A DNA stretch of 64,000 bases from Thermosediminibacteraceae bacterium (GTDB lineage: Bacteria > Bacillota > Thermosediminibacteria > Thermosediminibacterales > Thermosediminibacteraceae), in NCBI GenBank assembly GCA_021890755.1, contig JAKKUQ010000005.1, positions 1 to 64,000 on the forward strand, read 5' to 3'. This document shows, piece by piece, positions 1-64,000 of the stretch. How positions within the stretch are numbered: position 1 is the stretch's first letter; each line of letters begins with the position of its first letter. The position numbers were made by a program, and so were the translations under genes. The notes under the pieces were generated by a model that was not told the origin of the DNA, did no database searches, and saw only the letters and a list, made by a program, of their open reading frames with translations.

Positions 1-101
1 AATCTTGGGTCAAAAATAAAGCTCATTTGCTCTTCTCCCTTAATAAGACCCGAAAGTTATCTTTTACACTAAAAAATAAAAATTTTTTCCGAAAATCCTC
101 C

Positions 102-128
102 GAAAAAATAAGGAGCCGTGATGGCTCC
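102..128 (-). terminator. Rho-independent terminator
   Basis: On the minus strand a GGAGCC/GGCTCC hairpin with a 5-nt loop is followed by a T-rich run (TTATTTTTT). It lies just beyond the stop of the 104-residue membrane-anchored protein. Positions 1-101 hold no gene that I can see. Confidence 0.7.
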
Positions 129-130
129 GT

Positions 131-445
131 TTAATTTTTGTCTTTAAGCTGGGATATTTCGTTTAATAACCTGTTGACTAGATTTTTCAGCTCCTTTATT
201 TCTTCCAAATACGTTTTCCTCTCTTCCCTTAACCTCTCCAGTTCTTCCTCAACACTTTCCCGGTCTTCCGATTCTTCTTCCATTACGCACTTTTTCATCT
301 TATGCTCTATTTGCTCCATCGTTTCCTTTCCTTTTTCAACACCTTTATCGATCATCGGCTTTACTCTTTTTTTGATTTCAGGACTTAGGACATAAGCCAA
401 AGCAGCCGTGACAACACCCGCCAAAAAATGCCTAAATGACACCAT
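131..445 (-). CDS. Small membrane-anchored coiled-coil protein (YtxH-like)
   Basis: 104-residue protein of unknown role. An N-terminal hydrophobic segment (about residues 5-20, with AGVVTAALAYVL) is followed by a highly charged Lys/Glu-rich region (residues 22-100) with heptad character, predicted as a coiled coil. This one-helix-plus-amphipathic-tail design resembles YtxH-like general stress proteins, but the usual glycine-rich YtxH helix is not obvious, so the assignment is loose. The ATG at 445 was chosen because AAGGGGTGA lies about 5 nt before it; a longer frame starting at 472 has no such site. The gene stands alone, with its own terminator. Confidence 0.6.
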   Translation of the reverse strand: MVSFRHFLAGVVTAALAYVLSPEIKKRVKPMIDKGVEKGKETMEQIEHKMKKCVMEEESEDRESVEEELERLREERKTYLEEIKELKNLVNRLLNEISQLKDKN

Positions 446-568
446 AAAATCACCCCTTGCTTGTAAACACAATTTCTCATTTATATATGATAACCAAGGG
501 GCGAGTTAATATACTTGTAATTTGGACAGATCTTACTTATCGCAGTAAAAAAACCAACGATTTTAATC

Positions 569-596
569 ACATAAGAAAATTTCTTTACATAGAATA
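569..596 (+). promoter_or_regulatory. Putative sigma-K-type promoter for mini-protein 1
   Basis: An AC dinucleotide (569-570) lies 17 nt before CATAGAATA (588-596). This fits the Bacillus sigma-K consensus AC-N16/17-CATANNNTA. It lies 31 nt before the ATG of the 38-residue mini-protein. The -35 element carries little information, so the call leans on the -10 match and on the same arrangement recurring before the second mini-protein. Confidence 0.45.
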
Positions 597-627
597 TCAT
601 AGAAAAAAATAAAAAGGAGGTAACAAA

Positions 628-744
628 ATGGCAGACGTCGCAAGGCCCGGTTGTGGTTTCAGCTGGTGGTGGTTTTTCATCCCATTGATCATATTATTCT
701 TCTTCTTCCCAGTAATCATCATTGTGCTGAGCCAAAAAGTTTAA
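628..744 (+). CDS. Tryptophan-rich hydrophobic mini-protein 1 (38 aa)
   Basis: Thirty-eight residues: start MADV, a short polar part containing one Cys (residue 9), then a W-W-W-F-F cluster (13-17) leading into one Ile/Phe/Val-rich membrane helix (about 18-34) and a short polar tail ending QKV. A strong AAAAGGAGG site lies 8 nt before the ATG. It is monocistronic: possible sigma-K promoter upstream and a strong terminator downstream. It shares the MADV start, the Trp cluster and the helix with the next mini-protein, so the pair is a tandem duplication. I recognise no family. The size and apparent late-sporulation promoter are like those of small spore-coat or YjcZ-type proteins, but the glycine-rich YjcZ signature is absent. 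Confidence 0.7.
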   Translation: MADVARPGCGFSWWWFFIPLIILFFFFPVIIIVLSQKV

Positions 745-752
745 CGTTAGAG

Positions 753-785
753 AAAGCTCCGGTATTTTGCCGGAGCTTTTAATAA
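753..785 (+). terminator. Rho-independent terminator
   Basis: A perfect 10-bp stem (AAAGCTCCGG / CCGGAGCTTT) with a short loop, followed by TTTTAATAAA, directly behind mini-protein 1. Confidence 0.85.
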
Positions 786-802
786 AGTAGTCTTCAACTA
801 TC

Positions 803-830
803 ACCCGCTTTATTAATGCAACATATTATG
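803..830 (+). promoter_or_regulatory. Putative sigma-K-type promoter for mini-protein 2
   Basis: AC (803-804) lies 17 nt before CATATTATG (822-830), one base off CATANNNTA. The spacing is the same as before mini-protein 1. The ATG follows 32 nt later. Confidence 0.4.
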
Positions 831-862
831 ATAATAAGAAAACGGTGAAAGGAGGTATATCA

Positions 863-964
863 ATGGCCGACGTAACCAGCCTCCAAAATTGGTGGTGGTG
901 GTTTTTCCCGATTTTACTGATTATATTCTTCCTGCCGATAGTAATAATAATTCTAGGTAGCTAA
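863..964 (+). CDS. Tryptophan-rich hydrophobic mini-protein 2 (33 aa)
   Basis: Thirty-three residues, a paralogue of the preceding 38-residue protein: MADV start, four consecutive Trp (10-13) then FFP, and a single Leu/Ile/Phe-rich helix (about 16-31) ending LGS. AAAGGAGG sits 7 nt before the ATG. It has its own terminator and a sigma-K-like promoter at the same spacing as its neighbour. The Trp-rich belt at the start of the helix would sit at a membrane interface. Function unknown; a spore or forespore-membrane role is inference from the promoter only. Confidence 0.7.
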   Translation: MADVTSLQNWWWWFFPILLIIFFLPIVIIILGS

Positions 965-981
965 AATGTCCAATACATTTT

Positions 982-1019
982 AAAGCCCCGGACGTATCAT
1001 TTACATCTGGGGCTTTTTT
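982..1019 (+). terminator. Rho-independent terminator
   Basis: Stem AAAGCCCC (982-989) / GGGGCTTT (1009-1016), extended inward by further pairs, then a T run. It terminates mini-protein 2 and lies tail-to-tail with the SHOCT gene. Confidence 0.8.
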
Positions 1020-1021
1020 GC

Positions 1022-1282
1022 TTAACTTCTTTCGAGATCTTCTTTCATTTTTTCAAAATCTTCCCTGGATATTTCCCCTGCGGCATACCGTTTTTTCAGG
1101 ATATCAAACGGTGTTTGATAATCGCACTTAACGGCGGGACTGGTAACGGGAATCAGCCCTTTAATAAGCCTGTATGCCAGAAAAATTGCGGTAGCCCAGA
1201 AAAAAAACCAGATGAACATCCATAAATACATCAGCGTTCCGTTCATTCCTCCAAATCCCCATCCGTGGCAGAACCAGCCCAT
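1022..1282 (-). CDS. SHOCT domain membrane protein
   Basis: 86 residues. The N-terminus is Gly/Trp/His-rich, then comes one aromatic membrane helix (about 18-42). The C-terminal 28 residues (FDILKKRYAAGEISREDF onward) form a clear SHOCT domain, a short helical oligomerisation module often found at protein ends. AGGAGGTG lies about 7 nt before the ATG. A TM segment plus a SHOCT tail is common in Firmicutes; no specific function is known. It converges on the second mini-protein, with which it shares an aromatic, Trp-rich character. Confidence 0.8.
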   Translation of the reverse strand: MGWFCHGWGFGGMNGTLMYLWMFIWFFFWATAIFLAYRLIKGLIPVTSPAVKCDYQTPFDILKKRYAAGEISREDFEKMKEDLERS

Positions 1283-1437
1283 ATAAACACCTCCTCTCAG
1301 TAAGTCCGTTCATCTTTCATTTTACATGCAAATTGTGAGGTAATTGTAAAGCATTTTTGATAAAAGTTTTTGCTTTTACCCAAAGAAATGATATTATTAT
1401 ATTACGATGCAAAATTGGACATGCGAGGTTTACAAAA

Positions 1438-2178
1438 ATGGCCAAAAGAACAGAGCGTCTTGATAAAGTTCTGAGCATGTCAGGTTACGGCAGCCGTAAA
1501 GATGTAAAAAAAATAATAAAGCAGGGAGAGGTAACGGTAAACGGCAGGACTGTGACCGATGCCGGAACACTTGTGGATCCTGCCGCCGATTTAATATGCG
1601 TCTTCGGCGAACCGCTGCTCTTTAAAGAATTCGTATACATCATGATGAATAAACCTCAAGGAGTTATCTCCGCAACTCGCGATTCTCGCGAAACAACAGT
1701 TATAGACCTGCTGGAAGGTGAATACTCCCATAGAAAACTTTTCCCCGTTGGCAGGCTGGACAAGGACGCCGAAGGACTTTTGCTCATCACCGATGATGGA
1801 AAGCTCGCTCACAGGCTGCTTTCACCCAGAAAAAAAGTGGAAAAAGTTTATTATATAAAGGTAAAGGGCTGCCTCGGAGAAGAAGACGTCAAAGCCTTCA
1901 GCCAGGGTATTTTTTTGGGCGATTACAGAGCTCTCCCCGCAAAGCTGGAAATACTCAATTCCGGAGAGGTTTCTTCAGCTCTTGTGACTGTATATGAGGG
2001 CAAGTTTCACCAGATAAAACGAATGGTAAAGGCGCGGGGAAAAGAAGTAATTTACCTCAAGCGCCTTTCCATGGGACCGTTAAAATTGGATGAAAACTTA
2101 AGCCCCGGCGAGTGGCGGGAACTGACCGATGAGGAAGTGAGCATGTTAAAAGCAATGGAAAGCGACTATCAGCTTTAA
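1438..2178 (+). CDS. rsuA: 16S rRNA pseudouridine synthase, RsuA/RluB family
   Basis: 246 residues. An N-terminal S4 RNA-binding domain (about 5-60) is followed by a pseudouridine synthase domain with the GRLDKDAEGLLLITDDG block, whose Asp is the catalytic nucleophile, and the KFHQIKRM motif. Length and the KPQGVISATRD and LKRLSMGPL blocks fit RsuA, which modifies U516 of 16S rRNA, better than RluB, but the two are close. The start at 1438 (MAKRTERLDKVLS) was preferred over an upstream in-frame ATG because GAGG lies 8-10 nt before it and the S4 domain begins directly after. The gene runs into the convergent lipoprotein gene with a 4-nt overlap. Confidence 0.9.
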   Translation: MAKRTERLDKVLSMSGYGSRKDVKKIIKQGEVTVNGRTVTDAGTLVDPAADLICVFGEPLLFKEFVYIMMNKPQGVISATRDSRETTVIDLLEGEYSHRKLFPVGRLDKDAEGLLLITDDGKLAHRLLSPRKKVEKVYYIKVKGCLGEEDVKAFSQGIFLGDYRALPAKLEILNSGEVSSALVTVYEGKFHQIKRMVKARGKEVIYLKRLSMGPLKLDENLSPGEWRELTDEEVSMLKAMESDYQL

Positions 2179-3713
2179 TCCTTCAGCTTTATAAACTCCA
2201 GTCTTTCCTTTTGGTTTTCCTTTGTGGTATACGAAAGCACCAGATAATCGCCCACTACGGTATATCTCCATAAACTTCCGCTTTCGGAAAAAACGTCCTT
2301 TGCTTTTTCATCTTCGAATATAAATAATCTGAAAGTCCCATCCTGCAGGTAAGCAGCAATCACCGGATTACCTTTGTATTCGGCGATGCCATAGTCATTT
2401 ACGATCCACTTTTTCACTTCACCGGGATTGAGCTTCACTTTTCCCCGCCCAACGGGCAAGTACAAAAGGTCTCCGCTTGATAAAGCATCACTGTCTGCAA
2501 AATAAACAGCACTTTTATCTTTGGAAAGATATGCCGTCACAGGAGTTTTAATCCCCTTTGCCACTTCCTTAATGTTTCCCTCAAGTTCAGCTATGTAAAG
2601 TCCATCCCATGAAATATTATTAATTTCCTGAGCGTCGTTCGTAATTATTTCTTTTATTTCTTCTGCTTTTTCTTTAGAAATGGCACAAAAAAGCAAACTA
2701 GTCCCGTCGTAACTCCAGCTCGCGAACCCAACTTTTTTGTCCGGTATCTCTATTCTAAAACTACTGCCGGTCTTTACATTTACTACCTCAATAAAGTCAC
2801 CCAGTGGATAAGGGTAATTTTCTCCTTGAATCAGGTCATATCCCCCTTCGCTATCCTTTCCAGCCGAATAATAGGCTATGTGGCGGCCATCGGGGGACCA
2901 TAGAGGTAAAAATTGTATAACCTTCCCGCCTTTTGCGAGTATCTTCTCTTCACCGCTTTTCGTATCCAATATGTAAATCCCCGGAACATCCGGCTCGTAT
3001 TTTTCGTAGGCAAAATATTCTCCGCTAGGCGAAAGTCTTGGATAAAAAAGCCCGTCATAAGAAGGAAGTCCTCCTTTAAGAGGAGATACCACACCTTCGG
3101 CCACATCAACTTTCCAGATTTCACTTATTACATCCACAAAAACAAGATTATGAGCTCGGTTAAACATCATACCGCTCCAATAGCCGTCTTTTAACGGCAG
3201 GCGGCCGATTTCCTTAGCTTCTTCGCTTTCTGGATTATACTTTTTAAAAATAAGGCCTTCTTTACCCTGGTGTTTTCCTTCCTTAAATTTGCCTGAAACG
3301 GCATATATCAAGCTGCCACCGTTATCCCAGCCCAAAAGCCAAAGTCTAAAAGCCCCGCTTTCAAAATCTTCGCCCTGGATTTTTTCAACGAGCCTTGCAT
3401 CGGAACCGTCAACGGCAAATATCCAGAGTCCTTGCCCAAAGCCATTTTCAGTTCCCGAAAAAGCAGCCCATTTAAAATCGGGTGAGAAAAGCTCGTCTCC
3501 CTTAAAATAATCAACCTGGCCGTTTTCAAAGGTAACAGCAACCCTTTCGACTCCTGCCTCTGATTTTGTAAATTCAATGTCCACGCCTTCAGGTCTTAAA
3601 ACCCTGGGCTCTGTAGCTTCCGGTTTTGACGTCTCCACCTTGCCGCAACCTGTAAAGTAAAAAGCGATTGCCAATATTAAAAAAGCAGCCGTTATTCTTC
3701 CAAAAATTCTCAA
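2175..3713 (-). CDS. Beta-propeller (TolB/WD40-like) lipoprotein
   Basis: About 512 residues. A lipoprotein signal peptide ends in a lipobox (FYFTGC), so the protein is probably anchored outside the membrane. The body carries repeats of the WD40-like/TolB type, for example SPSGEYFAYEKY, WSPDGRHIAYYSAG and WSYDGTSLLFCA, that form a propeller. No enzyme motif is visible. The preferred start is the TTG at 3713, because AAAGGAGG lies about 11 nt before it; an in-frame ATG at 3752 has no ribosome site and lies inside the upstream HAD gene. It is probably co-transcribed with that HAD phosphatase. Confidence 0.75.
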   Translation of the reverse strand: MRIFGRITAAFLILAIAFYFTGCGKVETSKPEATEPRVLRPEGVDIEFTKSEAGVERVAVTFENGQVDYFKGDELFSPDFKWAAFSGTENGFGQGLWIFAVDGSDARLVEKIQGEDFESGAFRLWLLGWDNGGSLIYAVSGKFKEGKHQGKEGLIFKKYNPESEEAKEIGRLPLKDGYWSGMMFNRAHNLVFVDVISEIWKVDVAEGVVSPLKGGLPSYDGLFYPRLSPSGEYFAYEKYEPDVPGIYILDTKSGEEKILAKGGKVIQFLPLWSPDGRHIAYYSAGKDSEGGYDLIQGENYPYPLGDFIEVVNVKTGSSFRIEIPDKKVGFASWSYDGTSLLFCAISKEKAEEIKEIITNDAQEINNISWDGLYIAELEGNIKEVAKGIKTPVTAYLSKDKSAVYFADSDALSSGDLLYLPVGRGKVKLNPGEVKKWIVNDYGIAEYKGNPVIAAYLQDGTFRLFIFEDEKAKDVFSESGSLWRYTVVGDYLVLSYTTKENQKERLEFIKLKD

Positions 3714-3735
3714 TTCTATGCCCCCCTCCTTTAAT

Positions 3736-4533
3736 TTATTCAACCTCACCATCTGCTATTTTTTCTAATAAATAAGCAACTCCGTCCTCGTTATTTGTTG
3801 GGACTATCAACCTGGCAGCTTTTTTAACTTCTTCTTCTGCATTTCTTACCGCAACCCCGAGTCCCGCGAACTTAATCATGGAAAGGTCGTTCATGTTGTC
3901 GCCTATCGCCACCACGCTTTGCCGGTCTATCCCCAGGATATTGCACAGCCTCTCTAGCCCCCTCCCCTTCGATACCCCTTCCGGCAGCACTTCAAGATAG
4001 AATCTTTCCGATTTCACGTAATTTATGCTCAAGCCGGTTTTCGCTTCAAGTTCCATCATTTTCTTTACGGAGTAGCTTACGTCACCGACCAGAAGCACCT
4101 TATTTACTTCGTCGATATCCTTCAGGTTTTTCACCACTTCATACTTTACCTTCTCCCTTTCTAAATAAATTTCATGGGCAGGTTTGAAGTCGGAGATGAA
4201 TATCTTATCGTGCCAATAAGTCACTATTCCAATTTCACTATCCTTGAAACAGTCTAAAACCAGGTGTAAAACCTCTTTTTCCAGGTACTTGACGTCAATC
4301 GGTCCTCTAAAAGGGTCAAAAATTTCACCGCCGTTGAAAAGTATTGCCGGTATGTCGATTTCCAGGAGCTTTAAAAAACCACTTGCTGCCCTCTCACCTC
4401 TGCCGGTGGCGATGGTGAACATTATACCAGAGTCTCTCAGCTTTTTTATAGCTTCCAGGTTAGCGAAAGATACATTTTTTCGGTCATCCAGTAGCGTTCC
4501 ATCCAAATCCGAAACTACAAGCTTATACTTCAT
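3736..4533 (-). CDS. Cof-type HAD-IIB phosphatase
   Basis: 265 residues. All HAD motifs are present: motif I DLDGTLLDD near the N-terminus, motif II TGR, and motif IV GDNMNDLSMI near residue 210. The intervening cap is of the C2b type. Such proteins hydrolyse sugar phosphates or nucleotide cofactors, and the substrate cannot be told from sequence. It is the first gene of a pair with the propeller lipoprotein, whose ribosome site lies across this gene's stop. Confidence 0.9.
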   Translation of the reverse strand: MKYKLVVSDLDGTLLDDRKNVSFANLEAIKKLRDSGIMFTIATGRGERAASGFLKLLEIDIPAILFNGGEIFDPFRGPIDVKYLEKEVLHLVLDCFKDSEIGIVTYWHDKIFISDFKPAHEIYLEREKVKYEVVKNLKDIDEVNKVLLVGDVSYSVKKMMELEAKTGLSINYVKSERFYLEVLPEGVSKGRGLERLCNILGIDRQSVVAIGDNMNDLSMIKFAGLGVAVRNAEEEVKKAARLIVPTNNEDGVAYLLEKIADGEVE

Positions 4534-4617
4534 TTGCTCTTCCTCCGTTAGTTCATATTAGGTAGCTTCAATACTATTTTCTATGCCGAGACCAAAAATC
4601 CTTCAATGACCTTTGTG

Positions 4618-4646
4618 TTTACAGTTCATTTATGTGCTGGTATAAT
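4618..4646 (+). promoter_or_regulatory. Sigma-A promoter of ychF
   Basis: TTTACA, a 17-nt spacer, then a perfect TATAAT; the ychF start codon is 39 nt downstream. Confidence 0.8.
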
Positions 4647-4684
4647 ACAAAAAGTGAGACAAAACCTTCGAAAGGAGTCAAAAA

Positions 4685-5779
4685 ATGGAGATAGGTATAG
4701 TAGGGCTGCCCAACGTGGGCAAAAGCACCCTTTTTAACGCAATCACTAAAGCTGGAGCCGAATGTGCCAATTATCCTTTCTGTACAATTGAGCCCAACGT
4801 AGGGGTTGTAGCCGTGCCAGACAGCAGGCTTGAGGGATTGGCAAGGCTCGAAAACCCCCAGAAAGTTACCCCCGCTACCATCAAGTTTGTGGATATAGCC
4901 GGCCTGGTAAGGGGCGCAAGCCGCGGTGAAGGCCTTGGGAATAAATTTCTTTCTCACATCCGCGAGGTAGATGCCATAGCCCATGTGGTCAGGTGCTTCG
5001 AGGACCCCAACGTAGTCCACGTAGATGGCAGCGTGGACCCAATAAGAGACATCGAAACCATAAATCTTGAACTCATTTTTGCCGACCTGGAAACTCTGGA
5101 GCGGCGTATAGATAAAGTTGCAAAGCAAGCTAAATCCGGTGAAAAGCAGTATCTAGAGGAGCTTTCGCTGCTTGAACGATTGAAAGAGGCTCTGGAAAAT
5201 AATTTGCCAGCAAGGGCGGTAAATCTTACCGAAGAAGAAGAGAAAATCGTAAGGCAGCTTTGCCTTCTCACCTCAAAACCGGTGCTTTACGTTGCAAATA
5301 TCTCCGAAGACGACCTCATCGCTGGTACAGAAAACGAAATGGTAAAAGCTGTGAGGGAGTACGCAAAAAAAGAAGGCTCCGATGTTATTCCCATCTGCGC
5401 CAAAGTTGAAGCTGAACTTGCGGATCTACCTGACGAGGAAAGAAACGAGCTTCTTTCGGATTACGGCCTAGACGAACCAGGTCTTAACAGGCTCATCCGC
5501 GCGGGATATAGACTGCTTGGCCTTATCACCTTTTTCACCGCCGGCCCAAAAGAGGTACGGGCCTGGACCATTCGGGAAGGTACCAAAGCACCACAGGCCG
5601 CAGGAAAAATTCACAGCGACTTCGAACGGGGATTCATAAGGGCGGAAGTAATTTCTTACGAAGACCTGATGGCTTGCGGCAGTCAGCAGGCCGCAAAAGA
5701 AAAAGGGCTGGTCCGCCTGGAAGGTAAAGATTACGTGGTGAGGGACGGAGACGTAATCCTCTTCAGGTTCAATGTTTAA
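4685..5779 (+). CDS. ychF: Redox-regulated ATPase/GTPase YchF (Obg family)
   Basis: 364 residues, full length for the family. The P-loop GLPNVGKST is at 7-15. The G2/G3 region holds [12 protein letters not shown] and [18 protein letters not shown]-type C-terminal domain follows ([15 protein letters not shown] and the [11 protein letters not shown] motif). YchF prefers ATP and is associated with ribosomes and stress responses. GAAAGGAG precedes the ATG, and a textbook promoter lies just upstream. It converges on the tryptophanase gene. Confidence 0.95.
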
Positions 5780-5802
5780 GGGAGATCCGTCCCTCATTTT
5801 TT
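5779..5802 (+). terminator. Possible terminator after ychF
   Basis: A short 5-bp stem AGGGA/TCCCT with a GATCCG loop followed by CATTTTTT. It is short but well placed between convergent genes. Confidence 0.5.
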
Positions 5803-5817
5803 ATGCCGGAGAATTTT

Positions 5818-7206
5818 TTACTCTACAGGTTCGAGCCTGGCGGTAAAGTGTCTCAAAATTGGTGGTTCGTAGACGAACCTGAGCCCCTTAATGCTGTGCC
5901 TGCGGGCATAGACTCTCTTTACAGCCTCAGCCACCACATCCATGTGGCTGTTGGTGTAAACTCTTCTTGGTATTGTTAGCCTTACGAAATCCATGTCAGG
6001 TAGTATTTCTTTTTTGGTTACCGGGTCCCTGCCTGCCAGAAAAGCTCCCACTTCAACTGCCCTGATTCCCGCTTCTATATAGAGCTCAACGCAAATGGCC
6101 TGAGATGGGAACTGCTCCTGGGGCACGTGCGGCAGGAATTTCTTGCCGTCGATGAATACAGCATGACCGCCCGTGGGATACTGAATGGGTATTCCTGCTT
6201 CTCTTAACTTATCGCCCAGGTATTTCACCTGGTTGATCCGCCAGCAAAGGAAATCTTCATTTATTCCTTCTTCAAGCCCCCGCGCCATAGCCTCCATGTC
6301 CCTGCCCGCAAGGCCGCCGTAGGTCACGAAACCTTCCAGGGGCACCACCATTGTCTGTACTTTTCGGAAAAGGTCCTCGTCATCCTTTAGTGCAATCATT
6401 CCTCCGATGTTCACCAGAGCGTCCTTTTTAGCCGACATGGTGAAGCCTTCCGCGTAGGAGAACATTTCCCTTACGATTTCTTTTATAGATTTATTTTCGT
6501 ATCCCTTTTCCCTCTGCTTTATAAAATAGGCGTTCTCGGCAAAGCGAGCCGCATCGATGAAAAGTTTTATGCCGTATTTATCAGCAACCCTCTTTACCTC
6601 TTTGATGTTCTCTATGGATACTGGCTGGCCGCCGGCGCTGTTGCAGGTAACGGTAACGAGAATAAAGGCAATATTTTCTGGGCCCTTTTCCCGGATGAAC
6701 TTCTCCATCCGTTCCACATCGATATTCCCCTTAAAGGGGTGATAATTTTCCGTATCTTTTGCTTCCTCAATCACCATGTCTACAGCTATACCGCCTGCCA
6801 TCTCGATGTGAGCCTTGGTGGTATCAAAGTGCATATTGCCTAAAACGTACTGTCCTTTCTTTATGAGCAGCGGGAACAGCACCCTCTCGGCACCCCTGCC
6901 CTGGTGGGTGGGAACGACGTAGTTGTAGCCGAAAATGTCTTTCACTGCTTCGCAAAGGTGAATGAAGTTCCTGCTGCCCGCGTAGGCTTCGTCCCCCATC
7001 ATCATTCCAGCCCACTGGTAATCGCTCATGGCCGAAGTGCCGCTATCAGTTAAAAGATCGATGTACACGTCTTCCGACTTTAAGAGGAAAAGATTGTAAC
7101 CCGCTTCCTTTATCTTCGCAATCCTTTCCTCCCTGGATAAAACCCGCAGGGGTTCCACCATTTTTATACGATAGGGCTCTGCCATTTTAGTTAACTCGTC
7201 AAACAT
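5818..7206 (-). CDS. tnaA: Tryptophanase (tryptophan indole-lyase)
   Basis: 462 residues. A fold-type I PLP enzyme that splits tryptophan into indole, pyruvate and ammonia. The PLP lysine is K260 in MSAKKDA. The protein resembles tyrosine phenol-lyase (TPL) overall, but three residues separating the two enzymes are of the tryptophanase type: D128 in HFDTT (Thr in TPL), V386 in AVEVG (Arg in TPL) and H453 in LRHFTA (Phe in TPL). The ATG at 7206 has GGGGGAGGTC just before it; a longer frame from 7242 lacks a site. It is preceded by a -24/-12 promoter and by a sigma-54 activator gene, so expression is probably inducible. No room remains for a tnaC-like leader. Confidence 0.9.
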
Positions 7207-7250
7207 AAAAAGACCTCCCCCGTTAATTTTGGTTTCTAGCATGATTCAAG

Positions 7251-7268
7251 GTGCAAATTCCGTACCAA
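7251..7268 (-). promoter_or_regulatory. Sigma-54 (-24/-12) promoter of tnaA
   Basis: Read on the minus strand: TTGGTACGGAATTTGCAC. The GG and GC pairs are exactly 10 nt apart, and the match to TGGCACG-N4-TTGCW is near perfect. It lies about 45 nt before the tnaA start and downstream of the gene for a sigma-54 activator. Confidence 0.85.
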
Positions 7269-7337
7269 ACGCCGATAATTTCAAAGGCTTATTCTATCAG
7301 GAGCTGTGATTCACGGAGAAGGTTCATTATGTTTCAA

Positions 7338-7382
7338 AGTTGTACAACTCTACTAATATATTCTCATTTTGAGAAATTTCTC
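7338..7382. promoter_or_regulatory. Candidate upstream activator sites
   Basis: Two perfect 12-bp palindromes, AGTTGTACAACT (7338-7349) and GAGAAATTTCTC (7371-7382), lie 70-115 bp upstream of the -24/-12 promoter. This is the usual position for enhancer sites of a sigma-54 activator. Which of the two is bound, if either, cannot be read from sequence. Confidence 0.45.
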
Positions 7383-7441
7383 GAAGTACTCTCACGCTTT
7401 TTGTCCTATAATGATACAGGTTAATTTTTCCGACCTCAGCC

Positions 7442-8791
7442 TCACTTTAAACCATAAATTTCCAACTTCCTGTAAAAAGTGGCTCTTGAGATCCCCAAGG
7501 CTCTTGCGGCTTCGGCTTTGCTAGGAAATATGGAAAGAGCATGGCTTATAAGGTTTTTTTCAACTTCACTTAACGTCGGCCACCGATTTCCGAATTCCGG
7601 AAGTATTCTGGGGTTCTCTAAAGGCATAGCAAGGTCCGGCAGGTCATTTTGGTCTATCACGCCATCCTCGTCCATCACCAGGCTCTTTTCCAAGATATTT
7701 TCCAGCTCCCTGATATTTCCCGGGTAATCATACTTCATCAACAGCTTCATTGCCGAGGGAGTAACTGCCGGGCAGTTTTTGCCTATACGCCGGGATAGTT
7801 TCCCTAGCAAATGCTTTACTAAAACGGGGATATCCTCCTTCCTCTCCCGGAGAGGGGGCAGGTAGATCCTAATTACATTCAATCTGTAATAAAGGTCTTC
7901 TCTAAAGCTCTTGTTTTTAACCATTTCCTCAAGATCTTTATTGGTTGCTGCAATTACCCTGACATCCAGCTTTATCTTCTGGGAGCCCCCAAGCCTTCTC
8001 ACTTCTTTATCCTGAAGGACTCTCAAAAGCTTTACCTGCAGGGAAAGGGGCATGTCACCAATTTCATCAAGAAATATCGTCCCGCCGTCTGCCTGCTCGA
8101 AAAGCCCCGGTTTTCCCCGGGGGCCAGCACCGGTAAAGGCCCCCGGCTCATATCCAAAAAGTTCACTCTCCAGAAGTGGCTCCGGTATAGCCCCGCAATT
8201 TACCGCAATAAATGGCCTGTCCTTGCCCAGTCCGCTATTATGGATGAACCTTGCCAGAACTTCCTTGCCGGTTCCGCTTTCCCCCGTGATCAGCACATTT
8301 GACGAAACAGTCGCGGCTTTTTGGGCAAGGCTTACCGCTTTCTGCATGATCGGGTTCCTGCCCACTATAAGGTCTCCGTCTCCGAGAAAGGTTGAAAGCT
8401 GCCTTGAAAGGTCGTTGATCCTAGCTTCCGCCCTTTTCAGCTTTAGACTTAGGTTTTCCACTTCGGTTACATCGAGAAAGACAGAGATGGCACCGATTAT
8501 TTTCCCGCCATCGTATATGGGAGCTATGTTCGATATTACGAATTTATCGTTGACCCTGGTTTTTACCCCTAGCTTTTCCTTACCCTTTTCAATCACTTCC
8601 GGTATGGAGGATTCCGGTACCACATCCTTGACATACCGGCCCAGGATCTTGCTGTTGTCAAGCCCCGTTATCCTCTGGTTGGCATCGTTGACGTAAAGGA
8701 TCCTTCCTTCGCTGTCTGCTATAACGATACCTTCGTGCACGTGTTTCAAGATCACTTCTATGGCAGATATCATCCCGCTGAGTTTTTGCAT
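7442..8791 (-). CDS. Sigma-54-dependent transcriptional activator (PAS, AAA+, Fis-type HTH)
   Basis: 449 residues in three parts. A PAS sensor domain spans about 12-112. An AAA+ domain has Walker A GESGTGKE (170-177), the sigma-54 contact loop GAFTGA (217-222) and Walker B TIFLDEIGD. A C-terminal Fis-type helix-turn-helix carries KAEAARALGISRATFYRKL. It sits directly upstream of tnaA, whose promoter is of the -24/-12 type, so it very probably controls tnaA. The ligand is unknown; the PAS domain could sense an aromatic amino acid, as TyrR does. It is 14 nt downstream of the 2-hydroxyacid oxidoreductase gene and likely forms an operon with it. Confidence 0.9.
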   Translation of the reverse strand: MQKLSGMISAIEVILKHVHEGIVIADSEGRILYVNDANQRITGLDNSKILGRYVKDVVPESSIPEVIEKGKEKLGVKTRVNDKFVISNIAPIYDGGKIIGAISVFLDVTEVENLSLKLKRAEARINDLSRQLSTFLGDGDLIVGRNPIMQKAVSLAQKAATVSSNVLITGESGTGKEVLARFIHNSGLGKDRPFIAVNCGAIPEPLLESELFGYEPGAFTGAGPRGKPGLFEQADGGTIFLDEIGDMPLSLQVKLLRVLQDKEVRRLGGSQKIKLDVRVIAATNKDLEEMVKNKSFREDLYYRLNVIRIYLPPLRERKEDIPVLVKHLLGKLSRRIGKNCPAVTPSAMKLLMKYDYPGNIRELENILEKSLVMDEDGVIDQNDLPDLAMPLENPRILPEFGNRWPTLSEVEKNLISHALSIFPSKAEAARALGISRATFYRKLEIYGLK

Positions 8792-8805
8792 GAAATCCCT
8801 CCATA

Positions 8806-9825
8806 TCAGGGATTATAAATGACATGAGGACCTATTGAAGAAATGTCCCTGCACCCTGTTAATATCATTGCCTGGTGGAGTTCCTTTGCCATGGTTTCCA
8901 AAACCAGCTTTACTCCTTCCATTCCTCCGCCGTAAGCGCCGATTATCACCGGCCTTCCTACCAGCACAGCGTCGGCGCCCAGGGCCAGGTACTTCAGCAC
9001 ATCCACGCCGGACCTTACGCCTCCGTCGGCTAAAATCGTAATTCTGCCTTTTAACCTTTTTGCGATGGCAGGCAAAACTTCTGCCACTCCCGGCGTGCTG
9101 TCCAGTATTCTACCTCCATGGTTGGAAACGACAATAGCAGAGGCTCCCACTTCATAGGCGAGCTCAGCCTCATCCACTGTCATTATCCCTTTCAGAATGA
9201 AAGGCATGTCTACCTTTGATATGATTTCCTCAAGCTCCTCGCGGGTCTTTGGCCCGACCGGCTGTCCCATCAGTGCCATGGTAACAAGTCCCGCCCCATC
9301 TATGTCCATGCCTACGGCCAAAGCCCCTACGCTTTTAGCCCTTTGGGCCATTTTCAGGACCACGTCATTATCCCTTGGTTTCATGATTGCTATTCCATGG
9401 CCCTTTTCTTCTTCGATGGCCTTAAGCCCTGAATCGTAAAAGATCGGATTTCCACCATCTCCACACATTCCTATGGTGCCGGCAGCCTTGCTTCCAGAAA
9501 TCACCATCTTTATGAATTCTTCTTCGGGCACCGCGCCCCCCATGTTGTATTGAGACCCAGTTATGGGCGCTGCCAAGATGGGCATCGAAAGTTTTTTCCC
9601 GAAAAGCTCTACGCTTATGTCCGGGTCCTTTGCGCTGTGAAGCGTTCTCAAATTGAGCTTCACTTTCGCAAGAGCCTCCAGGTTGGCCCTAAAGGACGCG
9701 CCGGTCCCTATACCACCCATACCCGGTACTTCCCCAGCGCAGGCCACCCCATCGCATACTTTGCACACCCTGCAGTAACCCTTCATCTTTTCCCGGGCAT
9801 TTTTCTTTATTTCATTGATATTCAT
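8806..9825 (-). CDS. FMN-dependent 2-hydroxyacid oxidoreductase (LldD/lactate oxidase family)
   Basis: 339 residues, TIM-barrel FMN enzyme. Active-site blocks are visible: PILAAPITG (FMN binding), the ILKG lysine, and SNHGGRILD with the catalytic His and Arg. The C-terminal phosphate-binding block is LADGGVRSG. The N-terminus holds four Cys (18, 21, 24, 29) in CRVCKVCDGVAC, which classical glycolate or lactate oxidases lack; they might hold a metal or Fe-S centre. The protein probably works as a dehydrogenase in an anaerobe. AAGGGGGTC precedes the ATG. It is the first gene of the pair with the sigma-54 activator, hinting at a role linked to amino-acid-derived hydroxyacids (inference). Confidence 0.85.
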   Translation of the reverse strand: MNINEIKKNAREKMKGYCRVCKVCDGVACAGEVPGMGGIGTGASFRANLEALAKVKLNLRTLHSAKDPDISVELFGKKLSMPILAAPITGSQYNMGGAVPEEEFIKMVISGSKAAGTIGMCGDGGNPIFYDSGLKAIEEEKGHGIAIMKPRDNDVVLKMAQRAKSVGALAVGMDIDGAGLVTMALMGQPVGPKTREELEEIISKVDMPFILKGIMTVDEAELAYEVGASAIVVSNHGGRILDSTPGVAEVLPAIAKRLKGRITILADGGVRSGVDVLKYLALGADAVLVGRPVIIGAYGGGMEGVKLVLETMAKELHQAMILTGCRDISSIGPHVIYNP

Positions 9826-9994
9826 AGCAAGACCCCCTTAAATTTAACCGAGTTTTTCATTTCCATTTATATATATAACAAACCCGGGATTTTCATTAAA
9901 TTATTAATGGTGGTTTTTATGTCAAAGAAAGGAATATCTTCCCTTTAAAAGAATATTTTTATATGGAAACTATTTTGAAAAGGTTGGAAGCGGC

Positions 9995-11077
9995 ATGATG
10001 AAGAAATATCTGTCAATTCTTCTTTTAGTCTTTTTCTTTATGATTTCTAATGAGCTATATGCAATATCTGCCCCGCCCCTTTTTTCCCATAACGAAAGGG
10101 AACAACAGATCATCGAAGAGATTCTAAGGTTAGATTCCAAAATCCATGCCATTACTCTGAAGCTAAACGAACTTTCTGCAAAGGAAAGTGAGCTGAAAAA
10201 AGCCCTTGACGCAAAGCGAGCAGAACTCAACCTCTTAGGTAACAGGCTAAATGAAAGGAGACAGAAACTTGCTCGATGGATAGTTTTCAGCTATAAAAAC
10301 GGTATGGGAACCTTCCTTGCCGTTTTAGTCGGTGCTGAAAGTATAGGGGATTTTTTCAGACGGCTCGACAACATAAAATACGTCCTGGAATACTATAATA
10401 GTGTAATTACGGAAACCAAAAATCTATTATTTTTGCAAAAACAGGAGGAATCTTATATCATGGAAAAGCAAAAAGAGATCCAAGCCCTACAGGAACAAAC
10501 CAGGAAAACCCTGGAAGAACTTCAGGAAGCTCGAGCTGAAAAAGAGCAAGAACTCAATAACGCAAGAAAAATCCTTAGCGATACATCATTTTTAGAAAAA
10601 ACCAGCAAAAACTGGCAGGAAATCCTGCCGTCCCTGGATTATCTTTTAAAGAACCTTTCCTCACTGCCGTGGCGCAGTATAAGTCCTGACAATCTCAAGG
10701 TAAACTATCTTACCCTAACGGCCAGAGCAGAATTTATAGATAAAAGCATCACTGAAAAGCTCCTTTCCGGTAACGATAAGCTCAAAAACGTTTACTTTAC
10801 TTTCAGTCCGGAAGGTATAACCGTCTCAGAAAAAGGTCCAGACGGCAAAACCATGTATTCGATAACGTGCCGGCCGGAACTTTTAAATGACAACCGGATA
10901 AAAATTATACCCATTAAACTGGAGTTTAACGGCGTGACGCTGCCTCCAGAAGTAATCAACGATTTGACGAAGGACCTCGACCTTTCCTTTACTCCACCGC
11001 CCCTACCCTATGACCTCAAAATTACTTCAATTTCAACTGAAGAGCACAAATTGATTTTATATCTGAGAAAATATTAA
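9995..11077 (+). CDS. Secreted coiled-coil protein with CwlO/PcsB-like N-domain, no hydrolase domain
   Basis: 360 residues. A signal peptide (1-24) is followed by a long coiled coil (about 30-95 and 140-205). Between them is an ARWIVFSYKNGMGTFLAVLV/FFRRLDNIKYVLEYYN block typical of the N-terminal domain of peptidoglycan hydrolases CwlO and PcsB, where it couples to FtsEX. The expected NlpC/P60, CHAP or M23 catalytic domain is missing. Instead residues 230-360 form an unassigned beta-rich domain. It may be a regulator of a separate hydrolase or a lipid/envelope-binding protein. The ATG at 9995 was taken; 9998 is equally possible, and the ribosome site (GGAAG) is weak. Confidence 0.7.
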   Translation: MMKKYLSILLLVFFFMISNELYAISAPPLFSHNEREQQIIEEILRLDSKIHAITLKLNELSAKESELKKALDAKRAELNLLGNRLNERRQKLARWIVFSYKNGMGTFLAVLVGAESIGDFFRRLDNIKYVLEYYNSVITETKNLLFLQKQEESYIMEKQKEIQALQEQTRKTLEELQEARAEKEQELNNARKILSDTSFLEKTSKNWQEILPSLDYLLKNLSSLPWRSISPDNLKVNYLTLTARAEFIDKSITEKLLSGNDKLKNVYFTFSPEGITVSEKGPDGKTMYSITCRPELLNDNRIKIIPIKLEFNGVTLPPEVINDLTKDLDLSFTPPPLPYDLKITSISTEEHKLILYLRKY

Positions 11078-11217
11078 CCTCCCTGTCACTTTTTAAGATT
11101 TTTTTATTGTCTCATTATAGTATTCGAAATTTGCTTTTTTCTTTTTAAGGTTTTTTTCAAAAATGGTACAAAAGTCCCATTTTGGTCCTACAAGAGTAGT
11201 ATTGTAAAAATACTTCT

Positions 11218-11246
11218 TTGAATGTAACGCTTTTAAATGCTATAAT
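11218..11246 (+). promoter_or_regulatory. Sigma-A promoter of the CcdA-redoxin gene
   Basis: TTGAAT, a 17-nt spacer, and a perfect TATAAT, 33 nt before the start codon. The preceding 140 nt (11078-11217) show no gene. Confidence 0.65.
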
Positions 11247-11278
11247 TTATATGAAAGAGCTCAGAAAGGAGCCCATAA

Positions 11279-12376
11279 ATGACATGGACTGTTTTTCTCG
11301 CCGGCATCCTTTCTTTTTTTTCACCCTGCACATGGCCGCTTTTGCCTTTTTACCTTTCCGTCCTGGCAGGGGGTGATATCCACAGCAGGAACAAAAAAAA
11401 TCTAATCACCAACAGCATTGGTTTTATTTTAGGTTTTTCCCTGATTTTCACTTTACTCGGGCTTTCCGCAACGGCACTTGGCCAATTTCTCCTGGCAAAC
11501 CGCATTATTCTTTCAAAAATTGCTTCTTTTTTTGTCATATTTTTCGGGCTTTTCCTTGCCGGAGGCTTTGAAATTCCTCTATTGATGAAAGAAAAGCGGC
11601 TGCATCCGCGTATTCGGAAAATAACTCCCCTTTCCGCCTTTATTATGGGCTCTTCCTTTTCCCTGGGCTGGACCCCCTGCCTCGGGCCCGTGCTGACCTC
11701 GGTCCTCCTCATGGCAGGCAGCACCCAGGATTTTAAAACCGGTGCTATGCTGCTCCTCGTCTTCTCCGCAGGCCATGCACTGCCATTTTTCCTGCTGGCA
11801 CTAGCCGCGGAAAAAATTACCGGGTTAATGCCCGTAGTACGCCGCTTTTTGCCTCTTTTTCAAAAAGCCGCAGGAGTCATCCTCATTTTGATGGGAATAA
11901 TGCTTTTCTTCGTAGAAAATACCAACCCGAAACCCGAAACAAAACCTTATGAAGGGTATCCTGCCCCTGACTTCGAACTTAAAGACTTATCGGGAAAAAG
12001 GGTGCGCCTTTCGGACTTTAGAGGGAAAACGGTGGTGCTGAACTTCTGGTCACTTAACTGCTCTTATTGTCTTGCCGAAATGCCCGATTTTGAAGAATTT
12101 TACCGCTCAAAACCGGATAGCGTAGAGGTCCTAATGGTAAACCTGGACAGAAACGCCGTAAAAGTCGAAACTTACATTAAAAACAAGGGATACACCTTCC
12201 CGGTTTTGATGGACGAAAGTTCCGAAACGATCCGGTCCTACCTTATAAGAGGAGTGCCCATTACATTGGTGGTGGGGGAGGATGGCATAATCCGAGCTAG
12301 AGTGGAAGGACAGGTAAATAAGGAGATTTTGGACTCGCTGGTGGGCAGTGCCTGTGATAGTCAAACTCCCCCCTGA
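11279..12376 (+). CDS. CcdA-type membrane thiol transporter fused to a TlpA/ResA-like thioredoxin
   Basis: 365 residues. The first about 215 form a six-helix CcdA/DsbD membrane domain with its two redox cysteines in FFSPCTWPLLPF and GWTPCLGP. The rest is a redoxin domain (from about 225, APDFELKDLSGK) with the active site NCSYCLAEMP. The CcdA part carries electrons from cytoplasmic thioredoxin across the membrane; the fused extracytoplasmic redoxin then reduces disulfides in exported proteins. No cytochrome c maturation genes are nearby, so a general or sporulation-related thiol role is likely. AAAGGAG precedes the ATG. Confidence 0.9.
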   Translation: MTWTVFLAGILSFFSPCTWPLLPFYLSVLAGGDIHSRNKKNLITNSIGFILGFSLIFTLLGLSATALGQFLLANRIILSKIASFFVIFFGLFLAGGFEIPLLMKEKRLHPRIRKITPLSAFIMGSSFSLGWTPCLGPVLTSVLLMAGSTQDFKTGAMLLLVFSAGHALPFFLLALAAEKITGLMPVVRRFLPLFQKAAGVILILMGIMLFFVENTNPKPETKPYEGYPAPDFELKDLSGKRVRLSDFRGKTVVLNFWSLNCSYCLAEMPDFEEFYRSKPDSVEVLMVNLDRNAVKVETYIKNKGYTFPVLMDESSETIRSYLIRGVPITLVVGEDGIIRARVEGQVNKEILDSLVGSACDSQTPP

Positions 12377-12519
12377 CCTTCTTTTTAGAAGATATCGTTG
12401 ATATCTTTAATTTGAGTGTATATCCTCTAGCCATCGCAGCCATGTTATTTGATTTTTTCCAATATTTTTGTTATGATATAATTATTTAAAAAGTAGTAAA
12501 ATGTAAAGGAGGGTATTAA

Positions 12520-13749
12520 ATGAAAAGGTTAAGCATTACCACCAGGATTTTAATCGGTCTCATGCTAGGTATTATCGTAGGCCTCTTCTTCACATCCACC
12601 CCCGGGGTTGCTTCAACCTATATCAAACCCTTCGGAGATCTTTTCCTCAACTTAATCAAAATGATAATAGTGCCGTTGGTGCTTTCTTCACTGGTCGTAG
12701 GAGCAGCTAGCACCGGTGACGTAAGTAAATTAGGAAGAATCGGCATTAAGACCTTGGTTTACTATCTTTTGACAACGGCCTTCGCCATTACTCTGGGCTT
12801 AATCTTAGGTAATATCCTGGATCCTGGCTTTGGTATTACATTGCCGCATGATGCCAAAGTGGAAGTAAGTAAAGCCCCATCCATTGTTGAAACCCTCCTG
12901 GGCATCGTTCCGACTAACCCGGTAAAAGCTATGGCTGACGGCAATATGCTGCAAATTATTGTGTTCGCCATCTTCCTTGGCATAGGCATTACTTTCGTAG
13001 GCGAAAAGGGCAAGCCGGCATTAAACTTTTTTGATAGTCTTGCCGAAATCAGCTACAAAATAGTCGGGATAATTATGGAATATGCTCCCATTGGCGTATT
13101 TGCTCTAATTGTACCTGTAGTAGCTGCTAACGGCCCCTCGGTGCTCCTTCCTCTTTTAAAGTTAATAATAACGGTCTACCTCGGCTGCGCGCTCCACGCC
13201 GCTTTGGTATATTCTTTTCTGGTCTGGATATTTGCAAGAATGAGTCCGATCAAATTCTTCCGTGGCGCCGCACCAGCGATGATAATGGCTTTTACCACCA
13301 GCAGCAGCTCAGCAACCCTGCCGGTCTCCATGGAGACTACTGAAAAAAACCTGGGAGTTCCTAAATCCATTAGCAGCTTCGTGCTCCCCTTAGGTGCCAC
13401 AATTAATATGGACGGTACCGCCTTATACCAGGGGGTTTGCGCGCTGTTCGTCGCCCAGGTCTTTGGCATTGACCTTACACTCTCGGAACAGATAGTGATA
13501 GTCCTTACCGCTACTTTGGCCTCCATTGGAACCGCTGGTGTTCCGGGAGCGGGCCTCATAATGCTTACCATGGTATTGCAATCGGTTGAGCTTCCGCTAG
13601 AAGGAATAGCTATTATAGGAGGAGTAGACCGGATTCTCGACATGGCCAGGACTTGCATCAACGTCACCGGCGACATTGCAGGTTCGGTAGTTGTAGCCGC
13701 CACCGAAGGGGAGCTGAAGCGGGATGTCACATTGCAGGTAAATGCGTAG
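12520..13749 (+). CDS. Dicarboxylate/amino acid:cation symporter (GltP/GltT type)
   Basis: 409 residues with about eight helices. The family signatures are present: the serine-rich hairpin TTSSSSATLPVSME, the LPLGATINMDGTALYQGV motif that binds cation and substrate, and the later GIPGAG-type loop seen as TAGVPGAG. It imports glutamate or aspartate (or C4-dicarboxylates) with Na+ or H+. GGAGGG lies before the ATG, and a TATAAT-like element lies at 12477-12482. It is monocistronic with a strong terminator and fits an amino-acid-fermenting lifestyle. Confidence 0.93.
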   Translation: MKRLSITTRILIGLMLGIIVGLFFTSTPGVASTYIKPFGDLFLNLIKMIIVPLVLSSLVVGAASTGDVSKLGRIGIKTLVYYLLTTAFAITLGLILGNILDPGFGITLPHDAKVEVSKAPSIVETLLGIVPTNPVKAMADGNMLQIIVFAIFLGIGITFVGEKGKPALNFFDSLAEISYKIVGIIMEYAPIGVFALIVPVVAANGPSVLLPLLKLIITVYLGCALHAALVYSFLVWIFARMSPIKFFRGAAPAMIMAFTTSSSSATLPVSMETTEKNLGVPKSISSFVLPLGATINMDGTALYQGVCALFVAQVFGIDLTLSEQIVIVLTATLASIGTAGVPGAGLIMLTMVLQSVELPLEGIAIIGGVDRILDMARTCINVTGDIAGSVVVAATEGELKRDVTLQVNA

Positions 13750-13751
13750 CA

Positions 13752-13799
13752 AAAGCCCCGTTCCCAAGTGCATAGCAAAATTGGGAACGGGGCTTTTTT
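13752..13799. terminator. Bidirectional terminator
   Basis: A 16-bp perfect stem (AAAGCCCCGTTCCCAA and its complement) with a T run on the plus side and an A run on the other. It separates the symporter from the convergent pyruvate-kinase-like gene. Confidence 0.9.
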
Positions 13800-13800
13800 A

Positions 13801-14361
13801 TTAGTCTTTTTTCTTTTTTGCCGGTTTACAGAGTATCTCGGAAATCCAGGTATCAAAGATGCTGGCCGCGTGGGATGGCCGGAGGATTATGGCGGTATCC
13901 GCTCCGGTGCCGGTACCTCCCACAGCAATTACATCCTCACCGTAAGGTATCATTCCCGCATCGAGGGCCATGGTGGCTACTTCCACGCAGACTTTGACCC
14001 CCTGTCCGAACATCCTCAAAGTATTCGCGATTATTTCCACCGGATAAACCCCGCCGAACCTTCTGCTTATCCCCCGCTCGGCACCCGACAGCACGTGGGT
14101 TGTGGTAAGCACTTTCACTCCTGAATCTAAAAGCTTGCGCCTTAGATCCTCCGGAAATTCCATCTTCCCCGGCTCAGAAAATCCGCAAACATGGGTTACG
14201 ACCACCAGGTTTACCCCAAGATTTGCCTCAAAAAATAGTTTAGCCGTATATCCTTCGGTGGAGGCCACCACCACGTGTTTTATTCCTCTTTCTTTCACAG
14301 CTTTTTTTACAACGGCAAGGGTGCTTTCTGTATTTTGCTTTCCGGGTAAATCCCAGTACAC
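13801..14361 (-). CDS. Stand-alone pyruvate kinase C-terminal (alpha/beta) domain protein
   Basis: 186 residues matching only the C-terminal allosteric domain of pyruvate kinase, which occurs alone in many clostridia and archaea. Visible blocks are HVVVASTEGYTAKLFFEA, VVVTHVCGF and the Gly-rich IAVGGTGTGADTAIILRP. There is no catalytic barrel, so it is not a kinase; it probably binds a phosphorylated ligand. The start is a GTG at 14361 with AGGAGG about 8 nt before it. It is the last gene of asd-aspartokinase, so a link to aspartate-family metabolism is possible but unproven. Confidence 0.8.
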   Translation of the reverse strand: MYWDLPGKQNTESTLAVVKKAVKERGIKHVVVASTEGYTAKLFFEANLGVNLVVVTHVCGFSEPGKMEFPEDLRRKLLDSGVKVLTTTHVLSGAERGISRRFGGVYPVEIIANTLRMFGQGVKVCVEVATMALDAGMIPYGEDVIAVGGTGTGADTAIILRPSHAASIFDTWISEILCKPAKKKKD

Positions 14362-14403
14362 CTTTTCAGACCTCCTGCTGGAAAATATGGCAATTCCATT
14401 TTA

Positions 14404-15597
14404 TCATAATTCAAACTCCTCATGAAGCACAATCATGGCTCTTTCCGCATCTTCGCTCCGCACCAGGCATGAGATAGTCGTATGAGAGTCCGCAGTCTGA
14501 AGGATTTCTATGTTTTCCCTCCTTAAAGCCTCCACAATCCTTGCCATCACGCCGGGTACTCCCCGCATGCCGGCACCTACCACCGTAACCTTGGTAAGAC
14601 CCCGCCTTACCTTAGGAGTTATGCCGATCTTTTCTAGTTCCTCTATTGTCTTTTCTACCAATTCCTCACTGATAGTAAACATTTTTAACTCAGGAAATAC
14701 GTTTATCAGGTCTATGCTTATACCCGCCTCTGCAAGTATCCTAAACACCTTTATCTCCGAATCTTTATCTCCAGGTGTTACTTTAATTATAACCTGAGCA
14801 ATATTGGATATGTGAGTTATTCCTGTGATGAGCCTTTCGGGAATCCATTCCGGCGTGCAGGTTATCAATGTCCCCGGAGAATCGCAAAACGTGGATCTGA
14901 CCCTCAAAGGAATGTTGCGTTGCATGGCTATCTCTACCGCGCGAGGGTGTATTACCTTTGCCCCATTGTAGGCCATTTCGGCTACCTCTCTGTATGTGAC
15001 AGTATCCAAGATGCGCGCCCTTTTTACTATCCTGGGATCGGCTGTCATAATCCCTTCCACATCGGTAAAGATATCTACGTACTCGGCTCCAAGCGCTGCA
15101 CCTAATGCCACTGCCGTTGTATCGCTGCCGCCCCTGCCGAGGGTGGTGATGTCGCCGCCTTCGGTCATTCCTTGAAAACCGGCAATTACGGGAATATAGT
15201 CCTGCTTTATAGCATTTAAAAGAGAATCGATTTTCACTTCTTTTATCATGGCATTTCCGAAGTTGTCATCGGTTATTATTCCTGCTTGACCACCGGTAAA
15301 AGCCTTAGCGCGGTACCCCTTTCCGTTAAGCAGCGCAGCCATCAAAACGGCAGAAATGATCTCGCCGCAGGACATAATAAGGTCCTTTTCCCGAGCAGGT
15401 ACCTCTCCTTCTACCTCATCCAGAAGAGAAATAAGCGTATCGGTGGCGTAGGGATCCCCCTTTCTTCCTATAGCTGAAACCACCACCACCGGAAAGTACC
15501 CTTCTTCCTTCGTTCTTATTACATGCTTCAGCACCATCTTCCTGGCCTCGGGACTAGCGACCGATGTACCCCCGAATTTCTGCACTACCACTCTCAT
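14404..15597 (-). CDS. Aspartate kinase with two ACT domains
   Basis: 397 residues. An N-terminal kinase domain begins with VVVQKFGGTSVAS. The substrate/ATP block is TTLGRGGSDTTAVALGAALGA. Two C-terminal ACT domains (about 265-397) would bind lysine or threonine as feedback inhibitor. It makes aspartyl phosphate, the first step to lysine, methionine, threonine and diaminopimelate. The ATG at 15597 has GAGGTG at 8 nt; the upstream TTG is too close to that site. It lies 12 nt after asd. Which ligand inhibits it cannot be told, so lysC, dapG and thrA-type naming stays open. Confidence 0.92.
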   Translation of the reverse strand: MRVVVQKFGGTSVASPEARKMVLKHVIRTKEEGYFPVVVVSAIGRKGDPYATDTLISLLDEVEGEVPAREKDLIMSCGEIISAVLMAALLNGKGYRAKAFTGGQAGIITDDNFGNAMIKEVKIDSLLNAIKQDYIPVIAGFQGMTEGGDITTLGRGGSDTTAVALGAALGAEYVDIFTDVEGIMTADPRIVKRARILDTVTYREVAEMAYNGAKVIHPRAVEIAMQRNIPLRVRSTFCDSPGTLITCTPEWIPERLITGITHISNIAQVIIKVTPGDKDSEIKVFRILAEAGISIDLINVFPELKMFTISEELVEKTIEELEKIGITPKVRRGLTKVTVVGAGMRGVPGVMARIVEALRRENIEILQTADSHTTISCLVRSEDAERAMIVLHEEFEL

Positions 15598-15609
15598 TTT
15601 CAAGCCACC

Positions 15610-16623
15610 TCATATAAGCTTATTTTCCACTAAGTACTCAGCTATTTTCACTGCATTGTAGGCTGCGCCTCTCCTCAAATTATCAGCCACAATCCAAAGG
15701 TTCAGGCCGCAGGGCACGGTAAAATCTTCCCGTATTCTTCCCACAAACACCTCGTCTCTACCCGTAAGGTAAGCCGGCATTGGATACACATTATTTTTCG
15801 GATCATCCATCACCACTATTCCTGGAGCGCTTGCAAGAATTTCGCGGGCTTGTTCAGCAGTGATTTTTTCGAAAGTTTCTATATTTACCGATTCCGAGTG
15901 GCAGTTTATAACCGGTACCCTGACCGTGGTGGCAGTTACCGCTATGTTCTCATCCCCCATTATTTTCTTTGTCTCCCTGATCATCTTCCACTCTTCTAGA
16001 GAATAGCCTGTCTCGTCAAATACATCTATGTGCGGCAGAAGGTTAAATGCTATTCTATGAGGGTAAACTTCGGGTTTTGGATTTTGTCCTTCAAGGACCT
16101 GCTTTGACTGAAGTTTAAGCTCTTCAATTGCCTCAAGGCCGGTTCCTGAAACAGCCTGATATGTGGAAACGACCACCCGCTTTACCCGTGCTCTATCGTG
16201 GATAGGCTTTAGAACTATAACCATCTGGATGGTGGAGCAATTCGGATTTGCAATAATGCCCTTGTGTTTTTGAATATCTTGAGGATTAACCTCAGGAACT
16301 ACCAGCGGAACTTCGGGGTCCATCCTAAAAGCGTTGCTGTTGTCTATCACCACCGCTCCCCTTTTTACAGCTTCGGGGGCCAAATTCAAACTTATGTCCT
16401 TTCCCGCAGAAAAAAGCGCGATATCCACACCTTCAAAGGACGAAGGTTTTGCCTCCTCTACCTTTACGGCCTGCCCCATGAATTTCAATATTTGACCTTT
16501 AGACCGTGAAGAAGCCAAAGGTATGATCCTTTTAACGGGAAAATTCCGTTCTTCCAGAATTTTCAACATCGTGCGGCCGACAGCCCCGGTTGCTCCCACC
16601 ACAGCCACGTTATAACCGTCCAT
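15610..16623 (-). CDS. asd: Aspartate-semialdehyde dehydrogenase
   Basis: 337 residues. It reduces aspartyl phosphate to the semialdehyde with NADPH. The N-terminal dinucleotide motif is VVGATGAVGRTM. The catalytic Cys is C129 in ANPNCSTIQ, and the later HSESVNIE block carries the active-site His. It is the first gene of an operon with aspartate kinase and the pyruvate-kinase-like protein. A near-consensus promoter lies about 80 nt upstream. Confidence 0.95.
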   Translation of the reverse strand: MDGYNVAVVGATGAVGRTMLKILEERNFPVKRIIPLASSRSKGQILKFMGQAVKVEEAKPSSFEGVDIALFSAGKDISLNLAPEAVKRGAVVIDNSNAFRMDPEVPLVVPEVNPQDIQKHKGIIANPNCSTIQMVIVLKPIHDRARVKRVVVSTYQAVSGTGLEAIEELKLQSKQVLEGQNPKPEVYPHRIAFNLLPHIDVFDETGYSLEEWKMIRETKKIMGDENIAVTATTVRVPVINCHSESVNIETFEKITAEQAREILASAPGIVVMDDPKNNVYPMPAYLTGRDEVFVGRIREDFTVPCGLNLWIVADNLRRGAAYNAVKIAEYLVENKLI

Positions 16624-16665
16624 TTTTCATTCCCCCCCAAAACGAAATCATCTTATTAACCACAT

Positions 16666-16687
16666 TGATGAACGGCGCTGCTCATCA
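16666..16687 (-). promoter_or_regulatory. Small hairpin in the asd leader
   Basis: TGATGA and TCATCA arms flank a GC-rich loop in the roughly 75-nt leader of asd. It could be an operator or a leader structure. No lysine riboswitch or T-box element was recognised. Confidence 0.25.
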
Positions 16688-16703
16688 CGATATATTAAAA
16701 ATA

Positions 16704-16732
16704 ATTCTATTTTAAAAGAAAAAACCTGTCAA
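16704..16732 (-). promoter_or_regulatory. Sigma-A promoter of the asd operon
   Basis: On the minus strand a perfect TTGACA, a 17-nt spacer and TAGAAT. It is the best promoter in the 250-nt gap between asd and the DUF2935 gene; the rest of that gap holds no gene. Confidence 0.8.
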
Positions 16733-16877
16733 TACACATTTTTTGCGCTCTTTATTCCGTTTGACATAAATCCGAGTATTAAAAAATTAAGCCCTCTTCC
16801 TTTAAAGTAGAGCTTTTAGTTTTAACACGTGAAAGGCAGGGATTTCCCGGGCAACGCAAAACGAAAACTAAAATAGT

Positions 16878-17810
16878 TTAGATAAAAACGTACCTTTGAT
16901 ACGTTTTTAAAAGTCGCAAATAGTGATTTGCTTCACGCAATACGTGGTCACCAAGTAATGGTATAATTATGGACCTGATCTTGCATTCAAGCAAGCCCTG
17001 AGTCCCCTGTTCCTTGAAATCCCTGATTCTTTTTGTCGCCTCGAGGCTATCATCCGTGACCTGCTTCGGAGATACGGTCATGTCAAGTGCAGCCTTCGCT
17101 TCTTTGGTCAAACGGTCAAATTCGTTTCCAAAATCATTCGCTGTATTGATTAACTCGTTTTCTGTTGGGTCTAGCAAACCGCGGATGAATTTTGCATGCT
17201 CAGCCATAATCCTGTTCCAGAAAGCCTCTTGTTCAAGGGCTTCCCTCTCAATATCTATACTCTCTCTGCTCTGGATCTTCTTAATAATACGTAAATAAAG
17301 TTCTGCTTCTCTCCTAATATGTTCAATTAGCAGGGGATAGTTGACAGTAAACATTTTGCAGGATAAAACATTTGATAAAATAATGGTTTTAAACTGTATT
17401 AATCCTGTGATTAAATCCATTGCCCTTTGATTAAGCATAAACACTTTTCGTTCAAGGCTGGGATCTTTCACTATATAATTTGTACCTGATAATTCGGCTT
17501 CCGCTCGCGTTAATTCGGTTGGTATTTTGATCCCTGTATAAAATGAAGTGACCTCTTCCGCCTTAAGAGTATATGGCGTTACTACTTCTCCTGACTGAAG
17601 TATTTCGGGGCTTACTACACCATTAGAAAGAAAAATGACTTCACCTAAAAGTCTGTCAAAAGCCCTCCTGAAATCATCTGCTCGCTTTATGAAATTTGTA
17701 TCTTTAGGCATAAATCCTATTTCAAGAAAAAAAGAGTGTTCCTTCATGATCCTTGCAAAAAAGAGATGTACGTTCAGCGACTGACGAACAAAATCAATAT
17801 TTGAATGCAC
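16878..17810 (-). CDS. DUF2935 protein (duplicated helical, ferritin-like metal-binding family)
   Basis: 310 residues in two homologous halves of about 150 (residues 5-150 and 165-305). Each half has H-x-FF or FW near its start, then E-H-x-x-F and late HI/REA-type helices: HLFFARIMKEHSFFLEIGF and EAFWNRIMAEHAKFIRGLL. The conserved His/Glu pattern suggests a dimetal four-helix-bundle fold. Function unknown. A GTG start at 17810 follows a GGGGGG site. It stands alone and is common in spore-forming Firmicutes. Confidence 0.85.
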   Translation of the reverse strand: MHSNIDFVRQSLNVHLFFARIMKEHSFFLEIGFMPKDTNFIKRADDFRRAFDRLLGEVIFLSNGVVSPEILQSGEVVTPYTLKAEEVTSFYTGIKIPTELTRAEAELSGTNYIVKDPSLERKVFMLNQRAMDLITGLIQFKTIILSNVLSCKMFTVNYPLLIEHIRREAELYLRIIKKIQSRESIDIEREALEQEAFWNRIMAEHAKFIRGLLDPTENELINTANDFGNEFDRLTKEAKAALDMTVSPKQVTDDSLEATKRIRDFKEQGTQGLLECKIRSIIIPLLGDHVLREANHYLRLLKTYQRYVFI

Positions 17811-18030
17811 GGTTTATCCCCCCGTGAACTTTCCTTGGATGATACTAGTTTATGCTTAGCTTCAGTTAGAAGTTACCAATACATTATTTGAACGCAAAGT
17901 ATACTTCCAGGGGGGTAAACGCTATGAAAAAATGCCTGGGGAAACTCTTTTCCGAAAATTTATACCACCTGTGATATAATCTTTATATAATATTAATGCG
18001 CAGGCAGAATAAAAAAGCGGAGGGGTAAAG

Positions 18031-18714
18031 ATGTTTCCGGTAAGGGACAATATTCCGAGCAGGAGACCGCCCCTTGTTACGGTCCTGCTCATAATGATAA
18101 ATTCTCTTATATTTTTTCTTTTCTCCGAGACACACCCGGCAGTTTACGCAAAAATCCTATATAAATACGGGTTAATACCGGTAAAAATTACAAAGCTGGT
18201 TATCTCTGGCGCACCCTTTTCTTTCGATGACCTTTATCCTTTTATTACGAGCATATTTCTCCATGGAAATATGGTTCACTTAATTAGCAATATGTGGGTT
18301 CTGTGGCTTTTCGGGGACAACGTGGAGGATAGGATGGGCCATTTAAAGTTCCTAATTTTTTACCTTGCGTGTGGAATTATCGCGGGCATCACCCACCTAA
18401 TCTTTAACCCCCTTTTGCGGGTGCCGGTAGTTGGTGCTTCCGGAGCTATAGCGGGTGTAATGGGTGCCTACTTCGTGTTATTCCCAACAGCGAGGATAAT
18501 AACTTTGGTGCCGACCTTCTTCCTGGTTCCAGTTTTTATCCAGATACCCGCCGTGGTCTACCTCTTCCTGTGGTTCCTAACCCAGCTTTATTCCGGTACG
18601 GTCTACTCCGTCATCGGTGGTGCGGTAGTTTCAGGTGTAGCTTGGTGGGCCCACATCGGAGGGTTTGTCGCCGGCGTGCTGTTAAATAGGCACTTCCTGA
18701 AATATCGGTATTAA
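18031..18714 (+). CDS. Rhomboid family intramembrane serine protease
   Basis: 227 residues with six or seven membrane helices. The catalytic Ser lies in VGASGAIAGVMGAY and the partner His in WAHIGGFVAG. The HGNMVHLISNMWVLW block gives the conserved His/Asn. It cuts membrane proteins within the bilayer. The N-terminal VRDNIPSRRPPLVT start is typical of clostridial and actinobacterial rhomboids. GGAGGGG precedes the ATG, a TATAAT is seen at 17975-17980, and a terminator follows the stop. The gap before it (17811-18030) shows no gene. Confidence 0.9.
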   Translation: MFPVRDNIPSRRPPLVTVLLIMINSLIFFLFSETHPAVYAKILYKYGLIPVKITKLVISGAPFSFDDLYPFITSIFLHGNMVHLISNMWVLWLFGDNVEDRMGHLKFLIFYLACGIIAGITHLIFNPLLRVPVVGASGAIAGVMGAYFVLFPTARIITLVPTFFLVPVFIQIPAVVYLFLWFLTQLYSGTVYSVIGGAVVSGVAWWAHIGGFVAGVLLNRHFLKYRY

Positions 18715-18720
18715 TCATCG

Positions 18721-18765
18721 AAACCGGGGACTATCTACGTTATCATCCCCGGTTTATCTTTTTCT
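18721..18765 (+). terminator. Rho-independent terminator
   Basis: A 10-bp stem AAACCGGGGA / TCCCCGGTTT followed by a T-rich run, directly after the rhomboid gene. Confidence 0.85.
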
Positions 18766-18888
18766 TAATGATGGTATACCCTCCGGTTTAAAAAAAAGGC
18801 TTTAATAGTTGAATTGTTCTTCTGAGGAAGTTTTTATAATAAAAAAAGCTTACATCCGGTGAGCCTCAGATCCAGTGTGGGAGTGCGT

Positions 18889-19860
18889 TTATCGCCCGTA
18901 AAGATGACATGCCACTTTATGGCCGGGAGCGCACTCAATGAGTTCCGGTTCCTCCCGCCTGCATATATTCATTGCGTGGCGGCACCTAGTCCAGAACCGG
19001 CACCCCTTCGGCGGATTAATGGGGCTTGGTACGTCTCCTTCCAGCAGTATTTTCCTCCTCTTGGCTTTCGGATCCGGCAAGGGTACTGCCGAAATCAGTG
19101 CCTGCGTATAGGGGTGGAGGGGGTTTTTGTAAATCTCCTCGCTTTCCGCTATCTCTATTATTTTCCCGAGGTACATGACTCCTACCCTGTGGGATATGTG
19201 TTTTACCACATTTAGCCCGTGGGCTATAAAAAGGTAGGACACCCCGAGGCGTTCCTGCAGGTCTTCGAGGAGATTTAGAATCTGGCTCTGTATCGAGACG
19301 TCCAAGGCCGAGACCGGCTCATCACACACTATAAGGTCCGGATTGGTTGCAAGGGCCCTTGCTATGCCTATCCTCTGCCTCTGGCCTCCGGAAAACTCGT
19401 GGGGAAACCGCTTCATGTGGTGGGGAGAAAGACCCACCATCTCCAGCTGCTGCTTTACCCTTTCCTCCAGTTTTTTTCCTCTTGCGATGCCGTGAAAGGC
19501 CAGAGCCTCACCTATTATTTCCTTAACGGTAAGCCTGGGGTTAAGGGAACTATACGGGTCCTGGAAGATCACCTGCATCCTGGGCCGTAGTTTTCTCATT
19601 CTTTTCTGGTCGAGTTTCGTAATATCTATGCCGTTAAAAATGATACGGCCTTTTGTGGGTTCTATAAGCCTCAGCATGCACCTTGCGGTGGTTGTCTTGC
19701 CGCACCCGCTTTCCCCTACAAGACCCAGGGTTTCCCCTTTGTTTATTGAAAAACTCACGCCGTCAACGGCTTTAACGTAACCCACCACTTTCTGGAATAT
19801 TCCTGCCTTAATGGGGTACCATTTAACCAGGTCCTGCACTTCAATTATCTGCTGTTTCAC
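18889..19860 (-). CDS. Peptide ABC transporter ATP-binding protein (OppF/DppF)
   Basis: 323 residues. ABC ATPase with Walker [10 protein letters not shown], signature [14 protein letters not shown], Walker [13 protein letters not shown] and H-loop AHGL. The C-terminal oligopeptide-type extension has CRFWTRC/C motifs typical of the OppD/OppF family, sometimes holding an Fe-S cluster. The start is a GTG overlapping the OppD stop (GTGA), with GAGGAGG 7-8 nt before it; the longer frame runs inside OppD. It is the last gene of the peptide operon. Confidence 0.92.
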
Positions 19861-20855
19861 AATTCCGGCACCTCCTCGGGGAAAGACCCCCTCAAAAAGC
19901 ACCTCACTTTTCGCCCGCCACCCACTTCCAAAAGGGCGGGCATCTTTTCCTGGCATATTTTTTGGGCTTTTGGGCACCTAGGATGAAAGCGACAGCCGGG
20001 CGGCAATTTCAATGGATTCGGCACGCTGCCTTCTATCACGTGGAGCCTTCTTTTTTTTCCTTCAAGCCTTGGTATGGATCTTAAAAGTCCAGCAGTGTAA
20101 GGATGAAGGGGATTTTCAAAGAGGTCCTCACAGGGTGATTCCTCCACCACCTGGCCCGCATACATCACCACAACCCTTCTTGCCATTTCCGCGATGACAC
20201 CAAGGTCGTGGGTTATCATAAGGACGCTCATGCCCACCTTTTCTTTCAACCTTTCAATGAGATCGATTATCTGAGCCTGGATCGTCACATCCAGAGCCGT
20301 AGTGGGCTCATCGGCGATCAAAAGCTTGGGGTTACACGAAAGGGCCATGGCTATCATCACCCTCTGGCGCATGCCTCCCGAGAGCTGGTGGGGATATTCG
20401 TAATACCTTTTTTCCGGATTGGGAATCCCAACCAATTTCAGCATCTCTACAGCCCTTTCCATGGCATCTTTTTTGGACATTTTTTGGTGGAGCATAATCG
20501 CCTCGGAAATCTGACTGCCCACTGTCAACACCGGGTTTAACGAAGTCATGGGTTCCTGAAACACCATGGAAATTAGGTTTCCCCTTATCTTTCTCATTTC
20601 GGCTTCGGATTTTGTAAGTAAATCCTCTCCTTCAAAAAGTATTCTGCCAGATGTGATCTTGGCGGGCGGGAAAGAAAGGAGGCGTATTATGCTAAGGGCA
20701 GTAACCGATTTGCCGCAGCCAGACTCTCCGACCATACCTAAGGTCTCCATTTTTTCTATGTCGAAGGACACCCGGTCTACCGCCGTTACGATTCCGCTAT
20801 CGGTAAAAAACTTTACCGTCAGGTCCCTAACTTCAAGTAGCTTTTTCCCTTCCAC
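19857..20855 (-). CDS. Peptide ABC transporter ATP-binding protein (OppD/DppD)
   Basis: 332 residues. Walker [10 protein letters not shown], signature [14 protein letters not shown], Walker [13 protein letters not shown], and the Opp-type C-terminal Cys region ([14 protein letters not shown]). It pairs with OppF to drive peptide import. The GTG at 20855 is preferred because GGGAG lies 6 nt before it; a GTG three codons upstream touches that site. It follows the NlpC/P60 gene by about 15 nt. Confidence 0.92.
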
Positions 20856-20870
20856 ACAACCCACTCCCGG

Positions 20871-22037
20871 TTAAGGGATTACCCTTCGTGCACCCAGGTA
20901 CTTGCTGTCTAGGATCTTTGAATATTCGGGGTCTTTGGGGTCAAAGCTGTTTATTGTAACACCGGAATTGCCCGCGTGGATGAACTTCATATCACCTAGG
21001 TAAATGCCTACATGCGAAGGCCCTGGCTTATAGGTTTCAAAAAACACAAGGTCCCCTGGCCTTAGGTCTTTCCTATCTAGAACTGGTTTTCCCTGCTCAA
21101 ACTGCATGTCGGCATCCCTTTTTAAAAAGTACCCGCCCATCTTAAAGCAAAACTGCGTAAACCCCGAACAGTCAAAACCATAAGAAGTGGTGCCGCCCCA
21201 AAGATAGGGAAGGCCTATATACTGTTTTGCAACGGAAATTACAAAATCCGCTCCTTTTTGCTCTGAAAAAATTTCTTCCCTGGAGGAAAATACTTTCACG
21301 TCTTGAGCCCTTACGTAAAGTTCGCCCCCACCCGGCGGCATTAGCCGCACGAAGTCCGTCCCCTCTGATATCACGGGTAGTGTGGACCCCTGCACCAGGT
21401 CCTGTTCAAAAACTCTCTCGCCTCCGGCTTTCGAAAAAGGAACTGTTTTTTTAGCGGTAACCAGCGCAAATTTTCCTGAAAGATATCCCGAAAGGGAGAT
21501 TTTATCTGTGACCCAAAGGCCCGGGCCTTTCGCCCACCCCAGATAACCGTCTTCCATTCTGACAAGGTACCAGCCGTCCTTTTCCTCAAGAAGCTCAACC
21601 ACATCGCCCATTCGAGCCTGGGTTACGACACTTTTCCCTTCCGCCTTCCCTGGCTCCACGCCCAGATTCAGCACCGGGACTTTCACCACGCCGTAAATCC
21701 TTTCACCCAGGGCTTTCGAAGGCAAAAGCTGGAGTTTATCTTCCACGGTCACCCCCCTGATTTTGGAGAGCCTCGCTATCAGTTCGTCTTTGATTCGCCC
21801 GTCACTTACCTTGCCCTCCAGCACCAGCTTGCCGCCGGTTATTGTCTTCGTAACCTGAAAGACCCTTTCCCTGGAGTCGATTTTAAATTCCTTTTGGAAT
21901 TCGGCCATAATTTTATCTATCTCTTGAAGGATCTGTTCGTCGCTCAAAACCGTTTTACCGCTCAATTTAAAACTGCACCCCCCTATTATCCATGCTACCG
22001 CCACAAATATAAGAACCAGAGCAATTTTTCTTTCCAT
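20871..22037 (-). CDS. NlpC/P60 lipoprotein endopeptidase with SH3-like domains
   Basis: 388 residues. A lipoprotein signal (lipobox IIGGC) is followed by an unassigned region, bacterial SH3-like domains (about 125-255) and a C-terminal NlpC/P60 domain with catalytic Cys in [11 protein letters not shown] and His in PSHVGIYLG, with a third polar residue in FIHAG. It resembles YkfC, which cuts gamma-D-Glu-diamino acid bonds in murein peptides. Its place inside a peptide transporter operon, between the permease and ATPase genes, suggests trimming and uptake of cell-wall peptides, as in the Bacillus ykf/dpp cluster. Confidence 0.88.
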
Positions 22038-22052
22038 ACGGCCACCCGCCCT

Positions 22053-22943
22053 TTAACGTTTCAGCCTGGGGTCCAGCGCATCGCGAAGGCCGTCCCCCAG
22101 CAAGTTAAAGGCGAATACCGTCACCATTATGGCAATACCGGGCCACACGGAATACCAGGGGCAAGACAGCATATACGCCCTCGCAGCGTAGATCATGTTG
22201 CCCCAGCTCGGGTGCGGAGGCTGGACGCCAAGACCAAGAAAGGATAAAGTAGCCTCTGATAATATGGCACCCGGAATCCCCATCGTGACGGATACAATTA
22301 TGGGCCCCATACAATTGGGGAGGATGTGCCTTAATATTATCCTGGCATCGGATAAACCCAGGGCACGAGCGGCTTCTACGTATTCCATTTCCCTAAGGTA
22401 GAGCACCTGGCTCCGGACTAGCCTTGCCACCCCCGCCCAGCCTATTAGTGCCAGCGCTATAAAAATGTTATAGATACTAGGCCCTAGAGCGAACATGACT
22501 CCTATGTAAAACAGCAAATCGGGGAAGGCAAAGAGGATATCGGCGATGCGCATAACGATCATATCTATCATCCCACCGTAGTAACCAGCGAGGGCGCCCA
22601 TAGTCACTCCTATGACGGTGACTATAACCTGGGATATAATGCCAACGCTCAAAGATATCTGAGCTCCGTAAATGATCCTCGAAAGTATGTCCCTGCCGAA
22701 TTCGTCGGACCCAAGAATATACACACCGTTTTTGCATATAGCCGAGGGAGAGCCGGGGGGTTTTAATCTATTCGCAAGGTCGGTTTTTAACGGGTCGGCG
22801 GGAGAAAGCAGCGGGGCCATCACGGCAACAAGGCTCAAAATTATCACCACGACGAGGCCTGCCATGGCAGGCTTATTTTTTTTAAGCCGGCGCAGCGCAT
22901 CTTGCCACAGAGAGGTGCCTCCAAACTGCAAGTTTTCAGCCAT
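22053..22943 (-). CDS. Peptide ABC transporter permease (OppC/DppC)
   Basis: 296 residues, five to six helices. An N-terminal cytoplasmic stretch (RLKKNKPAMAGL) leads into the first helix, and the EAA loop YVEAARALGLSDARIILRHILPN contacts the ATPases. The C-terminus DPRLKR is typical. GGGGGGAG precedes the ATG. It pairs with the OppB gene 18 nt upstream. Confidence 0.93.
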   Translation of the reverse strand: MAENLQFGGTSLWQDALRRLKKNKPAMAGLVVVIILSLVAVMAPLLSPADPLKTDLANRLKPPGSPSAICKNGVYILGSDEFGRDILSRIIYGAQISLSVGIISQVIVTVIGVTMGALAGYYGGMIDMIVMRIADILFAFPDLLFYIGVMFALGPSIYNIFIALALIGWAGVARLVRSQVLYLREMEYVEAARALGLSDARIILRHILPNCMGPIIVSVTMGIPGAILSEATLSFLGLGVQPPHPSWGNMIYAARAYMLSCPWYSVWPGIAIMVTVFAFNLLGDGLRDALDPRLKR

Positions 22944-22960
22944 TTATCTCCCCCCTTACT

Positions 22961-23881
22961 CTACTGCAGCCTTACCCTAGGGTCTAAAAAGGCATAAGAT
23001 ATGTCTACCAAAAGGTTTCCAATCACAAAGACTACCGCCGTAAAAAGGACGATCCCCTGTACCAGAGGAAAATCCCTGTTGGAGAGGGCCCATATAGAAA
23101 GCCTGCCTAAACCCGGGATTGCAAAAATGGTTTCGGTAAGCAGGGAACCGGTCAAAAGCCCGCTTATTTGCATTCCGATTACAGTAACCACTGGAATCAG
23201 GGCATTTTTCAGAGCATGACCGAAGATGACCGCCCGTTCTGCGAGTCCCTTGGCCCTAGCTGTCTTTATATAGTCCTGTCTTATTACGTCTAAAAAAGTG
23301 CTTCTGGTATAGCGGGCAATCGATGCGGCAAACCTTACCCCCAGCACTACCGCCGGCAAGATCATGTGCTTGGGGGAAGAATAGCCGGATATGGGGAGCC
23401 ACTTTAAATGAAGTCCGAAGACTAGCTGTGCCACCACCGCCACCCAGAAGATCGGAGCGCTGATGCCGGCAAGAGCCAATATCATCGAGGCGTGGTCGAA
23501 AAAGGAGTATTGCTTTACAGCAGAAATTATCCCCACGGCAATGCCCGTTACCACCGCAACGAAGGCCGAGGAAAGCGCCAGTTTCACCGTAGTGGGAAAG
23601 GTATCCATAATCATCTTTGTTACCGGCTGGCCAGTCTTAAAGGACTTCCCTAAGTCGCCCCTTATAGCGTTCCATAAAAACCTTCCGAACTGGACGTAAA
23701 GGGGGTCGTTAAGTCCAAGCTGGTCTCTTACCTTCTCCAGCGTCACAGGATCCGTGTGTTTTCCCATCATTTCCACCACCGGATCCCCGGGAACCACATT
23801 AAGCAATATGAAAGTAATCAAAGATACGCCGAAGAGCACTGGAACGGAAAAGATAAGCCTGCGCAGGATGTAGCCCGTCAA
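22961..23881 (-). CDS. Peptide ABC transporter permease (OppB/DppB)
   Basis: 306 residues, six helices. The family N-terminus YILRRLIFSVPVLFGVSLI and the EAA loop QDYIKTARAKGLAERAVIFG are clear. The TTG at 23881 is preferred, since AAGGGG lies about 8 nt before it; the in-frame GTG at 23890 abuts that site. A strong hairpin separates it from the binding-protein gene. Confidence 0.92.
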   Translation of the reverse strand: MTGYILRRLIFSVPVLFGVSLITFILLNVVPGDPVVEMMGKHTDPVTLEKVRDQLGLNDPLYVQFGRFLWNAIRGDLGKSFKTGQPVTKMIMDTFPTTVKLALSSAFVAVVTGIAVGIISAVKQYSFFDHASMILALAGISAPIFWVAVVAQLVFGLHLKWLPISGYSSPKHMILPAVVLGVRFAASIARYTRSTFLDVIRQDYIKTARAKGLAERAVIFGHALKNALIPVVTVIGMQISGLLTGSLLTETIFAIPGLGRLSIWALSNRDFPLVQGIVLFTAVVFVIGNLLVDISYAFLDPRVRLQ

Positions 23882-23899
23882 AGTTTTCACCCCTTAAAG

Positions 23900-23930
23900 G
23901 GGGAAAGATGCGAAGAGAGCATCTTTCCCC
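23900..23930 (-). promoter_or_regulatory. Intercistronic hairpin between binding protein and permease genes
   Basis: A perfect 12-bp stem (GGGGAAAGATGC and complement) with a 7-nt loop and no full T run after it on the minus strand. Such elements stabilise the upstream binding-protein message or act as a partial terminator. Confidence 0.65.
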
Positions 23931-23976
23931 GTTTCTTTTTCTAAAATCCTGCCACCCTCTCCCATCGGGAAGGACA

Positions 23977-25575
23977 TCACTCTTTATAGGCATAGGTATA
24001 GATATTGATTCCGGTCGGGTGAAGAATAATCCCTTTTACGTTTTTCTGGGTGGCCAGCAAACTTTTGATGTGGAAAAGGGGAACTACCGCCACGTCCTCC
24101 CGCAAGATGATCTCCTCTATCTTCCTGTAAAGCTCTTTCCTCTTTTCGGAGTCTACCTCATTTCTTGCCTGTTCCAGCATATCCTGCACTTTTTCGTTGT
24201 TGTAACCCGAAGACATCTGGTTGGTCCTAGCAAAGAAAGTATAAAGGTAGTTATCAGGATCCGGTATATCCGCCCACCAGTTGCCGTAGGCCGCAGGTAT
24301 CTTTCCCTTGCTGCGGGCTTCGCTAAAGGCTGCACTCTCCACAATGTTTATCTCAAGGTCAAGGCCCACTTCCTTTAACATGGCTTGTATTGCCACGTTG
24401 GCGTCACTCAGCCGTTCGCCTCCCCTTTGCCACGCCTGGAGCTTGCCGACATTCCCCAGTTCTTTTACCAGTCTTTTGGCCTCTTCGGGGTTATAGTCGT
24501 AGGCAGGCCCCGTTCCGCTTTCATAGGCGCCTGGAATCCCCGGCGTCACGAAACTTTTCGCAACAGTCCCCCTCGGACCGTAAAGCGCCTCAACCAGCTT
24601 TTCCTTATCTATGGCCATTGCTACTGCCTTCCTGAGCCGCACGTCGGACCACATGGGGTCGCTCAAGTTCATTATGAAGTAATAGGTATTGAGGGCAACG
24701 CCTTCCAACACCTCGTATTTTCCCGAATCCTTTATTCTCTGATATTCATTAACCGGGATGAGGCACACGTCCAACGTTCCGTTTTCGAATTCCATTAAAG
24801 CCGTGGTAGCATCAGGAACTATCCTGTAATGTATGCCATCGAGGTATGGCAGGCCCGGTTCAAAATAATGGGGATTTTTCTCCAGCACTATTTCAGTGTT
24901 GGGCACATAACTTTTTAGTTTGAAGGGCCCCGTCCCTATGGGGTTCAGCCTCCAATTGTCTCCTGCGGCTTTGACCAATTTTTCCGAATATATCGAGGCT
25001 GCCGGCACAGCTAGATTATGGAGGAAAGGAGCGTATGGTTTTTCTAGAATAATCTGGAACCTGTAATCGTCTATCTTTTTGAAACCTTCAAGAGTCGAGG
25101 CCTTACCTTCCATAAAAGCCTTGGCTCCAAGAATCGGTTCGAAAAGCCACTTGCTCATTCCTTTGCCTTTAGGGTCCAGCATGCGCTCGATGGTGAATTT
25201 CACATCATCGGCCACAAGTTCAGTGATACCATCGTGAAACTTTATTCCCTTTTTCAGTTCAAAGGTATAGGTCTTTCCGTCGGGCGATATTTCTGGCATT
25301 TTTGCCAGGAGTTCGGGCTCCAGTTCCAGCGTGTTGCCCTTATACCTTAAAAGGGTGCTGTATAGCTGTCTTGCCAGGGTGTACATCACAAGCAGGGTGC
25401 TTTCCTGTACGTCAAAACCATTGGGGTCGCTTTCAAGGTAATCGTTCAATACCCCTCCCTTTTTGTCCCCACTACCATCCTGCAGCTTTGCCTGATCGGT
25501 TTGGCGTGAGCAACCGGAAAGTACCGATGCCACTATCGAAAGCACGAGCAAAACAGCTAAAACCCGCCTTTTCAC
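23977..25575 (-). CDS. Peptide-binding lipoprotein of ABC transporter (SBP family 5)
   Basis: 532 residues. Lipoprotein signal with lipobox VLSGC, then a family-5 solute-binding fold: KGIKFHDGITELVADDVKFT near residue 110 and the late DPDNYLYTFF block. It catches oligopeptides or murein peptides for the downstream OppBCDF. The start is a GTG at 25575 with a run of seven G before it; the longer frame from 25632 has no ribosome site. It is the first gene of a six-gene operon. Confidence 0.92.
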   Translation of the reverse strand: MKRRVLAVLLVLSIVASVLSGCSRQTDQAKLQDGSGDKKGGVLNDYLESDPNGFDVQESTLLVMYTLARQLYSTLLRYKGNTLELEPELLAKMPEISPDGKTYTFELKKGIKFHDGITELVADDVKFTIERMLDPKGKGMSKWLFEPILGAKAFMEGKASTLEGFKKIDDYRFQIILEKPYAPFLHNLAVPAASIYSEKLVKAAGDNWRLNPIGTGPFKLKSYVPNTEIVLEKNPHYFEPGLPYLDGIHYRIVPDATTALMEFENGTLDVCLIPVNEYQRIKDSGKYEVLEGVALNTYYFIMNLSDPMWSDVRLRKAVAMAIDKEKLVEALYGPRGTVAKSFVTPGIPGAYESGTGPAYDYNPEEAKRLVKELGNVGKLQAWQRGGERLSDANVAIQAMLKEVGLDLEINIVESAAFSEARSKGKIPAAYGNWWADIPDPDNYLYTFFARTNQMSSGYNNEKVQDMLEQARNEVDSEKRKELYRKIEEIILREDVAVVPLFHIKSLLATQKNVKGIILHPTGINIYTYAYKE

Positions 25576-25672
25576 ACATAGCCCCCCCTTTTGAATGTGT
25601 TTATAGTTAAATAATATTCCTCTTGTATGCACCGTATGCCAAGCCCTTTTCTTCTATTTACAAGACAAAAGT

Positions 25673-25701
25673 TTGACCACTGACTAAAAATATGAAATAA
25701 T
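25673..25701 (+). promoter_or_regulatory. Sigma-A promoter of the QueG-like gene
   Basis: TTGACC, a 17-nt spacer, AATAAT, 36 nt before the start codon. Confidence 0.65.
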
Positions 25702-25736
25702 TTAATCAAACAGTTACTAATGAAGGGGGTCTTCAA

Positions 25737-26417
25737 ATGGAAAAATGGGAAGAGCTAAAAAATAAAATCCTTGAATTGGGCGCTTCCGACGTAGGGTTTT
25801 CTAAAGTGGAAGAGTTTTTACCCGAAAGCCATAAACACTTAAAATGGGCCGTCAGTGTGGTTTTTCACCTCTCAGATCAGATACTCGATGATATCTCTTC
25901 AGGTCCTACTCCCACTTATTACCACCATTACCAGACCGTTAATACATTGCTAGACCAAATAACACTACGCGCTTCATCGCTCATTCAGAGCTGGGGATAT
26001 AAAGCCCTGGCGGTCCCCGCATCACAGATAATAGACCATAAAGAATCGCTGGGATTTTTCCCGCATAAGACGGCAGCCACCAGAGCAGGCCTTGGATGGA
26101 TAGGAAAGAGCGCCCTTCTCGTTACCAAAAAGTTCGGGCCTAGAGTGAGGCTTGCGACAATCCTCACCGATATGCCTCTACCCGAAGGAACTCCGGTGGA
26201 AGAAAGCGGATGCGGCAGCTGCATGGTGTGCGTAAAAAGTTGTCCTGGTGGTGCCATCAGAGGCGAAAACTGGTTCCCGGGTATAGAAAGGTCAAGGCTT
26301 TTCGATCACAAGGCATGCACTGCTTGTATGAAGGAAAAATTCGGCCACATTAGCCCTGGCTTGGTGTGCGGTATATGCGTCTCCCGCTGCCCATGGGGAA
26401 GGTCCCGCAAGAAATAA
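25737..26417 (+). CDS. QueG-like double 4Fe-4S cluster protein
   Basis: 226 residues. Related to epoxyqueuosine reductase QueG, but shorter: no HEAT-repeat tail. The central AATRAGLGWIGKSALLVTKKFGPRVRL block matches the cobalamin-binding core of that family. The C-terminal ferredoxin-like part has CGSCMVCVKSCPGGAI and a second Cys set (ACTACMKE, VCGICVSRCPWG) for two 4Fe-4S clusters. True QueG is about 310-380 residues, so this may be a distinct reductase or corrinoid-activating protein. It is monocistronic, with GAAGGGGG before the ATG. Confidence 0.8.
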   Translation: MEKWEELKNKILELGASDVGFSKVEEFLPESHKHLKWAVSVVFHLSDQILDDISSGPTPTYYHHYQTVNTLLDQITLRASSLIQSWGYKALAVPASQIIDHKESLGFFPHKTAATRAGLGWIGKSALLVTKKFGPRVRLATILTDMPLPEGTPVEESGCGSCMVCVKSCPGGAIRGENWFPGIERSRLFDHKACTACMKEKFGHISPGLVCGICVSRCPWGRSRKK

Positions 26418-26563
26418 AAAGGTTTATCCTCATCCAGTGGCGCCGGAGCCCCTTCTCAACCGCGCAAAACCTGCGTTTCTAGTGCAGATATTCCTCCTTA
26501 TCATGAAAGTGGTGGTTTTGCGTAACTAGCCAGCAGCTTTATTAGAGTTGGGTATTTTAGTAA

Positions 26564-26594
26564 AAAAATAATCCCCGCCTTGAGAGACGGGGAT
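26564..26594 (-). terminator. Terminator of the accessory operon
   Basis: Minus-strand stem ATCCCCG / CGGGGAT followed by TTATTTTTTTAC, just beyond the BCCT reading frame. The rest of 26418-26605 holds no gene. Confidence 0.75.
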
Positions 26595-26605
26595 AGTTTT
26601 ATTTT

Positions 26606-28152
26606 TCAGCTTTCACGTTTACAAATCAGATTGTTATCTATCTCATACAGATCGTATTTCCCCGGATTTAAAGCTACCTTGATGACGCTAATTACAACCA
26701 TTATTGCAAGAATAAGGGCGGGAAAACCTCCAAGGTTCGATAACATTTTTATGCCGTCAATCCCTGCAAAGCTGATCATAATCCATGCAATTGAACCAAT
26801 TATAACTCCCAAAGCACTTTCATCAGGATACTGGCTTCTTGATTCTCCGGGGATATTCCCGTAGTGCTCATGGCGGCTATAGCAGTAGTATTTGAATCAG
26901 CTGCAGTCACATAAGATATAAATACTATAAATAGATAAAAAGGTATTATCAAACGTGAAAGGGGAAGAGCGGAAAAGATTGCATATATTATCCCTTCTGG
27001 GCCCTTTTGCGAAAGAACTTCTGACAAGCCAAATCCATTCATCTGTAGGTATATGGATGTACCCGAGAATATGGTCATCCACAACCCGCAAAATAAAGCC
27101 GGTATGAACAAATTCACCAGTATAAACTCTTTTATCTTGCGACCATATGATATTCTTCCAAGGAACATTGCAGTAATAGGGGCCCATGCGAGCCAATTTG
27201 CCCAGTAAAAGAGAGTCCACCATTTAGACCACTGATCGCCCGATGCAGCGCCGGTAAACAAACTCCTCTGGAAAAAATGCGTTAAAAAATCGCCCAGAGC
27301 TTCGGTCCCTAAGTCGAAAATATACCCTGTCGGTCCAAAAACAAGGACAAATAAAATAATTACGTAATATGCTCGGCTGTTTATTATTGAAAGGAACCTT
27401 ATTCCTTTCATTACCCCCGTTGACGCCGATATTACGAATGCCACTACTGTCGCTATAATCAAAACAGCCCACATAAACTTGTTACTCTCCAGGCCGAAAA
27501 CATAATCGAGCCCTCCAGCCATCGCCATAACTCCTGTTCCGAGAGATGCAGCCATACCGGCCACCAAAGTATATAGGCATATCGCATCCACTACATCTCC
27601 GAATTTGCCTAGAACTTTTTCTCCAAACAAAGGGTACAACATAGAACTCAAACTAAAAGGCTTCCGCATATTGTAAAACGCAAAAGCAAACATTAAGGAC
27701 GGTAAAGCATACAGAGCATAAGGTACTATAGTCCAATGCAAATAAATAGTAGACATGGCAAACAACGCAGCTTGAGGGCTGTTAGGTTCAATTCCTAAAG
27801 AAGCTGGAGGCGATGTAATATGATATATTGGTTCGGCTGCTGCCCAGAATAGTATACCTGCTGCTATAGTAGTGCAAAGAGCTATCACAAACCATTCATA
27901 AGTAGTCATTATAGGTTTAGCATCATGCCCTCCAATCCTTACATTTCCAAAGGGCGAAAAACATATCCATACACATATGCCCAAAGTTACCACCGCAGTA
28001 AGGCTAAATAACCATCCGAAGTTCTGTATTATCCAATTATTTGCACCTGTAACTACTGCAGTGAATGCATCGAAATTTACAAAATTTAAAACAACTGCAC
28101 CGATGAGCAAAATAATTGATGGCCAAAACACTAAAGGCCTAATTTTATTCAT
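26606..28152 (-). pseudogene. BCCT family transporter, frameshifted near its 3' end
   Basis: The first frame (28152-26800) encodes 450 residues of a betaine/carnitine/choline-type transporter: twelve-helix pattern, the Trp-rich SGDQWSKWWTLFYWANWLAWAP signature in helix 8, and FISYVTAADSNTTAIA. The last helix and tail (IGSIAWIMISFAGIDGIK) continue in another frame to 26606. One G missing from the GGG at 26808-26810 explains the break: restoring it reads VLWGVIIGSIAW and gives 515 residues, the family size. Either the gene is inactive, the 450-residue product works without its last helix, or the base is a sequencing error. It is the last gene of the operon and overlaps surE. Confidence 0.85.
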
Positions 28153-28990
28153 AATCCGGTCCCCCCGTTGCCCAATTACGGGAAAATATTGTTTTAAACC
28201 TTTTTGTACATTTCCACTCTACTTTTGAAGTCAAATCCCAGCTTAAAGGCGTAATAGAAATTACCTTATCAACGTAAAATGCATATACGTCCGTATCTTT
28301 ATCTTCGCTTTCTACATCTACATATATTTGAGATTTTAATATATAGCCTTTATTAAAATCGCGCCTTGGAGGTTTTAAAAAAATGGAGAAACTGCTTTTG
28401 CTTAACTTAGTAATTCTGACTTCAGAATCGCAAGTTGCTCTTTCTGGAACGTTGATATTCAATATGCTAATACCTTCCGGCAGCCCATTTTTTAAAACTT
28501 CATAAGCCACCGCACTAGTTATTCTCTTAGCAACTTCCCAGTTAATTTCTACATAATCGCTGCTGTGCTGAATATTTAAATCTGCTTCTCTTGATACAGC
28601 AATAGCGGAAATACCATAACTATTTGCCTCTAAGGCGGCTCCCACTGTACCACTACAAGTAATGGAAGAACCTAAATTTTGTCCATAATTAATCCCGCTC
28701 ACACACATGTCAATTTTCCTATCCGCCAGTTCCAACACTCCATGAGCTACCGCTTGAGCAGGTGAACCATGTACTCCGTAAGCATCAATTTCTTTCCCAT
28801 TTACTGTTACTTTAAATTTCTCTATAATCCCTGTATCTGCATTCCTGGGATACGAACGACCCATGCCGGATTGCTGAAATCTTGGTGCAACAATCAGTAA
28901 ATCACCTAATTCGCACACCGCTTCAGCCGCTGCCAGCAAACCCGGCGATAATATCCCATCATCATTGGTAACAAGAATCAAAGGTCTCAT
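28145..28990 (-). CDS. surE: SurE-like 5'/3'-nucleotidase (survival protein family)
   Basis: 281 residues. SurE metal-site motifs are intact: ILVTNDDGILSPGL at the N-terminus, PRFQQSGMGRS, and the Asn in SGINYGQNLGSSITCSGTVGAA. SurE removes phosphate from nucleoside monophosphates and other phosphoesters. ATG at 28990 with GGGTG before it. It lies within a sugar/polyol-type operon, downstream of the kinase, so it may act on a sugar phosphate rather than as a housekeeping nucleotidase (inference). Confidence 0.88.
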   Translation of the reverse strand: MRPLILVTNDDGILSPGLLAAAEAVCELGDLLIVAPRFQQSGMGRSYPRNADTGIIEKFKVTVNGKEIDAYGVHGSPAQAVAHGVLELADRKIDMCVSGINYGQNLGSSITCSGTVGAALEANSYGISAIAVSREADLNIQHSSDYVEINWEVAKRITSAVAYEVLKNGLPEGISILNINVPERATCDSEVRITKLSKSSFSIFLKPPRRDFNKGYILKSQIYVDVESEDKDTDVYAFYVDKVISITPLSWDLTSKVEWKCTKRFKTIFSRNWATGGPDYE

Positions 28991-29011
28991 ATAGCACACC
29001 CGGGCAAACCT

Positions 29012-30444
29012 TTAATTGAACACATCGTACATCCTCTTGAGTGCCCCTTCCACGAGACCAGGCAAATCTCTATAAACGCCCTCAATTATTCTCGTATATT
29101 TTTTATTATTTTCCTCATTGGGTGTAAATTTATCTTTTATTCTTACCATATTCCTTACAGCCTCTTCAAATCCACTGTATAAACCTGTAGCAACAGCCAC
29201 ACAGATAGCAGAACCCAAGGAGGCCGCTCCATTTACTACATTCCTCACAGTTTCAACACCGTACACATCCGCAAAAATTTGCATAAACAAATCGCTGTTG
29301 GATCCACCGCCTGATATTATTAAATATTTAGGTTTCATACCAAGTTCATCAATCATAGCATCGTAGTGAATCTTTAACGTCATTGCAATGCCCTCTAATA
29401 ACGAACGGTATATATGCCCCCTGGTATGCCTTTCGTCAAACCCTATAATTACCCCCTTCCTATACAGCTGAGTAGCAGGCGCCAGCCAGTCTGGAATGGT
29501 CAAAAGCTCATCCGAACCTGCTGGGACTGTCGCTGCTTCTTTAGCTAAATAGTCTTCCACTGAATAACCTTCTCTTCTAGCTTTTTCCGCATATTCCTCT
29601 CCAATGATATTCTTATACCAAGTAATCAACCACATTCCCCTTCGAATGCCGTTGCTCTCATAGAGATACCTGTAGGGAATACACGAGAGGTTTGTCCAAT
29701 AATTTTTCGCTGATGGCTCATTTTTGCTCCCACATACCATGGAAGCTATATAAGTTCCCAAAGAGACAAGGCCAACCTCAGGGTCTATAAGCCCCGCACC
29801 CAGAGCTTCTACCGCTTTATCGTTGGCAGTAGCCACTACCGGAATGCCCGCAGGAATACCCGTTTCCCTAGCCGCTTCTTCAGTTACATAACCAGTATCT
29901 CTCCTGGCATTTTTAATTCTAAAAGTTTTTCCCTTGGGATATTGAAGCTATTGAAATATTCTTCATCTTTAGACCACTGCCAGGTATCCACATCAATCGG
30001 AAATTGCCATTGGAATTGATTTGCAGCAGTATCCTTAAGCTCACCGGTCAATCGGTAAGTCAAATATCCGGTGGGAGGACAGGTGTAGCTTATCTCGGGA
30101 GAATCTTCATATTTTTGATACGCACGTATATCCATCCAATTCATAACAGGAGCGGCCAAACTGCCATCGGATTTCATAAATACTCTGCAGCACCTTATTG
30201 AACAAAGTCCCAAGCCCACGATATCTTTTTTATCTCCACTAAATTTCTCCATCAATTTCCTCAAAGCTATTTTAAGGCTCTCCCACAGGTCATCATCCGG
30301 GTGTTCTACATAACCTGGCCGCCTTGATATTACAGGCCTTAACGGCTCCGCAACGCTACAAATCACTTCTCCTTTTTCATTGAAAATCACTACTTTGGTG
30401 CTTTGAGTTCCCTGGTCCACCCCTATTATATATTTGCTGCTCAT
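29012..30444 (-). pseudogene. FGGY-family carbohydrate kinase, frameshifted
   Basis: The 5' frame (30444-29884) has the FGGY N-domain: IIGVDQGTQSTKVVIFNEKG and WMDIRA. The 3' frame (to 29012) has the C-domain: TANDKAVEALGAGLID and LIISGGGSNSDLFMQIFADV. The break is near 29893-29900. Adding one G (GG to GGG) reads PGEILGYVTEEAARETGIPA, the expected junction, and gives 477 residues. It is nearest to xylulokinase-type enzymes; substrate unknown. GGAGGGG precedes the ATG. As it stands no full kinase is made, unless the lesion is a sequence error. Confidence 0.85.
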
Positions 30445-30507
30445 CTTTACCCCTCCGAATAATCCGATGATAATAGATGATAATAAATAATAAATAGGTA
30501 AATAGGG

Positions 30508-30535
30508 GGCTAAGGCCCTTAAAAGGGCCTCAGCC
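30508..30535 (-). promoter_or_regulatory. GC-rich hairpin between SDR and kinase genes
   Basis: AAGGCCCTT / AAGGGCCT with outer GGCT/AGCC pairs forms a strong stem, without a T run. Next to it (about 30467-30496) is a low-complexity stretch of ATGATAATA/AATAAT units. It may be an RNA-stability or partial termination element. Confidence 0.5.
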
Positions 30536-30542
30536 TAAGCCT

Positions 30543-31298
30543 TTATCTCGTTAAAAATCCGCCGTCAACTACAAGAATATGTCCGTTTACAAAGTCGGAT
30601 GCCTTGCTGGCCAAAAATACCACAGCCCCCATAAGGTCGATGACTTCTCCCCATCTTCCTGTAGGAGTATGGTCGACAATCCACTTATTCCTCTCCGGAT
30701 TTTTCATGGAATATTCAGCAACCTTTGTTTTAAAATATCCGGGAGCTATTCCGTTGACTTGAATATTATATTGTGCCAGCTCATCGCATAAAGCTTTCGT
30801 CAACCCTGCAAGGCCATGTTTAGAAGCAGCATAAGCCGGCGACATTTGTCCTCCCAAGTAAGAGAAAAGCGAACATATATTTATTATTTTCCCGCTCCTT
30901 TGGGGTATCATGTATTTGGCCGCTTCATGGCTCATTTCAAAAGCTGCTGTTAAGTTTATAGCTATCATTGGATCCCATTCTGGCCTGTCGAATTCTAAAA
31001 AGTCCTTACAAATGCAAATACCCGCACAGTTGACCAGAATATCCACTGACCCGAAAGTTTCGACACATTTTTCTACTACCTGCTTAGGAACTCCAGGTTT
31101 TGTAAGATCTGCTTCCATGTAAGCAACCTTTACACCTTCAGCTTCTAATAATTTGTTAAATTCGGGGTCATCCGGCATAATGCTGGGTATGAAAATGTTG
31201 GCTCCCGCTTTGGCTAGTGCCAAAGAAAAAGCCTGGCCCAGTCCCGTATTCCCTCCTGTTACAATTGCATTCTTACCTTTTAGGTAAAAATAATCCAT
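30543..31298 (-). CDS. SDR family dehydrogenase (KduD/gluconate 5-dehydrogenase-like)
   Basis: 251 residues. Classical short-chain dehydrogenase: NAD(P) motif TGGNTGLG (14-21), NCAG, catalytic Ser in ICSLFS, and Tyr/Lys in AYAASKHG. The C-terminal VNGHILVVDGGFL is typical of the family. The closest recognisable types oxidise or reduce keto-sugars and sugar acids. No good ribosome site lies before the ATG: GGGAGG is about 26 nt upstream, separated from it by an in-frame TAG. Lies between the etfA remnant and the kinase. Confidence 0.85.
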   Translation of the reverse strand: MDYFYLKGKNAIVTGGNTGLGQAFSLALAKAGANIFIPSIMPDDPEFNKLLEAEGVKVAYMEADLTKPGVPKQVVEKCVETFGSVDILVNCAGICICKDFLEFDRPEWDPMIAINLTAAFEMSHEAAKYMIPQRSGKIINICSLFSYLGGQMSPAYAASKHGLAGLTKALCDELAQYNIQVNGIAPGYFKTKVAEYSMKNPERNKWIVDHTPTGRWGEVIDLMGAVVFLASKASDFVNGHILVVDGGFLTR

Positions 31299-31352
31299 AC
31301 TGAATTCAGTGATGTTCTAATAAGTGTGACCTCCCTTTTTGTTCTTTTTTTT

Positions 31353-31388
31353 ATTACAAGTTGAATCAATGTTAATTCAACTTGTAAT
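31353..31388. repeat. 14-bp perfect inverted repeat
   Basis: ATTACAAGTTGAAT, an 8-nt loop, then its exact complement. It lies between the etfA remnant and the SDR gene. Neither strand has a T run directly after it, so an operator or mRNA processing site is as likely as a terminator. Confidence 0.6.
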
Positions 31389-31406
31389 TCACTCTTTGCT
31401 TTCAGC

Positions 31407-32347
31407 CTACTTTTCCCTTCTGATCCTTTCAACCATTTTGTCAATAAATTCTGCTGCATCACCTTGCACCACAATATCCGATATTTCACAAATAGGAGCT
31501 TCCCCGTCTATATTTACAGAGATTATATTTTCTACGTTCTTTAGCCCTACTATATGTTGTGGTGCGCCGCGTATCCCCAGGGCGATATACAATTGGGGCT
31601 AACTGTTTTGCCGGTCTGCCCAACCTGAATACTTCTAGGAGCTATCCCCTCATCGACTACTTTCCTGCTTGCAGAGACAGTGCCGCCCAATAAATCTGCC
31701 AGCAAGTACAGCTTTTTAAAATGTTTAGCAACTCCCCCGCCGCCAGACACTAGCACTTCACTCTCTCTTATATCCTCAACATCCTCTTTTCGCTTAGTCC
31801 CCAACAGCTCAATTTTCGGGGGGTGAACATTGACCGGTTTGTAATTTATAACCTTTGTTTCTTTTAGTCCCTCAAAAGAAGAATCAAACACACCCGGCCT
31901 TATGCTCATCATTACTGGTTTAGAATTTTTGAGCACAATAGTTGCCATAATCTTCCCGCTAAAAGCGGGCCTTATCATCTCTATTTGGCCATTCCTAAGC
32001 TCCACATCTACGACGTCAGCTACCAGCCCTACTTTTAGCCTCATAGAAAGTCTCGGGGCAATTATCCTCCCCATCTGGGTTGCTGGAATGAGTATACAAT
32101 CGAAATCATAAATCCCGTACAACTCTTCCATGATGTTTACGATGTTCAAAACGTCATAATACTTTATCCTCTAATCACTTACGTTTATTAGATAATCAAA
32201 CCGCGTATAGGCCTCTTCATATTCGCCATTTATACATAAGCCGTACGTTTCATACCTGCCATCTCGATATATCTTTTCTGGTACTCCCAGCAAACTAAGC
32301 GAACCTTTAAAGTCTTCCTCATCTAAGTAGATCAATACCTTATTCAT
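31407..32347 (-). pseudogene. etfA: Electron transfer flavoprotein alpha subunit, disrupted twice
   Basis: Read from the ATG at 32347 (MNKVLIYLDEEDFKGSLSLL), one base after the etfB stop. An in-frame TAG at 32171-32173 interrupts INVSD-stop-RIKYYDVLNIV. A second lesion is one A missing near 31590; restoring it joins GKTVSP to YIALGIRGAPQHIVGLKNVE, the FAD-binding end. With both repaired the protein is 313 residues, the normal EtfA size. The longest remaining frame (32149-31550) covers the middle only. EtfA would carry the FAD that hands electrons on from the FAD oxidase. The nonsense codon makes a pure sequencing artefact less likely. Confidence 0.88.
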
Positions 32348-32348
32348 A

Positions 32349-33143
32349 TTACACGAACCCCTTAAGCTTCAAGTATCTATATACCGTTTCAATTCCACCG
32401 TCATCTGTGCCGACAATTACCTTTTCTTTCTTTGCAAATTCCTTAACAGCAGTCCTTATAACCTGCGTTCGCGAACCCTTAAGCCCAACTTCACTTTCAT
32501 CGAATCCTAGATCTTCGTTAGTGGCTATCGCAATTTTATCCCTCATATTCAGATACATGTCCTCATACTTTATATAAGGAAGTTTATATTTGCTCACCTT
32601 TTGAAAGCTCAAGATCGCCGGCAATTTAATCTCAAATTGGCACGTCTTTTTTTCAAAATCCACCTCTACGATAGCCCTTTTTTCGTTAAAGAAATCCATA
32701 TCTATATCAACTATGTGATTTATATGGCTTATATTGAGCATCTCTGCAATTTGTGCCGGGACATGCGCCGTATCACCATCTATTGAATGCGTCCCCGAAA
32801 AGATGCAGTCAAACCTGGTGTTTTTAAGATACCTTGCAATTATCATGCTGGTTACGTAGGTATCGCTGCCGGCATACAGTTTGTCTGATATGAGGGTAGC
32901 TTTATCTATTTTTCTTCTTAATAGGTCTTCCATCGCGGGAATGACATTTAACGGCGCCATGCTTACTACTTCAATAGAAATTTGAGGATTTTTTTCCTTC
33001 AGCTTCAATGCCGCAGCCACAGCACAGGCATCATCAGGATTTATAACTAATCTTACATTTTCTCTTATGAGCGTGTTAGTTTTATAATCGTACGCAAAAT
33101 TCTCAACATTTGGGACGAATTTTACCAAACAAACTATATGCAT
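32349..33143 (-). CDS. etfB: Electron transfer flavoprotein beta subunit
   Basis: 264 residues. N-terminal VCLVKFVPNVENFAYDYKTN and the GTHSIDGDTAHVPAQIAEML block (nucleotide site) identify EtfB. The ATG at 33143 follows GGGTGGG; the frame's earlier start has no site. It partners EtfA, but the adjacent etfA is broken, so this subunit may have no local partner. Next to an FAD-linked oxidase it recalls GlcD/LDH-Etf complexes of anaerobes, which couple substrate oxidation to NAD and ferredoxin. Electron bifurcation here is inference. Confidence 0.9.
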   Translation of the reverse strand: MHIVCLVKFVPNVENFAYDYKTNTLIRENVRLVINPDDACAVAAALKLKEKNPQISIEVVSMAPLNVIPAMEDLLRRKIDKATLISDKLYAGSDTYVTSMIIARYLKNTRFDCIFSGTHSIDGDTAHVPAQIAEMLNISHINHIVDIDMDFFNEKRAIVEVDFEKKTCQFEIKLPAILSFQKVSKYKLPYIKYEDMYLNMRDKIAIATNEDLGFDESEVGLKGSRTQVIRTAVKEFAKKEKVIVGTDDGGIETVYRYLKLKGFV

Positions 33144-33214
33144 GTTTACCCACCCGTATTTTTTACTCAATTGAAAGATGTGCACTACGTATATTGCATA
33201 CTATAAACTGGCAG

Positions 33215-34456
33215 TTAAGCGTTTTCCGCCTTTACAATCCTATCGAATACCGTAACCAGTATTATTCCTATAACGCCTATCAAAGCTGTTGCTATAAAAT
33301 AGGCATTATAACCTGCGTTATCTCCAAACATCTTAAATAAGAAACTATTAAAAGTAGGTAATATTATATCAGGCACATAACCGATTTGAGAAATCAGACC
33401 TATGGCAACACCCACTATCCTGTCATCCACTTTGCTATCCGCAATGAGTGACCAGTAAGTTCCCCGGATTGCATATATGAATAATCCCGCAAATACTACC
33501 AGCAAATAGAATACCGGCTTTGCGAACGTGTAAGGAAGCACTGATATTAATATAAGGCAGACGGAAGCTCCCAGTATGACAAGCCTTACGATATTCCGTT
33601 TGCCGAACGTGTCCGCCAGGAATCCACCGGCCATACCTCCAACAGGCCTCATCCAGAGAACTATAGTCATTACAGTACCTACCGTCACGGGATCAACGCC
33701 GATATTGGTTTCAAGGAATCCTCCTAGATAATACACTGCCCAGGTTACAGCATAGCACATAAATATTATAGCCCCATGCAGATAAACCATTTTGTTCCTC
33801 AGCACTTCTAACGCATCACTCATCTTAAAGGGCCGCTTATTTTCATTTTTGCTGCTTCCTTTAACTTCTGATTTAACAAAAATTGCTACCAGCAGTCCGA
33901 TTACAAACAGGGTTATCGTGTACATGTAAATTACACCAATCAAAGCAGCTCTCTTATCGCCTGTCTTCATTATTTGAGAAAAGATAAATACAGCAATTGC
34001 CGCCAACACAGCTTCTACTAGGCCGCGCCCACCGTCCAATACTCCAAAAAAGCGCCCTTCTTCTCCTTCTTCAGCGAGGAGCTTGACCAATTTCATATGA
34101 GAGCCCCAGAATGTAAACACAGAAAACAGACCCCAAAGAATGTAAATTATAACTACACTTTGATAACTGGGAATCTGGGCGAACCATAATCCTCCTGCCC
34201 CAACGCCCAAAAGTGATATTACAAGCAACCACTTAGCTGAGAATTTATCGCTTAGAAATCCACTCGGCAGATACCCTACCAGATATGCAAACCCAAGTCC
34301 TGTAAAAATAGTGTTTAATTGAGGTAATGAAAGGCCAAATACTTCTAAAATGGTTTCCTGATACGCTGTCCGCAAATAGAGCAACGGATAAATTGAACCT
34401 GCTGCTAAAACTACCAATAAAAACTGAAAATACCTTTGAAAATTGCTATTTTTCAT
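33215..34456 (-). CDS. MFS transporter
   Basis: 413 residues, twelve predicted helices. The helix 2-3 loop GFLSDKFSAKWLL is the MFS signature, and the second half has GGFLADTFGKRNIV. It is closest in look to hexuronate/sn-glycerol-3-phosphate-type and clostridial sugar-acid carriers, but the substrate is not deducible. AAGGAGAG precedes the ATG. It lies between the FAD oxidase and etfB genes and probably imports the pathway substrate. Confidence 0.88.
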   Translation of the reverse strand: MKNSNFQRYFQFLLVVLAAGSIYPLLYLRTAYQETILEVFGLSLPQLNTIFTGLGFAYLVGYLPSGFLSDKFSAKWLLVISLLGVGAGGLWFAQIPSYQSVVIIYILWGLFSVFTFWGSHMKLVKLLAEEGEEGRFFGVLDGGRGLVEAVLAAIAVFIFSQIMKTGDKRAALIGVIYMYTITLFVIGLLVAIFVKSEVKGSSKNENKRPFKMSDALEVLRNKMVYLHGAIIFMCYAVTWAVYYLGGFLETNIGVDPVTVGTVMTIVLWMRPVGGMAGGFLADTFGKRNIVRLVILGASVCLILISVLPYTFAKPVFYLLVVFAGLFIYAIRGTYWSLIADSKVDDRIVGVAIGLISQIGYVPDIILPTFNSFLFKMFGDNAGYNAYFIATALIGVIGIILVTVFDRIVKAENA

Positions 34457-34537
34457 AAATTCTCTCCTTTCTTAAATTTAAATTAACCAAGCTGCAAACT
34501 TTCACTAATCTTGTGAAAGTTTGCAGCAGGCTAACAC

Positions 34538-36019
34538 CTATGATCGATAGATATACTTTCTGATGCTCTCCTCCTGAGGATAAATTGCCCCATAGTTCAT
34601 AATGCCGTTGGGATCAAAAGCTTTCTTTAATTTTTCAAGCATGTAATAAGCCGAGTCGTGCTCCTCACGAATCCATTCGGTACGATACTTTCCTATACCG
34701 TGATGGTGGCACATGGACCCGCCTAATTTTAACGTTTCTTCTACAATGATTTTATGAATAGGATGATGGTAAACCCTTAACTCATCTTCAGGCGCGCAGT
34801 TTATGTCGTAATTATATACGAAATATATATTTGCACCATTAATATAGCAATGAGACACGTGTCCTCCCAGCAAGGTCAAGTCATTAGCCCTTGGAAATTC
34901 TTTTTTTATCCTCTCTATGACGTTATAATAAATCTTAGGAAGTGTTTCCCAGTCAGCTGAAATCTCTGTCGTGAACCCAGCGTGTCTATCACTATCAATC
35001 ATGCACTGTATTTCATCATCTATATCTTTCTGTGTCCAGCATAAATGGTTAAACCAATTTTCTATCAGCTTATCGTCCACCCTTTCTATTATTCCATCTT
35101 TGTACTTTTCAACGGCCTCTTCTATGCCCTTGCATGTAGCTTCAACTATGGGCTTATCCCCCTCAGCCATAAGAATAAGTACGCATTTGCCCCTATGAAA
35201 ATGTGAAAAGTGTTGTGCAGCATCCTCCTCAGAATAAACACGTGTTACAGAGGGGCGATAGCCGTTAACGATGATCTCCCTCAAGATTCGTATCCCCGTC
35301 TCCATATCCTTTATTAGATATCCATAGAACCTGTTGTTTTCTGGGAAATACTTGTATATTTTTACAGTAACCTCTGTAATATAACACAGCGTTCCCTCAT
35401 TACCTATAACGATGTGCCTGATATCCGGACCCGCCGCCCTTCTAGGGACGTTTTTGATCCTAGCTATATGTCCATCAGGAAATACGCATTCCAACCCCAC
35501 CACCATATCCTCTATCCCGCCGTAAAGCGTTGAAAACTGTCCGATGCTCCTTGTGGCTACCAGACCGCCATACTTGGCAATGGGTTTTGACTGAGGTGAA
35601 TGTCCGGTGGTGTAACCCCTTTTTCTCAATTCGTCCTCCAAATCCTGGAGAACTACTCCTGCCTGTACCGTTGCCTGCATATTGTACTCATCAATTTTTA
35701 TAATCTTATTAAGGTATTTAGCATCAATAACTATCGTAAGTTCCTTCCAGTTTTCCAACCCACCTTCGGTTGCTGTGTTGCCACTTCTGGGTATAACATT
35801 TATCCCTTTTTCATTGCAGTACCTTAGAACTTTGGCCACTTCCTCGGCTGACCTTGGATACACTATTGCAACAGGCATCGGGACATCAAGCGCCCGTTTG
35901 GCCTTAGCGTATTTCTTGTACCGGTCTGCAGAGGCCTGATACAGATCTTCGTAATCCACATTGATTTGGTCTTCGGATAATAGTTCTTTTAAATCTTTTA
36001 GTATGTCCTCTTTTTTCAC
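34538..36019 (-). CDS. FAD-linked oxidase (GlcD/alkyl-DHAP synthase-like)
   Basis: 493 residues, VAO-type flavoprotein. FAD-binding domain: AIVYPRSAEEVAKVLRYCNE, VIPRSGNTATEGG, YGGLVATRSIGQFSTLYGG. The C-terminal domain carries the MCHHHGIGKYR motif seen in alkyl-dihydroxyacetone-phosphate synthases and related sugar-acid dehydrogenases. In anaerobes such enzymes pass electrons to Etf, and etfBA lie in the same operon. A GTG start at 36019 follows AAGGAGG. It is the first gene of the operon and faces the RpiR-type regulator. Substrate unknown (hydroxyacid, polyol or sugar acid). Confidence 0.85.
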   Translation of the reverse strand: MKKEDILKDLKELLSEDQINVDYEDLYQASADRYKKYAKAKRALDVPMPVAIVYPRSAEEVAKVLRYCNEKGINVIPRSGNTATEGGLENWKELTIVIDAKYLNKIIKIDEYNMQATVQAGVVLQDLEDELRKRGYTTGHSPQSKPIAKYGGLVATRSIGQFSTLYGGIEDMVVGLECVFPDGHIARIKNVPRRAAGPDIRHIVIGNEGTLCYITEVTVKIYKYFPENNRFYGYLIKDMETGIRILREIIVNGYRPSVTRVYSEEDAAQHFSHFHRGKCVLILMAEGDKPIVEATCKGIEEAVEKYKDGIIERVDDKLIENWFNHLCWTQKDIDDEIQCMIDSDRHAGFTTEISADWETLPKIYYNVIERIKKEFPRANDLTLLGGHVSHCYINGANIYFVYNYDINCAPEDELRVYHHPIHKIIVEETLKLGGSMCHHHGIGKYRTEWIREEHDSAYYMLEKLKKAFDPNGIMNYGAIYPQEESIRKYIYRS

Positions 36020-36209
36020 GATTAGTGCCTCCTTACAAAAGATAATAATTTAATAAATTAAATTTTTAATTTTTCTAACTATTTTAATATATTTTCCTAC
36101 CATATTATTCTTACATTTCCATTTATACCCTAAACTGTGAAAATTGGCTTTCTTAATAGAATTAGTACTCATTATAATTCAGTTGGTAGCATTCAGTCAA
36201 TAGTTTTTT

Positions 36210-36263
36210 GGAAAATTTTCATCGAAATTTTATCTATAGGAATCTTCAAAGGAAAATTTTCCT
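36210..36263. promoter_or_regulatory. Two GGAAAATTTTC palindromes, candidate regulator sites
   Basis: GGAAAATTTTC at 36210-36220 and the perfect 14-bp palindrome AGGAAAATTTTCCT at 36250-36263; their centres are 41 bp apart (about four helical turns). They lie in the 331-nt AT-rich gap between the divergent FAD oxidase operon and the regulator gene. I see no other gene there. Confidence 0.5.
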
Positions 36264-36350
36264 CAAACGACTATACATCTCTCTTTACCCCTCTTTTATG
36301 TTGTGATATAAAAATAAATAGAATCAATTTTATTAGGAGCGTCAAGTTCG

Positions 36351-37076
36351 ATGATAAATATAGATTTTAACAGGCTTACTCCTCTTGAAAAGGAAATACA
36401 TAATAAGTTGCTTTCTTATTCCAAAGAAAAAGAAAACATTACCATAATGGAAGCAGCAGAAAAATGCGGTTGTTCAATATCCAAAATCTCTAAGCTAGTT
36501 AAAAAACTCGGATTTAAAAGTTACAAGCAGTACATCGCCTTCCTACAAAATAAAGATTTGTCTGAAACTCTTCCTACATCTTCCACCGAGTTAGAAAGAA
36601 TTAAAAAATTTATAGATGACTTCGATTTAACCATTGTAGACAAAGTTATAGATCTCATAAACTCACACAACAAGATAATTCTATTCGGGTACGGGCCGTC
36701 TTTTCTATGCGCTGAATACTTCGAGTATAAATTGCGCTTTGTTACGGATCGTTTTGTAATAGCCGCACCCGATGAGGTTTACCTGGAAAATTTAATAGAC
36801 AGCAATAGCCTGCTGATCATTTTCACCGCAACAGGTAGATTCGCATCCTTTGAAAACATATACAGAAAATGCAATGAGTGTAACTGCAAGGTGATCATAA
36901 TTTCTGAAGAATACAACGACTCTCTACTTTCCTGCTGTGACCAGCTTTTCTGGCTATGCAAATACAAACAACCGGATTATTTGAAACCACATGAAAAAAC
37001 AAGAACTGTATTCTTCATTTTCATAGAAGAAGTCATAAGGAAAATGCTCCATGACAACCTTCAAAAAAATGCATAA
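36351..37076 (+). CDS. RpiR/MurR family transcriptional regulator (HTH plus SIS)
   Basis: 241 residues. The N-terminal RpiR-type helix-turn-helix is TIMEAAEKCGCSISKISKLVKKLGFKSYKQY (read in two parts, about residues 31-61). The C-terminal SIS sugar-phosphate-binding domain starts near 100 with KIILFGYGPSFLCAEYFEYKL. The family senses phosphorylated sugars or amino sugars. It is divergent from the accessory operon, which it most probably regulates. AGGAG precedes the ATG, and a long hairpin follows the stop. Confidence 0.88.
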   Translation: MINIDFNRLTPLEKEIHNKLLSYSKEKENITIMEAAEKCGCSISKISKLVKKLGFKSYKQYIAFLQNKDLSETLPTSSTELERIKKFIDDFDLTIVDKVIDLINSHNKIILFGYGPSFLCAEYFEYKLRFVTDRFVIAAPDEVYLENLIDSNSLLIIFTATGRFASFENIYRKCNECNCKVIIISEEYNDSLLSCCDQLFWLCKYKQPDYLKPHEKTRTVFFIFIEEVIRKMLHDNLQKNA

Positions 37077-37083
37077 AAAAATA

Positions 37084-37131
37084 TATGGGAGCTTCAATGG
37101 CAATACTAGAAAGTACACAGAAGCTCCCATA
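37084..37131. terminator. Bidirectional terminator
   Basis: TATGGGAGCTTC (37084-37095) pairs perfectly with GAAGCTCCCATA (37120-37131). A T run follows on the minus side. It lies between the converging regulator and PII-like genes. Confidence 0.7.
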
Positions 37132-37155
37132 CTTAATCTTAAATCATTTATCCCC

Positions 37156-37491
37156 TCAACCTTTATTTATCAAATGGCATATTCCTACTGTTCTTTCGAC
37201 TTCCAGCACAAATGCTATGCCCTTTCCAGGTTTGTCAAGCTCCGCAGCATTTGAAATGGCTTCTAAAACCTTTTCCGTTTTTGCCCTGTCAATTAAGGTT
37301 AAAACTATTTCTTTTTCCGGCTCTATCGGTATGCCGAATAGCTTTGCATTTTCATGTATTCCCGTTCCACGCCCGTCTATAATTGTACCGCCCTCTGCTC
37401 CGGCCTTTTTTGCGGCTTCAACCACTTCTTCCGCAAAGCCTTTATTTACAATCGTCACAATTAGATCAAATTTGATTTTACAATCCTCCAT
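37156..37491 (-). CDS. PII-like nitrogen regulatory protein family (second copy)
   Basis: 111 residues. Ferredoxin-like PII fold: FDLIVTIVNKGFAEEVVEAA, then AGAEGGTIIDGRG (PII GRG block), a shortened T-loop, and GKGIAFVLEVERTVG at the end. It differs from GlnB: the uridylylated Tyr and the C-terminal RIRTGE segment are absent. About half of its residues match the neighbouring copy. GGGAGGG precedes the ATG. It is the last of four genes with two DUF1538 membrane proteins, so it probably gates or senses for them. Confidence 0.85.
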   Translation of the reverse strand: MEDCKIKFDLIVTIVNKGFAEEVVEAAKKAGAEGGTIIDGRGTGIHENAKLFGIPIEPEKEIVLTLIDRAKTEKVLEAISNAAELDKPGKGIAFVLEVERTVGICHLINKG

Positions 37492-37845
37492 TTAATTTCC
37501 CTCCTGCATTTTCAGCAAATGAATAATCCCTAGGAGCTGTTTGATATTTATAACAAAGCCAATCCCGTGTCCGGGCTTATTCAGCTTTACCTCATCTGAA
37601 ATCGTTTGCAGGACCTCATTAACCTTATCCTCTCTTACAAGGGTAAGTATGATTTCCTTTTCCGGTTCAAAACTTATCCCGAGCAAATCAAGAAAAGACT
37701 TTTTTGCCGTCCCCCTTCCAAGTATGATCGTCCCACCTTCAGCTCCAGCCCGTTTGCTAGCTTCAACCACCTCACTTGCTTTACCCTTATTTACAATTGT
37801 TACGATGAGTTTAAAACTCTCGTCCACCGTCAATTCGCTTTTCAT
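37492..37845 (-). CDS. PII-like nitrogen regulatory protein family (first copy)
   Basis: 117 residues. Same layout as its neighbour: FKLIVTIVNKGKASEVVEAS, RAGAEGGTIILGRG, EPEKEIILTLV, GHGIGFVINIKQLLG. No GlnB-type Tyr in the T-loop. The ATG at 37845 has AAGGAGAAGATTGG before it and lies inside the end of the upstream DUF1538 gene, giving a 35-nt overlap and tight coupling. Confidence 0.85.
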   Translation of the reverse strand: MKSELTVDESFKLIVTIVNKGKASEVVEASKRAGAEGGTIILGRGTAKKSFLDLLGISFEPEKEIILTLVREDKVNEVLQTISDEVKLNKPGHGIGFVINIKQLLGIIHLLKMQEGN

Positions 37846-38569
37846 CACCAATCTTCTCCTTCCTGCCGTACAAAACCCCAAGGATAAGAATTGAAAGTAT
37901 CGGTGTTAAAGCTACAAGGGAAACCATACCAAACCCATCCATCAGAGGGTTTCTGCCTTCAAGCTGCTTTGCCACTCCAACGGTCATCGCTAATATAAAC
38001 GTGACCGTCATCGGCCCCGTTGCCGCGCCTCCTGCATCAAAGGCAATTGCTACAAACTCGGAAGAAACATACTTTGTCATCAATAATGCTATTATATACC
38101 CTGGGACAATAAAATACCAGAGGGATATTCCCGTTAGAACCCTGATCATCGAAAGTGCGACAGCAAATGCTACACCGATACATAATGTATAAATTAATAG
38201 TTTCTTATTAATATGCCCGCTAGAAGCTTTTTCAACTTCTATGGCAAGAACCTGCACCGTAGGCTCTGCCATAATAACTGCAAATCCCATTAAAAAACCC
38301 AAGGGGATCAAAATCCAGTTGTAATCCAAAGAACCCAAAACCATGCCCATCTGTTCGCCCATCGGCAGAAAACCGATGTGCACTCCCTGCAGGAATAAAG
38401 CAATCCCCACAAAGGTAAGCATAATCCCTTTGAATATTTTAATTACCTGACGCTTCGGAAGTTTTAACATAAAAATTTGGAAAAAGATAAAAAGCACAAT
38501 TAGGGGGGCTAATGCGATGGCAACATCCTTCAAGACGGCGGTAAAACCTTCAAACAGCGCGCTTATCAT
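37811..38569 (-). CDS. DUF1538 membrane protein (second copy)
   Basis: 252 residues, about seven helices. The DUF1538 hallmark AFDAGGAATGPMTVTFILAM sits near residue 190, and the MAEPTVQVLAIEVE block near 100. It ends in a charged cytoplasmic tail (GRKEKIGDEKRI). Likely one half of a two-part transporter or channel with the preceding homologue. Start overlaps the first copy's stop (ATGA). Confidence 0.85.
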   Translation of the reverse strand: MISALFEGFTAVLKDVAIALAPLIVLFIFFQIFMLKLPKRQVIKIFKGIMLTFVGIALFLQGVHIGFLPMGEQMGMVLGSLDYNWILIPLGFLMGFAVIMAEPTVQVLAIEVEKASSGHINKKLLIYTLCIGVAFAVALSMIRVLTGISLWYFIVPGYIIALLMTKYVSSEFVAIAFDAGGAATGPMTVTFILAMTVGVAKQLEGRNPLMDGFGMVSLVALTPILSILILGVLYGRKEKIGDEKRIDGGREF

Positions 38570-39255
38570 TTGTAAAACACCCCCAACAACAAAACTGCCA
38601 AAATCGGCCCTATTAACGCCAAGGCTATTAATCCAAAGCTATCGCTGGCCGATGTTTTTCTTCCGGTGACCGAAGCCACCCCAACCCCAAGGGCTATAAT
38701 AAACGGCACCGTCATGGGACCGGTGGTTACTCCTCCGGCATCGAAGGATACGGCTACAAATTCTGGTGAAGTAAAAAGCGCCAGCAAAAATACTAAAGCG
38801 TATCCAATAACCAGCAAATAATTGATCGGGATTCTCAAAAATATTCGAAGCAAGGCTAAAGAGACGAAAATACCCACTCCAAAAGCTACAGCAGTTACGA
38901 TGATGAACTTATTTATGGCTCCGCCGGAGACCGCATCTACTTGTGCTGCCAGTACCTGAACATCTGGGTCGGCAACTGTTACCGCAAAACCTATTAAAAA
39001 CCCGAAAAACAAAATGAGCCAAAGTTTACCCTTCGTTACCAGCGAAGAACCTATCATCTCTCCTACGGGTAAAAATCCCACCTTTGCCCCGATCAAAAAA
39101 AGGATAAGCCCCAGTATGACCAAAACGGCACCGCCGATGAAATTTATAAAAACCTCGGTTGGAAGTTTCGCTACCGTAAGCTGCAATATCGTCACCAAAA
39201 CTGTAATCGGTACAACTGCGCCAAAAACTTCTTTTACCATTTCTTTGATGTTCAA
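38566..39255 (-). CDS. DUF1538 membrane protein (first copy)
   Basis: 229 residues, about seven helices, homologous to the next gene: SFDAGGVTTGPMTVPFIIAL and VADPDVQVLAAQVDA match it block for block. A TTG start follows a run of eight G. Together the pair keeps the symmetrical TGPMTV motif often found in re-entrant loops of transporters. No substrate is known to me. First gene of the four-gene PII/DUF1538 operon. Confidence 0.85.
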   Translation of the reverse strand: MNIKEMVKEVFGAVVPITVLVTILQLTVAKLPTEVFINFIGGAVLVILGLILFLIGAKVGFLPVGEMIGSSLVTKGKLWLILFFGFLIGFAVTVADPDVQVLAAQVDAVSGGAINKFIIVTAVAFGVGIFVSLALLRIFLRIPINYLLVIGYALVFLLALFTSPEFVAVSFDAGGVTTGPMTVPFIIALGVGVASVTGRKTSASDSFGLIALALIGPILAVLLLGVFYK

Positions 39256-39289
39256 ATAGACCCCCCCTTATGCTTGAAGTGTTTGTTGA

Positions 39290-39670
39290 TTAGAATTGTG
39301 CGGTTATTTCTTTGTATTTGCTTCCGTAAAAATAGTGGGGAATTATTTTTAGGATGTATTTACGTGAATCGGGAAGGGCTCTGGTAAAAAAAGAGTTGGT
39401 TTTCAGGACAGACTCTATCTGAACTTTAAAACCGCTGTAAAATTCCTCCGAAATTAAAGGACAATCTATTCGGTTATCTTCTAAATAAAAAGCAGTGGCC
39501 GTGTACGCGGAACCAATGGAAAAAATGAAAAGGCATTTATGAGGATGAACATCCAGGTAAAAGTCTGAAAAGTTAGCAGGATTAAGTTGAAATATTACAA
39601 ATATTACGAGCACAATGCCGACAGATACTTTTTTATCTTTAATGGCATGAAAACCCCTCTTTAACGGCAT
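39290..39670 (-). CDS. Hypothetical protein with one membrane helix
   Basis: 126 residues, not recognised. The start at 39670 follows AAGGAGG; the polar head (MPLKRGFHAIKDKK) leads to one helix (VSVGIVLVIFVIFQL) and a soluble part with many aromatic residues. The direction is the same as the DUF1538 operon, 34 nt upstream of its first start codon. It could be a small accessory protein of that operon. Confidence 0.5.
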   Translation of the reverse strand: MPLKRGFHAIKDKKVSVGIVLVIFVIFQLNPANFSDFYLDVHPHKCLFIFSIGSAYTATAFYLEDNRIDCPLISEEFYSGFKVQIESVLKTNSFFTRALPDSRKYILKIIPHYFYGSKYKEITAQF

Positions 39671-39807
39671 GAAAACCTCCTTAAACATATCTTTTTACTG
39701 CTTTTTCTATTATAACATATTAAACCTATATTATGAAACCTACTTTTCGGTCCAATTGCTTTTTTTTATTTTGTAAAACCACATTTTCATCTGTTATCCC
39801 CTTATGT

Positions 39808-40146
39808 TTAATAATTGTTATCAATTGCTGGCGGGACCGCCTTTTTTATGGTTTTCCTTGTAAAAATAATAGCGTCGAAATCGAGATTTATATCGAAGCC
39901 TTCAAAAACCCCGCCGCACCTGCCGGTTATTTTGCCCCAAGCGGCCTTGGTCGTAGTCCTCACCGACTTCCATCCTCAGGTCTTTTCCGAAGACTGCCCC
40001 GCCTATCCTGCCTTCCACCCTGCCTTCTTTGTCTTTCTTAAGATTTATATCTGCTCCTATTATGGTACCTCCAGCCTGCCGTAAATACCGGTATCCTCCA
40101 CCCGGCATTCCAGGCTGTATCCGATGCGTCCGCTTATGGTGTTCTA
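39808..40146 (-). pseudogene. Remnant of a beta-repeat protein, several frameshifts
   Basis: Three minus-strand frames in turn encode related text: TISGRIGYSLECRVEDTGIY, then GGTIIGADINLKKD...GRIGGAVFGKDLRMEV, then GGVFEGFDINLDFD up to a TAA at 39808-39810. The repeated GR-I/L-GG and G-x-D-I/L-x-L pattern suggests one beta-strand repeat protein broken by at least two indels and lacking a start codon. I know no family for it. It fills the otherwise empty 39671-40150 gap. Confidence 0.35.
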
Positions 40147-40149
40147 AAA

Positions 40150-40182
40150 ATTAGCAACACCCCGCTCCGTGGAGGGGGTGTT
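40150..40182 (-). terminator. Terminator of the nucleoside operon
   Basis: Stem AACACCCC/GGGGTGTT followed on the minus strand by GCTAATTTTT, just after the purine nucleoside phosphorylase stop. Confidence 0.75.
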
Positions 40183-40196
40183 CGGTTGAGAGTTAA

Positions 40197-41012
40197 TTAT
40201 ATCATCCCGATAATCCCTTTGAGGACCCTCACGAATTTCTCTTTCACTTTCTCGGATACTTCAAGGACCTCAGCGTGGGACAGGGGTTTATCCAGAATTC
40301 CTGCGGCCATATTTGTAATGCAGGAAATCCCGAGCACCTTAATTCCCATCTGCCGGGCGGCAATTACCTCCGGAACCGTGGACATGCCCACCGCATCGGC
40401 CCCTAATACCCTCAGCATCCTTATTTCCGCCGGCGTCTCGTAGGAGGGGCCTTTCATGAAAGCGTACACTCCCTCCTTGTATTCCAGTCCGGCTTCTTTG
40501 AAGATAATCTTTGCCTTATCCCTGAGTTCCGCATCGTACGCAAAGGTCATATCGAAGAACCGGGGCCCCAGTTCGGGTATTTCTTCTCCCGCCGCCGGGT
40601 TTTCCCCTGCCAGGTTTATATGGTCCTTTATTACCATGAGGTCTCCCGGGCGGAAGCCCTCGTTAATCCCTCCCGCGGCATTGGTCACTATCAGCACCTT
40701 TATGCCTAAAAGTCCCAGGACCCTCGTAGCAAAAACCACCTTATCAATCGGATACCCCTCGTAAAGGTGGAACCTTCCCTGCATCACTGCTACTTGCCTT
40801 CCGCTTGCCCTACCGAAGACGAGATTCCCCTTGTGTCCTTTCACCGTGGACACCGGAAATCCAGGGATTTCGGCATAGGGTATCGCAAATCTTTCCTCCA
40901 GTCCGTCGGCAAAATCCCCAAGGCCGCTACCCAGGATTATTCCGATTTCCGGCTGCGGTACCCCTCGGGATTTTAGGTATTCCACAGCTTTTTTGAGTTC
41001 GTAATAACTCAA
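40197..41012 (-). CDS. punA: Purine nucleoside phosphorylase (PNP class I, trimeric type)
   Basis: 271 residues. Splits inosine and guanosine (and deoxy forms) with phosphate to base and (deoxy)ribose 1-phosphate. Motifs: IILGSGLGDFAD (phosphate site), GRFHLYEGY, VTNAAGGIN, GPSYETPAEIRMLR and the base-binding ITNMAAG. The TTG at 41012 is preferred: GGGAGG lies 8 nt upstream, whereas the frame's GTG at 41021 is too close to it. Last gene of the nucleoside operon, next to deoB, which uses its product. Confidence 0.93.
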   Translation of the reverse strand: MSYYELKKAVEYLKSRGVPQPEIGIILGSGLGDFADGLEERFAIPYAEIPGFPVSTVKGHKGNLVFGRASGRQVAVMQGRFHLYEGYPIDKVVFATRVLGLLGIKVLIVTNAAGGINEGFRPGDLMVIKDHINLAGENPAAGEEIPELGPRFFDMTFAYDAELRDKAKIIFKEAGLEYKEGVYAFMKGPSYETPAEIRMLRVLGADAVGMSTVPEVIAARQMGIKVLGISCITNMAAGILDKPLSHAEVLEVSEKVKEKFVRVLKGIIGMI

Positions 41013-41042
41013 GTTCGACACCTCCCTGAAAGGTACCTTTAC

Positions 41043-42227
41043 TTAAAGCTTAGATTCCTCAATTATTTTGTATTTAAAGCTCTTCCCATTTGGGAGCTTT
41101 TCACACCCTAAAAGGTCCGCCACCGTCTGGCCTATGTCCGAAAACGTGTCAAGAACGCCCAGATTTATTCCTTTTTTTATCGCTTTACCTGTGACCAAAA
41201 CAGGTACGTATTCCCTCGAATGATCGGTGCTCGGAGTGGTGGGGTCGCAGCCGTGGTCCGCCGTTATGATGAGCACATCTTCGCTTTTCAACTCTGCAAA
41301 AATCTCCGGGAGCCGCCCGTCAAAATCTTCCAGGGCTTTGGCATACCCCTGCGGGTCGTTCCTATGGCCATAGAGCATATCGTAATCCACCAGGTTAGCC
41401 ATGACGAGTCCCCTCTCAATTTCGCGCATGGCTTGAAGGATCTTATCCACTCCGTCCATATTTCCTTCGGTATGGTATTCCCTAGTTATCCCTTGACCGG
41501 CAAAGATGTCCCATATTTTACCCACGGCATACACATCCATGCCGGCCTTTTTCACCTTGTCCAGCAGAGTCTCCTGCGGGGGTTTCAGGGAAAAATCCTT
41601 CCGGTTGTAAGTCCTGACGAATTTTCCGGGAGTGCCGACGAAGGGCCTTGCAATGACCCTCGAAACCGCATGGTCTCCCTGCAGTATTTCCCGGGCAATC
41701 ATACATATCTCGTAGAGCCGCTCGAGCGGTATTACCTCCTCGTGGGCTGCTATCTGAAAAACTGAATCGGCGGAAGTATATACGATGGGGTAACCGGTTC
41801 TCATGTGCTCCTCGCCGAGTTCGTTGATGATCTGAGTTCCAGAAGCCGGCCGGTTCCCCAGCGTTTTTGTTCCTATCCTCTTTTCGAATTCTTCTATTAT
41901 CTCTGGAGGGAAACCTTGGGGGTATACCGGGAAGGGCTTTTCTAATATGATCCCCGCAATCTCCCAGTGGCCGGTGGTGGTATCTTTCCCAGCGGACTTT
42001 TCCGCGGCTTTTCCGTAGGATGCTTCTGGTTCTGGAATTGGAGCCACGCCTTCGATTTCAATTATATTGCCGAGGCCAAGCTTTTGCAGATTCGGCACCT
42101 TAAGCCCCCCGACCGCCTTTGCCGTGTTTGCCAGGGTGTTGCTACCTTCATCGCTATATAAAGCAGCGTCGGGAAGCTCCCCGGCGCCGACGCTGTCTAG
42201 CACAATAAGTATTACCCTTTTTATCAT
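41043..42227 (-). CDS. deoB: Phosphopentomutase
   Basis: 394 residues. Converts (deoxy)ribose 1-phosphate to the 5-phosphate. Alkaline-phosphatase fold: metal site [15 protein letters not shown] at the N-terminus (ILIVLDSVG), catalytic Thr in KDTTTGHWE, and late metal ligands in [29 protein letters not shown] precedes the ATG. Sits between pdp and punA and links both phosphorylases to the pentose phosphate pathway. Confidence 0.95.
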
Positions 42228-42247
42228 ACTTCCCCTACCTCGCTCCT

Positions 42248-43576
42248 TTAAAACTCTTCGAGATTTTCTGCAGTAATCCTTGCCCTTATCAGCTTCCTCT
42301 TTTCCACCTTATTCGGAGAAATCCGGAAAGCCTCCCTTACTTCTTTTAAAGCCCACTTAAGTTTTTCTTCATCGTTGGCGTATATCACAGCCAGCGGTTT
42401 TCCTTTTTCCACCCTGTCTCCGATTTTGCCTCCGAGCCATATTCCCACTGAATGGTCTATCCTGTCGTCCTTTTTCTGGCGGCCTGCTCCAAGTTTCATA
42501 GCTGTAAGACCAAGCTTCAACGCGTCAATGCTCTCGATCCAGCCTTCCTCCTGTGCTTCAACCTCACACCGGAATCTAGCCTGCGGCAGCAGAGAATAAT
42601 CTTCCAAAACGCCGGGGTTACCCCCTTGTTTATTAATAATTTCTTTGAACTTTTCCAAGGCTTTGCCGCTTTTTATGTTTTCCAAAAGTTTTTCCCTTGC
42701 TTTGGCCTTATCTTCTTCTATACCGGAAAGCCTCATCATCTCCGCGCCGAATTCCAGCGAAAGGTTCAAAAGGTCTTCGTGCCCCCGCCCTTTCAGGACT
42801 TCCGCAGCTTCTATGATTTCCAGAGCATTTCCTATTGCCATCCCAAGGGGCTGGTCCATATCTGTCACGTACGCCACCGTGGGTTTTCCGGCCAATTCCC
42901 CAATCTTCACCATGGTCTTCGCAAGTTCCAATGCGTCCTCGTACTTTTTCATGAAGGCACCGTTTCCGAATTTCACGTCGAGGATTATTTTGTCCGCACC
43001 GCACGCTATTTTCTTGCTCATGATGGAAGATGCGATAAGCGGGATGGAATCGACCGTGGCCGTCACATCCCGGAGGGCATAGAGCTTTTTGTCAGCCGGC
43101 ACCAGGTCTTTCGATTGCCCGCTGATGGCCGCACCGATTTCGTTTACGATTCTAATAAACTCTTCTTTGGAAAGTTCGGTATTAAAACCGGGGATGGATT
43201 CCAGCTTGTCTATGGTGCCACCGGTATGGCCAAGGCCCCTGCCCGACAATTTGGCTACCTTTACCCCCGCCGAAGCGGCAAGGGGAAGCAGTACCAGGGT
43301 GGTCGTGTCGGCTATCCCACCGCTGGAGTGCTTGTCGACCTTCACACCCTCGATAGCCGAAAGGTCCACCATTTCGCCGGACCGGGCCATAGCAAGGGTG
43401 AGTTCTGCCGTCTCCTCTTCGTCCATGCCCCGGAAGTATACCGCCATTAGAAAGGCCGCCATCTGGTAATCGGGAATTTCTCCCTTTACATACCCTTCCA
43501 CCAGGTACCTTATCTCATCTTTGGAAAGTTTTCCTCCATTTCGCTTTTTTTCTATAAGCTCCGGGACGAAAAACAT
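42248..43576 (-). CDS. pdp: Pyrimidine-nucleoside phosphorylase
   Basis: 442 residues. Cleaves uridine and thymidine with phosphate. The signature [20 protein letters not shown] is intact, as are the phosphate residues [14 protein letters not shown]-terminal helical domain, then the alpha/beta domain with the C-terminal biotinyl-like fold ([18 protein letters not shown]). The ATG at 43576 has GGAGGG before it; the frame's TTG further up overlaps that site. Follows cdd by 24 nt. Confidence 0.94.
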
Positions 43577-43600
43577 GAAAGGCTTCCCTCCTTTCAAAAA

Positions 43601-43987
43601 TCAAAGTTTAAACCCATACGGCAGAAGTTCTTTTGGACTTGTGCGCATCACCTTAGAACCGTCCCTGTTGGAAAGAAGTACTATAGCTTCAGGCGCAAGC
43701 TCAAGGATCACCTGCCGGCAGGCGCCGCAGGGCGAAACCGGCTCATCCACCCCTGCGGCCACCGCCAAGGCAACTATATTCCTTTTTCCCTCTGAATATG
43801 CCTTAAAGAGCGCCACCCTTTCAGCGCAGACGGTAAGCCCGTAAGATGCGTTTTCTATGTTAGAGCCGGTAAATTCGCTGCCATCGGAAGCAAGAGCACA
43901 CGCTCCTACCCTGAAGCCAGAGTAAGGAGCGTAAGCGTTTTCCATCGCCTTTATGGCCTTTTCCACCAGCCTTTTTTCGTCTAACAT
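43601..43987 (-). CDS. cdd: Cytidine deaminase
   Basis: 128 residues, tetrameric-type length. Zinc site: CAERVALF and PCGACRQVI supply three Cys; the catalytic Glu is in CAE. FTGSNIENASYG binds the nucleoside. It turns cytidine and deoxycytidine into uridines for Pdp. AGGGGGT precedes the ATG. Confidence 0.95.
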   Translation of the reverse strand: MLDEKRLVEKAIKAMENAYAPYSGFRVGACALASDGSEFTGSNIENASYGLTVCAERVALFKAYSEGKRNIVALAVAAGVDEPVSPCGACRQVILELAPEAIVLLSNRDGSKVMRTSPKELLPYGFKL

Positions 43988-43997
43988 ACGATACCCC

Positions 43998-44717
43998 CTA
44001 TTTTCTTTTCCGCACTATGTAGAATCTGAACTTTTCGGGAGAGAAGAAATTGGAAGAATAAAAGATGGGGTTATCCTTTTCGTCGTAGTGGAGCTGTTCC
44101 AGAAGAAGTACCACTGCAGATTTCGTCTTGAGGTTTAACTTCCTGTATACGCCTGCTATTTCCGCCCTGACGGGGACTATGTCCGATACGGCATAGGCGA
44201 TGTATATGCCCAGGTCTTCCTGCAAGTAGTCAAAAAGCGACTCTTTTTCCAGCTTGAACTCCTTTTTCACAAACCGTGCGGGTATCCGGTCGATGCAAAA
44301 CAGCACTGGAATTCCGTCGGCGGTCCTGACCCTTTCGACCCTGTAGATTTCTTCATCCTGAGAAATTCCCATCATTGAAGCTTCCCGCTCAGTAGGCCGA
44401 ACCTTTTTTATCACCACGTCTTTGGTCCCGGGCTTCATACCCTGCCTTTCTATGAGCTTGGTTATGCTGGCAAGTTCCTCCATCCCGCTTTTTATGAGCG
44501 GAATTTTCGACACGAAGGTTCCGACGCCGTGGTACCTTTTTATCAAGCCCTCATCCTCTAGGATACGAAAGGCTTCCCGGAGTGTAGCACGGCTTACACC
44601 GAGTTTTTTTGAAAATTCTATTTCAGAAGGGAGTTTTTCGCCTTCCTTCAGTTCTCCCTTCATGATCATATCCTTTATTTTCTGCACGGCGATTTCGTAT
44701 CTCGTGGGATTGAGCAT
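43998..44717 (-). CDS. GntR family regulator (HutC type, UTRA domain)
   Basis: 239 residues. N-terminal winged helix: LPSEIEFSKKLGVSRATLRE, then the GTFVSK wing. C-terminal UTRA ligand domain from about 80 (TDVVIKKV, EEIYRVERVRTADGIPVLF). ATG at 44717 has GGGGAG before it. It sits inside the nucleoside operon, so it very likely represses that operon in response to a nucleoside or pentose phosphate; the palindrome over the promoter is its probable site. Confidence 0.9.
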   Translation of the reverse strand: MLNPTRYEIAVQKIKDMIMKGELKEGEKLPSEIEFSKKLGVSRATLREAFRILEDEGLIKRYHGVGTFVSKIPLIKSGMEELASITKLIERQGMKPGTKDVVIKKVRPTEREASMMGISQDEEIYRVERVRTADGIPVLFCIDRIPARFVKKEFKLEKESLFDYLQEDLGIYIAYAVSDIVPVRAEIAGVYRKLNLKTKSAVVLLLEQLHYDEKDNPIFYSSNFFSPEKFRFYIVRKRK

Positions 44718-44731
44718 ATAAAGCAACTCCC

Positions 44732-45928
44732 CTAAGTAAGATTCATGTACTTCATAAAAGCATCAAAAAGCATGCTGTAATCTCCACTGACTATCACCTG
44801 GTGATTGCCCAGAGGGTTTTCGAGAAATTCTCTCACGGGGACTTCCAGCCGAACTTCAATCTGAGTCCTGCACCTTTGTTCGCTCTCCGTATTCTTCACC
44901 AGAGTGCCTCTGTACAGGCGGAACCGGTCAAGACCCTCGCCTCCGATCTTAAATACCGTAGCAGGCCCCTCCTGTACTTCTCCGGCAATGGCCACCCCAA
45001 GGCCGGATTCGAAATGGGACCTGAGCCTATATTTTCGCACCATGCAGGTGGGTATGGTGCAGTGGGCGAAAACCACCGTATTTTCCGAAAAGTCGACGGC
45101 GGAGGGGTTTGCCATAAAGGAATTCTGACCGGTCAGGGCGCGGACGGCAAACATGGTGAAGGTAGCAGGCAGATCCCCTTCGCAGCCCGCCACGACCCCT
45201 TCATCGTTTAACCGAGCAAGGGCCGTGCATCCGGTATTTTTGAGCTTCCCCAAAAGGTCGAAGCATTTTACTGTCACGGCATCAAGTCCCCGCTCTGATA
45301 CGAGCTTTCGTAACGCCACATAAATCCTGTGGGCACCCTTGATATCGTCCGGCGTGGGCTCCAATACCGCCGCGCCGTCAAAGTAACCGTCGTACTTTTC
45401 CTCTCCTTGATCTTCAATATACCGGCAAAGTTCCTCCATCGGTATATCTATGAAACGGGTACCCCACCTTTTTGAGGCTTTTTTAAAGTTTACCGCACTA
45501 TCTATGAGCCAATCGGAGGGACCTCCAATGCTGCCTATTGCGGCATTTTTTATTCTAATCCTTGCCTCTTCCAGGCGAGCAAGTTCGTTTATCTTTTTCG
45601 CCGTTTCTTCGCAGCTTGCGTAAAGCAGGTAACCGCTGTCACCGCGGGATTTTACATAGGACAGGATTTCCATGGAAGCAGCCAGGGAGTTGTTGATACC
45701 CTCGCTCAATAAGACTACCGGTTTTTCAAGCTTTTCGTATATTTCCCTGAACTTCCCTTCGACCCCGCCGGTCATAACCCAGATCAGGGTAAAACCTTCC
45801 GCTTCTCCCGGTTCTACAAATTTCACTTCGTAGTTTTTCTGTAAGAATTCCATCGTCGGCTCAATGCTCTTTAAAACCCGTTCTTCTCCGTGAAGCGGTG
45901 ACATGAGTTTTATCACATTGATCCTCAT
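44732..45928 (-). CDS. L-fucose/L-arabinose isomerase-like protein
   Basis: 398 residues, shorter than FucI (about 590) and AraA (about 500). Two Rossmann-like N-domains, then an FucI-type C-domain with VKCFDLLGKLKNTGCTALA and CEGDLPATFTMFAVRALTG (a metal-site Glu lies in GCEGD) and the late GGEGLDRFRLYRGT. Members of this group are annotated as sugar isomerases without tested function. AGGGGGT precedes the ATG. It lies between the nucleoside permease and the regulator, a context in which a ketol isomerase acting on free pentose would be new. Confidence 0.8.
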   Translation of the reverse strand: MRINVIKLMSPLHGEERVLKSIEPTMEFLQKNYEVKFVEPGEAEGFTLIWVMTGGVEGKFREIYEKLEKPVVLLSEGINNSLAASMEILSYVKSRGDSGYLLYASCEETAKKINELARLEEARIRIKNAAIGSIGGPSDWLIDSAVNFKKASKRWGTRFIDIPMEELCRYIEDQGEEKYDGYFDGAAVLEPTPDDIKGAHRIYVALRKLVSERGLDAVTVKCFDLLGKLKNTGCTALARLNDEGVVAGCEGDLPATFTMFAVRALTGQNSFMANPSAVDFSENTVVFAHCTIPTCMVRKYRLRSHFESGLGVAIAGEVQEGPATVFKIGGEGLDRFRLYRGTLVKNTESEQRCRTQIEVRLEVPVREFLENPLGNHQVIVSGDYSMLFDAFMKYMNLT

Positions 45929-45929
45929 A

Positions 45930-46841
45930 CTATTTTAACCCCCTTTCATAAGGTACTCCATCCGCAGCAGGAGCGGTGGATTTTTTCACTACCCCTGTCA
46001 GCACCGCGAGCGTCAGAACGTAAGGTATCATCTTTATGAATTGGTAGGGTATGGCTCCACCTTCGACCACCCTGAAACTCAACGCTTCGGAAAAACCAAA
46101 AAGCAGCGAAGCCCAAAGCGCTCCCACAGGTTCCCAGTTACCGAATATCATCGCTGCCAGCGCAATGAAACCCTTGCCCTGGGTCATGCCTTCCACGTAC
46201 ATTCCCGTGTGTTCCAGGGCAAGATATGCCCCCGAAAGGCCTGCCAGTGCACCGCTAATAAGTACACCTGCGTATTTCATCTTAAAGACATCTATGCCCA
46301 ACGTATCAGCCGCCAGCGGATTTTCTCCGACAGACCTGAGCCGGAGGCCGAAGACCGTGCGGTTTATTATGAAGCTGGAAACAGGCACCAGAAGCAGCGC
46401 CAGGATTATCACCGGCGAAACGCCGGATACCAGAGGTTTAAGAAAACCAATATTTAGTCCAGGGATATCAATTTTTGGAAGGCCCGATACACGCGGGCTG
46501 GTGGTGGCCATTTTAAATATTGCAAGGCTCAAAAACCGGCAGCCCCCGTAAGCCAGGATGTTTATGGCAACGCCGCTTACTATCTGGTCAACCCTGAAAG
46601 TTACCGTATTGACCGCATGAATAAGTGCCATAAAAAGGCCGGCTATCATAGCGAGCAACAGGCCGAAATAAGGCCCGTAATAGTAGGAGCCTAGAGCTCC
46701 CATGAAGGAACCTGCAATCATCATACCTTCAAGGCCTATATTTACTACCCCTGCCCTCTCCGTAAATACAGCTCCGAGAGCTGTAAGGAGGATGGGCACG
46801 GCCATTCTCAAGCTGGAAGCGAGGAGTTCTGCGAGGAACAT
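45930..46841 (-). CDS. Nucleoside ABC transporter permease (NupQ-like)
   Basis: 303 residues, about eight helices. The ABC-2-type BPD_transp_2 fold shows in ERAGVVNIGLEGMMIAGSFMG and RSVGENPLAADTLGIDVFKMK. It pairs with the larger permease upstream, with which it overlaps by 34 nt. AAGGAGAG precedes the ATG. Confidence 0.92.
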   Translation of the reverse strand: MFLAELLASSLRMAVPILLTALGAVFTERAGVVNIGLEGMMIAGSFMGALGSYYYGPYFGLLLAMIAGLFMALIHAVNTVTFRVDQIVSGVAINILAYGGCRFLSLAIFKMATTSPRVSGLPKIDIPGLNIGFLKPLVSGVSPVIILALLLVPVSSFIINRTVFGLRLRSVGENPLAADTLGIDVFKMKYAGVLISGALAGLSGAYLALEHTGMYVEGMTQGKGFIALAAMIFGNWEPVGALWASLLFGFSEALSFRVVEGGAIPYQFIKMIPYVLTLAVLTGVVKKSTAPAADGVPYERGLK

Positions 46842-47953
46842 ATGACACTCTCCTTTCTCTCCAGGCGCTTAATATAGTCGTTCATGACTTTGGTTATTAC
46901 CACGATGGACATTATCATTACGGCCTGGAGGATAACTATCGTATCCATGGGCACGTTAAGCTGCGTCTGGATACCTTCAGCACCTCTTTTTAGAAAACCA
47001 AAAAGTATCGCAGAAAGAACAATGCCCAAAGGATTGTTCTGGCCAATGAGGGCCACTGCTATGCCGTCAAATCCATAGTTTCGGGGAAAATCAAGATCCA
47101 TATATCCGAAATAACTCAAAAGGTCCGAAAGACCCACAAGTCCTGCCACAGCTCCGCTGAGCAAGAATCCTGCCATATATACCCGCTCAGGTTTTATCCC
47201 TGCCGTCCTTGCCGCTTCCGGGTTCTGACCTACAGACCTTATTTCAAAACCGAAAGGCGTGTGCATCAAAAGGTAATATATCAAATAGGCCATCAAAAGC
47301 CCCAAGGGGAAGAACCAGTTAAGATAAACGTGCCTCGGAAGCTGTATGCCAAAAAGCCCTAAAAATACATGGAGTTTCGGCATCAGCGCCGATGGCGGAA
47401 GTTTCGGCGTCCTTGTGAGGATGCCGCCCAGGCCTTCTACCAACTTCTGCGACCTGTCCAAAAATACATCGGCTATGAGGTAATGGATGAGAGAATAGGA
47501 TATGTAGTTCAGCATTATGGTGCTTATTACCTCATGAACGCCCCTTTTCACTTTTAGATATATAGGTATAAAAGACCATAACATTCCGCCAAGGGCACCG
47601 CACAATATTACGAGGGGAAGATGGACAAAAACGGGAAGCCCCTTTATTGCAAATCCAGCGAGCGCTGCAAAAAAGGCGCCTATGAGGTACTGCCCTTCCA
47701 CCCCTATGTTAAAAAGCCCCATGCGGAATCCTATAGAAACAGCAAGGCCAGAAAAGATAAGGGGTGTGGCGTTGTATAGAATGATGGCTATGCTATCCAA
47801 CCGGCTCAAGCTAAACTTGAAGATTGTATAAAAGACCTGCAGTGGACTTTTTCCTATCGCAAGAATCACAGCGGAGCTTATGAGGGCCGAAAGCACAATA
47901 GCCAGTACCGGTGCTAGAATCCTTAGCATAACTATATAATAACGCTTTTTCAT
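46808..47953 (-). CDS. Nucleoside ABC transporter permease (NupP-like)
   Basis: 381 residues, about ten helices. GFRMGLFNIGVEGQYLIGAF and RSVGQNPEAARTAGIKPERV are the paired blocks of this permease type. Starts on the ATGA at the ATPase stop. Partner of NupQ. Confidence 0.92.
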   Translation of the reverse strand: MKKRYYIVMLRILAPVLAIVLSALISSAVILAIGKSPLQVFYTIFKFSLSRLDSIAIILYNATPLIFSGLAVSIGFRMGLFNIGVEGQYLIGAFFAALAGFAIKGLPVFVHLPLVILCGALGGMLWSFIPIYLKVKRGVHEVISTIMLNYISYSLIHYLIADVFLDRSQKLVEGLGGILTRTPKLPPSALMPKLHVFLGLFGIQLPRHVYLNWFFPLGLLMAYLIYYLLMHTPFGFEIRSVGQNPEAARTAGIKPERVYMAGFLLSGAVAGLVGLSDLLSYFGYMDLDFPRNYGFDGIAVALIGQNNPLGIVLSAILFGFLKRGAEGIQTQLNVPMDTIVILQAVMIMSIVVITKVMNDYIKRLERKESVICSSQNSSLPA

Positions 47954-49476
47954 GCCCCTTCACCTGCCTTTACCTCTCCCCCGAGCATGTAGACACCGAT
48001 GTCTTCAAGGGTAACTTCTTCGGGTTTAAACTCGGCGGTTATCCTCCCGTTGTATATCACGCCCACCCGGTCGGAAAGAGAGAGTACCTCTTCCAAGTCG
48101 GCTGAGATGAGGAGGATAGCTTTGCCTTCTTCCCTTTTCTTTAAAAGCTCTTTATGGACGAACTCTGCAGCCCCTACGTCCAGTCCCCGCGTGGGCTGGG
48201 AAGCTATTATGACCTCTGGCTCTCGCGAAAGTTCTCTACCAAGAATGACCTTCTGCTGATTGCCGCCGGATAAACCTTCTATAGACTGCTCTATGGAACT
48301 TAACATCACCAAAAATTCCTCCGATTTCTTTTCCGCAAATTTACGGATAGCCTTTAAATTCAAGGACCTTCCTTTCAAAAACTCCTTTTTCCTGTGGAAC
48401 CCCAGCACCATATTTTCCCAGACTTTCATGGGAAGTATGAGGCCCTGGCGGTGCCTATCTTCAGGAATAAAAGCAACGCCCAGGTCTCTTATTTCCCTTA
48501 CGGAAAGGTTACCCGCATTCCTGCCGCAGATGGTCACCTGCCCGCTGGATATCTGCCTTAAGCCCAATATCGCTTCGGCCAGCTCCTTTTGTCCATTTCC
48601 TTCGATTCCGGCAATGCCGTAGATTTCACCCCCACGGATCTCAAAGGAAACGCCGTTTACAACAGTCTTTCCAGTGCTTTCCTTTACCACCAGATCCTTT
48701 ACTGAAAGGAGCACCTCGCCGGTAGGAACCGAGGCTTTTTCCAGTTTCATAAATACGGGCTTTCCCACCATCATCCTGGCGAGCTCTTCCTTTGTAACCT
48801 CTGACGGCATTACGGTGCCAACAACCCGGCCGCGCCTTAAAACGGTTATTCGGTCAGCAATTTCTAATACTTCATCTAGCTTATGGCTGATGAAGATTAT
48901 GGTCTTGCCTTCTTCTTTTAGCCTCCTCAAGTTTACAAAAAGCTCCTTCACTTCCTGAGGGGCAAGCACCGCCGTAGGCTCGTCAAGCACGAGGATATCT
49001 GCACCACGGTAGAGTACTTTCAATATCTCTACCCGCTGAGCCTGACCCACCGATATTTCTTCTACCCGCGCATCAAGATCTAAGGAAAAATTGTAAAGGG
49101 ATAGCAGTTCTTCGATCATCTTGCGGCTATTTTTTTCATCTATAGTAATACCGGCCCTTTTTTCGGCACCCAGAATTATGTTTTCCAGCACCGTAAACCG
49201 GTCAACCAGCATGAAGTGCTGATGCACCATGCCTATTTTGAGCTCTATCGCCCTGCCGGGAGAAGTTATTCTTTCTCTTTTCCCGAAAATGTATATCTCG
49301 CCTTCATCGGGCTGGTAAATTCCTGCTAGAATTTTCATAAGGGTGCTCTTTCCTGCTCCGTTTTCTCCAACGATGGCGTGGATTTCTCCCTTTTTTACTT
49401 CAAGGTCAATTCCGTCGTTGGCCACAATTCCCGGGAACCGCTTTGTGATTCCCTTCAAAACGACAGCCCGCTCCAA
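47950..49476 (-). CDS. Nucleoside ABC transporter ATP-binding protein (NupO-like, duplicated ABC)
   Basis: 508 residues with two ABC domains. The first is intact (GENGAGKSTLMK, SVGQAQRVEILK, LVLDEPTAVL). The second has the degenerate Walker A GIEGNGQKEL typical of the family, with signature LSGGNQQKVILGREL. TTG at 49476 is chosen since GGAGGTG lies 6 nt before it; the ATG five codons upstream contains that site. A hairpin separates it from the binding-protein gene. Confidence 0.92.
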   Translation of the reverse strand: MERAVVLKGITKRFPGIVANDGIDLEVKKGEIHAIVGENGAGKSTLMKILAGIYQPDEGEIYIFGKRERITSPGRAIELKIGMVHQHFMLVDRFTVLENIILGAEKRAGITIDEKNSRKMIEELLSLYNFSLDLDARVEEISVGQAQRVEILKVLYRGADILVLDEPTAVLAPQEVKELFVNLRRLKEEGKTIIFISHKLDEVLEIADRITVLRRGRVVGTVMPSEVTKEELARMMVGKPVFMKLEKASVPTGEVLLSVKDLVVKESTGKTVVNGVSFEIRGGEIYGIAGIEGNGQKELAEAILGLRQISSGQVTICGRNAGNLSVREIRDLGVAFIPEDRHRQGLILPMKVWENMVLGFHRKKEFLKGRSLNLKAIRKFAEKKSEEFLVMLSSIEQSIEGLSGGNQQKVILGRELSREPEVIIASQPTRGLDVGAAEFVHKELLKKREEGKAILLISADLEEVLSLSDRVGVIYNGRITAEFKPEEVTLEDIGVYMLGGEVKAGEGA

Positions 49477-49502
49477 ATACAGCACCTCCATTCGGCGATT
49501 GT

Positions 49503-49536
49503 AAAAAGGGGGGTGACAAGGCTAATGCCACCCCCG
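49503..49536 (-). terminator. Partial terminator between binding protein and ATPase genes
   Basis: GGGGGTG/CACCCCC stem followed by CTTTTT on the minus strand, inside the nucleoside operon. Probably leaky, leaving the binding protein more abundant than the membrane parts. Confidence 0.6.
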
Positions 49537-49543
49537 TGGGCTC

Positions 49544-50653
49544 TTACTTATTAAGGCTCTTTTCAAATTCCTCGTATTCCTTTTTGTCCATCGGCACCTT
49601 TATTTCGCCGTTTATGATCTTCTGCTTGAGCTCTTCCAGCTTGGGCTGTATATCCGATATCATGTCTTTGTTGTAGTCGTTCACCGCATAACCTACGCCG
49701 TTTTCAGCAAGGCCGAATATCCTGTATCCACCTTTGAAGTTGCCTTCCACCAGGGACTTAATGGTTTCGTAAACGGCTACATCTACTGCCTTTACCATAC
49801 TAGTGAGTATGTAAGGCCTTTGTGATGGATCTACCGTTAAAGACTGGTCAGAATCTACACCAATGGCAAATTTCTTTTCTAACGTCGCAGCTTCTATTAC
49901 TCCTACTCCGGAAGCTCCGGAAGCGTGGTAGACCACATCGGCGCCTGCTTTAAACTGCTTTAGCGCCAATTCCTTACCCGTTACCGGGTCTTTGAAAGCA
50001 TCGCCGGTTGTACCTATGTAGTCAGAATAAACCGTAATTTTGGGGTCTATATATTTGGCGCCAGCCATGTAACCCACTTCAAACCTCTCGATGATGGGTG
50101 TTTTCATGCCCCCCACGAATCCAATCTTCCCGGTCTTGGACTTCATGGCAGCAGCAGCCCCTACGAGGAAAGACCCTTCGTGCTCTTTGAAGAGCAGGCA
50201 GGCAATGTTGGAATTCTCGTCAAGCCCGTCTATGGCACCGTCGATTAGCGCGAATTTTACATCGGGAAACTCCTGAGCCACTTTCTGGATGTGTTCCGTG
50301 AAAAGGAACCCTACACCGAAAATCAGGTCAAAACCATTTTCAGCAAGAAGCCTTAAAAGCTGTTCTCTGTCCTGGCCGCCTTCAGAAGGCTCCTTGTAAT
50401 CCACTTCGATCTTATCGGCGAAGTCTTTGGCAGCTCTTTCAAGTCCCGCATAAGCGCTGTCGTTAAATGAAAGGTCTCCACGGCCTCCCACATCGAACAC
50501 AAGACCAATCTTAAGCTTCTCACCGCTCTGAGACTCCTGCGCCCCTTGATTTTGCTGCTCCTGGGGCTGATTTGATTGATTGGAACACCCCGCCAGCATC
50601 GCCATGATCAGCAGCAAAACCAAACTTGCTGCCAGAATCTTGCGGGCTTTCAT
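49544..50653 (-). CDS. BMP-family nucleoside-binding lipoprotein (NupN/PnrA-like)
   Basis: 369 residues. Lipoprotein signal with lipobox AMLAGC and a Gln/Asn-rich linker. The basic-membrane-protein fold shows in KIGLVFDVGGRGDLSFNDSA, FALIDGA, IGFVGGMKTPIIERFEVGYM and IGVDSDQS, the blocks that bind a purine nucleoside. The ATG at 50653 follows AGGAGGG; the longer frame has none. First gene of the nucleoside operon. Confidence 0.93.
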   Translation of the reverse strand: MKARKILAASLVLLLIMAMLAGCSNQSNQPQEQQNQGAQESQSGEKLKIGLVFDVGGRGDLSFNDSAYAGLERAAKDFADKIEVDYKEPSEGGQDREQLLRLLAENGFDLIFGVGFLFTEHIQKVAQEFPDVKFALIDGAIDGLDENSNIACLLFKEHEGSFLVGAAAAMKSKTGKIGFVGGMKTPIIERFEVGYMAGAKYIDPKITVYSDYIGTTGDAFKDPVTGKELALKQFKAGADVVYHASGASGVGVIEAATLEKKFAIGVDSDQSLTVDPSQRPYILTSMVKAVDVAVYETIKSLVEGNFKGGYRIFGLAENGVGYAVNDYNKDMISDIQPKLEELKQKIINGEIKVPMDKKEYEEFEKSLNK

Positions 50654-50749
50654 AAAAAAATCCCTCCTAAAGGTTTTACTAATTTTGAATGCCAACTTAA
50701 TCCAGATACGTTATATTTCTATTTTCAGCCTCCCCTCTCCTTTGGTTGT

Positions 50750-50764
50750 AGATGTCTGACATCT
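50750..50764. promoter_or_regulatory. Candidate GntR operator
   Basis: AGATGTC-T-GACATCT, a perfect odd palindrome with 7-bp arms that begins about 10 nt after the -10 box of the nucleoside operon promoter, so it covers the start of transcription. A repressor there would block initiation. Confidence 0.55.
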
Positions 50765-50774
50765 GACCATTTTT

Positions 50775-50804
50775 ATTTTATCAATTTTCTTTACAGTACG
50801 TCAA
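50775..50804 (-). promoter_or_regulatory. Promoter of the nucleoside operon
   Basis: On the minus strand TTGACG, an 18-nt spacer and TAAAAT, with about 115 nt of leader before the binding-protein gene. No purine riboswitch was recognised in this leader. Confidence 0.65.
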
Positions 50805-50829
50805 GTATTTTTATTTTAAGACAATTTTT

Positions 50830-50862
50830 AATATAAAAAAATAGACCGGCTTACAGCCGGCC
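50830..50862 (-). terminator. Terminator after the IclR gene
   Basis: Minus-strand stem GGCCGGC/GCCGGTC with a 5-nt loop followed by TATTTTTTTA. It ends the IclR-hydratase operon. Confidence 0.8.
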
Positions 50863-50905
50863 ATTGATCTCATCTACTTTACAAGGAGCGTTTTGATTCC
50901 AATGC

Positions 50906-51691
50906 TCAAAGATTGGAAAGAGCTTTGGCCTGATAACCTAATTCCGCAGAAATCTCTGCCGCTGTCTGAGTGACCTGCTTTATAGCTAGTGTAAGCTTTT
51001 CCCCTTCGAGTCTGGCAACAGGTCCTGAAACACTTATGGCAGCACATACTTTGCCGGTATGGTCACGGATTGGAGCAGCCACACAGCGAAGACTATCCAT
51101 AATCTCTTCATTATCTATGGCATATCCTTGGGCACGCACTTTTGCCAGTTCTTTTTCTAGAGTTTCAAGATCAGTAATGGTATTCTTGGTAAAGCGCGGC
51201 AAGCCTTTAGTCGCGACAATCCGTCTTACTTCCTCTGGCGAGAGTGAGGCCAGAAGTACCTTACCCACACCAGTACAGTGTGCCGGTAACCTCATGCCTA
51301 CCTGAGAAACTATGCGCAACGAGTGACGGCACTCCCTCTTATCAATATACAGCACTTCTCCTTTATCTAAAACAACTAAGTGTACGGTCTCGCCTAGCTC
51401 ATCTACTAACCTTTGAATATAAGGGGCTGCTACAGTTCGCACATCCCAACCATGTGCTACTATATTTCCCAATTCAAATAGACGTAAACCCAGTTTATAT
51501 TTTCCGGTAAAGTTAGACTGTTCCACGTAACCGAAATCTCGTAAAGTGGAAAGTAATCCATGGACAGTACTTTTGGCAAGTCCCAGCTTATTGGCAATTT
51601 CTCCCAGACTCAATTCTCCTTTTGCTTCCGCGAGGATATCAATTATTTTTAACGCTTTAGCTACCGACTTTATCTGGGAATTCTTTTTCAA
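50906..51691 (-). CDS. IclR family transcriptional regulator
   Basis: 261 residues. N-terminal winged helix (SLGEIANKLGLAKSTVHGLL). The effector domain has HLVVLDKGEVLYIDKRE, RLPAHCTGVGKVLLA and CVAAPIRDHTGKVCAAISVS. TTG start with GGAGGG before it. It is the last gene of the hydratase-aldolase operon and probably regulates it. Members often sense small aromatic or hydroxyacid ligands. Confidence 0.9.
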   Translation of the reverse strand: MKKNSQIKSVAKALKIIDILAEAKGELSLGEIANKLGLAKSTVHGLLSTLRDFGYVEQSNFTGKYKLGLRLFELGNIVAHGWDVRTVAAPYIQRLVDELGETVHLVVLDKGEVLYIDKRECRHSLRIVSQVGMRLPAHCTGVGKVLLASLSPEEVRRIVATKGLPRFTKNTITDLETLEKELAKVRAQGYAIDNEEIMDSLRCVAAPIRDHTGKVCAAISVSGPVARLEGEKLTLAIKQVTQTAAEISAELGYQAKALSNL

Positions 51692-51731
51692 TATTTACGG
51701 CCCTCCTTCAATTGTCAACCATGCAACAAGT

Positions 51732-53414
51732 CTACATTACTTTAACTAATTCTTTGGAATAAGCAGTTAAAATTTCATTACCATCTTTACCAACATAGAT
51801 TACATCCGTTATCCTGGGTCCACCAATGTCGGGTCTGTAGATGGTAGGTAATAATAGATCTACTACCATGCCTTCCTCTATAGTCTCCATTCGTCCTTTA
51901 CCTATAATCGGATAAAATTCCGATTGTCTAAGGCCTACTCCGTAACCTACAACGTCAAGGTAATATTTTTCCAGTCCCTTATTTCTTATTACCTCCCTGG
52001 CCGCGGCATCCACTTCCCATGATCTCACTCCAGGACGTAGAGCAGAAATAGCCTTCTCCTGGGCTTTCAGTAAAAGGTTATAGACTTCCTCTTGTCCTGG
52101 ATGAATATCTCCAACAGCTACCGTACGGCACATCTTAGCACAGTAACCTTCATAAGTCGCTCCAAGGTGAATAACCACAACTTCGCCAGGTTGGATTTTT
52201 TTGTTGGTAGCACAAGGATGTGTAAGAAGAGTACGCTTTCCTGAAACTATTTGAGATCGGAAGGGAGAACCACCCGAACCGGCCTTAAGCATAGGATACT
52301 CGGCTTCAGCTAATATATCCAACTCTGTTATACCTGGTCTTACTGATTTTATTGCTGCTTCCATTCCTCGGCAGACAGCTGCTGCCGCCCGCCGCATAGG
52401 TTCCACTTCTTGCGGCTCTTTAATGGACCGAACGCGGTAAAAAAGGTCAGCTGCTCCAATGAAATTTCTCTCTGGAAAGGCTTTGCGCAAGGCGTCATAC
52501 ACTGCATAATCTACAAAATATCTTTCAAAACCAACGCGCGGTGAATTGAATCCGTAAGCTTTGATACGTTCCACCAACTTACTGCCTAAGCTTTCTTGTG
52601 GAAAAATGTAACCGTAAGTAGTCAAACCCGACTCCGCCACATCCATTATCTTGTAAAAATCAACACTCGTCTGGTATCCCGCTTTATCCAGCACACCTAT
52701 CAGAGCTTCTGTCTGAGCATTCCCCGCACCAGCACCTAAACCCCGGCAGGCTCCATCGAGAAATGTAGCTCCAGCTTCTAAAGCAGCAAGACAATTCGCT
52801 GTCGCCAGGGTTAAATTATTGTGTGCATGGAATCCGACCGGAACACTTACTTTCTCTACCACTGCACCTACTCTGGCTTTTACATCTTCGGGTAGCATAG
52901 CTCCGGCGGAATCGGCTATGTAGATATAGTCCGCTCCGTAACTTTCAAAAAGCAGGGCCTGCTCTACCACCTGCTCTGGGGACACCATATGTGACATCAT
53001 TAGGAAGCCAAAAGCTTCAAGACCCATTTTTTTAGCTAGTCCAATGTGTTGTTCACCAATATCTGCTTCCGTGACATGGGTGGCAACTCTAACTGCCTTT
53101 GCGCCGCATTCGATGGCCATTTTTAAGTCTTCCTGGGTACCAATGCCTGGAAGTAACAGCACAGTCAGTTTAGCCCTCTTAATTACTTCAGCTGCCGCTC
53201 TTAGCATCTCTTCATCGCTCAAAGCAGCCCAACCGTAGTTATAGGAAGATCCTCCTAAACCATCTCCGTGGGAAACCTCGATATATTCAACGCCCGCCGC
53301 ATCCAAGCCACCAGCAATAGCCTTTATTTGCTCCCGAGTAAACCGGTGTGACACAGCATGGCTCCCGTCTCTGAGTGTGGTATCCACTATGTGTATGAAT
53401 TTACCGCTGTTCAT
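51732..53414 (-). CDS. 4-hydroxy-2-oxovalerate aldolase core fused to a metal-less M24 (pita-bread) domain
   Basis: 560 residues. Residues 1-262 are the TIM barrel of 4-hydroxy-2-oxovalerate aldolase (MhpE/BphI): [13 protein letters not shown] at 11-23 and the metal pair H196/H198 in GFHAHNN. The family's C-terminal communication domain, which docks acetaldehyde dehydrogenase, is missing. Instead, from about 285 to 560 it continues as a creatinase/prolidase M24 domain, preceded by only the end of its N-domain. All five M24 metal ligands are replaced: H416, K427, Y491, L522 and T536. The start overlaps the dehydrogenase stop (ATGA). It looks like an in-frame deletion joining two adjacent genes, or a genuine fusion. 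Confidence 0.85.
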
Positions 53415-54286
53415 GCTACCACCTCCTTACCCAGCATCCTAGCCGCCAGCTTCTCGGCAACTGCCACTGCTGCCGACGTAATAATATCCAGATTGCCAGC
53501 GTATTTGGGGAGGAAATCTCCTGCTCCTTCTACTTCTATAATCGTAGTTACTTTATTACCTTCTAAAATAGGCGGCACTCTAAGCCGATAGCCTGGTACA
53601 TAGCTTTGGACTTCCTTGACCATTCTTTCTACAGCTTCCCGAATAGTTTTTTCGTCTGGGTTTTCCACTTCAACGTATACAGTGTTTGTCATAATTATAG
53701 GTGGGTCAGCTGGATTTAGAATAATGATTGCCTTACCTTTTTTAGCACCTCCGATGGTGCAAAGAGCTTTAGCAGTTGTCTGGGTAAATTCGTCAATGTT
53801 CTGCCTTGTACCTGGACCGGCGCTTTTACTGGCAATGCACGCCACTATTTCCGCATAGCGTGCGCCAGCTACCTGATTAATAGCGTAAACTATAGGCACT
53901 GTAGCCTGACCGCCGCAGGTTACCATATTGAGGTTAGGTTCCTCTTGCAAATCTTTGAGATTAACCGGGGGTACCACATAGGGCCCCACCGCAGCCGGCG
54001 TAAGATCGATGGCTATTTTACCGGCTTCTTTTAGCAAAGGAGCGTGCTTCAGGTGATGTTTTGCTCCGGTTGCATCAAAAACTATTTTGATGCTTTCATC
54101 TTCAAGTACTGACTTAATTCCTTCAATACTAGTGCGGACTCCCAGCGAGCGAGCCCTCTTTATCCCCTCAGACTCCACAATTCCAACCATCATTTCCATA
54201 TGGAGGTACTTGCTGCGTAGAATTTTGTACATCAAATCAGAACCGATATTACCCGGACCTATTACAGCCACTTTGATTTTGTCCAT
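53411..54286 (-). CDS. mhpF: Acetaldehyde dehydrogenase, acylating (MhpF-like)
   Basis: 291 residues. Turns acetaldehyde and CoA into acetyl-CoA with NAD. N-terminal Rossmann motif [14 protein letters not shown], catalytic Cys in [16 protein letters not shown], and [19 protein letters not shown]. The ATG at 54286 has AAGGGGGT before it; a longer frame lacks a site. MhpF normally forms a channelling complex with the aldolase encoded next, whose docking domain is absent here. Confidence 0.92.
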
Positions 54287-54308
54287 TATACAAACCCCCT
54301 TTATGTGA

Positions 54309-55082
54309 TTAAACAAAGCGCAAATTAAGGGTGCCCAGCCCGTGGAAGGACACAGTAAACACATCTCCTGCAGCCGCATCCACCGCTGCGGTTATAGCCC
54401 CAGAGAGTATTATTTCGCCCGCCTCCAGTGCGATGTCAAAAGCAGCTAGTTTGTTGGCAAGCCACGCGACCGCTGCCGCTGGGTGTCCCCATACAGCCGC
54501 TCCCGCGCCGGTATTGACGACCTCACCATTTTTTTCTAGCACCATCCCTATAAGGCGCAAATCTAGGTCTTTGACAGGTACCATCCTGCTGCCTAGAACA
54601 AAGCGGGCGCTGGAAGCATTGTCAGCTATAGTATCGGCAAGTTTTATTTTCCAATCTTTGATACGGCTATCCACTATCTCTATCGCAGGCATTATGCCTT
54701 CGGTGGCCCTTAAAACATCGGCAATGGTCACCCCAGGGCCTTTTAAAGTATCTTTTAGAATAAAGGCCAGCTCGCCCTCTACGCGCGGCCAAATTAAGTC
54801 TTCCCTCCTGCAAGGCTCACCTTCCGGAAGCAGCATATTGTCTAGCAGATGGCCGTAATCCGGTTCATTTACTCCCAGAAGATTTTGCATGGCTTTACTT
54901 GTAAGTCCAATCTTTTTCCCTATTATCCTCCTGCCCTGTTTGAGTTTCATTTCAACTCCGGCAAGCTGGATACGGTAGGCATCCTCTACGGTCAAACCAG
55001 GGTAAGTAGAGGTTAGAGGTTCAATTGGCTTGCGTGTCTCTTCTGCCTCTAAAAGTCTAACCGCTATAGCCTTGAAATCCAT
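54309..55082 (-). CDS. 2-oxopent-4-enoate hydratase / 4-oxalocrotonate decarboxylase family
   Basis: 257 residues. Fumarylacetoacetate-hydrolase-like fold: [25 protein letters not shown], the metal-binding [11 protein letters not shown] (two Glu), and [11 protein letters not shown]. It would hydrate 2-hydroxypentadienoate to 4-hydroxy-2-oxovalerate, the substrate of the aldolase; the decarboxylase of the same family cannot be excluded. ATG at 55082 has AAAGGAGG about 12 nt before it and overlaps the end of the CinA-like gene. Confidence 0.88.
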
Positions 55083-55980
55083 GGTGTTCACTACCTCCTT
55101 TTCCCATGCTCTCATGCCAGCGCTTACGCAATACTCCAGCAATTTTCTCGGCTAAACTGGCATCATCTAAACTCTGAACCAGGCCCTCCAACAAAGCCTG
55201 GCACGCCAGCCTCACCTCTTCATGAGGTCCCGGCAAGGCTATTAACCGTGCCACACCCACCCTGCCTACGGCTATACGTACACCCTCTTTGTGATGACGG
55301 TTACAATCTGGGGTAAATTTCAATATCCAGGGTGTGTGCGCCTTAGGATCAAGGCGAAGGATCGCTTCTATGTTGCAGTCCTTGTCTTCTGCTCCCACAC
55401 CACCTGTTGTAATTATGAGGCCATACCCACGCTCCAGTGATCCTTCCAACCGGTTGACCACAGCTACTAAATCGTCTTCTAAAATTCCCCCAAAATCGGC
55501 TTTGAAACCAGCCTTAGTCAGAACTTCAATTATATATGGGGAATTAGTATCACGAATTTTCCCTGCCAGCACCTCGCTACCCGAAGCAAAAACCAGCGCT
55601 CTCCGCGTTACAGCTTGGGTAATTTCAGATGTCATTCGTGCTGAAGTAACAAGAATCTTTTGGGCTTCAGCAGGTTCTAGAGCAATCAGCCCTAATACTC
55701 CTTCCGAGTGTACTTCAGCTTTCGGCCCTATAATTACACCCGGCACCTCCTGAAGCCGCTTTAAAATCTCCGCTTTCTTGCCAGCAACTGATTCAGCCTG
55801 CACCTGGCGACGCAAGATATCAAAAGCTACCAGCCCCTGCCGCACGTCCACTACCATGACTTCATGAGTATCAAGACCCAAAGCCTGTGCTGCTGCAGCA
55901 GCCACCTCCTTGAGGTCGGCTCCAAGAAGGTCTATATCTTCAACCCAAAAAGTAGTTTTCTCCAGCAAATCCCATTCCAT
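55057..55980 (-). CDS. CinA/MoaB-like molybdopterin-binding domain protein
   Basis: 307 residues. The C-terminal two thirds are a MoCF (molybdopterin-binding) domain: LVFASGSEVLAGKIRDTNSPYI-type block, ITTGGVGAEDKD, and the LIALPGPHEE end. The N-terminal about 120 residues are unassigned and vary in this group. It lacks the CinA deamidase domain. ATG at 55980 has GGAG at 8 nt. Together with the NadC/ModD-like gene it points towards molybdenum-cofactor enzymes, yet no molybdenum hydroxylase is encoded in the window. Confidence 0.8.
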   Translation of the reverse strand: MEWDLLEKTTFWVEDIDLLGADLKEVAAAAAQALGLDTHEVMVVDVRQGLVAFDILRRQVQAESVAGKKAEILKRLQEVPGVIIGPKAEVHSEGVLGLIALEPAEAQKILVTSARMTSEITQAVTRRALVFASGSEVLAGKIRDTNSPYIIEVLTKAGFKADFGGILEDDLVAVVNRLEGSLERGYGLIITTGGVGAEDKDCNIEAILRLDPKAHTPWILKFTPDCNRHHKEGVRIAVGRVGVARLIALPGPHEEVRLACQALLEGLVQSLDDASLAEKIAGVLRKRWHESMGKGGSEHHGFQGYSG

Positions 55981-55997
55981 CGTTTTCACTCCAATAC

Positions 55998-56804
55998 TCA
56001 AATTAGATTGTATTTTTTAACATCCAGTGTGAAGTCCAGCAAAGGTGCATCAATGATGGCCCGTCCTACATCCACAATATCGGCACCCGCAGCTATGATC
56101 TCGTCCAGTTCATCTCTTGTTACTCCACCGCTGAAAGCGAGTCTTATTTTTTCGCGAAAACCTTCTTTCGAAGCTACTTCGTTTACCAACACCAAATCCT
56201 GTAGCTTACCGGTATCCACCATCAGTATATTTGCTCCTTCCGCGACAGCTTCTTTGGCTTCTTCTGTCAGAGGAGCCTCTTCGCCCCGCAGTTGAACTAC
56301 CACTACCCTCCCCTCAAGTTTCCGGGCTCTACGCACCGCCGGGCCCACACCCCCGAACATTCGTACATAATTCTTATCAAGATAGACAAAGGGCTCATCC
56401 ACAATGCGGATTCCCGCACCGCCAACAGCTATAGCCTGGCGTAAGTCCTGCCTTACCTCAGGAGGCACTTTCTTCCAAGCACCGCAGACAACACGAATCC
56501 TGCCCCGAGCCTTATCCACCATCTCGGCTGCCGCTGTAGCTACACCTGACGCCTTGCCAATAACTCCCAACAGCTGTTCCTCAGCCCGAGCTACCTGCCA
56601 TGCATCACCCCAAGCCCGGCATATACACTTACCTTCCTCGATTTTTGTGCCGTCAGGAGACAGCTCTTCGAGTTTAAGCCCTAATTCCTGAGCTTCTTTT
56701 TACAATCTTTCGGTACCAGCCAAAACTCCTTGCTGCCTAGCTGTTATTTCCAACATATACGTGCAACCGGTTAAGGGAGCGAAAAGAAAATCCCTGATAT
56801 CCAC
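55998..56804 (-). pseudogene. NadC/ModD-like phosphoribosyltransferase with an in-frame stop
   Basis: A frame from a GTG at 56804 (AAGGTGG 6 nt before it) reads VDIRDFLFAPLTGCTYMLEI, then TAA at codon 35 (56700-56702, ...AGTERL-stop-KEAQELGLKL), and continues in the same frame to 55998. The rest is a quinolinate phosphoribosyltransferase fold: LLGVIGKASGVATAA, KVPPEVRQDLRQAIAVGGAGIRI, FSGGVTRDELDEIIAAGADIVDVG. Total 268 residues without the stop. Catalytic residues of NadC cannot all be confirmed, so ModD-type function is possible. It is the first gene of the operon; the product from 56570 would lack the N-domain. Confidence 0.8.
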
Positions 56805-56902
56805 CAGCGACCACCTTTCGGTATTATCCGATCCTATTCGACATTACTGTAATATAATTATTCGTCATGCTTTTTGCTTATTCCTGCAACAACGGAGATA
56901 AA

Positions 56903-56915
56903 ATTGTTCGACAAT
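56903..56915. promoter_or_regulatory. Small palindrome upstream of the NadC-like operon
   Basis: ATTGTTCGACAAT with 5-bp arms about a 3-nt centre, in the 56805-57000 gap. A TTCGACATT variant recurs near 56828. It could be an IclR site. No gene is seen in this gap. Confidence 0.3.
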
Positions 56916-56993
56916 ATCAAAAATTTTTGGTTTTTGTTTGAAGAATAATGCTCCTAATAATGCTCCTCAGCTTTTAACCTGAAGTTTAGTAGC

Positions 56994-57022
56994 AAAAAAA
57001 GAGGGCTTTTCAAAAGCCCCCG
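56994..57022 (-). terminator. Rho-independent terminator
   Basis: Minus-strand stem GGGGGCTTTT / AAAAGCCCTC with a one-base loop centre, then TTTTTTT. It follows the carbonic anhydrase gene. Confidence 0.8.
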
Positions 57023-57030
57023 TAAACAAG

Positions 57031-57537
57031 CTATTCATGTATATATGCTTTCGCCAGCCTTACGTACTCTTCGGCGTTCTTTTTTATCTTTTCTATTTGT
57101 TCTTCCGTTAGCTCCCTCACCACTTTTGCTGGCACCCCCAAGGCCAGGCTGTAAGGAGGGATTTCCTTTCCCTCGGGCACTATAGAACCAGCACCAACCA
57201 GTGCCCCCTCACCTATAACGGCGCCATCCAGCACGATGGCACCCATGCCGATGAGAGCGCCGTCCTTTACGGTGCAGCCGTGGAGTATGGCGTTGTGCCC
57301 TACAGTTACGTTGTTTCCGATCGTTACCGCGTGCGTTTCGGTGACGTGGATTACAGTACCGTCCTGGATATTGGTATTAGTCCCTATCTTTATGCTATTT
57401 ATATCTCCTCTTATAACCGCTCGATGCCATACGCTGGAATTCTCCCCTACCGTAACATCACCTATGATGTCGGCGGTGGGCGCAATAAAACAGCTTTCAT
57501 GGATATTGGGTCTTTTCCCATTGAAATCCTGTATCAC
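57031..57537 (-). CDS. Gamma-type carbonic anhydrase-like hexapeptide protein
   Basis: 168 residues. Left-handed beta helix from hexapeptide repeats (VTVGENSSVWHRAVIRGDIN, IGTNTNIQDGTVIHV, IGNNVTVGHNAILHG). Zinc ligands correspond to His in VIHVTETHA and VGHNAILHG. Related to YrdA, PaaY and CaiE; catalysis is not assured. GTG start follows AAGGAGG. It is monocistronic and divergent from the cupin gene. Confidence 0.9.
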   Translation of the reverse strand: MIQDFNGKRPNIHESCFIAPTADIIGDVTVGENSSVWHRAVIRGDINSIKIGTNTNIQDGTVIHVTETHAVTIGNNVTVGHNAILHGCTVKDGALIGMGAIVLDGAVIGEGALVGAGSIVPEGKEIPPYSLALGVPAKVVRELTEEQIEKIKKNAEEYVRLAKAYIHE

Positions 57538-57652
57538 GTTCGAAAATCCTCCTTAGTGTAAAAAATTGGTGTTATGTGATTTATGTCATACATATTTTAT
57601 CACAAATCGATAAAATATAGAAAAGAAGCTTAGTCTATGAGGAGGTTTATTT

Positions 57653-58000
57653 ATGGAACAAACCGGCAAATTCATAAAAAACATAACCCATTCTCAGGTC
57701 CACAATATAGTTGATTTAGTGGAATACAGGGAAGGAAGGGTGGAAAGCCGCACCCTTGCTCAGGGTAAAAATTTGAGTCTCACGCTTTTCGCCTTTGACA
57801 AAGGCGAGGAAATCAGCGCCCATTCTTCTCCCGGCGATGCCCTGGTCCACATTCTAGACGGCGAGGCTGAAATCACTATTGGCGATGAAAAATTCCGCTT
57901 AAAAGCCGGCGAGATGATAGTGATGCCCGCCGGAGTCCCCCATGCTTTATATGCGGTGGAAAGATTCAAGATGTTTCTTGCAGTAGTTTTCCAGCCTTAA
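57653..58000 (+). CDS. Cupin domain protein
   Basis: 115 residues, one double-stranded beta-helix. Cupin motif 1 is ISAHSSPGDALVHILDGEAE, with only part of the usual His/Glu set, and motif 2 ends in MPAGVPHALYA. Such small cupins bind a metal or sugar; substrate unknown. GAGGAGG precedes the ATG. It lies 27 nt before the DUF438 gene and is probably co-transcribed with it. Confidence 0.85.
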   Translation: MEQTGKFIKNITHSQVHNIVDLVEYREGRVESRTLAQGKNLSLTLFAFDKGEEISAHSSPGDALVHILDGEAEITIGDEKFRLKAGEMIVMPAGVPHALYAVERFKMFLAVVFQP

Positions 58001-58027
58001 ATTAATCTAAATTGGGAGGTGCTAATC

Positions 58028-59257
58028 ATGTCAGAACTTATTCATAATAGGGAGTACCGGATCAAGGCTTTAAAGGAATTGATAATGGACCTGCACAGGG
58101 GCAAAAGCGTAGATGAGGTAAAGCAAAGGTTCAGAGAAATTATAAAAGACGTGTCCGCCGAAGAGGTCTCCGCCATGGAACAAGCGCTTATACAGGAAGG
58201 CATGCCCGTAGAGGAGGTCCAAAGGCTCTGCGACGTTCACGCTGCCATATTTAAGGAAGCCTTAGAGCAAAAACCCCAACCCCAGGCCACTCCAGGCCAT
58301 CCGCTCAATACTTTCTTCAGGGAAAACCGGGCTATAGAAGAACTGATAGAAAAAGAGATAAACCCTCTCCTAAAAGATCTAAAAAGTGCTCAAACCGATA
58401 GGGAAAGGGAAGTCGCTCAAGCACTTTTAGAAAAGATAAACCTGCTTTTTGACGTAGAAAAGCACTATAAGAGAAAAGAAGAACTTCTCTTCCCGTACCT
58501 TGAAAAGTACGGCATATACGGTCCTTCCAAGGTGATGTGGGGCGTTGACGATGAAATAAGAAGCGACCTCAAAAGGGTGAGGGACATGCTCTACAATTAC
58601 ACCCCAGGTTCTAAAGAAACCGTGGTGGAAAAAATGACGGAACTTACAAATAAAATCAAGGAAATGATTTTTAAAGAGGAAAGAATACTCTTTCCCACCG
58701 CCAAGCAAAAACTGACCGAAGATGAGTGGTATCAAATTTACAAATCCGAAGATGAGATAGGATACTGCTTAGTGGAGCCCGAAGGCGAATGGAAGCCCCA
58801 GCGGGTGGACCTGGAAATGTTAAGCGAGGCTATTGCCGACAGCAGCACCAAAGGCTTTGTAAAGTTCTCCACCGGCATGCTCACACCAAAAGAGATAGAG
58901 CTAATCTTCAACCATCTTCCTGTCGATATCACCTTTGTGGACAAAGACGACACCGTGCGGTATTTTTCCGCTGGTAAAGACAGGATCTTTACAAGGCCCA
59001 AAACAGTTTTGGGCAGGAAGGTGCAGAACTGCCACCCTCCTGCGAGCTATCACATCGTTGAAAAGATCCTCCAGAACTTTAAAGAAGGCAAAAGGGATGT
59101 TGAGGAATTCTGGATAAACCTAAATGGCAAGCTTGTCCACATCCGTTACTTTGCTGTAAGGGACGAAGCAGGAAAATACGTGGGCACTCTCGAGGTGACC
59201 CAGGAAATAAGCCGGATAAAGGAGCTTCAGGGAGAAAAGAGACTTCTGGAAGATTAA
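58028..59257 (+). CDS. DUF438 / hemerythrin / PAS protein
   Basis: 409 residues. N-terminal DUF438 helical domain (1-75), a hemerythrin-like HHE bundle (about 95-240: HPLNTFFRENRAIEELI, DVEKHYKRKEELLFPYLE, KEERILFPTA), then a C-terminal PAS domain (about 285-400: ELIFNHLPVDITFVDKDDTV, GRKVQNCHPPASYHIVEKIL). Hemerythrin-like bundles bind di-iron and sense oxygen or NO. The ATG at 58028 follows GGGAGGTG. Likely a cytoplasmic redox or gas sensor in an anaerobe. Confidence 0.92.
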   Translation: MSELIHNREYRIKALKELIMDLHRGKSVDEVKQRFREIIKDVSAEEVSAMEQALIQEGMPVEEVQRLCDVHAAIFKEALEQKPQPQATPGHPLNTFFRENRAIEELIEKEINPLLKDLKSAQTDREREVAQALLEKINLLFDVEKHYKRKEELLFPYLEKYGIYGPSKVMWGVDDEIRSDLKRVRDMLYNYTPGSKETVVEKMTELTNKIKEMIFKEERILFPTAKQKLTEDEWYQIYKSEDEIGYCLVEPEGEWKPQRVDLEMLSEAIADSSTKGFVKFSTGMLTPKEIELIFNHLPVDITFVDKDDTVRYFSAGKDRIFTRPKTVLGRKVQNCHPPASYHIVEKILQNFKEGKRDVEEFWINLNGKLVHIRYFAVRDEAGKYVGTLEVTQEISRIKELQGEKRLLED

Positions 59258-59263
59258 AAAAAA

Positions 59264-59296
59264 TTGCTGCCCCTTGAAAAAGGGCAGCTTTATTTT
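59264..59296. terminator. Bidirectional terminator
   Basis: GCTGCCC/GGGCAGC stem with a 9-nt loop. T run on the plus side and A run before it, between the convergent DUF438 and DegV genes. Confidence 0.8.
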
Positions 59297-60146
59297 ACGC
59301 TCTTTCGAAAAAAACCGCCACGGTTCCCGGCCCCGCATGAGCTCCAATGACCGGGCCGATCCATGAGACCAGCACGTCTTTGGGATTGAATTTTTTCTTT
59401 ATGGTATCTACAAGCTCCATTGCCGTCTCTTCGTCGTCGGCATGACATACGCCTACCACCTGATTTTGAATATCTTTCGCCCTTTCTTCCATTATTTCCA
59501 GCATCCGTTTCAAGGCGTTTTTCTTTCCCCTTACCTTTTCCAGCGGCTCAACGGCGCCATCCGCAATATGTAAAATCGGCTTTATGTTCAGCAAACCACC
59601 TACGAAGGCTTGGGCTGCTGAAAGTCGCCCTCCCCTTTTCAGGTATTCAAGGGAATCCACAGTAAAAACGTGTTCCAAACGGTGAGCGTAAGGTTCCACT
59701 GTACTTACGATCTCCTCCGGCGAGCGTCCCTCTGCTGCCATGCGGGCAGCTTTCAGAACCACCATCCCCAGGCCAAGGCTTACACATTTTGAGTCGAAGA
59801 TTTTTATTTTTTCCGGATCCGGCATATTGTTTTTTGCCAGCAGAGCAGCTTCATAGCTTTTTGACAATTTGGAAGAAAGTCCTATAACTATGGGGGTTTT
59901 ATCCTGCTCCAGGCATTCTTTGTAGCATTCCATATACCTTGCCGCAGTTACCTGTGAAGTAATAGGTATTATTTCGCCCCTGCGCATGAGGTCGTAAAAT
60001 TCCTTAACAGAAAGATGAGAGATGTCTTTTTCCGGATCGTCTTTTAAAGCCACCGGCATAGAAAGCACCTTAACCGGCAGCCCTTTTATGTCGATATCCT
60101 GCGGAAAGTCGCATGAGGTATCGGTAATTATTATACTACCTGCCAA
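59295..60146 (-). CDS. DegV family fatty-acid-binding protein
   Basis: 283 residues. Two-domain DegV fold that binds one fatty acid: IIITDTSCDFPQDI, ITSQVTAARYMECYKECLEQ, and RLEHVFTVDSLEYLKRGGRLS. FakB-type proteins present fatty acids to the kinase FakA. TTG start follows AAGGAGG. It is monocistronic. Confidence 0.92.
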   Translation of the reverse strand: MAGSIIITDTSCDFPQDIDIKGLPVKVLSMPVALKDDPEKDISHLSVKEFYDLMRRGEIIPITSQVTAARYMECYKECLEQDKTPIVIGLSSKLSKSYEAALLAKNNMPDPEKIKIFDSKCVSLGLGMVVLKAARMAAEGRSPEEIVSTVEPYAHRLEHVFTVDSLEYLKRGGRLSAAQAFVGGLLNIKPILHIADGAVEPLEKVRGKKNALKRMLEIMEERAKDIQNQVVGVCHADDEETAMELVDTIKKKFNPKDVLVSWIGPVIGAHAGPGTVAVFFERA

Positions 60147-60219
60147 TTTGCATTTCCTCCTTTAAACAGATTCTATTAGATTCTTTACTCTGATTTTGGA
60201 AATCCTACTTTGTTTTTTA

Positions 60220-61116
60220 TTAGACCCTGTTTATCTTATCGATATTTTCAATATTTTCATCTATTACACCGAATTCATAACCTTCATTTCTCAGGTACTC
60301 GATTATCCAGGGCAAAATTTCCAGCGTTTCTCTTTTTGAATTCATATCGTGCATTAAAAGCACAACCGGATTTTTCCCTTTCGTCGTGAGCCTGACGTAG
60401 TCCATCATCTGTTCCCTGGAAGGAGGTGGTTTCAACGCATCGCCGGCGGAAGCGTTCCAGTCGACATAGATGTACCCTTCCTTTTTCAGCCGCTCGGCAA
60501 TTTTTTTCATAATATCCGCGCCGCCGTACCTTATGCTTACCAGGTTGTCGGAGCCTCCGGGAAAGCGGATTATTCGGGGCCTTATTCCTGTGGCTTCGTA
60601 AATCATTTCCTCCTGCTTTTTAAGATCGGCCATGAAGTTTTCCACGGAAGAATAGATCAAATCGTAACGGTGACTGTAAGTGTGGTTGCCCAATACGTGC
60701 CCTTTTTCATAAATCATCCTGTACATTTCCTTATAATTCTTTTTATTCCACCCATTTACGAAAAAGGTGGCCTTAACCCCGTACCTTTCTAATACCTCCA
60801 GTATCTCAGGCGTATTTGAGCTGGGTCCGTCATCAAAGGTAAGGTAGGCCACTTTGTTTTCTTTTAGCCCCCGGAAATAAGAACTTTCTATACCGAGAAA
60901 TCTTTGGGCAAGCAGCGTATTGAGCTCTCCGCCGTAATATTCCTCCCATTCCCCTAAAACTTCGCCGGCCTGGGTTTTGTCGGGGGTTTTGCTGTCATCT
61001 ACCACGCCGGAAAGGTAGCCCTCGCTGTAAAATGCGAGCGCGGTCCCAAAGATCGCGCCGAAAATCACCACCAAAGCCACTAAAACCGCAAGACCCCTCT
61101 TCCCTTTAAGCCCCAT
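60220..61116 (-). CDS. Polysaccharide deacetylase, membrane-anchored (NodB domain)
   Basis: 298 residues. One N-terminal helix (VLVALVVIFGAIFGTALAF) then a NodB domain: catalytic VAYLTFDDGPSSNTPEIL, metal ligands in NHTYSHRYDL, RFPGGSDN, and VLLMHDM. Removes acetyl groups from peptidoglycan or a related polymer. Resembles sporulation deacetylase PdaA-type proteins; which one is unclear. The ATG at 61116 was used; a TTG directly upstream is possible. Confidence 0.9.
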   Translation of the reverse strand: MGLKGKRGLAVLVALVVIFGAIFGTALAFYSEGYLSGVVDDSKTPDKTQAGEVLGEWEEYYGGELNTLLAQRFLGIESSYFRGLKENKVAYLTFDDGPSSNTPEILEVLERYGVKATFFVNGWNKKNYKEMYRMIYEKGHVLGNHTYSHRYDLIYSSVENFMADLKKQEEMIYEATGIRPRIIRFPGGSDNLVSIRYGGADIMKKIAERLKKEGYIYVDWNASAGDALKPPPSREQMMDYVRLTTKGKNPVVLLMHDMNSKRETLEILPWIIEYLRNEGYEFGVIDENIENIDKINRV

Positions 61117-61187
61117 CAAAAATCAACTTCTTTCCATATTCATACTTTATTCCATCATATCAGTTCAGGAATCTTTTGTAAACAGGT

Positions 61188-61646
61188 TTATTCTACTAAC
61201 CTTCTATAAATCTCCCCTACCGTTTTTTTCAGCACAGGATGCTGGAACTCGGGGTCTATCTCGGCGATGGGACCCATCACAAAGGTCCTGTTGTGGGCGT
61301 CGGGGTGGGGCACTACAAGGCCATCTTCCTCGATCACCATGTCTTCGTAAAATATAAGGTCGAGGTCTATGTTGCGCGGTCCCCAGCGAACTTTCCTTTC
61401 TCTACCCATTTCCCTTTCAATTTCAAGGAGTGTTTTTAAAAGTTCCCTTGGAGTAAGCTCCGTTTCCACCAGGCAGGCCGCGTTCAAAAATTTGTCCTGA
61501 TCCTTATACCCGTAAGGTTCCGTTTCAATTACGGAAGACACTTTAAGAATTTTTATGCCCCGCCTCTTTATCCTTTCCATTGCCTCTTTTATGTTCTTTT
61601 CGCGGTCCCCTAGGTTGCTCCCCAGGGCTATGAACGCTCTTGGCAT
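61188..61646 (-). CDS. folK: 6-hydroxymethyl-7,8-dihydropterin pyrophosphokinase
   Basis: 152 residues. The HPPK motifs are FIALGSNLGDREKN and WGPRNIDLDLIFYEDM. It adds pyrophosphate to the pterin alcohol. Its start overlaps the folP end by 19 nt. Last gene of the folate operon. Confidence 0.94.
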   Translation of the reverse strand: MPRAFIALGSNLGDREKNIKEAMERIKRRGIKILKVSSVIETEPYGYKDQDKFLNAACLVETELTPRELLKTLLEIEREMGRERKVRWGPRNIDLDLIFYEDMVIEEDGLVVPHPDAHNRTFVMGPIAEIDPEFQHPVLKKTVGEIYRRLVE

Positions 61647-62824
61647 TTTACCGCCTCCAGGAGGTCCATTACCCGTCTGTTTTCCCTTACATCGTGCACC
61701 CTTACTATATCAACCCCTTTCAGGACGCAAAGGGCAGTAACCGCAAGAGTACCTTCAAGCCTTTCATCGGGAGGCACATCGCCCAACGCCTTTCCTATGA
61801 AAGTCTTCCTCGATGCTCCTATCAGCAAAAGCTTGTTCAGGCTTTGAAACTCCTTAATCCTTCCTAATATTTCTAGGTTGTGTTCGTACTTTTTCCCGAA
61901 GCCAATTCCCGGATCCAGGATTATCCTTGCAGGATCTACACCGGAAGAGGCGGCGAATTCCATCCTTTCTACAAAGTATTCGGCTATTTCCCTTATCACG
62001 TCGTCGTAATGGGGGTTCTGCTGCATATCCCTTGGCGTGCCTTTAATATGCATCAGCACAAGAGGAGCTTTAGACTCAGCCACTACTTTTACAAGGTCTT
62101 TATCAAATTGAAGCCCGCTGATATCGTTGACTATATCCGCTCCCGCCTCGAGGGCCTTCTCGGCCACTCTCGCCCTGTATGTATCCACCGATATGGGAAT
62201 TTGAGGAAAGTTTTCCCGCAACAACTTTACGGCAGGGACCACCCTCCTCAGTTCCTCTTCCTCGTCCACGGGTTCCGACCCCGGGCGGGTGGAAAGTCCA
62301 CCTATATCTATGATATCAGCTCCGTTTTCTATCATATATGAAGCTGTCTCAAGGACCTGATTTAAGTCCTGCTTTCTCGAACCTGCAAAAAAAGAATCGG
62401 GAGTGACATTTATTATCCCCATTAGCCGAGTCCTCTCGAAAGTTATCTTTCTGCCCCAGGGACTTTCGATATATTCCGGCTTTCTGCTTTTAAGGTAATC
62501 CTTAAGTTTTGCCCTTACTTCCTGCAGTCCGAAATAATTGGCGCTTTCCAGTTTTTGGACGAGGGCTTCATAATGCTTCTTAGTCCCCAGAAGAATCACA
62601 TCGGACCTTTCGACCTTACAATTTACGGCATATTTATGAACCACCGCATCCCCACCCAAGGAAAGCATTTCCTGCTTTAGGATGTTAGCTCCGGGCGATA
62701 AAATACCAAAAATTTTTAGTGGTATAATCCTAGATTTTCGCTCAAAAATGGCAAAGGATGCGGGATGAGCTCCCACCCTTTCCATTTCCGACCTTAAATA
62801 ATAAGGAGTAAGTTCTAGAATCAT
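61628..62824 (-). CDS. folP: Dihydropteroate synthase with clostridial N-terminal domain
   Basis: 398 residues. The catalytic barrel begins near 140: LMGIINVTPDSFFAGSR (pterin loop), ADIIDIGGLSTRPGS, ISVDTYRARVAEKA, DPGIGFGK, IGASRKTFIGKALG. The N-terminal about 130 residues are an extra domain found in clostridial forms. ATG at 62824 starts two nt after the folE2 stop, with GGGTGG before it. Joins p-aminobenzoate to the pterin. Confidence 0.93.
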   Translation of the reverse strand: MILELTPYYLRSEMERVGAHPASFAIFERKSRIIPLKIFGILSPGANILKQEMLSLGGDAVVHKYAVNCKVERSDVILLGTKKHYEALVQKLESANYFGLQEVRAKLKDYLKSRKPEYIESPWGRKITFERTRLMGIINVTPDSFFAGSRKQDLNQVLETASYMIENGADIIDIGGLSTRPGSEPVDEEEELRRVVPAVKLLRENFPQIPISVDTYRARVAEKALEAGADIVNDISGLQFDKDLVKVVAESKAPLVLMHIKGTPRDMQQNPHYDDVIREIAEYFVERMEFAASSGVDPARIILDPGIGFGKKYEHNLEILGRIKEFQSLNKLLLIGASRKTFIGKALGDVPPDERLEGTLAVTALCVLKGVDIVRVHDVRENRRVMDLLEAVKCQERS

Positions 62825-62825
62825 T

Positions 62826-63593
62826 TTACATCCACCCTTTTTCCACGCACGCAAAGGCGTCGTGGTTATGGATACTTTCAAAGCTTGTAACTTGTACTTT
62901 GTACCATTCTATCGAGTCGTCTTTCTCCAGCTCCAGCGCCACGTCTCTTGTCACATCCTCCACAAATTTTGCGTTTTTGTAAGCCATTTCAGTCACGAAT
63001 TTTTCGTCGGGGCGTTTGAGGAGCGTATATATGGGACAGCTGGCGCTCCTTTCGGCTATTTCTGAAAGGTATTCAAACCAGATCATCTTTTTTGACCTCA
63101 CGTAAATTTCCACCATCGCCCTCTGGTTGTGCGCACCATTTTCGCTTATCTCCTTGGAACACGGACAAAGTGTGTGGACCGGAACCTTTACCCCCATTAT
63201 TATAGTAGATTCCACGCCTTTTTCAGCTTCTATAACAGCCTCGATTTTAAGCGGAGACGAAAGTCCCGATACCGGCGATACTTTCCACAAAAAGTATGGA
63301 AAGCGCATCTCCAGGTGACTTCTTTCCGCCTGTAGCTTTCCCTTAATGCTGGTGAGAATTTCTTCAAGAGCGCTTGGATTTAGCATTTCGAGGTTGTTTA
63401 AAACTTCCACAAACCTGCTCATGTGGGTGCCCCTAACGTCATGCTTTAAATCTACGGAAAGGCTTATTTTTGCCACAGTATACTGGTAGCCCCTGGTTTT
63501 ATCCAGCACTTTTAAGGGCCACTCGATGTTTTTTACGCCGACCTTTTTCAGTGGAACATTCCTTTCATCCCTTTCGCTCTGGACGTCCCTCAA
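62826..63593 (-). CDS. folE2: GTP cyclohydrolase FolE2 (type IB)
   Basis: 255 residues. The metal-independent-of-zinc type: KHDVRGTHMSRFVEVL, the PVHTLCPCSKEISENGAHNQR block with its metal Cys, and SFESIHNHDAFA. Makes dihydroneopterin triphosphate from GTP. TTG start follows GGGGAGGGG and overlaps the PTPS stop. FolE2 is used instead of FolE1 in zinc-poor conditions or in lineages lacking FolE1. Confidence 0.94.
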   Translation of the reverse strand: MRDVQSERDERNVPLKKVGVKNIEWPLKVLDKTRGYQYTVAKISLSVDLKHDVRGTHMSRFVEVLNNLEMLNPSALEEILTSIKGKLQAERSHLEMRFPYFLWKVSPVSGLSSPLKIEAVIEAEKGVESTIIMGVKVPVHTLCPCSKEISENGAHNQRAMVEIYVRSKKMIWFEYLSEIAERSASCPIYTLLKRPDEKFVTEMAYKNAKFVEDVTRDVALELEKDDSIEWYKVQVTSFESIHNHDAFACVEKGWM

Positions 63594-63952
63594 AGCCCCT
63601 CCCCCCTGTAAACGACCCCACTCGTTTCGGTCTCCCAGACCTGCACCTCGTAAAGGTGGCAGTTTTCTCTTTTTACGCTTTCTTCAAGCTGTTTCCATAC
63701 CCAGAGAGCTATGTTTTCTGCGGAAGGCTGCTTGATAATATCGTTAATGTAAGAATGATCAAGCTGATTTAGCACCTTTTCCTCTACTATTTTTTTAAGC
63801 TCCAAAAAATCCATTATCATGCCTTCGTGGTCCGGCACGCCCTGCAGTACCACTACCAGCCTGTAAGTATGGCCGTGTAGCCTCTCGCATTTGCCTTTAT
63901 AACTTGCCAAATTGTGGGCCGCATCAAATTTGAACTCCTTTATCAGAAACAA
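63590..63952 (-). CDS. 6-pyruvoyl-tetrahydropterin synthase family, PTPS-I/III type
   Basis: 120 residues. Zinc His at FDAAHNL and in LHGHTYR. The catalytic motif is C22-E23-R-L-H-G-H, i.e. CExxHGH. Family work describes CxxxHGH as QueD/PTPS-I, ExxHGH as PTPS-III that replaces FolB, and CExxHGH as able to do both. With folE2, folP and folK downstream and no folB in the operon, it probably makes 6-hydroxymethylpterin for folate, and perhaps carboxy-tetrahydropterin for queuosine. The TTG at 63952 has GAGGTG about 6 nt before it; the GTG at 63961 abuts that site. Confidence 0.85.
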   Translation of the reverse strand: MFLIKEFKFDAAHNLASYKGKCERLHGHTYRLVVVLQGVPDHEGMIMDFLELKKIVEEKVLNQLDHSYINDIIKQPSAENIALWVWKQLEESVKRENCHLYEVQVWETETSGVVYRGEGL

Positions 63953-63962
63953 ACTTACCACC

Positions 63963-64000
63963 TCATCCTATTTTTTGCCTATCCAGCAGGTCATGCAGTT
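63963..64000 (-). CDS. C-terminal end of a gene cut by the window edge
   Basis: One minus frame reads LHDLLDRQKIG and stops at TGA (63963-63965), immediately ahead of the PTPS ribosome site. A second frame (NCMTCWIGKK, stop at 63968) is also open. The first has more ordinary codons. Too short to name. Confidence 0.3.
   Translation of the reverse strand, partial: LHDLLDRQKIG

Follow-up and report, generated by a model that had tools for sequence, protein, structure and literature searches.

We propose that two adjacent genes near the start of the window (the whole 64 kb stretch of DNA analysed here) encode single-span mini-proteins, each made from its own mother-cell promoter, and that these proteins are probably a structural, hydrophobic component of the spore envelope or membrane. 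Expression within the mother-cell programme is well supported by the promoter sequences; the actual timing in the cell, a membrane location and a structural part in the spore envelope we infer from the promoters, the design of the proteins and the layout of their genes.

Two tandem genes for tryptophan-rich mini-proteins

The preliminary description of this DNA reported two tiny W-rich open reading frames with ribosome-binding sites and promoter boxes, and all of these are present (Table 1). It was also right about the MADV start and the single hydrophobic helix of both proteins, while its wording of the W cluster had to be corrected: the 38-aa copy reads WWWFF and the 33-aa copy WWWWFF. Each gene is preceded by AGGAGG, a near-perfect Shine-Dalgarno sequence, and is followed, as claimed, by a terminator of its own. 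The folding energy is -21 kcal/mol for either terminator (z = -4.8 each), and a simple terminator scanner overlooked both.

Table 1. Coordinates of the features in and around the gene pair
Feature	Position	Strand	Evidence
YtxH-like gene	131-442	minus	weak family match and reading of the sequence
Sigma-K-type promoter 1: AC (569-570), 17 nt, CATAGAATA (588-596)	569-596	+	read directly; kept in orthologues L004, L005, partly L006
Ribosome-binding site, gene 1: AAGGAGGT	615-622	+	read directly
Gene 1, 38 aa: MADVARPGCGFSWWWFFIPLIILFFFFPVIIIVLSQKV	628-744	+	ORF, homologues, purifying selection, predicted helix 14-37
Hairpin terminator, gene 1	752-780	+	folding
Sigma-K-type promoter 2: AC (803-804), 17 nt, CATATTATG (822-830)	803-830	+	read directly; kept in orthologues
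Ribosome-binding site, gene 2: AAAGGAGG	849-856	+	read directly
Gene 2, 33 aa: MADVTSLQNWWWWFFPILLIIFFLPIVIIILGS	863-964	+	ORF, homologues, purifying selection
Hairpin terminator, gene 2, including T run	982-1019	+	folding
SHOCT-domain gene	1022-1282	minus	domain match
RluB-type pseudouridine synthase gene	from about 1438	+	weak family match and reading of the sequence

The duplication seen in the preliminary description holds at the protein level (local alignment E = 1e-5) but not at the DNA level, where no direct repeat of 11 nt or more was found between the gene copies. Since no DNA repeat remains, the copies are likely to be old, which fits their presence in several genera; old tandem paralogues would be the best explanation of the pair.

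Both proteins have a hydrophobic span of ~20 residues with two prolines, and their maximum 19-residue Kyte-Doolittle values are 3.2 and 3.1. For the gene 1 protein, AlphaFold predicts a single helix (residues 14-37) with a pLDDT of about 90 over most of it, the start of the protein being of low confidence. With a Trp belt at one end and the C-terminal Lys of gene 1 as the only charged anchor, one membrane span should be expected. Synonymous change exceeded replacement change in every scored pair (pairwise pS 0.30-0.79 vs pN 0.04-0.22); the scoring took in each of the four genomes with gene 1, together with five pairs for gene 2, and left out the G008 copy, which has no ATG start. Judged from sequence, genes 1 and 2 are real and evolve as proteins. 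Pfam, NCBIfam and PHROG scans of the two proteins gave no credible match, and we set aside weak poxvirus and LITAF matches as hydrophobic-helix noise.

The product of the SHOCT gene directly behind the gene 2 terminator is a small membrane protein, rich in W, F and G at its start. The gene occurs in some relatives and was not found adjoining the W genes in Fervidicola and Thermovorax. Elsewhere in the window, an FGGY-type sugar kinase recognised by eye (29012-30444, minus) seems split into ORFs 29884-30444 and 29012-29836, possibly by a frameshift or as a pseudogene.

Each gene has a sigma-K-type promoter box

Identical AC-N17 spacing upstream of both genes had been claimed, and the gap between AC and CATA is exactly 17 nt in both; the box ends 31 nt (gene 1) and 32 nt (gene 2) before the ATG. 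The pattern ATCAC-N16/17-CATANNATR occurs at only these two sites in 64 kb, against 0.01 in shuffles, a count that speaks for rarity only as the pattern was shaped on the same sites. Both boxes carry the sigma-K signature (-35 AC and -10 CATANNNTA, about 16-17 nt apart), the gene 2 box having G for the last A. In B. subtilis and C. difficile, sigma-E and sigma-K have a common CATA -10 and differ in the -35, which is ATA for sigma-E and AC for sigma-K (PMC3789822, PMC517825). The P2 promoter of C. difficile sigK also has AC, together with CATATAAT (PMC3789822).

Most orthologues have AC-N16/17-CATANNAT upstream, and the intervening sequence drifts across genera. We found a CAC...CATACTAT box at L005, CAC...CATATTAT upstream of the gene 2 orthologues in L004, L005 and L006, and AATACTAT upstream of gene 1 in L006; L008-L010 keep CATATTATG, with a less clear AC.

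Scanning the own genome with CAC-N16/17-CATANNNTA returned 29 sites vs 21 for the reversed pattern. Because this excess is modest, the box alone is weakly specific. The same box also stands upstream of sigK, at a distance of 28 nt, and of cotJA (PF11007, E = 1.3e-16), at 52 nt. Where a ribosome site and an ORF follow such a box within 70 nt, the genes include gene 1, sigK, cotJA and two more, one for a 56-aa protein carrying an LLFLILILL helix and one for a 316-aa protein whose family is uncertain; a few qualifying boxes stand before ORFs that are very short or truncated, probably by chance. The 56-aa protein (L155), with its FLILILL helix, stands behind CAC-N17-CATATAATA. The 316-aa protein (L150, own genome G000 contig C33) has a faint 2Fe-2S match, lies directly behind a CAC-N17-CATATTTTA box and is a candidate late mother-cell oxidoreductase.

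The sigma-K-like reading put forward in the preliminary description is thus supported by the box kept upstream of most orthologues, by the box at sigK and cotJA, and by a wider family confined to SpoIVA-positive genomes (see below). The spore-coat or mother-cell membrane role, which the preliminary description itself offered as inference, stays tentative.

One or both genes are conserved in the sampled Thermosediminibacteraceae

Using a profile (A1), we found one or both copies in 9/9 sampled Thermosediminibacteraceae genomes and, at a credible E-value, in none of 13 genomes of the sister family. Genomes of the family include Thermosediminibacter litoriperuensis, Fervidicola ferrireducens and Thermovorax subterraneus. 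Single-sequence search recovered both genes in the own genome; of its matches in other families (L013-L021, E 0.05-0.5), most were noise or lay within long ORFs, the exception being L016, which pointed to the FLILILL type described below. A DNA pattern scan of named genomes recovered Thermosediminibacteraceae; further matches, scattered over Shewanella, cyanobacteria and other groups, we treated as chance.

The order YtxH-like gene, W genes, (SHOCT), RluB is kept in all family genomes but G001, whose copy (L012, of a CCCC-tailed type) has none of the usual neighbours in its flanks. Genomes of the family carry Spo0A and sigK, apart from the 83%-complete genome G007, in which Spo0A was not found and the best sigK match fell below the cut-off. 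SpoIVA is present in 7/7 family genomes of the phylum sample.

A probable wider family occurs with sporulation genes in the phylum sample

Profile A1 also matched nine further genomes of the phylum. The common design there is a MAD/MAE/MPE/MTD start, a Gly-rich linker, WWW and 8-12 Ile/Val/Leu, in many cases followed by CCC or FFF and FFP. With profile A2, similar genes of 30-45 aa, often in tandem, were found in 53/399 genomes of the phylum.

The check proposed earlier, a profile search for restriction to spore formers, came out in favour of a restriction to genomes with a sporulation gene within the phylum sample. SpoIVA, a core spore-coat gene, is present in all 53 matched genomes, compared with 336/399 overall, and there were no matches in the 63 SpoIVA-negative genomes (hypergeometric P = 5e-5, a value that carries no correction for kinship). 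Homologues in non-sporulating genera, which would have spoken against the idea, did not appear by genome content; yet Thermosediminibacter oceani, which carries the gene pair along with the Spo0A, sigK and SpoIVA machinery, is recorded as 'sporulation not observed' (PMC3035372). From heated marine sediment, Thermosediminibacteraceae have been obtained in the form of endospore populations (PMC9826295).

Upstream of the wider family, AC-N15-17-CATANNNT occurs in 33 of 77 distinct ORFs vs 0.92 in dinucleotide shuffles, the ORFs not being mutually independent, and CATANNNT alone in 50 of the 77 vs 9.1. Around one third of the wider members have no recognisable CATA box; in several cases such a gene is the second in an apparent operon. 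The wider members fall outside every Pfam and NCBIfam model, and a search of open-access literature text gave no description of these proteins or of Trp-rich mini-proteins in sporulation.

We also observed tandem clusters, each encoding about five proteins of 39-48 aa (L051/L109 in G399 and L103 in G320), in which some members have a WWIWIIII core and others a C-terminal LLxWLFGxxxxG pattern; the L051 cluster has AC-N15-17-CATANNAT boxes upstream. In two genomes (G037 contig C82 and G295 contig C110) a mini-protein match and spoIVA are no more than about 4 kb apart.

A second type of mini-protein was met in the sister-family genome G014, where a different 30-aa type (L016) occurs as three copies close together, two of them with ACC-N16/17-CATATA boxes. 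A profile made from it (A5) matched 35/220 genomes, 35/35 being among the SpoIVA-positive genomes. The own-genome copy (L196, G000 contig C108:62874-62957) reads MAEVGGGSFGGGFFHDRKAFLVFLILILLLLGDNF. This clostridial FLILILL(F)(G/A)D type resembles the WWW type in its 30-aa length, MAD/MGG start, one helix and tandem arrangement, and several of its genes, including the L196 orthologues in the family, stand behind ACC-N16/17-CATATATT. It differs in its core, which is W(A/S)FxLFLILILLFF where the window proteins have WWW.

The members outside Thermosediminibacteraceae could instead be convergent low-complexity peptides, the gene pair then being restricted to the family. The profile is indeed dominated by Trp and Ile, and A2 and the FLILILL type (A5) align over only 14 columns, all N-terminal. 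On the other hand, a reversed-sequence decoy profile of equal composition matched 0/399 genomes and hence the matches go beyond mere composition; moreover, the MA(D/E) start, linker, WWW, length and promoter are all common to the members. We regard convergence as a possible but rather unlikely account.

Discussion

In the model that we favour, sigma-K, and possibly also sigma-E, would drive each gene from its own promoter in the mother cell, late in endospore formation and most likely after engulfment. Each protein would begin with an N-terminal acidic stub, followed by a Trp belt at the membrane interface and then by a single hydrophobic helix, and many copies may serve as a hydrophobic building block of the mother-cell/outer forespore membrane and the spore envelope. 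Abundance is suggested by the strong ribosome sites, by a terminator for each gene and by the tandem copies, and it would speak for a structural component. As between coat and membrane, nothing in the sequence specifically favours the coat.

The main rival holds that the proteins are expressed in the mother cell but are not structural, and that they regulate or permeabilise the membrane; they might, for instance, bind a membrane enzyme or aid mother-cell lysis. The promoter evidence fits this equally well, and single-span mini-proteins of such size commonly act on membrane partners. However, outside the family no gene emerged as a conserved partner, and the tandem copies, up to about five (L051, L103), look more like structural gene dosage. 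We consider such a function unlikely, albeit a serious competitor.

The size, hydrophobicity and tandem layout also recall type I toxins of toxin-antitoxin loci controlled by antisense RNA. Against this, no Rfam antitoxin exceeded its threshold (SpF11 alone appeared, at 25 of 54 bits), phage families yielded nothing credible, and promoter and distribution track sporulation, which makes a toxin highly improbable. Least probable, and to us barely worth entertaining, are leader peptides whose Trp codons attenuate a downstream gene: a short ORF with Trp codon runs is followed by a terminator, but roughly 80 nt or more separate the codons from the terminators, the next gene 3' of gene 2 in the window is on the opposite strand, the same-strand neighbour is an RluB-type pseudouridine synthase and not a Trp gene, and the entire hydrophobic helix past the Trp run is conserved as protein.

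To our knowledge, clostridial spore envelopes have few proteins in common with Bacillus, and most of their small proteins are absent from annotation and family libraries. The signature of a tiny ORF, a Trp belt and an AC-N17-CATA box may yield a testable list of late mother-cell proteins across many spore formers. It may also serve as a genomic marker that a strain is capable of sporulation even where this has never been observed.

Among known small sporulation proteins, SpoVM and CmpA of B. subtilis are mother-cell proteins of <40 aa that act at the forespore surface. Compared by eye only, their sequences show no resemblance to the window proteins; SpoVM is an amphipathic, positively charged helix, whereas the window proteins have a fully hydrophobic span.

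A closer parallel is the YjcZ family, in which a Gly-rich start is joined to one hydrophobic helix. YjcZ (PF09680, YjcZ_2) is, like the window proteins, very small with a single hydrophobic helix, but it lacks their Trp run. In B. subtilis it is part of the sigma-K regulon (PMC517825), and a B. cereus genome carries several members of its family (PMC8313275). PF09680 did not match the window proteins or 22 relatives searched singly; across the genomes of 41 relatives nothing exceeded the cut-off, while B. subtilis does match.

More speculatively, and on balance doubtfully, the WWW and FLILILL types might form one large, unnamed Trp-belt superfamily, a fast-diversifying general late mother-cell component of clostridial spore formers that would build a hydrophobic envelope layer in place of YjcZ-type proteins. 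For the window proteins themselves, the best reading is that they may be a clostridial counterpart in kind of the Bacillus YjcZ, by likeness and with no homology implied.
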